The notes beneath the pieces were generated by a model, which saw nothing but the letters and a program-made list of their open reading frames with translations, had not been told where the DNA came from and ran no database searches. Shown piece by piece: positions 1-41,280 of a stretch of DNA of 41,280 bases. The translations under genes were made by a program, and so were the position numbers. The DNA is from a virus. Where the stretch lies: IMG/VR virus record IMGVR_UViG_3300025769_000268, positions 1-41,280 of that record; one strand, given 5' to 3'. The first letter of the stretch is position 1. Every line of letters starts with the position of its first letter.

Positions 1-1
1 T

Positions 2-733
2 AACGAGCTTGCTGCTGCCTTAGATGATGACGCAGCCTTTCACACAACAGTAACTAACTCTATCGCATTAAAGCTACCTCTTGCGGGTGGTACTATGAGT
101 GGCGCGATAGCAATGGGTACTAACAAGATTACTGGGGCAGGTGATCCGACTGCTGCACAAGATTTGGCGACAAAAGCCTATGTCGATTCGTCTTCTGCTG
201 CGGGTCTTCCCCTATCAGGCGGTACAATGTCTGGTGCTATTGCGATGGGTAACAACAAGATTACTGGTCTTGCAACGCCCACTGCTTCGGCAGATTCGAC
301 TACTAAAGCCTATGTTGACGGCATATTAGGAAGTGCAACTTCAGCAGCAACGTCGGCCACAGCAGCAGCAACAAGCGCAACCGCTAGTGCGAGCAGTGCG
401 TCAGCAGCCTCGACCAGTGAATCAAATGCAGCAACAAGTGCGACTGCTAGTGCAAGCAGCGCAGCAGCATCCGCTGCTAGTTATGATTCATTTGACGACA
501 GATACTTAGGTGCTAAGTCATCAGCCCCATCAGTAGACAATGACGGAAACGCTTTGATTACTGGAGCGATTTATTTTAACTCAAGCAGTAACGGAATGTT
601 TGTCTGGTCTGGCTCTACTTGGGGTCAGGTTGCACCAACAACAACTAACAATATTAAAAATGCCGATGGCGGTTTCGCAAACTCAACATACATTGCAGCA
701 CAATCAATAAATGGAGGAACAGCAAGTGGCTGA
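2..733 (+). CDS. Tail-fibre protein, C-terminal part (5' end outside window)
   Basis: The frame is open from base 2, so the gene begins upstream of the window; the ATG at 95 is internal. The visible part has two copies of a phage tail-fibre module, each with GGTMSGAIAMG, then NKITG, then a TKAYVD ending (bases about 86-185 and 218-317). An Ala/Ser-rich stretch of about 50 residues follows (about 325-480), probably a coiled coil or flexible stalk. The C-terminal 80 residues look like a small beta domain with a YFNSSSNGMFVWSG strand, common in fibre tips. The role is probably host recognition or fibre structure. The stop overlaps the next gene by 8 bases, suggesting translational coupling. The repeats make the fibre call secure; its exact position in the fibre is inferred. 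Confidence 0.85.
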   Translation, partial: NELAAALDDDAAFHTTVTNSIALKLPLAGGTMSGAIAMGTNKITGAGDPTAAQDLATKAYVDSSSAAGLPLSGGTMSGAIAMGNNKITGLATPTASADSTTKAYVDGILGSATSAATSATAAATSATASASSASAASTSESNAATSATASASSAAASAASYDSFDDRYLGAKSSAPSVDNDGNALITGAIYFNSSSNGMFVWSGSTWGQVAPTTTNNIKNADGGFANSTYIAAQSINGGTASG

Positions 734-1328
734 TCTAATACAAATACGAAGAGACACTGCGTCTAATTGGACTTCAGCAAACCCAACACTTGCTCAAGGC
801 GAATTAGGAATAGAAACAGACACCAGTAAGATTAAAGTGGGTGACGGGTCTACTGCGTGGTCTAGTAAAACTTATCTAGTAGATGTTGGTTCTTATCTAA
901 CAGCAACAAGCACTAACACTTTAAGCAATAAGACTTTAGCTGCCACTACTTTATCGGGTCAGTTAACTGGTGCAGATCAAACTGTCTCAGCAATTAACTT
1001 AAAAGACTACGGTGAAATCACTAACGCTATTGGTAACGCTACAGGTGCAAAGACTATTGACCTAACACTGGGTAATTCAGTGACCGCCACGACTACTGGC
1101 GCGACTACTTGGACGTTCTCCAACCCAACCGCTTCTGATGAACTTTGTGGTTTTAGTCTTAAATTAGTCAACGGTGGTAGTGCAACACAAACGTGGCCTA
1201 CATCCGTAGATTGGCCCGCTGCAACTGCTCCTACACTTACGACTTCAGGTACAGACGTTCTAGTATTTACGACCTGTGATGGCGGTACTACATGGTACGG
1301 ATTTGTTGCAGGACTCGCTTTAGCGTAG
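726..1328 (+). CDS. Tail-fibre/tropism-determinant-like protein (200 aa)
   Basis: A GTG start at 726 is preferred over the in-frame ATG at 711, because GGAGGA at 713-718 lies 7 bases before the GTG and the protein then begins MADLIQIRRDT. The N-terminal 45 residues (LIQIRRDTASNW, then LAQGELGIETD, then KVGDGSTAWSS) match the small N-terminal domain of phage major-tropism-determinant and tail-fibre proteins, which docks a receptor-binding protein to the virion. The rest is Thr/Ser/Gly-rich and beta-like, ending in a TWYGFVAG strand, as in fibre tips. It sits between two other fibre genes and is translationally coupled to the first. The family call for the N terminus is good; the receptor is unknown. 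Confidence 0.75.
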   Translation: MADLIQIRRDTASNWTSANPTLAQGELGIETDTSKIKVGDGSTAWSSKTYLVDVGSYLTATSTNTLSNKTLAATTLSGQLTGADQTVSAINLKDYGEITNAIGNATGAKTIDLTLGNSVTATTTGATTWTFSNPTASDELCGFSLKLVNGGSATQTWPTSVDWPAATAPTLTTSGTDVLVFTTCDGGTTWYGFVAGLALA

Positions 1329-1339
1329 AGGATATTTAG

Positions 1340-3316
1340 ATGCCAAGTAATAAAAAGCTATTACAAGCAGCAGCAGGTAGCGCAGGTGGTGATAATCTGT
1401 TTGTGGAAGATGTGTTCTCTACTTATATATACAAAGGTAATGACAGCACAAACCAAATTGTAAACGGGATTGATTTATCTGGTGAGGGCGGTTTGGTTTG
1501 GCAAAAGGCTAGATCAACGTATACAGCTAATCATTTGTTGACGGATACTGTTAGAGGCAGAACTAAGATATTAAGCTCAAATCTTACAGCAGCAGAGGTA
1601 ACTGCAAACGACACTCACATAGCATCTTTTAACAGCGACGGCTTTACGCTTGGTGGCGGTTACACCGCTTACGAAAACTTTAGTGGTATTGTTGATGGCA
1701 TTATGTCTTGGACATGGAGAAAAGCAGAAGGTTGGTTTGACATAGTTTCCTATACAGGAAATGGAGTCAACGGCAGAGAGTTAGCGCATAGCCTCGGATC
1801 AACGCCCGGAATGGTAATTTGTAAGCGTACTGACACCGGACAAAACTGGATAACTCAGCATAAAAGTTTAGACCTTAGCAGTAACAAAACAATGTTTCTC
1901 AATAGCACTGATGCGCTTGCTGTTGCTAATGATTATTGGAACAGTACACACGCCTCTTCCACAGCGATAACTCTTAGTGGTAACTCAGACATAAACGGCA
2001 GCGGTGGTACTTACGTTGCTTATGTATTCGGAGAAGACGCAATCTTCGGTGAAGACGGTGACGAACAGATATGTAAGATGGGTAGTTTTACTACTGACGG
2101 AAACGCTACTCCTCAAGATATAAATTTAGGATTTGAACCACAGTGGTTTATGTATAAACGCACAGACTCATCTGGCAATTGGTTTATGGCTGATATTATG
2201 CGTGGATGGACAGCACAAAATAGTGGAGTAGCAGCAGAGACTTATTTATACGCTAATTTAACTGCTGCTGAAGCCGCACCTAATGCTTGGGGTTCTTCTC
2301 CTACTTCTAGTGGGATTACTTGGAGAGCAACAGGTTTAACTTCTAATTCAACCTACATCTACATGGCTATCCGTAGACCGATGAAAGTTCCCGAAGCAGG
2401 GACAGAGGTTTTTATTGCTAATGAAGGTACTGCTAGTGCAGGTCAGTTTGTTACTGGGTTTCCTGTTGATTTAAATATTAATACAATAGTTAACTCAGCT
2501 AATAATAGGTATACACTAACCAGATTACTAGGAAATGGGAATTATTTAAAAACTGAAGCCTCTTCGGCAGAAGCTACTATTGGCTCTACAATAATGTTTA
2601 CCAATGGCAACGCCAATACTGTATTTGATTTAAATACTAATTGGTACAACGGTCAAACTAATGTTATTAGTTGGTCATTCAAACGCGCTTCTAAATTTAT
2701 GGATGTGGTTTGTTATAATGGTACAGGTTCTGCTCATGCAGAGGCTCATAATTTAAACATAATTCCTGAGTTATTAATCTGCAAAACAAGAACTTTTTCA
2801 AACGGTTGGTTTGTAACTTCGCCTTTATTAGGGCTAGCTAGCGGAACATATCCAAACGCAACTAGATTAGATTCTACCGTGGGATTAATTGGTGGATCAA
2901 CTAATTATTTTAGTCAACAGTCTACGTCAACAAATTTTTATCCTTCAGGTACAAACAATGTCTCATCGCAAACTTATATAGCTTATTTATTTGGCACAGT
3001 ATCTGGAGTAAGCAAAGTAGGAACTTATACAGGAAATGCCACAAATACTACGATTGATTGTGGATTTTCTAACGGGGCTAGATTTGTGTTGATTAAAAGA
3101 GTTAATGATGGATATTCAGGTGATTGGTATGTGTACGATTCGACTAGGGGCATTACAACTGGTGTAAGTCCATATATGCTTCTAAATACAGCCTCCGCAG
3201 AAGTAACCAACGCAGGTTGGCTAGAAGCTGCATCGAGTGGTTTTTTAGTAAACGATAATGCCACTACCCAGATTAATATTAACAACGCTACTTACTTATT
3301 TTTAGCAATAGCATAG
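1340..3316 (+). CDS. Large tail-fibre protein with four repeated beta modules
   Basis: This is a 658-residue protein with an AGAGGA ribosome site before the ATG. Four related segments begin near residues 135, 246, 455 and 559. Each opens with a strand such as VSYTGN, MGSFTTDGN, VCYNGTG or VGTYTGN, and about 20 residues later has a hydrophobic strand ending in a basic pair (VICKRTD, WFMYKRTD, LLICKTR, VLIKRVN). Each continues to a Tyr-rich strand such as YVAYVFG, IYMAIR, YIAYLFG or YLFLAIA. The pattern is that of the DUF7483-type module in marine phage fibre proteins. No catalytic motif or autoprotease domain was noticed. It is probably the outer receptor-binding fibre, with the broken assembly-like gene just downstream. 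The number of modules is read by eye. Confidence 0.75.
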   Translation: MPSNKKLLQAAAGSAGGDNLFVEDVFSTYIYKGNDSTNQIVNGIDLSGEGGLVWQKARSTYTANHLLTDTVRGRTKILSSNLTAAEVTANDTHIASFNSDGFTLGGGYTAYENFSGIVDGIMSWTWRKAEGWFDIVSYTGNGVNGRELAHSLGSTPGMVICKRTDTGQNWITQHKSLDLSSNKTMFLNSTDALAVANDYWNSTHASSTAITLSGNSDINGSGGTYVAYVFGEDAIFGEDGDEQICKMGSFTTDGNATPQDINLGFEPQWFMYKRTDSSGNWFMADIMRGWTAQNSGVAAETYLYANLTAAEAAPNAWGSSPTSSGITWRATGLTSNSTYIYMAIRRPMKVPEAGTEVFIANEGTASAGQFVTGFPVDLNINTIVNSANNRYTLTRLLGNGNYLKTEASSAEATIGSTIMFTNGNANTVFDLNTNWYNGQTNVISWSFKRASKFMDVVCYNGTGSAHAEAHNLNIIPELLICKTRTFSNGWFVTSPLLGLASGTYPNATRLDSTVGLIGGSTNYFSQQSTSTNFYPSGTNNVSSQTYIAYLFGTVSGVSKVGTYTGNATNTTIDCGFSNGARFVLIKRVNDGYSGDWYVYDSTRGITTGVSPYMLLNTASAEVTNAGWLEAASSGFLVNDNATTQININNATYLFLAIA

Positions 3317-3327
3317 GATTATCAACT

Positions 3328-3825
3328 ATGGAATATAGAACTTAATCAGACGGATCACTCAAGTCGCAAGGCGAGATCCGCGCATTAAATAAAAATGTTT
3401 CTTTACCTAAAGTTTGGAACACTGATACTTTTACAACTTTAGGAATAGACCCTGTATTAGAGGCTCCTGCTCCTGCACCTAGCGCAAATTATAAACAAGT
3501 TTCGCGTAATGGGGCTGTTCAAGATTCAAATAATAATTGGGTTTATGCTTGGCAAGAAACAGATATGTTTGCTGACACTACAGTTGATGACGTAACCACA
3601 ACTAAAGCAGAGCATGAGGCAGCCTACCAAGCAAGACTAGATGCTGAGGCTGCTGCTGCGGTAAGAACTAAGCGTGATGGACTGCTTGCTGATACGGACT
3701 GGACAGGCATGTCGGATGTTACTATGAGTTCTTCAATGGCTACATATAGACAGGCACTAAGAGATCTGCCCACTCATTCTAATTTTCCAAACTTAGATTC
3801 TGACGATTGGCCTGAGCTTTCTTAA
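3328..3825 (+). pseudogene. Tail-fibre-assembly-like protein interrupted by TAA at codon 6
   Basis: An ATG at 3328 has an AGGA site at 3315-3318 and opens a frame that reads MEYRT, then TAA (3343-3345), then continues without interruption for 159 codons to 3825. The part after the stop is clearly coding. It has a strand around LPKVWNTDTF, a Pro/Ala linker, a YKQV..NG.VQD segment, and a C-terminal RTKRDGLLADTDWTGM helix followed by RQALRDLP and DWP. That C terminus is the signature of XkdW/DUF4376-type phage tail-fibre accessory proteins. One T-to-A change would turn TAA into AAA (Lys) and give MEYRTKSDGS, so this looks like a single nonsense mutation. The ATG at 3565 could only give the last 86 residues. 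It may be broken, read through, or a sequencing error. Confidence 0.65.
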
Positions 3826-3826
3826 C

Positions 3827-4024
3827 ATGGATGAAAATGTAATTTATTTAGATACAAATAAAACTATTTCTATAGATGTAGTTTTGAATGAAGCATCAGA
3901 AGAAATTGGAAACTGTCTTATTAAGTATGTAGAAAAAGGTTTACCTATAGAAGCTTTAATAGGTCTTTTAGAAATTTATAAGCACAACATGACTGTTGAA
4001 CATGCAAATATAGAGGACATCTAA
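3827..4024 (+). CDS. Small acidic hypothetical protein (65 aa)
   Basis: The ORF starts one base after the stop of the preceding frame and ends one base before the next GTG start, so it sits in a tight operon. The protein is acidic, with alternating hydrophobic residues (IDVVLNEASEEIG, then LPIEALIGLLEIY), suggesting a small helical protein. No family is recognised. An overlapping ORF on the other strand was judged a shadow. Its place next to the fibre genes suggests a virion or assembly role, which is inference only. Confidence 0.55.
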   Translation: MDENVIYLDTNKTISIDVVLNEASEEIGNCLIKYVEKGLPIEALIGLLEIYKHNMTVEHANIEDI

Positions 4025-4025
4025 C

Positions 4026-4304
4026 GTGCCAAGAAAACCTGTTAGTAAAAAGAAAATGGCTTGCAACAAACCTAAACGTACTCCAAGTCACCCTAAAAAA
4101 TCTCATGTAGTAAAAGCCTGTGCTAAAGGCAAAGAAAAAATAATTCGTTTTGGAGAACAAGGAGCAAGCACAGCAGGTAAACCTAAAGCAGGTGAGTCTG
4201 CTAAGATGAAAGCAAAGCGCAAGAGTTTTAAAGCACGACACAGCAAGAATATTAAAAAGGGTAAGATGAGTGCAGCTTACTGGGCTGATAAGGTGAAGTG
4301 GTAA
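4026..4304 (+). CDS. Small very basic phage protein (DUF6321-like)
   Basis: The start is GTG at 4026. The 92-residue product is dominated by Lys and Arg and ends with RKSFKARHSKNIKKGKMSAA followed by YWADKVKW. This basic tail with a Trp-rich end is typical of a small conserved protein (DUF6321-type) in marine phages. Two Cys near the N terminus (MACNK and VKACAKGK) are also seen. The composition suggests nucleic-acid binding, perhaps with packaged DNA or RNA, but no function is established as far as I know. It lies between small virion or lysis genes in an unbroken plus-strand operon. The last bases overlap an alternative GTG start of the next frame. Confidence 0.65.
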   Translation: MPRKPVSKKKMACNKPKRTPSHPKKSHVVKACAKGKEKIIRFGEQGASTAGKPKAGESAKMKAKRKSFKARHSKNIKKGKMSAAYWADKVKW

Positions 4305-4309
4305 TTACT

Positions 4310-4549
4310 ATGACTGAAGTAGAATTAGAATTAGTTATACAGAAAGCAGCCCAAGAAGGAGCTAAACAAGCTCTAAGAGAAGTAGGGTTATCAGACCAAG
4401 AAGCTTATGATGACGTTAAAGAGTTACGAAGTTTACTAGAGACTTGGAAGATTACCAAGACTACAGTAGGTCAAACAATAACTAGAACAATTACTACAGC
4501 ATTACTGACTGCATTAGCAGTTGGGATTTACATGGGATGGGGGGAATAA
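4310..4549 (+). CDS. Small membrane protein (DUF6127-like, 79 aa)
   Basis: The ATG at 4310 is preferred to the in-frame GTG at 4298, which lies inside the previous gene. The protein has an amphipathic charged N-terminal half (about residues 1-50, including GAKQALREVGL and YDDVKELRSLLETW). One C-terminal hydrophobic segment (about residues 56-76, TALLTALAVGIYMGW) is a likely membrane helix. The layout resembles DUF6127-type single-TM phage proteins often found near holins. It is followed by a 51-residue TM protein and a 3-TM holin, so a role in lysis is plausible but unproven. Confidence 0.6.
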   Translation: MTEVELELVIQKAAQEGAKQALREVGLSDQEAYDDVKELRSLLETWKITKTTVGQTITRTITTALLTALAVGIYMGWGE

Positions 4550-4551
4550 AT

Positions 4552-4707
4552 ATGTTGACTGCATTAAATGCATTGCTAGAAAGATTTCAAAACTTTTTAA
4601 CACGTATTAAAAATAAACTAGATGAACGCTCTACTTTAAATAATAGAGTTTTAGTTTATGCAGGGGTTGCAACTGCTATAGTACTTGTTATAGCAATAGC
4701 AATTTAA
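4552..4707 (+). CDS. 51-residue single-TM protein
   Basis: This is a short ORF beginning MLTALNALLERF and ending in a purely hydrophobic helix, VLVYAGVATAIVLVIAIAI. A strong GGGGGAA ribosome site directly precedes the ATG and lies at the end of the upstream gene. An amphipathic basic N-terminal half followed by one C-terminal TM helix fits a small membrane or holin-associated protein. It fills the gap between two lysis-type genes on the same strand. No family is recognised. Confidence 0.6.
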   Translation: MLTALNALLERFQNFLTRIKNKLDERSTLNNRVLVYAGVATAIVLVIAIAI

Positions 4708-4720
4708 AGGAATATAAATT

Positions 4721-5128
4721 ATGATGGGATTAGTAGATAAATTAATTGGCCCTGTGTCAACTATCTTAGACAAGTTTGTAGAAGATAAAGATCAACGCGC
4801 TATGTTGGCACATGAGATAGCGACTATGAGTGAACGCCATGCTCAAGAAACTATAACAGCCCAACTAGAAATTAATAAAACTGAAGCTGCCCATTCTAGT
4901 TTATTTGTAGCAGGATGGAGGCCCAGTATTGGATGGGCTTGTTGTTTAGGAATGGTAGGTAATTTTCTTATTATTCCTTTTGCTAACTTTGGATTAGCAT
5001 TAGCTGAAAAGGATATAGTTGTACCCTTAATTGATTTACAAACTATGATGCCAGTGCTTTTAGGTATGCTTGGGTTAGGCGGTATGCGAACTGTAGAAAA
5101 ACTTAAAGGTGTTCAAAGAGAGAAATAA
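4721..5128 (+). CDS. Holin, 3-TM type
   Basis: This is a 135-residue protein whose charged N-terminal helix (VDKLIGPVSTILDKFVEDKD, then AMLAHEIATM) leads to three hydrophobic segments. These are roughly VAGWRPSIGWACC with GMVGNF, IIPFANFGLALA, and MMPVLLGMLGLGGMRTVEK. The order and the VAGWRP...GW motif match the phage holin family called holin of 3 TMs for gene-transfer release. It would sit in the inner membrane and permit endolysin access at lysis. AAAGGAA precedes a double ATG (4721 and 4724), and either could be used. The lysozyme-like gene lies about 7 kb downstream among virion genes rather than beside this gene. Confidence 0.85.
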   Translation: MMGLVDKLIGPVSTILDKFVEDKDQRAMLAHEIATMSERHAQETITAQLEINKTEAAHSSLFVAGWRPSIGWACCLGMVGNFLIIPFANFGLALAEKDIVVPLIDLQTMMPVLLGMLGLGGMRTVEKLKGVQREK

Positions 5129-5130
5129 TT

Positions 5131-8100
5131 ATGGCTAGGAAAAGAGCATACAAAAAAAGAGCAGACTATCGTAAGGGTGGTAGGGTTACTTATCAGTTAG
5201 GTAGTATAGTTGCAGATGTGCAAGCACCTCAAGAAGAAAAACCTAATAAAGCATTTACTCAAGCAGATGTAGATCAAGCTGTAGCCGATCTTAATGCAGG
5301 AACACGTACAGCTGCTGATCTTGCAGAAGAATATGGTGTATCTCCAGATTATGTTAATCAAAATCTAGCAACTATTAATGCTCAAAATGCTCCTGCACCT
5401 ACGCCTGATCCTGCACCTGCCCCAACTACTACTATACCTGCAGCTATATCATCTATTCCTGCTGATGGTAATTATTCACAATTTGAAACTCAACAAGTAG
5501 CAGATGCTTTAAATAAAGGAACTTTAACTTCAGCACAAGCTGCTGAACAATTTGGAGTTACAGCAAGTCAAGTAGAAGCTGAGTTAAGACGTTTAAATCA
5601 ACAAGCGCAGGGAATTGAACCTACTGGCCCTGATCCCTTTGCAGGAGGTTTACCAAGCCCCGAAAGAGGACGTGCTATTACTAGGACTACTCAAGATGTA
5701 TCTTTTAAAGATGCAGCAGGTAAACAGTCTTATGTTCCCGGAAGTTATTTAAAAAATTATAAGCCTGTTAATATAGATACTGCTATTGCAAAACAACAAG
5801 CAACAGCTATTGATACAACAGGTACAATAACTCCTGATTCTGCTATACAGAACCTTAAATCTTTTTCTGGTATTACTGGTATAGATGATGCTACTTCAAC
5901 AGCGATTACCGCAGCTAGTGGTACAGTTGAAAAAGGCATAGCCGATGGCACAATAAAAGCTTCTGACTATGAGGCTGCTCTAACAGGAGAACTATCAAAA
6001 ACAATTCCTGCATTTGCAGGTGCGCCTAGTTCCGCAGTAATGGCAGAATTAAGAGCGTTAACATCTCCTGCACAAGCTGCTCAAATTAGTGCTACAGAAG
6101 CAAAAGCAAGTCAAGCATCAGTAGCAGATTACACAATAGACTCTAAAGCTTTTGTACCCGATGTTACTGGTACAACTGCTACTTTATCTGACAGCCCTCA
6201 AGCAGAAGCTACAAGCAGAGCAGCTATTACAGGTAAAACAGCTACTGGCGAAGAAGCTAAGATTATAGAACAAGTAGGTTACACAGCCCGACAAAGAGCA
6301 GCAATAACTGGAGAAGCAGCTAAAGGTGCTGCTGCAAATGTAATTGCTGTTACAGGTGATATACCCTCAGACGTTGCTGCAGCTGTTGTTGAAGACCCTG
6401 CATCTGTAACTGCTATGGTAGATACTCAGCCTATAGAAGTACAAGCAGCCATAGCTGCCTTACCTCCTGAAGCATTAGTCTCTGCTCAGATGGAAACTCT
6501 ATTAGGCGGTATGGAGTCAGGCACTATACCTATGTGGGCTAAACCTGCTGTAGCTGCAGTTGAACAAGGATTAGCCTCCAGAGGTTTAGGAGTCTCTACA
6601 GTAGGTAGGGATGCTTTGTTTAATTCAATTATACAAACAGCATTACCTATAGCACAAAGTAATGCACAAGCATTGCAAAATAATGCAGCACAAAACTTAA
6701 CAAATCAACAAACAGCTAACTTAGAAGAAGCACGTTTAAATTCTACAAGACGTTTAAGTAATTTATCTAATCAACAAACAGCTGCTTCACAGACAGCACA
6801 GTTTGCACAGAACTTAAAAGTCCTTCAAAGTCAACAAGGCCAAGAAGCTGCTTTACTTTCTGCTCAACAACAGCAACAAGTAAAAGTACAAAATTTACAG
6901 AACCGTCAAAGATCTGCAGAGTTGACGGCACAGAATCAACAGCAAACAAATTCTCAAGAACTAGGGAATGCACAGCAGATAGAGTTAGCTGAATTAGAAA
7001 TAAAGAATCAAGCTGAACAGCAAAATATGACTGCTCAGAATCAAGAGCGTCTTGCAGAAATGCAAGTGGCTGCTGATTTCTTATCTAAGAATGCAGGGTT
7101 TAAGCAACAAATGGAGCTTGCTAATTTAAGTTCCGATCAACAAATGAGACTCGCTAATCTGACTGCACAAAACCAAGCTGCTTCAGAAACTCTGTCTAAT
7201 GCACAGCAAACAGAGTTAACAAATCTCAATGCTAAGATGCAAACTAATATTACTAGTGCAAACATAGCTGCTCAAATGAATGTTGCTCAATTAAGTGTAG
7301 ATCAACAAAGGGCAGTTACTAATGCTACAACACAAGCAAAGATTGATTTAACTAAGTTCTCAGCTGCTCAACAAGTAGAGTTAGCTAATAGTCAATTCAT
7401 GCAAAATACTACACTAACGAATATGAATGCTAGACAACAATCAGCTATGCAAAATGCCACAGCTATGGCTTCTTTAGATTTAAGTACAGCTGACTCAAGG
7501 ACAAAACTAGCAGTAGAAAATGCTAGAAACTTTTTACAAATAGATGTAGCTAATTTAAATAATGCTCAACAGGCTGTTATATTAGATACTCAAATGTCAC
7601 AACAACAATTACTATCTAATCAAGCTGCTGAAAATGCAGCTAGACAATTTAGTTCTACATCTGAGAATCAAATCAATACATTTCTTACTACACAAGAAAA
7701 TGCTATGGAGCAGTTTAATGCTAGTCAATCAAATGCAATGTCACAATTTAATGCTTCTGAAAGTAACAGACTAGCTGCTTTAGATGCTAACAATGCTGTA
7801 GATGTTGCTAAGTTTAACGCTCAAGTAGAATTACAAGTAGAACAATTTAATAGTAATATAGATAATCAAAGAGATATTTGGAATGCTTCTAATGCACAGG
7901 CAATAGAACAGGCTAATACTAATTGGCGTAGACAATCTAATACAGCTAACACAGCTGCTATTAATGCTGCTAATGCACAGAATGTACAGAATGCTTATGG
8001 TATATCTACACAAGAGTTAGATTTTCTTTGGAATACTTTAAGAGATGAAGCTACATTTTTAAGAAAACAAGAACTAGATACAGCTGCACAAAAAACAAAT

Positions 8101-8199
8101 ATGTATATTACTGCTATGAATAATGAAAGTAATACAGCAATAAATAATACTGGTGTTGCTAATGGCGTTAAAGATTTAATTGAAGAAATATTCGGATAG
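5131..8199 (+). CDS. Large Q/N/A-rich virion-associated protein (1022 aa)
   Basis: The protein has three parts. Residues 1-20 are basic and contain YRKGGRV (13-19), a motif also seen in the 2109-residue protein. Two related segments follow at about 45-75 and 110-145 (QADVDQAVADLNAGTRTAAD with a LAEEYGVS end, and QQVADALNKGTLTSAQAAEQ with FGVTASQV), resembling small helix-turn-helix-like repeats. From about residue 500 to 960 it is a very long Gln/Asn/Ala-rich helical region with repeats such as NQQTANL, NAQQTELTNL and ANLNNAQQ, probably an extended coiled coil. Marine podovirus-like phages carry comparable proteins among tail or internal virion genes. The C terminus (ELDFLWNTLRDEATFLRKQE) is conserved-looking. 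Its exact role is unknown; a tail or ejection rod is inferred. Confidence 0.7.
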   Translation: MARKRAYKKRADYRKGGRVTYQLGSIVADVQAPQEEKPNKAFTQADVDQAVADLNAGTRTAADLAEEYGVSPDYVNQNLATINAQNAPAPTPDPAPAPTTTIPAAISSIPADGNYSQFETQQVADALNKGTLTSAQAAEQFGVTASQVEAELRRLNQQAQGIEPTGPDPFAGGLPSPERGRAITRTTQDVSFKDAAGKQSYVPGSYLKNYKPVNIDTAIAKQQATAIDTTGTITPDSAIQNLKSFSGITGIDDATSTAITAASGTVEKGIADGTIKASDYEAALTGELSKTIPAFAGAPSSAVMAELRALTSPAQAAQISATEAKASQASVADYTIDSKAFVPDVTGTTATLSDSPQAEATSRAAITGKTATGEEAKIIEQVGYTARQRAAITGEAAKGAAANVIAVTGDIPSDVAAAVVEDPASVTAMVDTQPIEVQAAIAALPPEALVSAQMETLLGGMESGTIPMWAKPAVAAVEQGLASRGLGVSTVGRDALFNSIIQTALPIAQSNAQALQNNAAQNLTNQQTANLEEARLNSTRRLSNLSNQQTAASQTAQFAQNLKVLQSQQGQEAALLSAQQQQQVKVQNLQNRQRSAELTAQNQQQTNSQELGNAQQIELAELEIKNQAEQQNMTAQNQERLAEMQVAADFLSKNAGFKQQMELANLSSDQQMRLANLTAQNQAASETLSNAQQTELTNLNAKMQTNITSANIAAQMNVAQLSVDQQRAVTNATTQAKIDLTKFSAAQQVELANSQFMQNTTLTNMNARQQSAMQNATAMASLDLSTADSRTKLAVENARNFLQIDVANLNNAQQAVILDTQMSQQQLLSNQAAENAARQFSSTSENQINTFLTTQENAMEQFNASQSNAMSQFNASESNRLAALDANNAVDVAKFNAQVELQVEQFNSNIDNQRDIWNASNAQAIEQANTNWRRQSNTANTAAINAANAQNVQNAYGISTQELDFLWNTLRDEATFLRKQELDTAAQKTNMYITAMNNESNTAINNTGVANGVKDLIEEIFG

Positions 8200-8208
8200 G
8201 AGTTTTAA

Positions 8209-9420
8209 ATGGGATTCTTTAAAAAAATATTTAAGGGCGTTGGTAAAGTCTTTAAAAAAATTGGCAAAGGAATAAAAAAGACTGTCGGTAAAATTGGCAA
8301 GTTTATGAATAAGATCGGAATAGTAGGTCAGATTGCTATGGCTTTTATACTTCCGGGAATAGGTAATGCTTTAATGAATGGCATAGGCGGTATAGCTTCT
8401 AGTATGGTTACTAATACTTTAGGGGGCATTGGCGGTGCTATAGTTAAAGGAGCAGGGCATGTAGTTAGTGCAGCACATAAATTTGTAACTGTTGGAAAGA
8501 ACGCCTTTAATACTGTAACTCAAGGGGTTACTAAGTTTATAGGAGAGTTTTCTAAAACTGCTTTGAATAAAATTCCCGGAGTTAATATTAAAAGTGCCTC
8601 GACAAATTTCTTTGGTAAAGGAGGAGCTTGGGAAACTGTACAACAAGATATAGTTAAAAATGCAGGGAATATAGTTAATCCATTTAGAAGTACTGTTGAT
8701 ATAAAACAAGGTATGGATTTAAAAGAAGTTATAAATAGCACTGGTGTTTCTAGAGAAAGAATTCAAGAAATGAATCTTGGTTTAGATTTAGATGATCTTA
8801 AAGTTGGAGATAAAATAAATTTTGATGCTAATAGTCTTGGAAGTACTTTAGCAGGACAAGGGCCATTAAAAATGGAAAACATGTCTTTTAAACAAAACAT
8901 AGGAACTAAAGCTCCGACTATAAAAGTTGAAGATATATTTACTCCTGAACAAATACAAAACCAAGAAAATTTAAAAGCACTAGGAATATCACCTGAACAA
9001 TTAAGACAACAATTTGAACCTACTAAAAGCCTGTTAAATCCTCAAGCTAATGTTGTACCAGACACTACTTTTGGATCAAACATAATTGAAGGTGTTAAGA
9101 AAGAAGTAACTGATAGATATAATTTTACTGGCGCACCTATATCTTCTAGTTTAAAAGCAGTACAAGATATAGGAACAGCTTCACAAATAATTGATCCTCA
9201 AGTTCCAGAAGATATATATGGAAGCAGTGGCTACAGCCCTGCAATGTACGTAGGCGCAGGAGTAAGTGATATGGAAGTATCTGCAATACCTACAGGTAAT
9301 AGGAACTTTAGTGCTTATGCAAACATGGGCCAATATGGTTCTACCTCTAGAATATATGATACAATTTTAATGAACCCTGTATCCACTTGGTCTAGAGATT
9401 TATCATCTAGATTCTCATAA
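8209..9420 (+). CDS. Virion protein with cationic membrane-active N terminus (403 aa)
   Basis: An AGGAG site overlaps the preceding stop. The first 35 residues (MGFFKKIFKGVGKVFKKIGK, then GIKKTVGKIGKFMNK) form a Lys/Gly/Phe amphipathic helix like a membrane-disrupting peptide. A Gly-rich hydrophobic stretch follows (about 39-75, MAFILPGIGNALMNGIGG). Around residues 167-205 there is a LysM-like pattern (LKEVINSTGVSRERIQEMN, then LDDLKVGDKINF), which could bind peptidoglycan. The rest is low-complexity and hydrophilic. It lies among virion genes, so I infer a structural or ejected protein that contacts the cell envelope during DNA entry. No firm family match. Confidence 0.6.
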   Translation: MGFFKKIFKGVGKVFKKIGKGIKKTVGKIGKFMNKIGIVGQIAMAFILPGIGNALMNGIGGIASSMVTNTLGGIGGAIVKGAGHVVSAAHKFVTVGKNAFNTVTQGVTKFIGEFSKTALNKIPGVNIKSASTNFFGKGGAWETVQQDIVKNAGNIVNPFRSTVDIKQGMDLKEVINSTGVSRERIQEMNLGLDLDDLKVGDKINFDANSLGSTLAGQGPLKMENMSFKQNIGTKAPTIKVEDIFTPEQIQNQENLKALGISPEQLRQQFEPTKSLLNPQANVVPDTTFGSNIIEGVKKEVTDRYNFTGAPISSSLKAVQDIGTASQIIDPQVPEDIYGSSGYSPAMYVGAGVSDMEVSAIPTGNRNFSAYANMGQYGSTSRIYDTILMNPVSTWSRDLSSRFS

Positions 9421-9431
9421 AGGTAATAATT

Positions 9432-10019
9432 ATGTTAAGAGAAATAACTCCTGATTTTGCAGAATACACTGGCAAAATGCAAAGGTCTACTCCGGGGGAG
9501 GCACTATCTAATGACCCCGATAATCCTTATCCATTTGAAGGCAAGCCAGAATTTACGGTGCAGCGTGAAGCTTTAGAATATTTGTTTAGTCTTATAACGG
9601 CTGAAGAAAGATATGCAGATATTTTAACTGCAATAAATAGCAGTGTACCAATAATGGAGTTAACTCAAGTAATGTTATTTAAAGGGTTTACTGAGGGTAA
9701 GTGGAATCCTGATCTAATGATGTTACTAGCAGAGCCGTTAGCTTACATCTTAATAGCTTTAGCTGAGAGGCAAGGCATTGAGTATGTTATTAATGGCGAT
9801 GATGATGAAGATGAAGCACAGCAGACTAGCAAACTAAATACAACAGATATGAAAAAGAGGCTAGAAGAAACACAGAAGTCAATGAAGCCTAATGTTTCTT
9901 TGCCTCCAGAAATATCACAGCTTATAGAAGAAGTACCTATAGTAGAAGAAAGCTTACTAGGGAAACCAAAAGAATTAGATACAGCTAATGAAAGTCTTTT
10001 AGCGCAGCAAGGAGTATAG
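9432..10019 (+). CDS. Virion-region hypothetical protein (195 aa)
   Basis: This is a soluble acidic protein. The central part, residues 30-120, is helical and looks conserved (FEGKPEFTVQREALEYLFSL, then MELTQVMLFKGFTEGKWNPD, then LAEPLAYILIALAERQGIEY). The last 70 residues are low-complexity and charged. Similar small proteins sit between internal virion genes in HMO-2011-type and other marine podoviruses, but no biochemical role is known to me. The gene is separated by 11 bases from the upstream gene and 1 base from the downstream one, so it is part of the late operon. Confidence 0.6.
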   Translation: MLREITPDFAEYTGKMQRSTPGEALSNDPDNPYPFEGKPEFTVQREALEYLFSLITAEERYADILTAINSSVPIMELTQVMLFKGFTEGKWNPDLMMLLAEPLAYILIALAERQGIEYVINGDDDEDEAQQTSKLNTTDMKKRLEETQKSMKPNVSLPPEISQLIEEVPIVEESLLGKPKELDTANESLLAQQGV

Positions 10020-10020
10020 C

Positions 10021-12282
10021 ATGAGCGAAATAGATGAACTAGGTAGTTCTCTTTTAAATAGACAAAGAGCCAATGTAGATAGAACAGATAAAAGATTACG
10101 CAGGAATGTGCGGAATCAAGCTGCTCTTGCTTTAGCTTCTAAAGGAGTACAGCTAGTTAATTCTGCTTTGAAGAATCGGGCTGATACTTTCGTTAATCAA
10201 AATGAAGATTTGATAGGTCAAAGAGTTCTTTATAAATCTGCTCTAGGCGACAGACAAGCTATACTAGATGACTATGCTGCAGGACAAGCTTATGCAGGAG
10301 GCATGGAAGAATATTTAACATCTAAATTTTTACCTGATACAACACAGGGTATTACTTTAAATGTCGATGATAAATTATATACAGCAGACTCTATAGAAAA
10401 ATTAGCTTTAGTAAAAGCAAGAGAAGCAGCTAAAGCGTATCAACCTCAATTTGAAACAGCTTACAAAGCAGCATTGAATATGCCTGAACTAGATGACTAC
10501 GATGCTTTTGTAGCTACTCAAACTAGAGGTAAGAAGGCTACTAATGTTGGTAACTTTTTAGTCAATTCTGTTTTGCGTAATATTAATGAACAGACTCCAG
10601 AAGATACAGATAAACAAATAGTAGATGCTGTATTAAATAGTAGGTTTGGTGAAAATGCTAAAGCTGTTAAAAGAGCAAAATCTTTAATGGATCAAGGTTA
10701 TTCTACAACTAAAGCTGCAAGAATAACAGAAGAGATTGAACAGTTTGAAAAAGATTTAGAAACGAAAAAAACAAAAGTTGTTAGTATAGAGACAATAGAT
10801 AGAACGGTTCCGTTATTTGGTGTTGACACTATTATTCCTACACAAGTAACGACTATGGAAAGACCCGATGGAGCATTAATAAAAACTACTGGGCCTGTTT
10901 ATGAGATAGATCCAACAACAGGTAATTTAAAAAAAGATCCAACAACAGGTAATAATATTTTAAGTAAAGAGTCAGCTAAAAATTATTTATTATTACAAGC
11001 ATACGAAAGGGGCGTAAATCCTAGTGAGCTTACTAATTTAGATGACGATGCTCTTAAATTATCTAAAGCAGCAAATAGTAATAATTTAGATATAAGATCT
11101 CAGCCAGTAGGAACACCAACAAAAACAACAAGAGGTGTATATGCTATTAAAGGAAACGAAACAAGAGTAGAACACAGAAATATAGGAGGTCAACTTGTAG
11201 CGCAGACTTTTGAATTTACACCTACTGAAGATTTAACTAGAAGTGAAAAATTATCAAGAATACCTGATGACTTAACAGCCAAAGCAAAATCAGAAATACT
11301 ACGAAGTTTTGCACAATCTACAACAGGTGTTACTATTTTTGGTGGAAGAAAAAATGCTTTAGTAGACGAAGTATTAGCTATAGCTTATACAGGTGATATA
11401 GATAGTATAGAAGAATTAACAGATGCAAATAGAGAAGAAGCAATAACAGCTATGGTTGACCCTTTATACAAAGAAACTGCTGTGACTGCACAAGAGTTAA
11501 TTGAAAAATTAAATATAGATATGGATACTGCTTATCAATTAGCAGGTGCTACTGTTGTAGAAAGTATTACTTCAGGAATGACTGAATCATTTGATAAGTT
11601 TCGCCCAGATGGTAATTTTTTAAGTGTAGATAAATTTAAAAATTCTTTAATGTTGATGGCTGATGCTCGTATACAACAAGAAAGACCGGGGGTAGCTTTA
11701 GAAATAAATGATACTGCTTATGATCAGATGATTTTAGATTCTATAAAAGAAATTAGACCTTTAAAGGACAAGTCAGGAGTAGATATATCAGATATAAATG
11801 CTACTAATAAAAAAGAAGCAAGACAAAAATTAAAAAATTCTTTTATAGCTTCTGATACCACTGTTAATCTTACTAACCAACCTGAGATACGAGAGCAATT
11901 AGCTTTAACACATAACATAGATGAAATTACATCTGAAACTGGAGAAGTTAGAGTTTTTCATATACTAGAACATTTTGATAGGCTAGAAGGACAAGAAGGT
12001 ATAACACCAACACCGTCTGAAGACCCACGCCCTATTCTTCCAGAAGACTTTAAAGGGTTTACTCCCCCTGAACCAAGAGATGTAGTAACTCCTGTTATAG
12101 ATGCTGTAAAGTCTGGTATAGATGCTGTAAAGTCTGGTGAAGCAAGAAGTAAAGAATACCGAGATGCTATATCTGTTTATACAACAGAAGGAAGAAGTCA
12201 AGGTTTAACAGGCCCAGAAGCCAGTAGATATGCTAAAGCTATGGTAGACTCAATGGGAGAAAATATAACACTCCCAAAGTAA
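10021..12282 (+). CDS. Internal virion protein-like (753 aa)
   Basis: AGGAGTATAGC precedes the ATG and overlaps the previous stop. The protein is long, charged, mostly helical, with no membrane segment or catalytic motif I can identify. Residues 1-60 are rich in Arg/Gln and Ala. The middle contains a short internal repeat (DPTTGN twice near 298-308), and the tail contains a perfect tandem repeat IDAVKSG encoded by two 21-bp units. Its position between a 195-residue virion-region protein and the lysozyme and giant-protein genes is that of the internal core or ejection proteins of T7-like phages. That assignment rests on synteny and size only. The frame after its stop stays open in the lysozyme frame. 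Confidence 0.55.
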   Translation: MSEIDELGSSLLNRQRANVDRTDKRLRRNVRNQAALALASKGVQLVNSALKNRADTFVNQNEDLIGQRVLYKSALGDRQAILDDYAAGQAYAGGMEEYLTSKFLPDTTQGITLNVDDKLYTADSIEKLALVKAREAAKAYQPQFETAYKAALNMPELDDYDAFVATQTRGKKATNVGNFLVNSVLRNINEQTPEDTDKQIVDAVLNSRFGENAKAVKRAKSLMDQGYSTTKAARITEEIEQFEKDLETKKTKVVSIETIDRTVPLFGVDTIIPTQVTTMERPDGALIKTTGPVYEIDPTTGNLKKDPTTGNNILSKESAKNYLLLQAYERGVNPSELTNLDDDALKLSKAANSNNLDIRSQPVGTPTKTTRGVYAIKGNETRVEHRNIGGQLVAQTFEFTPTEDLTRSEKLSRIPDDLTAKAKSEILRSFAQSTTGVTIFGGRKNALVDEVLAIAYTGDIDSIEELTDANREEAITAMVDPLYKETAVTAQELIEKLNIDMDTAYQLAGATVVESITSGMTESFDKFRPDGNFLSVDKFKNSLMLMADARIQQERPGVALEINDTAYDQMILDSIKEIRPLKDKSGVDISDINATNKKEARQKLKNSFIASDTTVNLTNQPEIREQLALTHNIDEITSETGEVRVFHILEHFDRLEGQEGITPTPSEDPRPILPEDFKGFTPPEPRDVVTPVIDAVKSGIDAVKSGEARSKEYRDAISVYTTEGRSQGLTGPEASRYAKAMVDSMGENITLPK
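12097..12138 (+). repeat. Perfect 21-bp tandem duplication inside a coding sequence
   Basis: The unit at 12097-12117 is repeated exactly at 12118-12138 and encodes IDAVKSG twice. It lies near the C terminus of the 753-residue virion protein. The repeat keeps the frame and looks like a recent slippage product. Confidence 0.9.
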
Positions 12283-12338
12283 CTGAGGAAACTTTAGAAT
12301 CCCCTGAAGTTTCCGCTGATCAACAAGAAGGTGAAGTT

Positions 12339-12839
12339 ATGGCTAATGTTTTTAGTGGTGGAAATATTTCTGAAGAACGATTAAAAGAAATAAGTTTACC
12401 TTCTGATACTCCTACATCTCTATTAATTAAAAGATTTGAAAACTTTTTACCTAAAGCTAGTTTTGATGTGAGACAAAATACTAATGGCTTTGGTACAGAG
12501 GCTACTAGTGCTAATGAAGAAATTACATTAATGGAAGCTCAGAATAGATTATTAGCTAGAATAAATAGAGATTCTGAATACATTAGATCTTATGGTAAAG
12601 ATAATGATTATAATTTTACAGATAATGAAGTAGCTGCTTTAAGTTCTTTTATATTTAATTTAGGTCGAGGAGCTTTAAAGCAAGTCACTGCTGAAGGCAC
12701 ACGCTCTAAAGATGAAATAGCTACTATGATGTTAAAGTATTACACAGCAGGTGGAAAAAAACTACAAGGTTTAGTTAATCGCAGACAAGATGAGCATGAT
12801 ATATTTACAGGAAAATCTATTATAGATGGTGCTGATTAA
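12339..12839 (+). CDS. Lysozyme-like muramidase (GH24/T4-type, 166 aa)
   Basis: It hydrolyses the glycan backbone of peptidoglycan. The motif order of phage T4-type lysozymes is present: LIKRFENF with E34 as candidate acid, D43 nine residues later, T48 in NTNGFGT, a conserved LSSFIFNLGRGAL helix near 101-113, and a C-terminal GLVNRRQDEHDIF segment (144-156). E34-D43-T48 spacing is close to the Glu-Asp-Thr arrangement of T4 lysozyme. There is no signal peptide. It is embedded among virion genes and its stop overlaps the next ATG (TAATG), so it may be a virion-borne lysin for entry, a holin-dependent endolysin, or both. The start at 12339 has AAGGTG upstream; the frame is also open further upstream. 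Confidence 0.8.
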   Translation: MANVFSGGNISEERLKEISLPSDTPTSLLIKRFENFLPKASFDVRQNTNGFGTEATSANEEITLMEAQNRLLARINRDSEYIRSYGKDNDYNFTDNEVAALSSFIFNLGRGALKQVTAEGTRSKDEIATMMLKYYTAGGKKLQGLVNRRQDEHDIFTGKSIIDGAD

Positions 12840-15800
12840 TGGGAAAAGTTAGAAAAACTTCTAGTCCGTGGGATAATTTAAAAGCTTCAGACATAAGTAC
12901 TCCCGAAGTAAAAACATTTGGATTACGCAAATCGTATGTGTCTAGAACTCATGGCGATCTTAGGCGTGACCCAAAGTTTCAAGATGAATCTGAAAAGTTA
13001 CTTAATTACTTATCAGAGCAACAGGGGGCAGCAGAGGCTATAACTGGTGGTTTAATATCTAATGATATATTTGAAACTCTTAGGGACGAGGAAGGACGTT
13101 TGCTTACAGTAGCAGACAGAGCTAGAGTTTTAAAAGATGCCCCCGAAGATATAAAACAAACTTATGCTTATCTAAGAAATGAGTTTGAAAACTCTAAGCC
13201 CGGAAGTTTTGGAGAAGTAGGCAAGGCTCTTTTTGATAGAGGAGTAGATTTATTTGCTGACCCGATTAACTTAGCACTGGCTTTAGTGGCTCCCGGAGTT
13301 GGAAGTACTGCAACAAAAGCATCTGCAGGTGCGTTGAATAAAGCCCTCACTAGCGAAGCAGGTAAGCAAAGTGTTAAGAGAACTTTAAATAATATCTCAG
13401 CTTCTAAAGTAGGAGCAGCTACAGCCTTTGAAGGAGCAGCATGGACAGGCGTAGAGAATGCAAATCGACAAGATATAAACATAGCTACTGGCGTACAGGA
13501 TGCTTTTAGTAAAGGACAGTTTGGTTTAGCAGTAGGCACAGGTGCTGCATTTGGTGGTGCTTTAGGATATGGTGCTACTAAATTGTTCTCTAGAAGAACG
13601 CCTAGTGTTGCAGAAACACCGCCTTCTACTACTAAGCCTATCCCACTAGTTGATGAAGCATCTCCTATAGAAAAATTAGACTTTAGTAATATAGATACTT
13701 CACAGCCTCTTGTAATTAATTATAACAGATTACAAAATATTGATGGTACGCCTACTACTGTTACAAAACAAACTGAAGTTATTTTTGAACCTACAGGTAA
13801 AACAAGAGCAAACGGAACGCCTGTGTATGCGACAACTAAAACTCGCAAAGGTGAGATACAATCTGTAGTACTTGATGATAAGGCTATAAGAGAAAGTTTT
13901 AAAAACAAACCGTGGACAACAAGTAGAGTACGAGGTGTATTACCATTAAAAGCTGATGACATTCAAACAGAAGATGAATGGGTTATGTTTAATTTACTAC
14001 ATGAACTAGATCATGTTGTTAATCCTAAACCTCAAGTAATGAAGAAAGCTCTTTTTGAAAACAGGGCTAATGAAAGAGCATTAGAACAATTAAAGATTGC
14101 AAGAGAAACTAATGTTCTTCCAGAGATACTTACAAACGCACATCAAAAAGTAAAAGATACAGTTAGTAATTTCTTTGACAGTATTACTACATCTACTACT
14201 AGAAGAGGGCAAGAATATTTTGATAGAAATCTAAATCCTGAAGTAGATACAAATTTATTAAATAAATTAAAAAAAGACTTAGGTAATAAATACGATGATA
14301 CTAGAGTAGCTAGTATTATTTTAGGTATAAAAGATACTATTTTTAAAAGACTAACTCCAGAACAAAAATCTAGAGGACTAGAGATAGCTACAAAATCTAG
14401 ACTACTAGAAGTTAATGATGTTAATCCTGATGTCTTAGCAAAATTTAAAGAGTATGGATTAACTCCAGATGAAATTAGTACTGCTATAGAGGAAGTAAAA
14501 AAAACTTATATTAAAGAAGGGGTAACAAAAAGAAAAGAAGTTTTACCTTCTGGACAAAAAATAGAATCAGTAACAACACAAAATTTAACTCCTGAAGAAA
14601 TAAATATTCTTGCTAAAGGATTATCTAGTGATGTAGGTGGTGGTCAAAGAACTTCAGATGTTTTAGCAGACTCTATAGCAGAAGCAAATGCAACTCAAGG
14701 TATAAGTAATAGTGCTAGAGAAAAAACTATTTTAAGTAGGGCTTTAAGCCAAGCTTCTAAATTTAATGCTAAGTTTCTTACAGGTAAAGTAGCAGGTGTT
14801 CTTGATCCTTATATAAGAGAATCTTCTACTATTATAGGAGGATTTCAAAGGAGCGTTACATCTTCTCTTTCTAATTCATGGAAAAGAGGCGAGGGTATTA
14901 TAAGAGATACGGATGATTATGGTACTGTTTTTGATAGAGAGTTTGGCAGACTAGGACAACCTTTTAAAGCTATCTATGAGCCTGTATTAAAGTTAGCTAA
15001 AGGAGAGTTAAGAGATAATATAGATACTTTACTATCTAATGCTATTAGAACTGGGAGTACAAAAGAACTAGGCGAAGCTACTAGTCATTTAGATAAAGAA
15101 GTAAGAAAAAGTTTATTAGACATAGTAACTTTTAGCAGAACTCAATTAAATGAATTAGGTACAGAGTTACAAAGCAGAGGTTTTGTAAATAATTTAGTAG
15201 ACAACTACTTACCTAGACTTTGGAAGCGTTCAGAAATAGAAAATAATAAAGATAATTTTATTAATCTTTTAGAAAACAATGTTGTTTTTGAAGGAGTAGG
15301 AACTGATCCTGATGCTATAAGAAAAGCTGCTGATGATTTATATAAAGAATTGCTAGATATAAAATATCAATTAGGTAATGACTCAGGTACAGGCATGAAT
15401 AGTTTCTTTGCTAAAAGAGCATTAGTTATAAAAGATGAAACTGCTTTTAAAGATTATTTAGATAATGATTTAAACAATGTAATGATAAGTTATTTTAGAT
15501 CAGCTGCTAAAAGTTTTGCTAAAGACGATGTATTTAGAGTAAAAAATATAGAAGAGTTTAAAAGTACATGGTGGACTGCAGCCGAAAAAGAAATGCGTGA
15601 AAATGGGGCTGACTCAGCTACTATTAGAAATGCAAAAAATGACATGCTTGCTGTATATCAAAGTGTTACTGGCGAAGGTTTAGATAGGTTTGGTGCTAAA
15701 ACACAACTGGCTGCTGATACTTATATGTTAGCAAATAGAATGGCTTTGTTACCACTTAGTACTTTATCAAGTCTTACAGAGATATTTATAAACATTTCAA

Positions 15801-18800
15801 AGGCAGGACCAAAGACAGCTTTTGCAGGTATGCGCGATGCTGTATTTAGTGGCTCTAAAAAAATGTACGATGACTCGTTAAATGGTTTAGAAAAATCTTT
15901 TAACATGACTAGAAAAGAAGCAATGGAAGAGCTTAACTACATGGGCATTGCTCTTGATCAGGCATTTGCTGACTATGCTGACAGACTAGGAGGCGATGCT
16001 TTAGCTAGTCCTGTTATGAGAGGTGTTAGTAATAAATTTTTTAGGCTTACATTACTAGATCAATGGACACGAGGAGTTCAAACAGCTTCGTATATTACTG
16101 GTAAAAGATTAATAGCAGAAAATTTAGAAAGCATTGCGTCACACATGCCCCTAATACAAGCAGGTAAAACATCTAGAAGAGTCCAACGGCAAATAGATGA
16201 ACTAGCTGATCTTGGAATAAACTACAACGAAGGGGTAGAGTGGCTACAGCAAGGAGCTAAGACAGGAGATAACTTTTATACAAAGTTAAAAGAAGGCGCA
16301 GGTGTTTATACTAATGAAGTTATCTTAAACCCTAGCGCACAATCAGGTATTAAACCTATGTATATGTCTAATCCTAAGACAGCTATATTGGGACAACTGC
16401 TTGGATACCCTGCTGCATTTACAAATACTATAATGAAGAATGTTATTAGAGAAGGAACTAGAAATCCTGAAACTATACTTACTCAGCACCTCCCTGCTGC
16501 TGCAATTATGACAGGAGTAGCAGCCTTTACTAATGCTGTAAGAACACAAGGAGAATCTTTAGAGGGAGATCCTGAAGAAGTAATAGGTAATGCATTTTTA
16601 AGATGGGGTGGTAATGGTTTACCTGCTGATATGTTTGTACGTGGTCGCACAGCAGCTGAGATTTATCAGAATCCTTCAGCTTACATGACAGGGCTAGGCC
16701 CAGTGTGGGGAGATACTTATAAGGTCATAACAACTGGTGATATTTTTTCTGTTGTAGGACAGAAAGTTCCCGGATATGGAGCCTTTAATGCAGTCTTTGG
16801 TTCCTTTGAAAGCACTGAAGATTTACCCGATCAATATAGAGATTTTCTAAGAGAGTTAGATAAAAATATTATAGATGAATCTATACCTGATAAAAAAGCT
16901 ACGCCTAAAAGAAACTTTAGAAAAGGCGGTGAAGTCTACAATGTAATGCAAGTACCTATAGAACCTGATGAACGTGTAGATAAGATGACAGGTTTAGCTT
17001 ATGACGTACAAGCAGGAGGAGCTTTTATAGATGAAGAAGATCGCCAAAGTTTTGCATTAGGAACATTAGCTTCAAAAGCAGCCCCAGTTTTAAGATCTAA
17101 ACTAACAGAAGTTCTTACTAAGTTAGCAAACAAAGGTGAGAATATACCTGTTAATAGATTAGTAAAAAAATTAGAAACTCAAGGTGTTCGGAAAGATGAA
17201 ATAAAAGCAGCAGGTATTGCTAAAGATGGTACAACAGCTAATAAAATTGACACTGTAGTTACTCAATCAGGCAACATAGCTTATAGTCCTGATAGTTTAA
17301 AAACTATAGATAGAACTAGAAGAGATAAACCTTTAGTTGATTCTGAATTTGAAACTGCAAAAGAAACTTATGCTGATCGTTATTATGAAGAACCTTATAG
17401 TGAGGAATTCGGAGAAGGGGGAGGGTACATAGAAATCGACGATCCAATATTTCCATATCTTTATGAGAAGGTTGTTCCTGAAGATGTTTTACCTAATACT
17501 TATGAAATAAAAGTTTTTGGTGATCCTAGAGTACCTTCTAAATTAATTTCTCCTCATTTTGAGGGTATAAATCTTAATCCTAATAACCCTGCTGCTCAAG
17601 TGTCTGAAGCAAATCCTGTTTCTTACTGGGTAAGATTTGATGAGATTAACAAAATGAAAGAATATGGACCTGATTATGATGGGATGTCTCCGCAGATGAT
17701 CGCATTACGTAAAAGAGTATTTCCAAAGTTAGGACCAGATCGTCTTAGAGTTTTTGAAATGCAAAGTGATTTAATTGTAAATGAAAAAACTTTATCTAAT
17801 ATTAAACGTACTATCAGAGAAAAGTTAGGTGATGATGATCTTGTTCCTGTGTTAGAGAAAAATTTTGGAATTGATAAAAAAAATATTTCATTTACAAAAG
17901 AAGAAGCTAAAGCTTTAAAAGATGATGCATCTAAAACAATTGAAGTTGAAGATAAAGTAAATAAAATATATCAAATAATTGCTGAATCTGGAAATTATTC
18001 CCCCGGACCTTCAGGAAATAATGCTAGAGATGATTTAGGAAATTTAAATGATATGTATTTACAGGAAAATTTTTTTGAGAATGAATATATAGAAGAATAT
18101 GTTAGTGGGTTACAAGACTTTAAAAAAAGAAATAAAACTTTTCTTAAAGAAAATTTAAAATTAAATTCTGCAATAAATAAATATATAGAATTAAAAGATG
18201 ATATACAGGAAGCTATACTTTCTAATGATAAAATACAAAAACTTGTAGGAGCTACTACAAAGAATATAATTAATACTTCACCTATAGCTAAATTAGATGT
18301 TTCTCAAAATATAATAAATAGAATGATTTCTGAAACAAAAAAAAGAGGACATGATAAGGTTAGTTTTTTAATTGGCAAAAATACTCCAACAAGTAAAGAA
18401 TATTTAACACAATTAAAAAGAAGCGAACCAATACAAAATTATTATGAAACTGTAGTAGCAAAACAAATATACAAGATTGCAAAAAAAATAGGAGCTACTA
18501 CTAGTTGGGATCAAAACGGATATTTAACTATAAACTTACCTGAAAAAGAATTTACTTTACCTATGTATAAAAATAAAGGTGGATATATTTCTCGTGAAGA
18601 ATATAGTATAGGCGGTAAAGTAAAAAAAGTACTTGATAAAATTATGTATGCAGGTTCAGCCAGAATGGGTGTTACTAAAGAAGACCTGCGTAACCATGAA
18701 AAAGAAGTAGTTACTTTTTTAAATGCAGCTATTGAAAGAGGAGAGATTCCAAAACAATTTAAAGTCCCAACAGATGAAGCAGGGTTTGGAGATTTTAGAA

Positions 18801-19168
18801 AACCTTTTAATGACGAAGTTTGGAATGTTATGAATCATGCTTACTTATCTTATAAACATGGTAAGGACGTAGGTAATAAATTTTTATTACAATTAAAAGA
18901 ACAAGTTCAAATGCCTTTTAGACCTGACCCAAGGACTGAAGCAACAGACATGGTTAATAATGCTTATGGATTTGGGCTGCAAAATATTGCAAAAGATGAT
19001 CTTGATGCTCAAAGAATAATGATTAAAGATTATGATATTACTCAAGAAAAATTAAAAGCAGGAAAGCCTTTAATGTATGGTGTTGATCCTCTTTACAATC
19101 CTAAAGAAACTAAGTTAGTTAGAACTAGAAGTTTAATGGATACTAAGTATGGTAGAACAGGGCTATAA
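12839..19168 (+). CDS. Giant multidomain virion protein (2109 aa), polyvalent-protein type
   Basis: The gene is coupled to the lysozyme by TAATG. Recognisable parts in order: an Ala/Gly-rich possible membrane stretch near residues 140-175; a zinc-peptidase-like motif HELDH (388-392) with a downstream ENRANERALEQ segment that could supply the third ligand; a long helical region; and a segment near 1180-1310 with KTAILGQLLGYPAAFTNT and NGLPADMFVRG, typical of ejected polyvalent phage proteins. A FRKGGEV motif follows at 1360-1366. A domain with VFEMQSD near 1638-1644, a ..KRGHDKVSF segment, and VVAKQIYKIAKKIGA resembles the EIQSD domain of polyvalent proteins. A second GGKV motif is at 1925-1928. 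I infer an internal protein ejected into the host with the DNA. The peptidase call is by motif only. Confidence 0.65.
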   Translation: MGKVRKTSSPWDNLKASDISTPEVKTFGLRKSYVSRTHGDLRRDPKFQDESEKLLNYLSEQQGAAEAITGGLISNDIFETLRDEEGRLLTVADRARVLKDAPEDIKQTYAYLRNEFENSKPGSFGEVGKALFDRGVDLFADPINLALALVAPGVGSTATKASAGALNKALTSEAGKQSVKRTLNNISASKVGAATAFEGAAWTGVENANRQDINIATGVQDAFSKGQFGLAVGTGAAFGGALGYGATKLFSRRTPSVAETPPSTTKPIPLVDEASPIEKLDFSNIDTSQPLVINYNRLQNIDGTPTTVTKQTEVIFEPTGKTRANGTPVYATTKTRKGEIQSVVLDDKAIRESFKNKPWTTSRVRGVLPLKADDIQTEDEWVMFNLLHELDHVVNPKPQVMKKALFENRANERALEQLKIARETNVLPEILTNAHQKVKDTVSNFFDSITTSTTRRGQEYFDRNLNPEVDTNLLNKLKKDLGNKYDDTRVASIILGIKDTIFKRLTPEQKSRGLEIATKSRLLEVNDVNPDVLAKFKEYGLTPDEISTAIEEVKKTYIKEGVTKRKEVLPSGQKIESVTTQNLTPEEINILAKGLSSDVGGGQRTSDVLADSIAEANATQGISNSAREKTILSRALSQASKFNAKFLTGKVAGVLDPYIRESSTIIGGFQRSVTSSLSNSWKRGEGIIRDTDDYGTVFDREFGRLGQPFKAIYEPVLKLAKGELRDNIDTLLSNAIRTGSTKELGEATSHLDKEVRKSLLDIVTFSRTQLNELGTELQSRGFVNNLVDNYLPRLWKRSEIENNKDNFINLLENNVVFEGVGTDPDAIRKAADDLYKELLDIKYQLGNDSGTGMNSFFAKRALVIKDETAFKDYLDNDLNNVMISYFRSAAKSFAKDDVFRVKNIEEFKSTWWTAAEKEMRENGADSATIRNAKNDMLAVYQSVTGEGLDRFGAKTQLAADTYMLANRMALLPLSTLSSLTEIFINISKAGPKTAFAGMRDAVFSGSKKMYDDSLNGLEKSFNMTRKEAMEELNYMGIALDQAFADYADRLGGDALASPVMRGVSNKFFRLTLLDQWTRGVQTASYITGKRLIAENLESIASHMPLIQAGKTSRRVQRQIDELADLGINYNEGVEWLQQGAKTGDNFYTKLKEGAGVYTNEVILNPSAQSGIKPMYMSNPKTAILGQLLGYPAAFTNTIMKNVIREGTRNPETILTQHLPAAAIMTGVAAFTNAVRTQGESLEGDPEEVIGNAFLRWGGNGLPADMFVRGRTAAEIYQNPSAYMTGLGPVWGDTYKVITTGDIFSVVGQKVPGYGAFNAVFGSFESTEDLPDQYRDFLRELDKNIIDESIPDKKATPKRNFRKGGEVYNVMQVPIEPDERVDKMTGLAYDVQAGGAFIDEEDRQSFALGTLASKAAPVLRSKLTEVLTKLANKGENIPVNRLVKKLETQGVRKDEIKAAGIAKDGTTANKIDTVVTQSGNIAYSPDSLKTIDRTRRDKPLVDSEFETAKETYADRYYEEPYSEEFGEGGGYIEIDDPIFPYLYEKVVPEDVLPNTYEIKVFGDPRVPSKLISPHFEGINLNPNNPAAQVSEANPVSYWVRFDEINKMKEYGPDYDGMSPQMIALRKRVFPKLGPDRLRVFEMQSDLIVNEKTLSNIKRTIREKLGDDDLVPVLEKNFGIDKKNISFTKEEAKALKDDASKTIEVEDKVNKIYQIIAESGNYSPGPSGNNARDDLGNLNDMYLQENFFENEYIEEYVSGLQDFKKRNKTFLKENLKLNSAINKYIELKDDIQEAILSNDKIQKLVGATTKNIINTSPIAKLDVSQNIINRMISETKKRGHDKVSFLIGKNTPTSKEYLTQLKRSEPIQNYYETVVAKQIYKIAKKIGATTSWDQNGYLTINLPEKEFTLPMYKNKGGYISREEYSIGGKVKKVLDKIMYAGSARMGVTKEDLRNHEKEVVTFLNAAIERGEIPKQFKVPTDEAGFGDFRKPFNDEVWNVMNHAYLSYKHGKDVGNKFLLQLKEQVQMPFRPDPRTEATDMVNNAYGFGLQNIAKDDLDAQRIMIKDYDITQEKLKAGKPLMYGVDPLYNPKETKLVRTRSLMDTKYGRTGL

Positions 19169-19227
19169 TTACTCATTAATATAATTCATAAGTAAAAAAT
19201 TAAATAATTTACCCATAGGATAACCTA

Positions 19228-20514
19228 ATGAAAAAAACTTTATTAGCTATTTGTATATCAATCGCATCAGTATCTCAAGCTGATGTTACTTATGTAGATG
19301 ACGTAGCAGATATTATAAATAATAACTGTGTTGTGTGTCATCGTCAGGGTGGCATAGGTCCAATGCAGTTTGAAACATATGAGCAGGTACGTCCGTGGAG
19401 TCCTTTAATACAGATTAAAGTAGCCAATCGTGAGATGCCTCCCTATGCTTATGATAAAGAAATAGGTATACAAGAACTGCATGGCGATTGGAGATTAGAA
19501 CAAGAAGAGATAGATACAATAGTAGAGTGGGTTAATACTGGCTCAGAGTACGGCAATAGGGATGTAGCTCTAGCACCTTTGGTACTACCAGATCCTAGTC
19601 AGTGGAACTTCTATGCGGATTTAGGAGAGCCTACAGTGGTCATCCCTTCTACGCCTATAGATATACCTGCTAGTGGAAATGATTTGTGGCATAAACATAA
19701 TGTGCCAAGTGGTTTAGCAGAGGACAGATGCATTAAAGCTATTCAAGTTAAGCCAAGAGGCGAGGCTAAGAGTGTAGTACACCATGCTAATAGTAGTGTT
19801 ATTTTAAATGGTGAAAGATTTGGTATGCTCACAGAGTATGCTATGGGTAAGTGGGGTGAGGTAGTACCGGAGGGCGTGTGTCGTACTATACCTGCAAATG
19901 CAGAGATAGCATGGGACATTCACATGTTCCCCGGAGGTCTTGGAGCAATGGCTCCAGAATCTGTTATTGAGAATAACATCGTAGATATAGGCATGTGGTT
20001 ATATTCTCCAGAGGAATCTGAAGAACTTAAATACAAACAAGACTTAAAGCTGTATAGAATAAGCGACCAAGACGATATAGTTATCCCCCCTAATGGATAC
20101 TTAATGACACAAGGCTTTCATTCTTTTGATCATCCTGTACGGATAGATTCTTGGCAACCTCACGGTCATCTTAGAATGAATGCAGCTTCCTTTGAAATAT
20201 TCTATCCTGAAACTGGACGTACAGAACAAGTCAGTCAGGTATCTAACTGGAGCGCAACGTGGCATCACAGTCATATATATGAGCCAGACTTTGCACCGCT
20301 TCTTCCAACAGGAGCAGTCTTAGTACTAAAGCAATGGTATGACAACACAAAAGAAAACCCTAATAACCCCGACTCTGATATGTGGGTTATGGGTGGAAGC
20401 AGAACAGGCGATGAGATGACCCATGCTTGGATTGCTGTGACACATCTTGATGATAATAAATATCAAGAACTTTTAAACGAACGAAACAATAAAAGGATCG
20501 TAGCCAAAAAATGA
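19228..20514 (+). CDS. Exported haem c - copper type II monooxygenase-like protein 1 (428 aa)
   Basis: Residues 1-18 are a Sec signal peptide ending SVSQA. A c-type haem domain follows with CVVCH (C34, C37, H38) and MPP (M70) as probable distal ligand. From about residue 120 the protein resembles the two-domain copper fold of peptidylglycine/dopamine-type monooxygenases. It has an HH pair (H185-H186 in VVHHANSS), H232 in DIHMFPGG, PHGHLRM (H312, H314), the YDNTKENPNNPDSD segment, and M397 in GDEMTH. This is a plausible full set of CuH and CuM ligands. It would act in the periplasm and needs host cytochrome c maturation. AGGA lies 8 bases before the ATG. It starts a three-gene cassette with a lipoprotein and a paralogue. 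Substrate unknown. Confidence 0.8.
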   Translation: MKKTLLAICISIASVSQADVTYVDDVADIINNNCVVCHRQGGIGPMQFETYEQVRPWSPLIQIKVANREMPPYAYDKEIGIQELHGDWRLEQEEIDTIVEWVNTGSEYGNRDVALAPLVLPDPSQWNFYADLGEPTVVIPSTPIDIPASGNDLWHKHNVPSGLAEDRCIKAIQVKPRGEAKSVVHHANSSVILNGERFGMLTEYAMGKWGEVVPEGVCRTIPANAEIAWDIHMFPGGLGAMAPESVIENNIVDIGMWLYSPEESEELKYKQDLKLYRISDQDDIVIPPNGYLMTQGFHSFDHPVRIDSWQPHGHLRMNAASFEIFYPETGRTEQVSQVSNWSATWHHSHIYEPDFAPLLPTGAVLVLKQWYDNTKENPNNPDSDMWVMGGSRTGDEMTHAWIAVTHLDDNKYQELLNERNNKRIVAKK

Positions 20515-20684
20515 AATATTTAGGATTGATGTCAATGTTATTAATTACAAGTTGTAGTACATATACTTTTAACTTACAAGAACATCCTGAATGGAATTGG
20601 ACAGATCAAGCAGTGTTTCAACAAAATATGAGAATGTGTAGGTATGCAGATAATTGCAATGCAGAACAACTCTTTATTAGATAA
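20511..20684 (+). CDS. Small exported lipoprotein (57 aa)
   Basis: The ATG at 20511 overlaps the previous stop (ATGA), implying translational coupling. The protein starts MKYLGLMSMLLITSC, a signal peptide ending in a good lipobox (ITSC, lipidated Cys at residue 15). The mature part of 43 residues is Trp/Gln-rich (QEHPEWNWTDQAVFQQ) with two further Cys (C43 and C49 in MCRYADNC) that could form a disulfide or bind metal. It lies between the two haem-copper genes, so an accessory role for them is an inference from context. A phage spanin-type lipoprotein is a second possibility. Confidence 0.7.
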   Translation: MKYLGLMSMLLITSCSTYTFNLQEHPEWNWTDQAVFQQNMRMCRYADNCNAEQLFIR

Positions 20685-20697
20685 CTAGGAGATAGTA

Positions 20698-21936
20698 ATG
20701 AAAAAGTTAGCGGTGACGATTAGCAGCTTATTATTTGCAACAGCAGCTGCAGCACATGAAGATGTTAATATAGATTATGCCACTAGTGTAGCACCTATTC
20801 TTATAAAACAATGTCAAATGTGCCATCGAGAAAATGGCATAGCACCGTGGGCAATGAGTAACTACCAAATAGTACAGGGCTTTGCACCTGCTATAAAAGA
20901 AGCGATTGAATCTAAACGTATGCCTCCGGGACAAATTAATCCTATATATCGTGATGATATTATAAATCATAGAACTTTAAGTCATACAGAAATAGAGACA
21001 CTTATAGCATGGATTGATGCAGGTACGCCAGTAGAAGGGAACAGTGATCCTTTAACAGAAACTGTTTACTCTCCTTCAGCATGGGTACATGGTGAGCCTG
21101 ATATGATTATTGAAGTACCGCCTCAAGAAATTCCTGCAGTTGGAACTCTTGGTCCTAATGCTATCCCTTACAGATACACAAAAGTAGATTTAGGTTTAAC
21201 AGAAGATAAGTGGTTACGTGGCTCAGAGTTTCTCCCAAGTGAGCCAACTGTAATGCATCACATGTTAAACACAGTTTCTATACAAGGCGAGAGAACAAAT
21301 CTTCTTGGAGCAGCAGGTGAGAGTCAAGAAGATTTAAACTACGCTAGTGTTAGTGCTTATGTCCCCGGAGGTACTCCTGATTTTTATGATGAGAACACTG
21401 GCGGTCTACTACGTGCAGGTTCAGTTGTTAACTTACAATTACATTACACACCTGATGGTACAGCTAGAACAGACCAAGCAAGGATAGGGCTTTATTTCCA
21501 TGATGAAGGTGTAGTGCCTCAAGAAAGAATGGCAGGGGGATGTGCCTGTATATTCCCTGATACTTGGACACCAATACCTCCCTTTGATCCTAACTTTGTA
21601 CAGACAGCAGAGATACAACTTGAACAAGATGTAAATCTTCATACGTTCTTACCTCACATGCACTTTCGTGGCAAGAGTATGAAAGCTACAGCTTACTATC
21701 CTGATGGGACTTGGGAAGAACTAATTGACATTCCTAAGTATGAATATGCGTGGCAGCTTTCATACACATGGAAAGAGCCTAAGTATATGCCTAAAGGAAC
21801 TAGACTATTTGTAGAAGGAGCTTTTGATAACTCAGCTGAAAATAAAATGAATCCTGATCCTAGTAGAGAAGTACCGTGGGGGCAGATGTCAGAGGATGAA
21901 ATGTTCTTCGGGGCATTTACTTGGAAAAATTTATAA
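20698..21936 (+). CDS. Exported haem c - copper type II monooxygenase-like protein 2 (412 aa)
   Basis: A signal peptide (MKKLAVTISSLLFATAAAA) precedes a c-type haem domain with CQMCH (C39, C42, H43) and MPP (M75). The copper part shows the cleaner family match. It has VMHHML (H187-H188), LQLHYTP (H249), PHMHFRGKSM (H320, H322), the FDNSAENKMNPDPS motif near 377-389, and a DEM near the C terminus (M402). These correspond to the CuH (His-His-His) and CuM (His-x-His plus Met) sites of PHM-like enzymes. The domain pairing is known from bacterial chromosomes, such as planctomycetes and some gammaproteobacteria. The paralogue upstream is diverged, so this is not a recent duplication. AGGAG precedes the ATG in a leader almost identical to that of the next gene. 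Confidence 0.85.
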   Translation: MKKLAVTISSLLFATAAAAHEDVNIDYATSVAPILIKQCQMCHRENGIAPWAMSNYQIVQGFAPAIKEAIESKRMPPGQINPIYRDDIINHRTLSHTEIETLIAWIDAGTPVEGNSDPLTETVYSPSAWVHGEPDMIIEVPPQEIPAVGTLGPNAIPYRYTKVDLGLTEDKWLRGSEFLPSEPTVMHHMLNTVSIQGERTNLLGAAGESQEDLNYASVSAYVPGGTPDFYDENTGGLLRAGSVVNLQLHYTPDGTARTDQARIGLYFHDEGVVPQERMAGGCACIFPDTWTPIPPFDPNFVQTAEIQLEQDVNLHTFLPHMHFRGKSMKATAYYPDGTWEELIDIPKYEYAWQLSYTWKEPKYMPKGTRLFVEGAFDNSAENKMNPDPSREVPWGQMSEDEMFFGAFTWKNL

Positions 21937-21949
21937 CTAGGAGACAGTA

Positions 21950-22414
21950 ATGATAGAAGTGACAGTAGCCATAGCTGCTGCTAGTCGTGCTGTGTCGCTT
22001 ATTAAAAAAGGTATACAAGTAGGTAAGGATACCTCAGAACTAAGCACTCAATTCGCAGAATTTTTTGATGCTAAAGACAAGATTGATACTGCAAAAACAG
22101 AAGCGGACAATGCTCCGTTAGGTAAAAAAGTATTTGCTGCACAATCCGTAGAGGCGTATGCATTAGAAGTAGCACTAGCAGAACATAAAGCTAAAGACTT
22201 AGAAAAACAATTAAGAGAACTTTTTGTTTACTCAGGACAGGGAGATGTATACAAAACAATGATGAGGGCTAGGAAGACAGAACGTCAAAGAAGATTAGAA
22301 ATAACTAAGAAGTTAGCAGCAAGAAAAAAATTTATATTTGATACATGTTTAATAGCTACTATTATTGCAACAGGAATGGGTATAATAGCTTCTTTATTAT
22401 ATTATATATTTTAA
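21950..22414 (+). CDS. C-terminally anchored coiled-coil protein (154 aa)
   Basis: This is a helical protein with NAPLGKKVFAAQSVEAYALE near residues 45-65, a charged coiled-coil-like section (about 70-125), and one C-terminal membrane helix (about 128-152, FIFDTCLIATIIATGMGIIA). Proteins with the LGKKVFA.QSVEA motif and this architecture occur in many marine T4-like and T7-like phages; I know of no function for them. The leader TAACTAGGAGACAGTAATG is one base different from that of the haem-copper gene upstream, so the two share a translation signal. A virion or membrane role is inferred. Confidence 0.6.
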   Translation: MIEVTVAIAAASRAVSLIKKGIQVGKDTSELSTQFAEFFDAKDKIDTAKTEADNAPLGKKVFAAQSVEAYALEVALAEHKAKDLEKQLRELFVYSGQGDVYKTMMRARKTERQRRLEITKKLAARKKFIFDTCLIATIIATGMGIIASLLYYIF

Positions 22415-22429
22415 CTAGAGGTACAACTT

Positions 22430-22609
22430 ATGATAGCCCTTTACACTGAAGACCAGTTAACGGCAGCATTTCAAATATACGTGCGTATACATGCTTCTTA
22501 CGAAATGGACGCAGTAGACTACGAAACCTTTAGAGGTATATTTGAACATCAGTTTATGGCAATGTCTCAAGCAGATGAAATATTTAATGGAGAAGGGACT
22601 ACTCATTAA
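22430..22609 (+). CDS. Small acidic protein (59 aa)
   Basis: The ORF begins MIALYTEDQLTAAFQIYVRI and ends NGEGTTH, and is acidic and helical. It is preceded by a TAACTAGAGGTACAACTT leader resembling the leaders of the two upstream genes. It fills the space between the TM protein and the EF-hand gene with 2 bases to the next ATG, which supports it as real. No family recognised. Confidence 0.6.
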   Translation: MIALYTEDQLTAAFQIYVRIHASYEMDAVDYETFRGIFEHQFMAMSQADEIFNGEGTTH

Positions 22610-22611
22610 CA

Positions 22612-22938
22612 ATGAACGCTAAGAAATTAGAACTACAATCTAAGTATGAACAGTTTGATCTTAATAGAGATGGAACTGTAAGTGATGAAGAGATAGACCG
22701 CGCTAAAGAAATGATTGACCTAGAGTTAAGAGAAGAAAAATCAGAGGCTCAAAAGTTAATGGCGTGGTTAGCTATAATTGTAATGACGGTAACAACTATT
22801 GTACTGTTTACTCCATTAATACCAGACAGTAGAGTTAATGCACTATCTGATTTACTAGGTCTATTTTATTTTTCATTGTGTGGCATTGTTGGTACTTACA
22901 TGGGCGCGACAGCTTTCATGCATAAGCCTAGTAAATAG
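22612..22938 (+). CDS. EF-hand protein with two membrane helices (108 aa)
   Basis: Residues 16-27 (DLNRDGTVSDEE) form a complete EF-hand calcium loop: Asp16, Asn18, Asp20, Gly21, Thr22, Ser24 and Glu27 at positions 1, 3, 5, 6, 7, 9 and 12. Helical flanks are present (KLELQSKYEQF and IDRAKEMI). Two hydrophobic helices follow, about 46-66 (LMAWLAIIVMTVTTIVLF) and 83-103 (LGLFYFSLCGIVGTYMGA). A calcium-sensing soluble domain on a two-helix membrane hairpin is expected in the host inner membrane. It could be a holin-like or signalling protein; neither is shown. It is the last plus-strand gene of this block and overlaps the end of the convergent minus-strand gene by 11 bases. Confidence 0.75.
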   Translation: MNAKKLELQSKYEQFDLNRDGTVSDEEIDRAKEMIDLELREEKSEAQKLMAWLAIIVMTVTTIVLFTPLIPDSRVNALSDLLGLFYFSLCGIVGTYMGATAFMHKPSK

Positions 22939-23149
22939 TACTCTGCACTTCTTTTTCTAATAAGTTGTGTAGACCCTCTAGTTTTAGAGAGCCTTCCTTA
23001 ACAACCTTTTTTATAATTGGTATCTCATCTGTTGGAAATATTCTTTCTATATCTTCAAACGGTAAGTGTGAATACTCAGATATAATATTACCATCCCTTG
23101 CTAAGAACACCCTGAATGAAATTAAGTTACCTTCTTGTCTGTTGTCCAT
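22928..23149 (-). CDS. Small hypothetical protein downstream of nrdB (73 aa)
   Basis: A strong GGAGG site lies 7 bases before the ATG and 3 bases beyond the nrdB stop, so it is the last gene of the minus-strand block. The protein is MDNRQEGNLISFRVFLARDG..., with a central PFEDIERIFPTDEIPIIKK segment, and is acidic, probably alpha/beta. No family recognised. It ends inside the 3' end of the opposing EF-hand gene, so opposing transcripts must collide or overlap here. Confidence 0.6.
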   Translation of the reverse strand: MDNRQEGNLISFRVFLARDGNIISEYSHLPFEDIERIFPTDEIPIIKKVVKEGSLKLEGLHNLLEKEVQSTIY

Positions 23150-23158
23150 ACTGCCTCC

Positions 23159-24139
23159 TCAGTCCTCAACTCCCAGACTTTTAAATTGGACACTATCTAG
23201 GTTGCCCTTTATACCTCCCTTCATATAAGTAGTAGCCCTGCCTTCAAAGAAGTTTTGATGCTCTACTCCCAGTACATCGTCTAACCAATTAAGAGGATTA
23301 TCTTTTACTCCAAAGTTAGGTTTTAAACCTAGCTGTAGTAAACGCCTGTCAGCTATATATCTTATATATTGTTTCATCTCATGTTTAGATAAGCCTTGTA
23401 TATCACCCATCTCAAATACTAAATCTAAAAACTTATCCTCTAGTTTTACCATCTCTCTACAGACTTGATAGATTTCTTTCTTAAACTCATCTGTCCATAG
23501 GTGTAAGTTTTCTTTTATAAATTCTCTAAACAGCTTTGTCATTGCCTCAACATGCATAGACTCATCACGTATACTATAAGTAACTATCTGCCCCATGCCT
23601 TTCATCTTACCAAAGCGAGGGAAATTTAAAAGAATTACAAAGCTACTGAAGAGTTGTAACCCCTCAGTAAAGGCAGAGTATACAGCTAGATTCTTAGCAA
23701 TAGATTCTTTGTCACTAAGTTTAAGAGGGACATTAGTTATGTACTCATGCTTCTCTGCCATAGCTTCGTATTCAGAGAAAGCTTTGTATTCTACGTCAGG
23801 CATCCCTACTGTATCAAGCAACAAACTATAAGCGTGTTGATGGATAGACTCCATGTTAGCGAATGAAGACATCATCATCCTAGACTCTGGCTTTTTAAAT
23901 ACACGCATGTACTTGTCTATGTAACCAGAAGCTACATCAACATCTGACTGAGTAAACAATCTAAAAATCTGAGTCAGCATATTCTTTTCTGAGTCGCTCA
24001 TTTCTTGCCAATCTTTTACATCATTATGTAAAGGTACATCTTCCGGTAGCCATATCATTTGATTCTGTTGCACATAGTAATCAAACATCCACGGATAATC
24101 AAAAGGCTTATAATAATCTCTAGTTCCTAACAAACTCAT
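23159..24139 (-). CDS. nrdB: Ribonucleotide reductase class I, small (beta) subunit
   Basis: It supplies the radical for reduction of ribonucleotides by NrdA. All metal ligands of the di-metal site can be seen: D66, E97 and H100 (in MESIHQHAY), E159 (TEGLQLF), E193 and H196 (RDESMH). A tyrosine, Y104, lies exactly where the radical Tyr of class Ia proteins sits, so a tyrosyl-radical enzyme is likely. The length, 326 residues, is usual for phage and bacterial NrdB. The C-terminal tail (FKSLGVED) would dock to NrdA. The start overlaps the stop of the intervening 88-residue gene by 4 bases. It forms a unit with nrdA to increase dNTP supply during replication. Confidence 0.95.
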   Translation of the reverse strand: MSLLGTRDYYKPFDYPWMFDYYVQQNQMIWLPEDVPLHNDVKDWQEMSDSEKNMLTQIFRLFTQSDVDVASGYIDKYMRVFKKPESRMMMSSFANMESIHQHAYSLLLDTVGMPDVEYKAFSEYEAMAEKHEYITNVPLKLSDKESIAKNLAVYSAFTEGLQLFSSFVILLNFPRFGKMKGMGQIVTYSIRDESMHVEAMTKLFREFIKENLHLWTDEFKKEIYQVCREMVKLEDKFLDLVFEMGDIQGLSKHEMKQYIRYIADRRLLQLGLKPNFGVKDNPLNWLDDVLGVEHQNFFEGRATTYMKGGIKGNLDSVQFKSLGVED

Positions 24140-24402
24140 TGTTCTTGCTCCTTGGTTATTTCGTATTCCCAGTACTCTACGATCATCCCCTTTGGTACGA
24201 CCATAATAGAATTTACATACTCTTTATATTTCTCACTATGAAATATATCTGTTGAAAGAATAACTTCATTCTCATTATCTGCTACTAGGTAGCCCACTGT
24301 AGAACGCATAATAGGTTTAGACTTCTTGGCTTCACTGATAAGTATATCTTCAGTGTCCACCCAAGCATCTCCCCATTTTACTTCTACAACTTTATCCCTC
24401 AC
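24136..24402 (-). CDS. Small hypothetical protein between nrdA and nrdB (88 aa)
   Basis: The gene overlaps nrdA's end by 11 bases and nrdB's start by 4 bases. The protein has KWGDAWVDTEDI at the N terminus, a TVGYLVADNENEVILSTD core and VPKGMIVEYWEYE at the C terminus, a small beta fold by appearance. Similar proteins with WGDAW and PxGMI motifs are common in cyanophages and other marine phages without known function. It has no CxxC, so it is not the glutaredoxin sometimes found in RNR operons. Its place suggests a link to nucleotide metabolism. Confidence 0.65.
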   Translation of the reverse strand: MRDKVVEVKWGDAWVDTEDILISEAKKSKPIMRSTVGYLVADNENEVILSTDIFHSEKYKEYVNSIMVVPKGMIVEYWEYEITKEQEQ

Positions 24403-26221
24403 AACTTATACATCCTTCATCTTCTAAATTGATCTTAGGTATCTTTATATTAACATTCTCAGTGTTACGTGCTGCATCAGATCTTAAATAATAAAGAGAC
24501 TTTAGTTTGTGCATACCTGCCCAGTGTACATCATTTAAGTACTGTAAGAAATCATTATGTGTATCTTGATCTGATTCTATGGGAGGAGGTTTGAAAAATA
24601 AATTTACACTTTGACTCTGACAAATATATTTCTGACGCATAGAAGCATGTTCTATAATCCATATCTGATTTATCTCTGGTGCAGTTTTAAATATTTCTTT
24701 TTGATCATCAGTCAATATATCTAAGTGCTGCACTGAGCCTTCATGTGCTGCGATGTCCTTCCATACCTCATCACGTTTCTTTTGAGTAGGCAGAAGCTCA
24801 AATAATAAATCATCTAGATATTTATTCTTAACTTTAAAACTTCCAGTCAGTGTTTTGTGTGTGTATACATTAGCCCTGATAGGCTCTATAGAAGGGCTTG
24901 TACCCCCACATATAATAGAACTAGAAGCGTTAGGAGCCACAGCAAGTAAGTGAGCGTTACGTTTATTACTACCCTTCATGTCTGGGGCTTCACCTCTTTC
25001 TTCTGCTAGTCGCTTAGATGCTAACTCTGCCCTATCTTTAATTAAAGAAAAAGATTTATTATTAAAAGAAGAAGCATACATACTTTCAAAAGCAATGTTA
25101 TTTTTCTGCAGATAACTATGAAAACCCATAGCTCCTAAGCCTATAGACCGTTCTCTCATGGCTGAGTAGGCTGCTTTTTTATAACCTTCTTGACCTGCTA
25201 CTGAATCAATAAAGTTTTCTAATACATTATCTAGCATCGTTACAAGATCACTAATAAAGTTTTCATCTTGCGACCAATCATCATAGTACTCTAAGTTTAC
25301 ACTAGATAAGCAGCAAACGGCTGTCCTATCTTCATTAGTAGGTAAGGTTATTTCAGAGCAAAGGTTACTCTGCTTTATTTCTAAACCTAATTTCTTTTGT
25401 TCAGGGGGCAGAGCATCATTACAAGTATCAATGTTTACTATGTAAGGCTCTCCAGTTTCCATTCTAGTTTGTATTATTTGGAACCATAAATCTCTAGCCT
25501 GTACTATCTTTACTGCGGTGTTAGTCTTAGGATCTATAAGTCTCCATTCTAAATTTTCTTCTACAGCATTTAAGAACTCATTAGTTATATTGATTCCGTT
25601 GTGGAGGTTTAAACATTTTCTATTTAAGTCTCCTCCTGTAGTCTTACGCATGTTTATAAATTCTTCTACTTCTGGATGAGATATATCTAAGTATGCTGCA
25701 TAGCTACCGCGCCTAGTAATGCCTTGATTAAAAGCTAACATCTGGGAATCTACTACGTGCATGAAAGGGATAGATCCAGTAGACCTACTGCCGTTAGAAG
25801 TATCCACCCCATTGCTACGAACACTACCCCAATATCCACCAATGCCTCCACCTCCACTTGCAAGCCATATGTTCTCATCATAATGGCTAGATAAACCATC
25901 CCTAGAATCAGGTACGTAATTGAGAAAGCAGCTGATAGGTAAACCGCGAGAGGTTCCCCCGTTAGAAAGTATAGGAGTACTGAAGCTAAACCAGTGCTTA
26001 CTAGCGTAGTTGTAAAGTCTCTGTCCAAGATCGAAATCAATATGTCCCTTATAAGTAGAACCAAAAATACTGGCCCTTGCAAAAGCTTGTTGAGCATGGG
26101 TTTCTCCTTCCCATAAGTATCTGTCTATAATAGTTTGCTTACTAAAATTATTTAATGTTACATCCTTATCGTAATCAATATGAATACCTAAGTATGGCTG
26201 CACTCCAATTTTATCAGTCAT
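24392..26221 (-). CDS. nrdA: Ribonucleotide reductase class I, large (alpha) subunit
   Basis: It reduces ribonucleoside diphosphates to deoxy forms with NrdB. Catalytic residues are visible: C98 in LPISCFLN and C303 in the ICxLSS-like VCCLSSVNL (redox pair), N286, C288 and E290 in SNLCSEI (active site), Y577-Y578 in LKSLYYLRS (radical path), and a C-terminal CISC (C604, C607) for re-reduction. PNASSSIICGG is the phosphate-binding loop. At 609 residues it lacks the N-terminal ATP-cone, so overall activity control by dATP is probably lost, as in many phage enzymes. The start overlaps the end of the DUF3310 gene by 8 bases. The thiol donor is probably a host thioredoxin or glutaredoxin. Confidence 0.95.
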   Translation of the reverse strand: MTDKIGVQPYLGIHIDYDKDVTLNNFSKQTIIDRYLWEGETHAQQAFARASIFGSTYKGHIDFDLGQRLYNYASKHWFSFSTPILSNGGTSRGLPISCFLNYVPDSRDGLSSHYDENIWLASGGGGIGGYWGSVRSNGVDTSNGSRSTGSIPFMHVVDSQMLAFNQGITRRGSYAAYLDISHPEVEEFINMRKTTGGDLNRKCLNLHNGINITNEFLNAVEENLEWRLIDPKTNTAVKIVQARDLWFQIIQTRMETGEPYIVNIDTCNDALPPEQKKLGLEIKQSNLCSEITLPTNEDRTAVCCLSSVNLEYYDDWSQDENFISDLVTMLDNVLENFIDSVAGQEGYKKAAYSAMRERSIGLGAMGFHSYLQKNNIAFESMYASSFNNKSFSLIKDRAELASKRLAEERGEAPDMKGSNKRNAHLLAVAPNASSSIICGGTSPSIEPIRANVYTHKTLTGSFKVKNKYLDDLLFELLPTQKKRDEVWKDIAAHEGSVQHLDILTDDQKEIFKTAPEINQIWIIEHASMRQKYICQSQSVNLFFKPPPIESDQDTHNDFLQYLNDVHWAGMHKLKSLYYLRSDAARNTENVNIKIPKINLEDEGCISCEG

Positions 26222-26537
26222 GAATATTCTTTCCTATTTCTTGTATAAGTTTCTGAAGATACCACTGGGCTTTCTTTAAATCTTTTATTTTATCTTTGTA
26301 TCTGTATCGCCATACATATTTTATTACGTTACCACGTAAGTAACCTTCATACTCTTCTTTAGTTGAAGCAGCTTCAATAGCTTCAATACATTCTACCTTA
26401 CCATTATTATAATGTACTGGGTGATTTACATCATCTTTTTTTAAAGTTAAAGGTTTATCTTTATCAAACCCTTGACCTAACCTATAACTATTAGCTACGC
26501 TACTCCATTCTTCAGGTGTTACATCATCAATGCTCAT
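26214..26537 (-). CDS. DUF3310 protein
   Basis: The 107-residue protein has the DUF3310 signature: VNHPVHYNNGKVECIEAIEA (about residues 38-57), then YLRGNVIKYVWRYRYKDKI (about 68-86) and KAQWYLQKLI. Such proteins are common in T7-like and Staphylococcus phages and are sometimes compared to the T7 gp1.7 nucleotide kinase; the activity is not established for this family. The gene sits directly upstream of nrdA and overlaps it, which fits a nucleotide-metabolism role. ATG has AGGAG shortly upstream. Confidence 0.85.
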   Translation of the reverse strand: MSIDDVTPEEWSSVANSYRLGQGFDKDKPLTLKKDDVNHPVHYNNGKVECIEAIEAASTKEEYEGYLRGNVIKYVWRYRYKDKIKDLKKAQWYLQKLIQEIGKNIHD

Positions 26538-26545
26538 AGTATCTC

Positions 26546-27034
26546 CTATTCACTTTCAATATTTAAAGTATTATCTTTACGGTAATTCATATCTACCCAC
26601 TCACTAGGTAAAGAATCTTCACTGTACCATTTAAAGTTATTGGCAGAAGCCCACTCACCATGACTTCTTTTAGTGCCATCTTTCCTGCGTTTAGCTTGTG
26701 GCATTGGAGAAGATGGGTTGGCAAACAAAAAGACTAGCTCCGTGTTAGGAGGTAATGCTTTGTTAATCCAGATGTATTTACTGTACTCAGCAAAATCCCA
26801 GAACCTACCTTTAGCTTCTAAAAGAATTATTTGATTACCCATTATCCTAACGAAGTCAGGCTCGTACACATGCTCTATTATATAAGCTACTTCTTTAGTA
26901 TGATGCTTCCATTCTTTTAGCAATCCCTTGTGTAGATCATGTTCCCAATTAGAATCATAGCTAGGAGGGACATTCTTTTCTTTAGGTCGTTTAACTCTAG
27001 GTTTTCTAAAGCCCTTACGAATTGTTTTTTTCAA
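26546..27034 (-). CDS. T7 endonuclease I-like Holliday-junction resolvase (162 aa)
   Basis: It cleaves branched DNA such as four-way junctions before packaging. Motifs match T7 endonuclease I in order: SNWEHDL (E31), VYEPDF (D60), LLEAKGRFW (E73, K75), then a LVFLFANPSSPM strand, HGEWA and LPSEWV. Spacing D60-E73-K75 is that of the family active site. The N terminus is basic (KKTIRKGFRKPRVKRPKEK). The frame has a TAA two codons before a TTG at 27034 and no ATG before the active site, so the start is probably TTG, which lacks a good ribosome site; coupling to the overlapping upstream gene may compensate. It belongs to the DNA-processing block. Confidence 0.88.
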   Translation of the reverse strand: MKKTIRKGFRKPRVKRPKEKNVPPSYDSNWEHDLHKGLLKEWKHHTKEVAYIIEHVYEPDFVRIMGNQIILLEAKGRFWDFAEYSKYIWINKALPPNTELVFLFANPSSPMPQAKRRKDGTKRSHGEWASANNFKWYSEDSLPSEWVDMNYRKDNTLNIESE

Positions 27035-27293
27035 TGTCTTTTAACCTCACTGTGGCTACATCTATATGAGTTCTACGCACTAAGGTTTTTATTTTTTTAA
27101 CAGTCCATTTAAAAGAGTAAGCACTAAGTTTAAATTGATTGTTAGCAAAGAGGTGTGTTTGTGGAGATAAATAAGAAAGAATATTATTCTCATTAACATT
27201 CTCTGATTCATCTTTAGACACTAAACCTTTAAACCATTCAACTAAAATAACTTTAGATTGTTTCCGTATCTTCTTGCAAAGCTTGGAATTCAT
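27015..27293 (-). CDS. Small basic hypothetical protein (92 aa)
   Basis: A strong GGAGG site precedes the ATG, lying inside the end of the upstream exonuclease gene; the two frames overlap by 41 bases. The product is basic (MNSKLCKKIRKQSKVILVEW, then SFKWTVKKIKTLVRRTHI) with a FANNQFKLSAYSFKW centre. This looks like a small nucleic-acid-binding phage protein, but no family is recognised. Its end overlaps the endonuclease I gene by 20 bases. Confidence 0.6.
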   Translation of the reverse strand: MNSKLCKKIRKQSKVILVEWFKGLVSKDESENVNENNILSYLSPQTHLFANNQFKLSAYSFKWTVKKIKTLVRRTHIDVATVRLKDIEKNNS

Positions 27294-28146
27294 GATCTAC
27301 CTCCTGTACTTTAGGCTCTACTACAATTTTTGTTAGAAAAGAAAAACCTTTTGAGTATTGAAATACTCTCAAGCCTTTTCCATTATTAGAGTTCTCATAA
27401 CATTTAAATTTATGAGGACACCAAGCGCAGTTCTTATGTAATTTTTCATTGCCCTTTACGCCATCTGGTACAGTATCATAACAGTAATCTTCAGGGGGCG
27501 CGTCTTTTGAAAGAGCAATCTTTAGATTTTTTATTTTATTTTTTATATTAGGTTTGTCTAAATCCTCTGGCTGATAAAAACATAGCTCACCATTTTCTTT
27601 ATTGATAACTAGTAGCCCTCCATTACTAGTACCTTCTGATTCTTCGTACCCTGCAAGCTGTCCTAAGTATCCAAAGGGATCGTCATCTCTCAGTGTTCCG
27701 TTTTTAAATTTGTTGAATGCAAAACCAGACGCAGTTTTTATATCTACAACTTCATCATCTATGATGCAGTCTATGTGTCCAGTTATGCTATCAACTACAA
27801 CTTGTTTTTGTTCTCCAGTTATATCGTGTCCAGATATAACAACAAAAAGTTTAACTAGTTCTTCTAGCATATGACCATAAAGAAACTTGATCTGCGTAGA
27901 AGGATTAGTTTTAAAAGATTCTTGATCTGTAGTTTGGCTATCAAACCACAAACGTCTAGCAGGTTTACCTACATTAGACATCCGTATAGAGAAGTTAGAA
28001 TCTCTTTTAGTTGGGTTAGCCCAAGAGCGCATTACATCTTTCATAGCTTCGCCAAAGTTTTCTATCTGTTGTTCAGATATATCCAGAGGTTTGCCATCTG
28101 ATAAAGGTTCTAAAGTTTTATATATATCTTCAACTAAAGTATTCAT
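27253..28146 (-). CDS. PD-(D/E)XK exonuclease, Cas4/RecB-like (297 aa)
   Basis: The nuclease core has GHMLEELVK (H92, E95), GHIDCIIDD (D126) and VVDIKTAS (D135, K137), matching the RecB/Cas4-type PD-(D/E)XK order. A C-terminal CAWCPHKFKC (C240, C243, C249) with upstream C222 resembles the iron-sulfur cysteine cluster of Cas4 and AddB enzymes. In T7-like marine phages such a protein replaces the T7 gp6 5'-3' exonuclease and probably degrades host DNA and supports recombination. It overlaps its neighbours on both sides (4 bases with the small endonuclease gene, 41 with the 92-residue gene). Confidence 0.82.
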   Translation of the reverse strand: MNTLVEDIYKTLEPLSDGKPLDISEQQIENFGEAMKDVMRSWANPTKRDSNFSIRMSNVGKPARRLWFDSQTTDQESFKTNPSTQIKFLYGHMLEELVKLFVVISGHDITGEQKQVVVDSITGHIDCIIDDEVVDIKTASGFAFNKFKNGTLRDDDPFGYLGQLAGYEESEGTSNGGLLVINKENGELCFYQPEDLDKPNIKNKIKNLKIALSKDAPPEDYCYDTVPDGVKGNEKLHKNCAWCPHKFKCYENSNNGKGLRVFQYSKGFSFLTKIVVEPKVQEVDHEFQALQEDTETI

Positions 28147-28427
28147 ATTCTATGTTTCACAAATCTACATTTGCGACTCTTTGAATTGTAATGTAAGTAC
28201 TGTACGTTCAGTTCTTTTTGTAATGGAGTTTTTGCTGAAAGCCTCCCATCTTTATATGACTTAACGTCAATCAATTTTATTTCTCCTTTAGGACACATAG
28301 CTACAATATCTACTGGTCCAGTACAGCCACAGTTTTTAAAGACATGATAACCATTATCCCACAGCCATGTGATAGCATAATGTTCTGCCAGATCACCTAC
28401 TCTACTTGGATCGTGTTTAATCTTCAT
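28143..28427 (-). CDS. Small PD-(D/E)XK endonuclease (94 aa)
   Basis: This compact nuclease has GDLAEHYAITWLWDNGYHVF (E15 in the first helix), CTGPVDIVAM (D40) and KLIDVKSYKD (D54, K56), the E...D...DxK order of small Hjc-like and intron-associated PD-(D/E)XK enzymes. It probably acts on DNA ends or junctions. It is a second nuclease of this superfamily beside the larger exonuclease gene, to which it is coupled by ATGA. The length is at the lower limit for a complete fold, but all expected residues are present. Confidence 0.75.
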   Translation of the reverse strand: MKIKHDPSRVGDLAEHYAITWLWDNGYHVFKNCGCTGPVDIVAMCPKGEIKLIDVKSYKDGRLSAKTPLQKELNVQYLHYNSKSRKCRFVKHRI

Positions 28428-28725
28428 AAGAAATATTCTCTGTTAATTTATATTCCCAAAGGCCATAAGTTCTTCTACCTTTGGCTCTACGATCTACAGT
28501 ATGCAAACCAAATTTTTCTTTTCTAAAATCTCTTAGGTAAGCAGACACACTTGTTTCAGGTACTTCTAATTTTAAAGATATTTCTTTAAGAGTTCTCCAT
28601 TTAGAATCTTTCATTAAAGAATATACTTTATCTCGCGCAGTCTTTAATCTAGAAAAATCGTACTCAATTGTATAGGGCGATTCATTTAAAAATAAATCTC
28701 TTTGTTTTATATTAATGTGTTTCAC
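28417..28725 (-). CDS. Winged-helix DNA-binding protein (102 aa)
   Basis: Residues about 28-80 form a probable winged helix: RDKVYSLMKDSKWRTLKEIS, then LKLEVPETSVSAYLRDFRKE as the recognition helix, then a basic wing with DRRAKGRRTYGLW. This suggests binding to DNA, perhaps transcription control of phage or host genes. The start given is a GTG overlapping the polymerase stop region, where GGAG is too close to be ideal, so the exact start is uncertain. It ends 11 bases inside the small endonuclease gene. Confidence 0.7.
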   Translation of the reverse strand: MKHINIKQRDLFLNESPYTIEYDFSRLKTARDKVYSLMKDSKWRTLKEISLKLEVPETSVSAYLRDFRKEKFGLHTVDRRAKGRRTYGLWEYKLTENISYED

Positions 28726-30460
28726 TCCAGTTATCTCCTATATGATATTCACCATCTAAAGGACACTTCATATTGAAAGCAAGTCCTGCGTTTTGTATTG
28801 CTTTTATACCTAGTTCACCTACAAGTTTAGCATCTTTCTTTATAACTTCTATCTGCCATTCATCGTGTATGTTAGCTACGAAGTGAGCATCTAAATCATT
28901 GTCTATAATGTAACTGTTAAGTAGCTCTAATGCTTTCTTCATTACAATACTACCACCGCCCTGCAGTAAAGCATTGAGGGCTGAGTGTGCTGACCTAATG
29001 TATATCTTCCTACCATCTAATCCTTTAATGAAGCCTTTAGCTGATGCTCTTGTAACTCTATCTTTGAGATGTTTAAGTGATGGGAGATTATCGAGGAAAC
29101 GTTGTTTAAGTCTTTGACCATCTTGTTTGCCTCCTCCAACCACTGTTCCCAACTTCTCATTTCCTGCTCCGTATATAAAGGCATAGATGAATGTCTTCGC
29201 CTGATTTCTTGATTCAAGTCCTGCAAGGTTTTGATTAGCTGTGTGTATGTCTCCGTGTAAAATTTCATTAGTAAAGTCCTCATTATCCATATAGTGAGCA
29301 AGCATCCTTAGTTCTAATCCAGAGGCATCAATGCCTACTAGATTATAATCTTTAGGTACTGTCCAACAAGCACGACACTCTGTCCCATAAGGAGCATTAG
29401 AGTTAGGTACTTGAGCAAGGTTAGGTTCTCTATGAGTCATCCTTCCTGTGATTGTACCATTGGGATTCACAAAACCATGTACCCTATCTATACTATCTAC
29501 ATTATCTATCCAAGATTTTATCTGTGCTATTCTTTTCTGATACATAAGATAGTCAGCGATAAGCGTAGCTTGGGGTATATCTTTTATTCTTTTAAGAGTA
29601 CCCTCATCTACAATAGGTTGACCAGTAGGTGTGAACTTAGTTGGCTTCCAACCAAACTTCTTTAAGTACTCGCCAATCTGTTTACGTGAGCCTAAGTTAA
29701 ACTCTGTACGGCTTATCCTTTTTATTTCATCCTGCTCATTCAGGGAATCGTACTCATCAGAATTTAACCTATACTTAATCCCCTCGGAATCAACAGCCAT
29801 CTTAGATAGTTTACCTGCACCAGTTTTAACAGGATATAATATCAGAGTATGTTCTTCAGGTTTAAATTCCTTATGTACTTCTGCAACAGTAGCATCGAGC
29901 TTATCTTTTAATGTAGCAAGTAATAGACAGGCATGTCTAACATCAAGTAGAAAGCCCTTCTCTCTTTGCTTGTTTAAGATACCGGCAATGTTCTGTTCTA
30001 AGTTTATAGAATCTCTAGAGAACCCCTGCTTCTCTTTGCTAAGAGCATCGTACACTCTTTTGTTTAGGAGTACATCCCTCTCACAGTATGTCACCATCTC
30101 CTGAGAAAAGTGTCCATAATCATCAAACTCAATCTTAGGAAACTTTAGTCTAAAGCCCCATGATTCTAGACCATGATTGCCTTCCCGAACTGGGTTGAAT
30201 AAACGAGACAACACTAAGGTATCTACTAATGGTTTAGCAGATAAATCAATGCCAGTAAGCTTATGAATGACAGGAATGTCAAAGCCTATAATGTTGTGAC
30301 CAATAAGTTTGTCAGCCTCCTGTAACTTACTAAGTCCTTCTTGTAATGTGTTGCCATAGTAAGAGTTCAACTCCTCTGTGCTAGTATCACAAGTACTTAG
30401 ACACCATATCTTTGTAGCATCTAGACCGTCAGTTTCCACGTCGAATACTAAGGAACTCAT
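28712..30460 (-). CDS. Family A DNA polymerase with 3'-5' exonuclease (582 aa)
   Basis: This is a replicative enzyme of T7 gp5 type. Exonuclease motifs: FDVETDG (D7, E9), IGHNIIGFD (D61) and YCERD (Y125, D129). Polymerase motifs: A, GIDASGLELRML (D378); B, RNQAKTFIYAFIYGAG (R418, K422, Y426, Y430); C, NIHDEW (H532, D533, E534). The residue at the E. coli Phe762 position is Tyr426, as in T7, which lets the enzyme use dideoxynucleotides and is typical of virulent podovirus-like phages. At 582 residues it is shorter than T7 gp5 (704), so the thioredoxin-binding insert is probably absent or small. It overlaps the primase-helicase gene by 4 bases. Confidence 0.97.
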   Translation of the reverse strand: MSSLVFDVETDGLDATKIWCLSTCDTSTEELNSYYGNTLQEGLSKLQEADKLIGHNIIGFDIPVIHKLTGIDLSAKPLVDTLVLSRLFNPVREGNHGLESWGFRLKFPKIEFDDYGHFSQEMVTYCERDVLLNKRVYDALSKEKQGFSRDSINLEQNIAGILNKQREKGFLLDVRHACLLLATLKDKLDATVAEVHKEFKPEEHTLILYPVKTGAGKLSKMAVDSEGIKYRLNSDEYDSLNEQDEIKRISRTEFNLGSRKQIGEYLKKFGWKPTKFTPTGQPIVDEGTLKRIKDIPQATLIADYLMYQKRIAQIKSWIDNVDSIDRVHGFVNPNGTITGRMTHREPNLAQVPNSNAPYGTECRACWTVPKDYNLVGIDASGLELRMLAHYMDNEDFTNEILHGDIHTANQNLAGLESRNQAKTFIYAFIYGAGNEKLGTVVGGGKQDGQRLKQRFLDNLPSLKHLKDRVTRASAKGFIKGLDGRKIYIRSAHSALNALLQGGGSIVMKKALELLNSYIIDNDLDAHFVANIHDEWQIEVIKKDAKLVGELGIKAIQNAGLAFNMKCPLDGEYHIGDNWSETH

Positions 30461-32112
30461 AGCTCTTCTCCATCATCTATATAATCTTGAGAATCTACTT
30501 CTGATAGCCTACCAGTATCCTGATTGTATAGCAAATGGGTAGCCATTCCTACATCACCAGTATATCTAGATTTAAGTACACGCAGATGAGTTGTCTGAGC
30601 TTCTATAGGATCATCGGATTGTTGGTTACGTTCTAAAGCTATAACACAATCAGACAACTGAGCAATAGACTGAGAGCCTCGCAAGTGATTAAGCCCTACA
30701 GTAACCCCATTCTCATGCCCCCTGTTGCCTTCTACTCTACGCAAATGAGAAACTAGTATCATCCCTGCCCCTGTTTCTTCCACAATGGATCGAAGCCTAG
30801 TCATAATACTATCAATAGTTCTGCGCTCATCCCCCTCAGTTGATGAGGATACAAGCATATGTAAATGATCAACCACTACCCACTTACAGCCACAGCCTAT
30901 GATCATAAATCTAATCTTACTAAAGATAGCATCTATATCATTGGCCCCGAAGTGAGCATGAATCCAGACCCTGCCGTTATCATATATCCTATTGTATATA
31001 TCCTTAAGATATTGTGGGTCATGGGATTCTCTAACATGGTCTACATATAGCCTATCATTAGCTTCTATAGACATCAGACAGTCAAGTGTCCTCATGTCAT
31101 GCTCTTCTAAAGCTACGATACCTACGTTGTCCTCAGTGTTTGTGATTAGCCAATGCTCTAGTTCTCTAGTGATACTAGATTTACCTAGACCAGTACCACC
31201 TGTTAAAGTAACAAGCTCTCCTGCTCTAAGGCCATACAGCTTTTTGTTTAATCCTTCCCACGGATAAGGTACAGATTCTTTAGTCTCTCTGTTAAAGTAT
31301 TTATCTTTAAGATCTTTAGCATTGAGTACACCACTTGGAGTATATATCTTTGCGTTCCACCAAGCTGATGTATAAGCATGAGCAGACCCTTTACGTAACA
31401 TATCATTAGCATCTTTGAACTCATCAGGTAAGTTAACTATTTTAGCTTTTCCGGGAGTTAGTAATGTAGCTACTTTCTTAGCAGCTTCTTTACCTGCCTT
31501 ATCATTATCAAAGTTTATAACTACATTATCGTATTGCTCTAGAAACTCTAGCGATTGTCTAGCATCTTTGACTGCAGCGGAAGCCCCATTCTTAATAGAA
31601 ACTACAGGCCATTTAGAACCAAGCAATTCATAAGCTGCCATTGCATCACACTCACCTTCAACAAGAGTGATATACTTACCGCCAGAGGGCCAGAGTTGCT
31701 CACCAAATAAACCGCTGTCCTGTCCACTACCTTTCCATGTGAACATCTTGTTTTGTTCTCTTACTTTGTAACCTACAATTTCATTGGCTACATAGTAAGG
31801 GTAGAGATGCTTTATTATATTGCCTTTATAATCTTTTACTGCCTTAACCCCAAAGGCTTTGGCAGACTCTAAAGATATACCACGATCTGTTAAGGCTATA
31901 AACTCTCCTTCTGCATGGTTCATAGCATTATTCCTATATTGTTTTATATCCACAGGGGGTGAGGCTGTTGTTGTTTCACCATTACAAGCTCCTTCATAGT
32001 CTTTGAAATGTTTGTTACAACTAAAACAATGCCCCGATCCATCTTCATTAATGGAGACAGGATCACTGCCTCCACACTCAGGACAGGGCAAATGAAATTT
32101 GGCAAATGCCAT
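30457..32112 (-). CDS. Primase-helicase (T7 gp4-like, 551 aa)
   Basis: It synthesises primers and unwinds DNA at the fork. Order of domains: N-terminal zinc finger (C10, C13, C29, C32); TOPRIM with VEGECDAMAA (E152) and NFDNDKAG (D202, D204); linker; RecA-like helicase with Walker A GGTGLGKSS (305-313), a conserved E in IVALEEH, Walker B VVVDHLHML, and LVSHLRRVEG plus LRGSQSIAQLSD. Length matches T7 gp4 (566). AGAGGA precedes the ATG. It is upstream of and overlaps the polymerase gene, as expected for fork partners. All key motifs appear intact. Confidence 0.96.
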   Translation of the reverse strand: MAFAKFHLPCPECGGSDPVSINEDGSGHCFSCNKHFKDYEGACNGETTTASPPVDIKQYRNNAMNHAEGEFIALTDRGISLESAKAFGVKAVKDYKGNIIKHLYPYYVANEIVGYKVREQNKMFTWKGSGQDSGLFGEQLWPSGGKYITLVEGECDAMAAYELLGSKWPVVSIKNGASAAVKDARQSLEFLEQYDNVVINFDNDKAGKEAAKKVATLLTPGKAKIVNLPDEFKDANDMLRKGSAHAYTSAWWNAKIYTPSGVLNAKDLKDKYFNRETKESVPYPWEGLNKKLYGLRAGELVTLTGGTGLGKSSITRELEHWLITNTEDNVGIVALEEHDMRTLDCLMSIEANDRLYVDHVRESHDPQYLKDIYNRIYDNGRVWIHAHFGANDIDAIFSKIRFMIIGCGCKWVVVDHLHMLVSSSTEGDERRTIDSIMTRLRSIVEETGAGMILVSHLRRVEGNRGHENGVTVGLNHLRGSQSIAQLSDCVIALERNQQSDDPIEAQTTHLRVLKSRYTGDVGMATHLLYNQDTGRLSEVDSQDYIDDGEEL

Positions 32113-32124
32113 TGGCTATTCCTC

Positions 32125-32430
32125 TTATTCAATTTTAACATAGGCTTCGTTTACATCTGGTGTATCAGGATCATCAGCAATAAACTTACCATCCTCAGTC
32201 CTTGCTCTCTCAGCTATAATCTTAGTATCTAGATTACATTCTAAGTCCATGATGTCAGTTCTCAAAGCTTGTAAAGCTTCTCTCTGAATCATTACCCTAT
32301 CACTAAGATCGCCCAGTTCTCTCAAAGCTTTCTGCGCTAACCTAAATTTTAGTTTACCTTCGGAAGTGAAAAGGGAGACATCAAAGTCTCCCTCGTCACT
32401 CCTGAATATTCCATCAGGATATTTACTCAT
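32125..32430 (-). CDS. Small hypothetical protein between SSB and primase-helicase (101 aa)
   Basis: The protein starts MSKYPDGIFRSDEGDFDVSL and has a helical middle (LRELGDLSDRVMIQREALQA, then LRTDIMDLECNL), ending acidic (DDPDTPDVNEAYVKIE). No family recognised. Start overlaps the SSB stop (ATGA), and 12 bases separate it from the primase-helicase, so it is in the replication operon. Confidence 0.65.
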   Translation of the reverse strand: MSKYPDGIFRSDEGDFDVSLFTSEGKLKFRLAQKALRELGDLSDRVMIQREALQALRTDIMDLECNLDTKIIAERARTEDGKFIADDPDTPDVNEAYVKIE

Positions 32431-32858
32431 AGTTCATCTTCCTCCTCAAGTGATTCTTCTACACTAAACTCATCTCCTGCTTGATTGTATGTGACTAGAT
32501 CAAGTATCTGAACAGCCTGTAAATCAAGACCCTTGTAAGTCTGGCCCTGTCGTGTAACTTCCCACTCCTTGTATTGAACATTACCAACCGAACCATTACC
32601 AACTGATACATCTATCTCTTGCTTAGACTTATCAAATAGTTTTGGTGCAGGTCTGATCAATCCATTAGGACCATTGACCTTACGCTTAACTACAACTGCC
32701 GGACCCTCTTCCATCTGCTTTATCTTAAAGCCTCTGGATTCAAAGTCTTTTGCTGTAGCGTCATCTACTATAACATTCACCGAATATACTGGCTCATAAG
32801 TAGTGTTAGGTACAGTGATTGAAGCCCAAACTAGTGGACGATTTTTAAGTACTGCCAT
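32427..32858 (-). CDS. Single-stranded DNA-binding protein, gp2.5/DUF2815-like (143 aa)
   Basis: The start is the ATG at 32858, not the in-frame ATG at 32873, because GGAGG inside the first five codons of the longer frame is an excellent ribosome site for the second ATG (MAVLKNRPLVWASITVPNTT). The beta-rich body has VYSVNVIVDD, FDKSKQEIDVSVGNGS and QAVQILDLV. The C terminus is strongly acidic (VEESLEEEDEL), the protein-interaction tail of phage and bacterial SSBs. Coverage of ssDNA at the fork and contact with polymerase and helicase are expected. Its place at the head of the primase-helicase and polymerase cluster supports the call. Confidence 0.82.
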   Translation of the reverse strand: MAVLKNRPLVWASITVPNTTYEPVYSVNVIVDDATAKDFESRGFKIKQMEEGPAVVVKRKVNGPNGLIRPAPKLFDKSKQEIDVSVGNGSVGNVQYKEWEVTRQGQTYKGLDLQAVQILDLVTYNQAGDEFSVEESLEEEDEL

Positions 32859-32897
32859 TGTGTATACCTCCATAGGTATGTTGTTGTTAAACCGTTG

Positions 32898-33059
32898 TTA
32901 AACATTATCTTTATTATATTTATTCTTTTTGTGTTTCTCATATCCGTTTTTAGTTTCTTTATATTTATTAGATTGTACCATAGATTTGTTGAATTTACAA
33001 GCGTGTTTAGCTACAAAGTTATTTTTATTTCGTAACTCATGTGGCGATTTTCTACGCAT
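32898..33059 (-). CDS. Very basic 53-residue protein
   Basis: A short ORF begins MRRKSPHELRNKNNFVAKHA and ends KKNKYNKDNV, with over 30% Lys/Arg/His by eye. An AAAGGAA site lies upstream of the ATG. It occupies a gap between the SSB gene and a 44-residue TM ORF, all on the same strand. Small basic early proteins often bind nucleic acid; no family recognised. Confidence 0.5.
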   Translation of the reverse strand: MRRKSPHELRNKNNFVAKHACKFNKSMVQSNKYKETKNGYEKHKKNKYNKDNV

Positions 33060-33061
33060 TA

Positions 33062-33196
33062 TTATAAATTCCTTTTCTTATAATCAGTTAGCTTCTTTAG
33101 TTTAACCCATCCATCATCTAAATATAAACTTACTAATAGCCATATTGTTATATTTATAACTATTAAAACACAAAATATTCCCCATGAAAAAGCCAT
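33062..33196 (-). CDS. 44-residue single-TM protein
   Basis: The ORF begins MAFSWGIFCVLIVINITIWL with one membrane helix (about 5-25), followed by LYLDDGW and a basic tail ending KKLTDYKKRNL. A GGGGAA site lies at the end of the upstream gene. Spacing to neighbours is 2 bases on each side. It looks like a small early membrane protein of unknown role. Confidence 0.5.
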   Translation of the reverse strand: MAFSWGIFCVLIVINITIWLLVSLYLDDGWVKLKKLTDYKKRNL

Positions 33197-33198
33197 AT

Positions 33199-33417
33199 CT
33201 ATTTCCCCACAACACGTTTATCATAGTTACTTACCTTTACTATATCCTTAAACGTATAAGGAGGACATTTAGTTATCTTACCTCCAGAGTTTAGGTAATC
33301 TATTGTCTGTTGTTTAAGTTTTAAACTTTGTTTTTCTTTTTCTTCTATGGTTTGAACATTAAATTTATAAGATCTTTTTACAAACAAATGTTGTAGTTCG
33401 TTTCTTTGAGTCTTCAT
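33199..33417 (-). CDS. Small hypothetical protein (72 aa)
   Basis: Basic, helical N-terminal half (KTQRNELQHLFVKRSYKF, then EEKEKQSLKLKQQTIDYL), then SGGKITKCPPYTFKDIVK. No family recognised. The start overlaps the end of the next upstream gene by 4 bases, as in the rest of this tightly packed early operon. Confidence 0.5.
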   Translation of the reverse strand: MKTQRNELQHLFVKRSYKFNVQTIEEKEKQSLKLKQQTIDYLNSGGKITKCPPYTFKDIVKVSNYDKRVVGK

Positions 33418-33590
33418 ATTACATCTCCAGTATCTTGAGTTATAAAGTTTCCAGTTTCTGAATCAAAGCATACACCTAGTCTATCAAGAATATAATTCCA
33501 TGATCTAATAAATTCTATATTATTATCGGAATAGTTCTCATCTATTTCAACTTCATCTAGTATAGTATGCAAGGCTCTGTTAATTGTCAT
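33414..33590 (-). CDS. Small acidic protein (58 aa)
   Basis: The ATG at 33590 is chosen over that at 33605 because AAGGAG lies 6 bases before it. The product begins MTINRALHTILDEVEIDENY and is acidic and helical. It overlaps the 48-residue gene upstream by 11 bases. No family recognised. Confidence 0.5.
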   Translation of the reverse strand: MTINRALHTILDEVEIDENYSDNNIEFIRSWNYILDRLGVCFDSETGNFITQDTGDVI

Positions 33591-33726
33591 CTCGTTCTCC
33601 TTCATGTATATCAGCTAAGTGTTCTTGATACCTTATCTCTGCTTCTAAAGGTGATACATAGTCATCCTCTTGAGTCATAAGGTAACGATTAAGGTCTATC
33701 ATTACTGGATCTCTATCTCGATTCAT
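33580..33726 (-). CDS. Small acidic protein (48 aa)
   Basis: A longer frame reaching up to 33912 overlaps the zinc-ribbon-like gene, so the likely start is the ATG at 33726, which has AAGGAAG about 8 bases upstream at the end of the previous gene. The product MNRDRDPVMIDLNRYLMTQE and then LEAEIRYQEHLADIHEGE is acidic and helical. No family recognised. Confidence 0.45.
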   Translation of the reverse strand: MNRDRDPVMIDLNRYLMTQEDDYVSPLEAEIRYQEHLADIHEGERDDN

Positions 33727-33958
33727 ATTCTTCTTCCTTCTGAAGTAAAGATTCATGTTCCGCTCTTTCAAATGGATCAAAAGCTTTGACAATTTCAAGT
33801 ACTCTTGAATTAGGTTGATCGTTAGGATCAGCACCACATTCAATGCAATTTTCAAAGTCACTAATATGGTGGATGTAATTAAATTCACATTCACAATCCC
33901 AGTAGTAAGCATCAGTTATAAAAGCACTGGTTCCTTTACCATGAGTTTGAAATCTCAT
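33713..33958 (-). CDS. Possible zinc-binding small protein (81 aa)
   Basis: Four Cys are seen as WDCECEF (C22, C24) and NCIECGADP (C38, C41), with His nearby (IHHIS), a spacing that could bind zinc. The C-terminal half is acidic and helical (EHESLLQKEEEYESR). It overlaps neighbours on both sides. Zinc binding is inferred from the Cys pattern only. Confidence 0.5.
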   Translation of the reverse strand: MRFQTHGKGTSAFITDAYYWDCECEFNYIHHISDFENCIECGADPNDQPNSRVLEIVKAFDPFERAEHESLLQKEEEYESR

Positions 33959-34251
33959 ATGTCTTCCTCATCATTTTCCTTTGGATAATCTTTGGATGTC
34001 AAAGCCCAACCCCACGCCTCCTCTTCATCGTCAGTCTCCGTTTCTTCGGCAGACCCTAAGGGTTCGTAAAACATGTCTCCAACTGCCATGTCCCAAGCAC
34101 TTACTTGTGTGACCAACAGGTCTTTAACAAGCTCATCAATTCTTGCTTGTGCAATCCTCTTGGCTTCTTCCTCGTTGTCAGCTACAACATCGACAAATCT
34201 GTCAAGAACCACGGATATTTGATAGCGTCGGAGTTTTTGTTGTTTAGTCAT
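33955..34251 (-). CDS. Small acidic protein, DpnD/PcfM-like fold (98 aa)
   Basis: The N-terminal YQISVVLDRFVDVVADNEEE followed by AKRIAQARI is the beta-strand/helix pattern seen in DpnD/PcfM-type small proteins of phages and mobile elements. The C terminus is very acidic. The next upstream gene product has a related pattern, so the two may be distant paralogues. Function unknown. Confidence 0.5.
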   Translation of the reverse strand: MTKQQKLRRYQISVVLDRFVDVVADNEEEAKRIAQARIDELVKDLLVTQVSAWDMAVGDMFYEPLGSAEETETDDEEEAWGWALTSKDYPKENDEEDI

Positions 34252-34421
34252 CAGAAATCTACCTCCTTGACATCTAAGTCTACAGTGTACTTGTCAGGTG
34301 CATTTAAATTACCATCCCAAATATAATCATCACAAGCAATTAGCTTTGCTTCTGCTATGCTTTGAGCTTCTATATATAGCTTATGCGTTTCTATAACTTT
34401 AACAATAAATTGTTTTCTCAT
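34251..34421 (-). CDS. Small DpnD/PcfM-like protein (56 aa)
   Basis: The ATG at 34421 has a near-perfect TAGGAGGACAT leader, so the longer frame starting at 34538 is rejected. The product MRKQFIVKVIETHKLYIEAQ and SIAEAKLIACDDYIWDG has the same strand-helix layout as the neighbouring 98-residue protein. It overlaps the next start by one base (TGATG). Function unknown. Confidence 0.55.
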   Translation of the reverse strand: MRKQFIVKVIETHKLYIEAQSIAEAKLIACDDYIWDGNLNAPDKYTVDLDVKEVDF

Positions 34422-34429
34422 ATGTCCTC

Positions 34430-34552
34430 CTACATCCAAGTTATTATATATCCAAGTGAAACATTCACTAAGCCTAGTAAGATAAACGAAGCTATAGTAA
34501 TTACTATAGCCCCGAATACTTTGTAAATAAAGAACCAAAAGTTATTATGCAT
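34430..34552 (-). CDS. 40-residue TM protein
   Basis: The ORF MHNNFWFFIYKVFGAIVITI and ASFILLGLVNVSLGYIITWM is hydrophobic over almost its full length, one or two membrane helices. It fills the gap between the DUF932-like gene (2 bases away) and the AGGAGG site of the next gene. The ribosome site is weak, so translation is probably coupled. No family recognised. Confidence 0.4.
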   Translation of the reverse strand: MHNNFWFFIYKVFGAIVITIASFILLGLVNVSLGYIITWM

Positions 34553-34554
34553 AA

Positions 34555-35463
34555 CTATGCCACCAGTTTTGCACGATAGAATACTTCAGGATCTGATATA
34601 ACTTTAGCTACTTGCGCTGTTCTAAGCTTAGTAACATTCATCATACTAGATGTCTTTCTTTGAGAAGGAGCATGAGTAGCCCAATGAGTCAAGGCATTAT
34701 AGACTGCCCAAAGATTGTTCTTCATAGAAGGAGAGTATCTATCATTGTATATATCCCAGAGGAACTGCCAGTTTTTATTATAGGGTGTTGTATCCAGATC
34801 AAGAACATCTAAACCTAAAGTAGTCGCAAAAATATTTGCAATCATATCATGATCAACAGGAGTATTATACCAAACATCCCAGAGTTCTTGTTGCTTAGTC
34901 ATTACCTCCATTCCTGCAGTAATAATCCTAGCACCTTTCTCAATGTCTAAGCTTCTAGTGTGTCTAGATTTATACAGTGTTGCAGAATCATTAGTAAAGA
35001 TTTGACCATTCATACATGCAGACTGCCTAGCACCTACTGATAATATAAAACTAAAAGAACCATCAAAGCTATTGGTACTCAAGAAAGTTAAAGCTGCTGT
35101 ATCACCATCTGGAGTTTGAATAATCTGGTTAGGTAAAGTATGCCTAACAAAACATTTAGCACCGTTGGTATTTGTAATAATATTTTCTTCAATACCTCTA
35201 ATGTTAAGATCACTCCGAGAAATAATAGCGCGTTGATTGTTAATCATTTCTTTGTGAGTTACTGGATTATAGTGAGGACCGACAACTCCAAGACATTCTT
35301 CAGTATCAGTCCGTACTATTGCTCTCTTCTTAACTTCATTTAATTTAACACCAAATGAAGTATCAGATGTAAACATTAAAGGTTTCATTGCTACCTCAAA
35401 GTCAGCACTTCCATAATCAAGATGATTAAGATTGTTAGCGAACATGTTTGTTACATTTTCCAT
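34555..35463 (-). CDS. DUF932-like phage/plasmid protein (302 aa)
   Basis: The start at 35463 has AGGAG 7 bases upstream; the longer frame from 35490 would begin inside the upstream gene. The protein has the layout of DUF932 (phage/plasmid-like TIGR03299) proteins: GVVGPHYNPVTHKEMI near residues 58-75, FVRHTLPNQI near 104-113, a FILSVGARQSACMNGQIFTN core near 138-158 and a helical C terminus. These proteins are widespread in phages and plasmids and have no proven function. It is the largest gene of the early small-gene block. Confidence 0.75.
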   Translation of the reverse strand: MENVTNMFANNLNHLDYGSADFEVAMKPLMFTSDTSFGVKLNEVKKRAIVRTDTEECLGVVGPHYNPVTHKEMINNQRAIISRSDLNIRGIEENIITNTNGAKCFVRHTLPNQIIQTPDGDTAALTFLSTNSFDGSFSFILSVGARQSACMNGQIFTNDSATLYKSRHTRSLDIEKGARIITAGMEVMTKQQELWDVWYNTPVDHDMIANIFATTLGLDVLDLDTTPYNKNWQFLWDIYNDRYSPSMKNNLWAVYNALTHWATHAPSQRKTSSMMNVTKLRTAQVAKVISDPEVFYRAKLVA

Positions 35464-35479
35464 AGTATTGCTCCTAGTT

Positions 35480-36115
35480 TCAAAGGTCATTAGTAAACTC
35501 TCCAGTTAAGTAAGTGTAGTGAACTTCTGATACATGATTACTGTCAATAAAATCTTTAGGATATGAGGCTGCTATCATTGAACACCATGAATTCCACAGA
35601 TTTTCTGTACCATAATCTTGACAAATTGTAATGTACTGCTTTATTTTATTGTTGTTATTTAATATACCTTTCTCACTAGTTAACTTCTTGTTTAATACCA
35701 GTGAGTTAGGTTTGATGTTATAAGTTTTTATATTATGAACATCCATACAACCTACTAATCCTGCAGTAAGTTGGCAAACGAACCCTGCTTTAGCTAATCC
35801 CAAGCCATCTATTCTTAGAAATATCTTCATAAGTGAGTAGGCTTTTTCATAAGAAGTTAGATGCACAGAGTTTAAAACTGCCATCATTTGTCCAAAGATA
35901 AAGTGCTGATGCTTTACCATGTAGTTATAAGTAGATCTTTTATTACCCCAAATAAACTTAGAATTTTTTTGATTCTTGTCCATGTCTAGTAACATATCAC
36001 CTACTAAAGACCACTTCTGTTGTATGCTTAACACAACCATCATGATAACTAAAAATAAATTATCTGGATTGCGTTGAGCAAATGCTTTTATTTTTGGGCT
36101 ATGTGTTTTAAACAT
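35480..36115 (-). CDS. Conserved-looking hypothetical protein with HhH-like motif (211 aa)
   Basis: The protein is mostly helical. A segment near residues 100-128 (LRIDGLGLAKAGFVCQL, then GLVGCMDVHN) resembles the helix-hairpin-helix plus GCxDxHN stretch of DNA-glycosylase-like folds, which bind DNA non-specifically. No catalytic Lys or [4Fe-4S] cysteines of a full glycosylase can be seen. Similar proteins appear in pelagiphage-like genomes beside DUF932-type genes. The start overlaps the zinc-ribbon gene upstream by 8 bases. Function unknown; DNA contact is inferred. Confidence 0.6.
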   Translation of the reverse strand: MFKTHSPKIKAFAQRNPDNLFLVIMMVVLSIQQKWSLVGDMLLDMDKNQKNSKFIWGNKRSTYNYMVKHQHFIFGQMMAVLNSVHLTSYEKAYSLMKIFLRIDGLGLAKAGFVCQLTAGLVGCMDVHNIKTYNIKPNSLVLNKKLTSEKGILNNNNKIKQYITICQDYGTENLWNSWCSMIAASYPKDFIDSNHVSEVHYTYLTGEFTNDL

Positions 36116-36248
36116 ATTTTGTTTTCTCTTTAATTAAATTAGCTGTCAAATATTGAGTATAACAATTAGCACACCACATAACTTTGTAATTATTAGTAGT
36201 CACTACTGCTGTTGTTATCTTACATCTATGGCATTTATTATCAGGCAT
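36108..36248 (-). CDS. 46-residue zinc-ribbon protein
   Basis: The ORF begins MPDNKCHRCKITTAVVTTNN and continues YKVMWCANCY: two CxxC knuckles (C6/C9 and C26/C29) 16 residues apart, a complete zinc-ribbon pattern. AGGAG lies 6 bases before the ATG. It overlaps both neighbours by 8 bases. Such mini-proteins may bind RNA polymerase or nucleic acid; the target is unknown. Confidence 0.65.
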   Translation of the reverse strand: MPDNKCHRCKITTAVVTTNNYKVMWCANCYTQYLTANLIKEKTKYV

Positions 36249-36462
36249 ATGCTTCTCCTAAGTAACCTGCAAAGTTTCCTGTATGTTTTTCTATTACATC
36301 TATGTAATAAATATCTTGATCATTAATATTCATAGTAACTATCCTACAACTATGATGAGTATCATCTTGACATTTGATACTAGCATTAGCAGCTGTAATA
36401 TCTTTATATTTGTAAGGTCTAGGTACTATATTTATTGCAGTTTTATATAATATTTTAGACAT
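36241..36462 (-). CDS. Small hypothetical protein (73 aa)
   Basis: Begins MSKILYKTAINIVPRPYKYK, then DITAANASIKCQDDTHHSC, and ends with a DIYYIDVIEKHTGNFAGYLG segment, a probable small beta protein with a Cys/His-rich middle that could bind metal. Overlaps neighbours by 8 bases. No family recognised. Confidence 0.5.
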   Translation of the reverse strand: MSKILYKTAINIVPRPYKYKDITAANASIKCQDDTHHSCRIVTMNINDQDIYYIDVIEKHTGNFAGYLGEAYA

Positions 36463-36682
36463 AACAATCTCCTATAATTTCAACAGGTTCCATAGTTTCT
36501 ATCCATACTTTAGCCCCACATGACAATGGTTTGTCAGGACTATATACAATCTTACCGTTAGTAAAATTAACCTCATTACACTTTCTATTTTGTTTATAAT
36601 CTTTCACGGTCAACACAGGTTTGTTTGCACCTTTAGCATTAGCTCTAATGTTATGTTGATTAACATGAATATAAGTTTTCAT
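36455..36682 (-). CDS. Conserved small phage protein (75 aa)
   Basis: The pattern MKTYIHVNQHNIRANAKG, PVLTVKDYKQN, GKIVYSPDKPLSCGAKVWIE is a small beta protein I recognise as widespread in phages, where it is uncharacterised. AGGAG is upstream. Overlaps the following gene by 8 bases. Confidence 0.65.
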   Translation of the reverse strand: MKTYIHVNQHNIRANAKGANKPVLTVKDYKQNRKCNEVNFTNGKIVYSPDKPLSCGAKVWIETMEPVEIIGDCYV

Positions 36683-36690
36683 AGTATCTC

Positions 36691-36978
36691 CTAGTGTGTT
36701 TGTGTAACTCCTAATCCTCTCCTATAGTAATTAGCACCTTCTTCAATCTGTTCCATTGTACAACCATCTAATTTTTTACAGGCTTCTTGTATTAATAAAT
36801 GCATTGCTACTGCACCAGACATTTGATGAGTATCAATAGAATCTAAAGCTGTAGATATAATATCTATGTTGTCACCTACTTCAGCAATAAATGTTTCTAC
36901 TATTCCTTGAGCAACTTCTGGAGTTAACTCTTCATCTTTTTTCTTAACACTTTTTATATCAATAACATTACTCATCAT
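36691..36978 (-). CDS. Small hypothetical protein (95 aa)
   Basis: Two adjacent ATGs (36978 and 36975) follow AAAGGAGAACG; the second has better spacing. The protein is acidic and helical, with TPEVAQGIVETFIAEVGDNI and MHLLIQEACKKLDGCTMEQI. No family recognised. Confidence 0.55.
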   Translation of the reverse strand: MMSNVIDIKSVKKKDEELTPEVAQGIVETFIAEVGDNIDIISTALDSIDTHQMSGAVAMHLLIQEACKKLDGCTMEQIEEGANYYRRGLGVTQTH

Positions 36979-36987
36979 CGTTCTCCT

Positions 36988-37194
36988 TTAATTAACTGCA
37001 GTTATAAAGCCATCATACATTGTTACTTCAGCAAAAAATTCTCTCTTATGCCCTGTTAAGTGAGGTCTATTACAACCTACTAACTTACCTGTAGGTCTAT
37101 ATTCCTCACCAAATAAAGAAGTTTCTCTGTAGTTTAAGCGTTCCCCGATCATAGTTTTTAATTCTTTCTTAGTTGGGTAATCAAATATTAACAT
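36988..37194 (-). CDS. Conserved small phage protein (68 aa)
   Basis: The pattern MLIFDYPTKKELKTMIGERL, TSLFGEEYRPTGKLVGCNRP and HKREFFAEVTM matches a small beta protein common in phages of many hosts, without known function. Short intergenic distances place it in the early operon. Confidence 0.65.
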   Translation of the reverse strand: MLIFDYPTKKELKTMIGERLNYRETSLFGEEYRPTGKLVGCNRPHLTGHKREFFAEVTMYDGFITAVN

Positions 37195-37195
37195 A

Positions 37196-37246
37196 TTACA
37201 TTTCCTCCATTAGTTTAATTAAAGTTTCGTGATCTATATTTTCCAT
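37196..37246 (-). CDS. Possible 16-residue peptide
   Basis: An ORF encoding MENIDHETLIKLMEEM is preceded by AGGAGAATATTAAT and fits exactly between two genes (1 base on each side). The good ribosome site and acidic amphipathic product suggest it may be translated, perhaps as a leader or coupling peptide. It is too short to be sure. Confidence 0.3.
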   Translation of the reverse strand: MENIDHETLIKLMEEM

Positions 37247-37247
37247 A

Positions 37248-37571
37248 TTAATATTCTCCTTTCCAGTTTTTAGGTAAGTTTCTTTTTCTTTTATCACCTG
37301 CTTTTAAAGTACAGTATTTACTAAAGGCATCCCATTTAGCACACTGCCAGTACTTATTATTTAAAAGTCTTTTGCCTTCTGTTACTGTTTTCTTTATAAC
37401 TCCACAGGCATATAAGTCTCTGAAATACATCCACTTTCTACCTACATTAACATTATAAAAACGATGACCATTTTTAATATTAATATCTATGCAGAATTTA
37501 TCTCCTACTTTGGGCGCAGTTAATTGTTCTTTATGTTCTTTGAATGTAAGATTGTTTATAACTTTAGTCAT
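37248..37571 (-). CDS. Small basic hypothetical protein (107 aa)
   Basis: The ATG at 37571 is chosen because AAGGAAGGA lies just upstream. Lys-rich and aromatic, with VGDKFCIDINIKNGHRFYNV, RKWMYFRDLYACGVIKKT and a basic end (KAGDKRKRNLPKNWKGEY). It may bind nucleic acid. No family recognised. Overlaps the upstream gene by 8 bases. Confidence 0.5.
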   Translation of the reverse strand: MTKVINNLTFKEHKEQLTAPKVGDKFCIDINIKNGHRFYNVNVGRKWMYFRDLYACGVIKKTVTEGKRLLNNKYWQCAKWDAFSKYCTLKAGDKRKRNLPKNWKGEY

Positions 37572-37776
37572 ATAATCCTTCCTTAACAAAGTCTACTTTA
37601 AAATCTGTCGCTTGTAATTTCTGGACATTCTCAATAGTAAAATGAGTTCTATTGTCACCCAATATTCTAAGTATCCGATGAGCATACATGTTGACAGGTT
37701 TAAATTTATCTAGTCTATTATTCCAATAGATCTTTTTAACTAAAATTGTTTTCTCAATTACATTAGAATCTTCCAT
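37564..37776 (-). CDS. Small hypothetical protein (70 aa)
   Basis: Begins MEDSNVIEKTILVKKIYWNN and contains MYAHRILRILGDNRTHFTIE. It is basic with mixed strands and a helix. AGGAG upstream of ATG. No family recognised. Confidence 0.5.
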   Translation of the reverse strand: MEDSNVIEKTILVKKIYWNNRLDKFKPVNMYAHRILRILGDNRTHFTIENVQKLQATDFKVDFVKEGLYD

Positions 37777-37778
37777 AG

Positions 37779-38033
37779 TTATCTCCTGTTATAATTCTTT
37801 GGGTAAGTATCTTGCCACCAAGTCCACTCAGGCATACTTCTAGTCTCTGAAGTAACTTCTTGTACTTCACCTCCTGATTTAAAGAACTCAGCAATTTGAG
37901 AATTAATATCAAGCGCGGTCAACTCAGGTTTATATTGTTTAACACTTGATACTTTACTTTTATTAGCCATCAAATGACATACACCATTGATAGTTAAAGC
38001 TTTATTATTATCTCTCTTAGTTCGTAAGTCCAT
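37779..38033 (-). CDS. Small hypothetical protein (84 aa)
   Basis: AAGGAGATGCT precedes the ATG. The product is basic at its N terminus (MDLRTKRDNNKALTINGVCH) with a later FKSGGEVQEV segment and a Trp-rich WTWWQDTYPKNY tail. It is the first gene left of the non-coding region at 38034-38372. No family recognised. Confidence 0.5.
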   Translation of the reverse strand: MDLRTKRDNNKALTINGVCHLMANKSKVSSVKQYKPELTALDINSQIAEFFKSGGEVQEVTSETRSMPEWTWWQDTYPKNYNRR

Positions 38034-38122
38034 AGCATCTCCTTAGATAGTTTAATGTTAACACAAAGCATAACATAACACAAAATAAAATCACGGTCAT
38101 CTGTAGGCCAAATGGTATTACC

Positions 38123-38138
38123 TTATAAAATTTTATAA
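38123..38138. repeat. 16-bp perfect palindrome
   Basis: TTATAAAATTTTATAA reads the same on both strands. It is all A/T and could be a protein-binding operator, a melting element of an origin, or a chance AT palindrome. Confidence 0.7.
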
Positions 38139-38185
38139 TTTGCCAAGCCCTCCGTTGTTCGCTGTCGTATTTTTAAATGTAAAAG

Positions 38186-38287
38186 AAAAACTATTTTGTT
38201 GTTCTGCTCCTTAAAATAAAAAATCTTTCTCACCAAAGGGACGAAAGGTTTTTTATGCGCTGCAGATGTAACAACAAAATAGTTTTT
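38186..38287. repeat. Nested inverted repeats (18-bp outer, 12-bp inner stem)
   Basis: AAAAACTATTTTGTTGTT at 38186-38203 is the exact reverse complement of 38270-38287. Inside lies a second stem, AAAAAATCTTTC paired with GAAAGGTTTTTT (one wobble pair) around a 13-base loop. Together they make a large hairpin or cruciform in both DNA and RNA. Confidence 0.85.
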
Positions 38288-38321
38288 ATTTTTAATAACC
38301 TTTTATAATATAAATTTCTAT

Positions 38322-38356
38322 AAATAAAAAAAATCCCCACTTAAAAAGCAGGGATT
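38322..38356 (-). terminator. Rho-independent terminator after the 130-residue early gene
   Basis: On the minus strand, AATCCCTGC and GTGGGGATT form a 9-bp stem (two wobble pairs) around a TTTTTAA loop, followed by a run of eight T. It lies 17 bases past the stop of the gene ending at 38373. Confidence 0.88.
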
Positions 38357-38372
38357 CTTTGTAGTGAGAAGC

Positions 38373-38765
38373 TTACTTGGTAAGCTCTTGAAGCGTTAGG
38401 CCTTTGCCGTAACTCCAGAAACTGTCCATGACTTCTTTCTTTAGCTTTACTTTGTTACCTTTTATCTTCTTCGGATTAGAAAATATCTGGAAGAATGCTT
38501 TACCGGAGATTGTGTTATCTTTGGAAACCTTTCCAATTATAGTACCTCGCAATCTGCTGTATATTCTTCCAGTATATTTTCGTTGAATCGTTGGATTCTC
38601 TTCAAGGAGTGTTGAAGTAGCATTGTAAGCTACGCAGTTAATCCATCCCCAACCGTTGAAGACTGCTGAGTCTTCAGAGTCTTTCTGGTCTAGCTTGTTA
38701 TCTAATAATGATTTCTTAACAAAAGTTTCTATAGTCATGTACTGCTTATTTGGCTGTGTGTTCAT
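38373..38765 (-). CDS. Early hypothetical protein with a decayed inverted copy nearby (130 aa)
   Basis: AAGGAT precedes the ATG. The protein has NGWGWINCVAYNAT near 37-50, a basic beta-like middle (RKYTGRIYSRLRGTIIGKVS) and KLKKEVMDSFWSYGKGL near the C terminus. It is the first gene reached from the minus-strand promoter at 39576-39604 and has its own terminator, so it may be the earliest transcribed unit. A diverged, internally deleted, stop-riddled copy lies on the opposite strand from 38841 to 39110. No family recognised. Strong early expression of small proteins often serves host takeover, but that is speculation here. Confidence 0.7.
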   Translation of the reverse strand: MNTQPNKQYMTIETFVKKSLLDNKLDQKDSEDSAVFNGWGWINCVAYNATSTLLEENPTIQRKYTGRIYSRLRGTIIGKVSKDNTISGKAFFQIFSNPKKIKGNKVKLKKEVMDSFWSYGKGLTLQELTK

Positions 38766-38772
38766 GGTTATA

Positions 38773-38855
38773 TCCTTTTAAGTTAATGTTATAAGGAAAT
38801 TAAAGTTCCTCACAAAGTTTGGGACTTTTTATTTACGCCAATTAACTTAAAAGGA
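38773..38855. repeat. 15-bp inverted repeat at the axis of the gene/pseudogene palindrome
   Basis: TCCTTTTAAGTTAAT (38773-38787) is the exact reverse complement of ATTAACTTAAAAGGA (38841-38855). These are the leader and ribosome-site segments of the early gene and of its inverted copy, so the similarity begins at the axis. Confidence 0.9.
38802..38830 (+). terminator. Terminator-like hairpin between gene and inverted copy
   Basis: AAAGTTCC (38802-38809) pairs with GGGACTTT (38821-38828, one wobble) over an 11-base loop, followed by TTATTT on the plus strand. Stem is AT-rich, so its strength is doubtful; it could also be only the centre of the inverted repeat. Confidence 0.4.
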
Positions 38856-39110
38856 TGTTCATAACCATACACAGCCGAGTAAGGAGTACGCTTATGACTA
38901 TAGAGGCTTGAGTGATCATTATTAGATAACATGATCGACTTACTTAGACACATTCGGGGATGGATGTTGTAGCTGTTATACAATGCTACTTCAGCGCGGA
39001 ACCCCTTTAAGCTAAAGAAAGATGTTATGTTTCTGGAGTTTAAGGAGCCTAACGCCCTGCTTAGATTATAAAATTCTCTGAAGAATCCCTGTGTATAACA
39101 ATGGGGATTT
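38841..39110 (+). pseudogene. Degenerate inverted copy of the 130-residue early gene
   Basis: Read on the plus strand, this stretch matches the minus-strand gene at 38373-38765 word for word in the same order: ACACAGCC (38869-38876), ATGACTATAGA (38894-38904), a 17-base block at 38915-38931, TACAATGCTACTTCA (38979-38993), AAGCTAAAGAAAGA (39009-39022), GTTTCTGGAGTT (39029-39040), GCCTAACGC (39047-39055) and the terminator arms AATCCC/GGGATT (39084-39089, 39104-39109). About 160 bases (codons about 53-106) are missing, frame is lost and the terminator T-run is gone. It encodes no protein. It is a fossil duplication or a retained structural element. Confidence 0.85.
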
Positions 39111-39188
39111 AGTCACTTATGCTTAGAAATTTATAAGCTCTTTTTAATATATATATAATAACTATTTAATATATTATGTTGTTGAATT

Positions 39189-39487
39189 CTTTAAAGTTCT
39201 TTGTAGCTTAATTGTTACTTAATAGACTCAAGAGTCTCTAGAATTCTCTGTAAACCTGATGTCAATCTCTGGAACTTTAAAGTCTCTGGAGTCTTTAAAG
39301 CATAAGTTCCTTACAGAGTTCTATATAGGTCTACTTTAAATGTCTAGATAGTATTCAATGACCTCCAGAGTTGTAAGGGGTACGCAGGAGGCCACTACCC
39401 CCCACTAGGGTATATTATAGTTGGTCTACATTTTAAAGGGTTCTAGAGTGTCAACCAGTTAGTCGCGGAACTTTAAAGTCTTTAAAG
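39189..39487. repeat. Array of CTTTAAAG palindromes
   Basis: Five exact copies lie at 39189-39196, 39275-39282, 39293-39300, 39471-39478 and 39480-39487, with near copies at about 39334, 39432 and 39520. Two lie inside a longer 15-base repeat, GGAACTTTAAAGTCT (39271-39285 and 39467-39481). The copies are irregularly spaced and self-complementary. Their place beside the terminase genes recalls the short-repeat arrays near the ends of T7-like genomes. Confidence 0.75.
39361..39410. other. GC-rich hairpin cluster in AT-rich surroundings
   Basis: GGGGTA (39377-39382) pairs with TACCCC (39396-39401); CCTCC (39362-39366) and GGAGG (39387-39391) form an alternative stem, and CCC-CACTA-GGG follows. 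Such mutually exclusive GC stems in an AT-rich control region could mark a cutting site or an RNA structure. Confidence 0.45.
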
Positions 39488-39575
39488 GTCTTCAGAGGAA
39501 GAGAACATCGTTCCCTGACCCTTTAAGGATTTGAGGGGGCTATGGGGATGTAGTGAACCCGGGTGGGTTATATAG

Positions 39576-39604
39576 ATTATACACCTAAATTATCATTTTG
39601 TCAA
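39576..39604 (-). promoter_or_regulatory. Consensus sigma-70 promoter for the leftward early genes
   Basis: On the minus strand TTGACA (39604-39599), a 17-base spacer and TATAAT (39581-39576) are both perfect hexamers. Transcription would begin near 39569 and run left through the repeat array and the inverted copy into the early genes. Confidence 0.9.
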
Positions 39605-39632
39605 GTATTATCGTTATTACCGCAGAAAAAGC

Positions 39633-39661
39633 TTGACAAATCGGAAAAATAACTGTATAAT
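39633..39661 (+). promoter_or_regulatory. Consensus sigma-70 promoter for the terminase operon
   Basis: TTGACA (39633-39638), a 17-base spacer and TATAAT (39656-39661) are perfect. The expected start near 39668 is only about four bases before the small terminase ATG at 39672, so the transcript would be nearly leaderless. Confidence 0.9.
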
Positions 39662-39671
39662 GTTGTATATT

Positions 39672-40064
39672 ATGAAAAAAGAATTAACAACTAAACAGCA
39701 GACTTTCTTAGACCATCTTGTACAAACAGGGGGTGATCCTAAAGAAGCAGCTAGGTTAGCAGGTTATTCCGAGAATGGACACTGGCAAGTCGTACACGCA
39801 CTCAAGAACGAGATTATAGACTTAGCCTCAAACATCCTCGCGCAATCCGCGCCTAAAGCAGCTATGAAACTTGTGGATATAATGGAGTCTAATAGTCCAG
39901 TTCCTCAAGCTAACATGCGTTTACAAGCTGCCCAGACTATCCTAGATAGAACAGGACTAGGTAAACAGGAAAGGATAGATGTTAATCATAAATTAGAAGG
40001 AGGATTGTTTATACTCCCTGCCAAAGAAGAGATTATTATAGATGCAAAAGCGGAGATCGAGTAG
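39672..40064 (+). CDS. terS: Small terminase subunit (130 aa)
   Basis: It recognises the packaging site and recruits the large subunit. The N terminus has the DNA-binding helix-turn-helix of many TerS proteins: KKELTTKQQTFLDHLVQTGG, then DPKEAARLAGYSE. A coiled region follows (ALKNEIIDLASNILAQSAPK) and a C-terminal RLQAAQTILDRTGLGKQERI motif typical of phage terminase small subunits. The frame is open upstream to 39633, but that part is the promoter, so ATG 39672 is chosen; an ATG at 39660 is also in frame. There is no ribosome site before 39672. The end overlaps the next gene by 23 bases. Confidence 0.8.
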   Translation: MKKELTTKQQTFLDHLVQTGGDPKEAARLAGYSENGHWQVVHALKNEIIDLASNILAQSAPKAAMKLVDIMESNSPVPQANMRLQAAQTILDRTGLGKQERIDVNHKLEGGLFILPAKEEIIIDAKAEIE

Positions 40065-40299
40065 CACCATTCCATTTGGATATGAGTTAGCACAAGATAA
40101 TAAAACTTTAAAGCCTATAGAGAGTGAGTTAGAATCTTTAAAAAACATTGCTAAGTTAGTACAAGATGAAGTACTATCTTTACGTGAAGGAAGTCTTTGG
40201 TTGCAAACTGAAACTGGGAGATCTTTAAGCCACACAGGGCTAAAGAAAATTATAGCGAATGGAAGATTGGAAAAAGAATCCAGAGAATTATCTAACTGA
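40042..40299 (+). CDS. Small resolvase-tail-like protein between terminase genes (85 aa)
   Basis: The pattern STIPFGYELAQDNKTLKPIE, LVQDEVLSLREGSLWLQTET, then GRSLSHTGLKKII resembles the DNA-contacting 'recombinase' domain that follows the catalytic domain in large serine recombinases, but the catalytic domain is absent. Short proteins of this kind occur next to terminase genes in marine phages. It may bind DNA at the packaging site; this is inferred. It overlaps terS by 23 bases and terL by 41 bases, which is unusually deep but leaves each gene's motif intact. Confidence 0.6.
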   Translation: MQKRRSSSTIPFGYELAQDNKTLKPIESELESLKNIAKLVQDEVLSLREGSLWLQTETGRSLSHTGLKKIIANGRLEKESRELSN

Positions 40300-41280
40300 T
40301 GAGAATAATAACTTCGTTCTCAAGAAAGATGGTACGCCCCGTAAGAAAACAGGACGACCAAAAGGTGCAAAAGGTAGAGGGTATAACTACCACTCAGAAA
40401 CTAAAACGAAGCTTCGTGCTAAACGAGCAGTTCGTAGCAAAGAAAAAAGTGCCACCAGACTTAAACAAAGATTAGATGCAAAAAGAAATTCATTAAATGC
40501 ATCTAAAGAAACATTAAATAAATTAGATAAAAAGACGACTAATAAAGTTGTTACTGAAGATGTATTAGATCAAGTTCCAAAAGCTTTAAAAGAAGAAGTC
40601 AATAATAATGTTATCTTTAAGCCTAACAATGGGCCACAGACAGACTTCTTAGCAGCACCAGAGAAAGATGTTCTTTATGGTGGTGCAGCAGGTGGTGGTA
40701 AGTCTTATGCAATGCTAATAGATCCTTTACGCTTTGCACATAGATCTGCACACAGAGCGTTAATACTTAGGCGTTCAATGCCGGAGCTAAGAGAACTTAT
40801 AGATAAAAGTAGAGAACTATACCCCAAAGCATTTCCGGGGTGCAAGTACAAAGAAGTAGAAAAACTTTGGAACTTCCCTAGCGGAGCCAAAGTAGAGTTC
40901 GGCTTCTTAGAGCGAGATGCTGATGTATATCGGTATCAAGGGCAAGCCTATTCTTGGATTGGCTTTGACGAGATCACTCACTTACCCACTGAGTTTGGAT
41001 GGAATTATCTCGCTTCTCGCCTAAGAACGACCGACCCTGAGATTATACCGTACATGCGTTGTACAGCTAATCCGGGAGGCGTAGGAGCAACATGGGTCAA
41101 AAAGAGATACATAGACCCATATCCTCCTAATGAATCTTTTGTAGGGGAAGATAACTTAACTAGAAAGTTTATTCCTGCTAGACTAGATGATAATCCATAT
41201 CTGGCTAAAGATGGTCGATATGAAGAAATGCTAAAAGCTTTACCTGCTACACAGCGCAGACAGTTGTTAGAAGGTAATTG
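40259..41280 (+). CDS. terL: Large terminase subunit, N-terminal part (continues beyond window)
   Basis: This ATPase-nuclease packages DNA into the procapsid. The start ATG at 40259 is in frame with all motifs. An unusual basic N-terminal extension of about 120 residues includes a GRPKGAKGRGY stretch like an AT-hook. Then come Walker A LYGGAAGGGKSYA (K148, S149), an arginine-rich ILRRSMPELREL segment, Walker B WIGFDEITHLP (D237, E238) and CTANPGG as the coupling motif. The nuclease domain lies outside the window. At least 340 codons are present without a stop. Confidence 0.93.
   Translation, partial: MEDWKKNPENYLTDENNNFVLKKDGTPRKKTGRPKGAKGRGYNYHSETKTKLRAKRAVRSKEKSATRLKQRLDAKRNSLNASKETLNKLDKKTTNKVVTEDVLDQVPKALKEEVNNNVIFKPNNGPQTDFLAAPEKDVLYGGAAGGGKSYAMLIDPLRFAHRSAHRALILRRSMPELRELIDKSRELYPKAFPGCKYKEVEKLWNFPSGAKVEFGFLERDADVYRYQGQAYSWIGFDEITHLPTEFGWNYLASRLRTTDPEIIPYMRCTANPGGVGATWVKKRYIDPYPPNESFVGEDNLTRKFIPARLDDNPYLAKDGRYEEMLKALPATQRRQLLEGN

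Follow-up and report, generated by a model that had tools for sequence, protein, structure and literature searches.

A phage gene and its inverted copy form the co-evolving arms of an imperfect kilobase hairpin in HMO-2011-type marine phages

The gene for a 130-residue phage protein, P0001, and a non-coding inverted copy next to it make up the opposite arms of a single imperfect hairpin; comparison among related phages shows that the copy tracks the gene by compensatory change. Because the copy follows the gene in this way, and because the bulges of the hairpin are partly kept, we infer that the locus is selected to fold as a single strand. We consider it probable that a folded-strand element is under selection here, whatever the molecule that folds.

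Results

A gene and its mirror image in the window

The window, by which we mean the whole 41,280-nucleotide stretch of DNA analysed, is a linear viral record with genes for DNA polymerase A, a primase-helicase and ribonucleotide reductase. In its small terminase it shares 35-57% identity with phages of Pelagibacter (HTVC115P, HTVC103P and HTVC033P), Roseobacter (CRP phages) and Puniceispirillum (HMO-2011). Judged by the small terminase and replication genes, the window phage is of the HMO-2011 type, and its relatives make SAR11, Rhodobacteraceae or similar marine bacteria the probable hosts. Elsewhere in the window, two phage genes, at 19228-20514 and 20698-21936, have weak matches, below Pfam cut-offs, to domains of the haem-binding/cytochrome and copper type II monooxygenase kinds, and are possible auxiliary metabolic genes.

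Among the leftward genes of the window, P0001 (38373-38765, minus strand) comes first. Its homologues have dN/dS values of 0.09-0.38, and we therefore regard it as a true gene whose protein is under purifying selection. The AlphaFold model is mainly helical and fairly confident (pLDDT 82-83), and Foldseek returned no match at E <= 0.001 among solved structures (PDB) or viral structures (BFVD). The protein has no Pfam, PHROG or PDB relative and no homologue in the annotated phage collection, and a profile of the L018/L031 type (A2) detected none in the genome contigs. The family alignment comprises 13 members.

When 38300-38800 was reverse-complemented and aligned locally to 38810-39140, the score was 75.2, against a mean of 18.1 (s.d. 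3.0, maximum 29.1) for 500 dinucleotide shuffles, so the inverted similarity that had been proposed from the sequence is real. The segment 38833-39135 matches 38309-38790 in inverted orientation with order preserved. Mirrored within it are the ribosome-binding region, which is a perfect 16-bp block (ATTAACTTAAAAGGAT), the start region, the terminator stem and about 20 bp further out. The alignment thus bears out two details of the original prediction, namely that the terminator stem is repeated in the copy and that about 160 bases are missing from its middle: the gene segment at roughly 38425-38582 (minus strand) has no counterpart in the right arm of the window-type lineage. A third detail, a perfect 15-bp inverted repeat at the axis, needs amendment; the repeat exists, as the 16-bp block, and a further stem-loop at 38802-38828 lies between the arms.

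Read on the + strand, the resulting rod has a left, coding arm at 38320-38795, most of which P0001 fills, a tip stem-loop at 38802-38828 (AAAGTTCC-TCACAAAGTTT-GGGACTTT) and a right, non-coding arm at 38833-39125; the arms were delimited by inverted alignment, and the left one also by folding. The intrinsic terminator of P0001 (38328-38360, minus strand) has a stem sequence that doubles as the base of the rod. A smaller hairpin adjoins the rod at 38178-38303 (+ strand). The rod dominates local folding in the 41-kb window: in a 160-nt scan, no folds are more exceptional than its tip (z about -9) and the small hairpin (z about -7). Counting against a folded-strand reading, about one third of the gene arm is unpartnered in the window-type lineage. 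In L018, L022, L031 and L034, whose rods are full length, the counterpart of this segment is mostly paired, and in the window 38481-38640, which covers most of it, folds independently (z about -4.5 to -4.9).

Occurrence among related phages

A small-terminase search gathered 80 loci at graded distance. P0001 homologues occur in the window and in 15 other viral contigs, and the inverted copy is present at the same position in all 16 of these gene-bearing records. Gene and rod span at least five divergent lineages at a fixed locus in HMO-2011-type marine phages. Rod length ranges from about 0.8 to 1.05 kb, and in L017/L018, L022, L031, L034 and L035 the copy is full length and the rods are about 1.0 kb; the original prediction, made from a copy with a gap, thus understated the case.

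Amplified DNA can yield palindromic chimeras, and the arrangement might for that reason be an artefact of assembly or amplification. We give this explanation almost no credence, because five contigs from other metagenomes carry the window arrangement with an identical junction at 97-100% identity, and ten further contigs carry the P0001 gene with their own diverged version of the copy.

Loci such as L036, L016, L021 and L023 have the same type of terminase and neither P0001 nor a rod, and no rod was found in the examined stretches of the isolates HTVC115P, HTVC103P, HTVC033P, HMO-2011, CRP-212 and CRP-2. A weak signal in HTVC115P was rejected as A+T-rich low complexity. In these four rod-less loci and in L027-L029, the same position holds another gene set, encoding proteins of 180-220 residues with the sequence MSNFDFATID or a close variant, which suggests that exchangeable modules occupy the position. 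Two other rod-less related phages carry near-perfect repeated inverted blocks around ACAACATCCTATA (L046, 1943-1977/3086-3120; L083, 5612-5866).

The two arms change together

Protein identity between rod-bearing lineages falls to about 25-40%, and each non-coding arm still matches its own gene. The gene arm of L018 scores 167.5 against its own right arm and 19.0 against that of L022; conversely, the gene arm of L022 scores 134.5 against its own right arm and 21.5 against that of L018. The two gene arms align with each other at 149.5, whereas the right arms align at 20, with no resemblance left. In L031 and L034 the own-arm scores are 163.5 and 143.5, and crosswise scores are about 80.

At the level of single sites, the other arm has changed so as to keep the pair in 93 of 127 partnered gene-arm changes between L018 and L022. 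Compensation in both arms accounts for 41 of 80 such changes between L031 and L034, 19 of 26 between the window and L015, and 25 of 29 between the window and L024. Alignments within a genome maximise matches and inflate these absolute counts, and the cross-arm comparison serves as the control. The compensated sites are single positions and short runs dispersed along the arm. L003/L012, a near relative of the window, shows such paired changes directly, concerted and clustered in both arms; L005/L013, with gene changes that lack a matching change in the copy, counts against the folded-strand reading.

These patterns contradict the earlier description of the copy as a decayed relic, since non-coding arms match their own genes across lineages and dozens of base pairs have changed on both sides. 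Nor was the event recent, given that lineages with proteins only about 25-40% identical carry matching arms and that the non-coding arms of L018 and L022 are no longer alike. Taken by itself, the window copy is non-coding and gapped, as would be expected if it were the neutrally decaying remnant of a recent inverted duplication, but we consider that explanation highly improbable in view of the concerted change and of the at least five divergent lineages whose copies each match their own gene. The other suggestion of the original prediction, that the copy is kept for its structure, for instance as a long hairpin, gains support from the co-variation of the arms and from the dominance of the local fold.

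A process other than selection on the fold could also keep the arms alike. In template-directed gene conversion, or quasi-palindrome correction at replication, pairing would be a by-product and the copy functionless. The clustered concerted changes of L003/L012 fit such a process, and there is a precedent in the long inverted repeats of C. elegans, which are apparently actively maintained (PMC1803023). However, the compensated sites are scattered in the way described above, and we regard conversion as improbable, in part because of the fine structure of the rods.

Helices, bulges and the tip motif

The rod folds have 66-80% of their bases paired and energies of -305 to -508 kcal/mol. Short bulges, frequently of 4-5 nt, break them into helices with a mean length of about 7 bp (longest 27). 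Conversion should remove such bulges and leave long perfect tracts. Moreover, sister lineages share bulge positions beyond chance in three of four tests, two on L018 and L022 (P about 0.007 and 0.09) and two on L031 and L034 (P about 0.006 and 0.007); no sharing was found when the rods furthest apart were compared (L018 or L022 versus L031 or L034). Since conversion would erase bulges and selection on the fold would keep them, the sharing favours selection.

The motif CTCRC is present in the tip of all eight rods, and a related tip motif occurs in the small hairpin at 38178-38303 and its counterparts in most lineages. Conversion alone predicts neither a shared tip motif nor the wobble asymmetry that is described below.

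The counterparts of the small hairpin (L018, 4355-4450; L022, 1830-1935; L031, 1850-1960; L034, 3015-3130) measure 90-125 nt. In these four loci the next gene, a conserved one of 68 residues (NYPTKK), has its ribosome-binding site and ATG within the stem. Its homologue in the window, phrog_37117, sits apart at 36988-37194, and the hairpin persists.

Strand preference and transcription signals

The + strand, antisense to the gene, gives the more stable fold in all eight rods (in L018, -508 versus -428 kcal/mol) and in five of six small hairpins. Isolated transition mismatches point the same way: with the near-duplicate L035 left out, 57 fit G-U pairs in the + strand and 17 do not (P = 3e-6 if equal numbers are expected, and 0.001 under a neutral-decay expectation estimated from base composition). 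Among polarised transitions in the right arm, those that keep + strand pairing occur at 0.074 per site and those that lose it at 0.033 (2.3-fold, P = 0.002), whereas transversion rates are equal for both classes. Mutational strand bias was rejected as the source of the asymmetry, because third positions of the other leftward genes are biased oppositely, the transversion rates are equal and leader folds have no consistent strand preference. From these sequence comparisons, it seems that + strand pairing matters or that pairing of the leftward mRNA is disfavoured. Alternatively, mRNA structure could be disfavoured while some need at the DNA level preserves the pairing. DNA hairpins likewise tolerate G-T pairs, and wobble of the G-U type therefore falls short of proving an RNA.

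The transcription signals point to the other strand. A leftward promoter, TTGACA-17-TATAAT (39576-39604, minus strand), reads through a conserved leader of about 450 nt (39126-39575, minus strand), the right arm, the tip and the gene. It is consensus or has one mismatch in seven of seven rod-bearing loci scanned (the one-mismatch version being that of L034/L035), and in every one it lies 446-650 nt to the right of the rod. No conserved rightward promoter was found before the rod in the loci scanned. The only conserved strong promoter near the rod is thus leftward and yields the minus strand, which counts against a + strand RNA.

It is conceivable, then, that the leftward mRNA is the functional molecule, in which the right arm would hide the ribosome-binding site and frame of P0001, as a giant attenuator or a self-silenced early message. 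The conserved promoter, the intrinsic terminator at the base of the rod and the position of the P0001 start region within the stem close to the tip would all suit this arrangement. We nevertheless think it unlikely, as the mismatches are enriched for those that break pairs in this strand (A-C rather than G-U) and the mRNA has the weaker fold in every one of the eight rods.

Blocks of the leader are strongly conserved, among them a 12-18-bp hairpin in which neither arm has been lost to change, and the leader block at 39361-39461 is common to phages without the rod. The mechanically listed start of the small terminase is a TTG at 39633, which falls within a perfect rightward promoter (TTGACA 39633-39638, TATAAT 39656-39661), and the true start is probably an ATG near 39672. 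The leftward and rightward promoters together form an imperfect inverted repeat.

Discussion

In the mechanism that we tentatively favour, a rod-shaped RNA would be made from the + strand, antisense to P0001. Its tip, with the CTCRC motif, may be recognised by a factor, for which the P0001 protein, encoded on the opposite strand, is a candidate, and the smaller neighbouring hairpin would be a second target of that factor. The interruptions between helices of about 7 bp would avoid a long perfect duplex, and so reduce exposure to RNase III and palindrome instability. On the strand comparisons, a + strand RNA as the folding molecule falls a little short of probable in our judgement. Folding of the + strand as single-stranded DNA or as a cruciform is possible but on the doubtful side, folding of the leftward mRNA is rather unlikely, and it is quite improbable that the locus has no folded-strand function. 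The rod would also be a clean natural example of the same bases being selected for both a protein and a kilobase fold.

Similarity to the C. elegans long inverted repeats is limited to the presence of inverted gene copies that stay alike. Those repeats are nearly perfect (PMC1803023), whereas the phage rod pairs imperfectly, conserves its bulges in part and has undergone compensatory change.

Searches for known RNAs gave little. Rfam returned no family at gathering score, and the weak hits in the window were to plant and animal microRNA hairpin models; cmscan found no ribozyme family in the window region (E <= 1) or in L018, L022 and L031 (gathering thresholds), and the covariance models of the giant RNAs GOLLD, ROOL and OLE had no match. 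Giant RNAs of the GOLLD/ROOL type, of which phage-linked cases exist, are multi-branched, non-coding and conserved in sequence. The phage rod, in contrast, is unbranched, one of its arms is coding and its sequence drifts freely. Its likeness to GOLLD and ROOL, which are long structured bacterial RNAs (PMC12286853), would lie in length and structure. In the open-access literature, which makes this weak evidence, we found no description of a gene-bearing hairpin with a co-evolving arm in a DNA virus.

By layout, the nearest analogues are HDV and the Obelisks, although the family, structure and Rfam searches revealed no homology. In HDV the rod strand is complementary to the coding strand, and the favoured strand of the phage rod is likewise complementary to the coding strand; unlike HDV, the phage rod is DNA-encoded. 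Obelisks are circular RNA replicons of about 1 kb that encode Oblin-1; most of their clades average below -300 kcal/mol, and they are found in the ocean too (PMC13096302, PMC11922315). Like them, the phage element is an unbranched, mostly base-paired rod of about 1 kb that has a single protein encoded inside it and a very low folding energy. The rod itself is, however, the only defining feature of Obelisks that we would recognise in it. The phage rod is encoded at a fixed locus in 16 DNA phage records, with no evidence of an RNA replicon; its favoured strand is antisense to the gene; and P0001 has 130 residues, compared with about 200 for Oblin-1, without detected similarity to any family searched (Pfam, PHROG, PDB, BFVD). 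By analogy, one could imagine a DNA phage whose genome is the template for a rod RNA of the delta or Obelisk kind and also encodes, on the opposite strand, the protein that binds this RNA, as a DNA-borne relative or point of origin of rod RNA agents, possibly amplified as RNA during infection; we regard this as a long shot. If the + strand is transcribed, the locus would tie DNA phages to a rod-shaped, protein-coding architecture hitherto known only from RNA agents.
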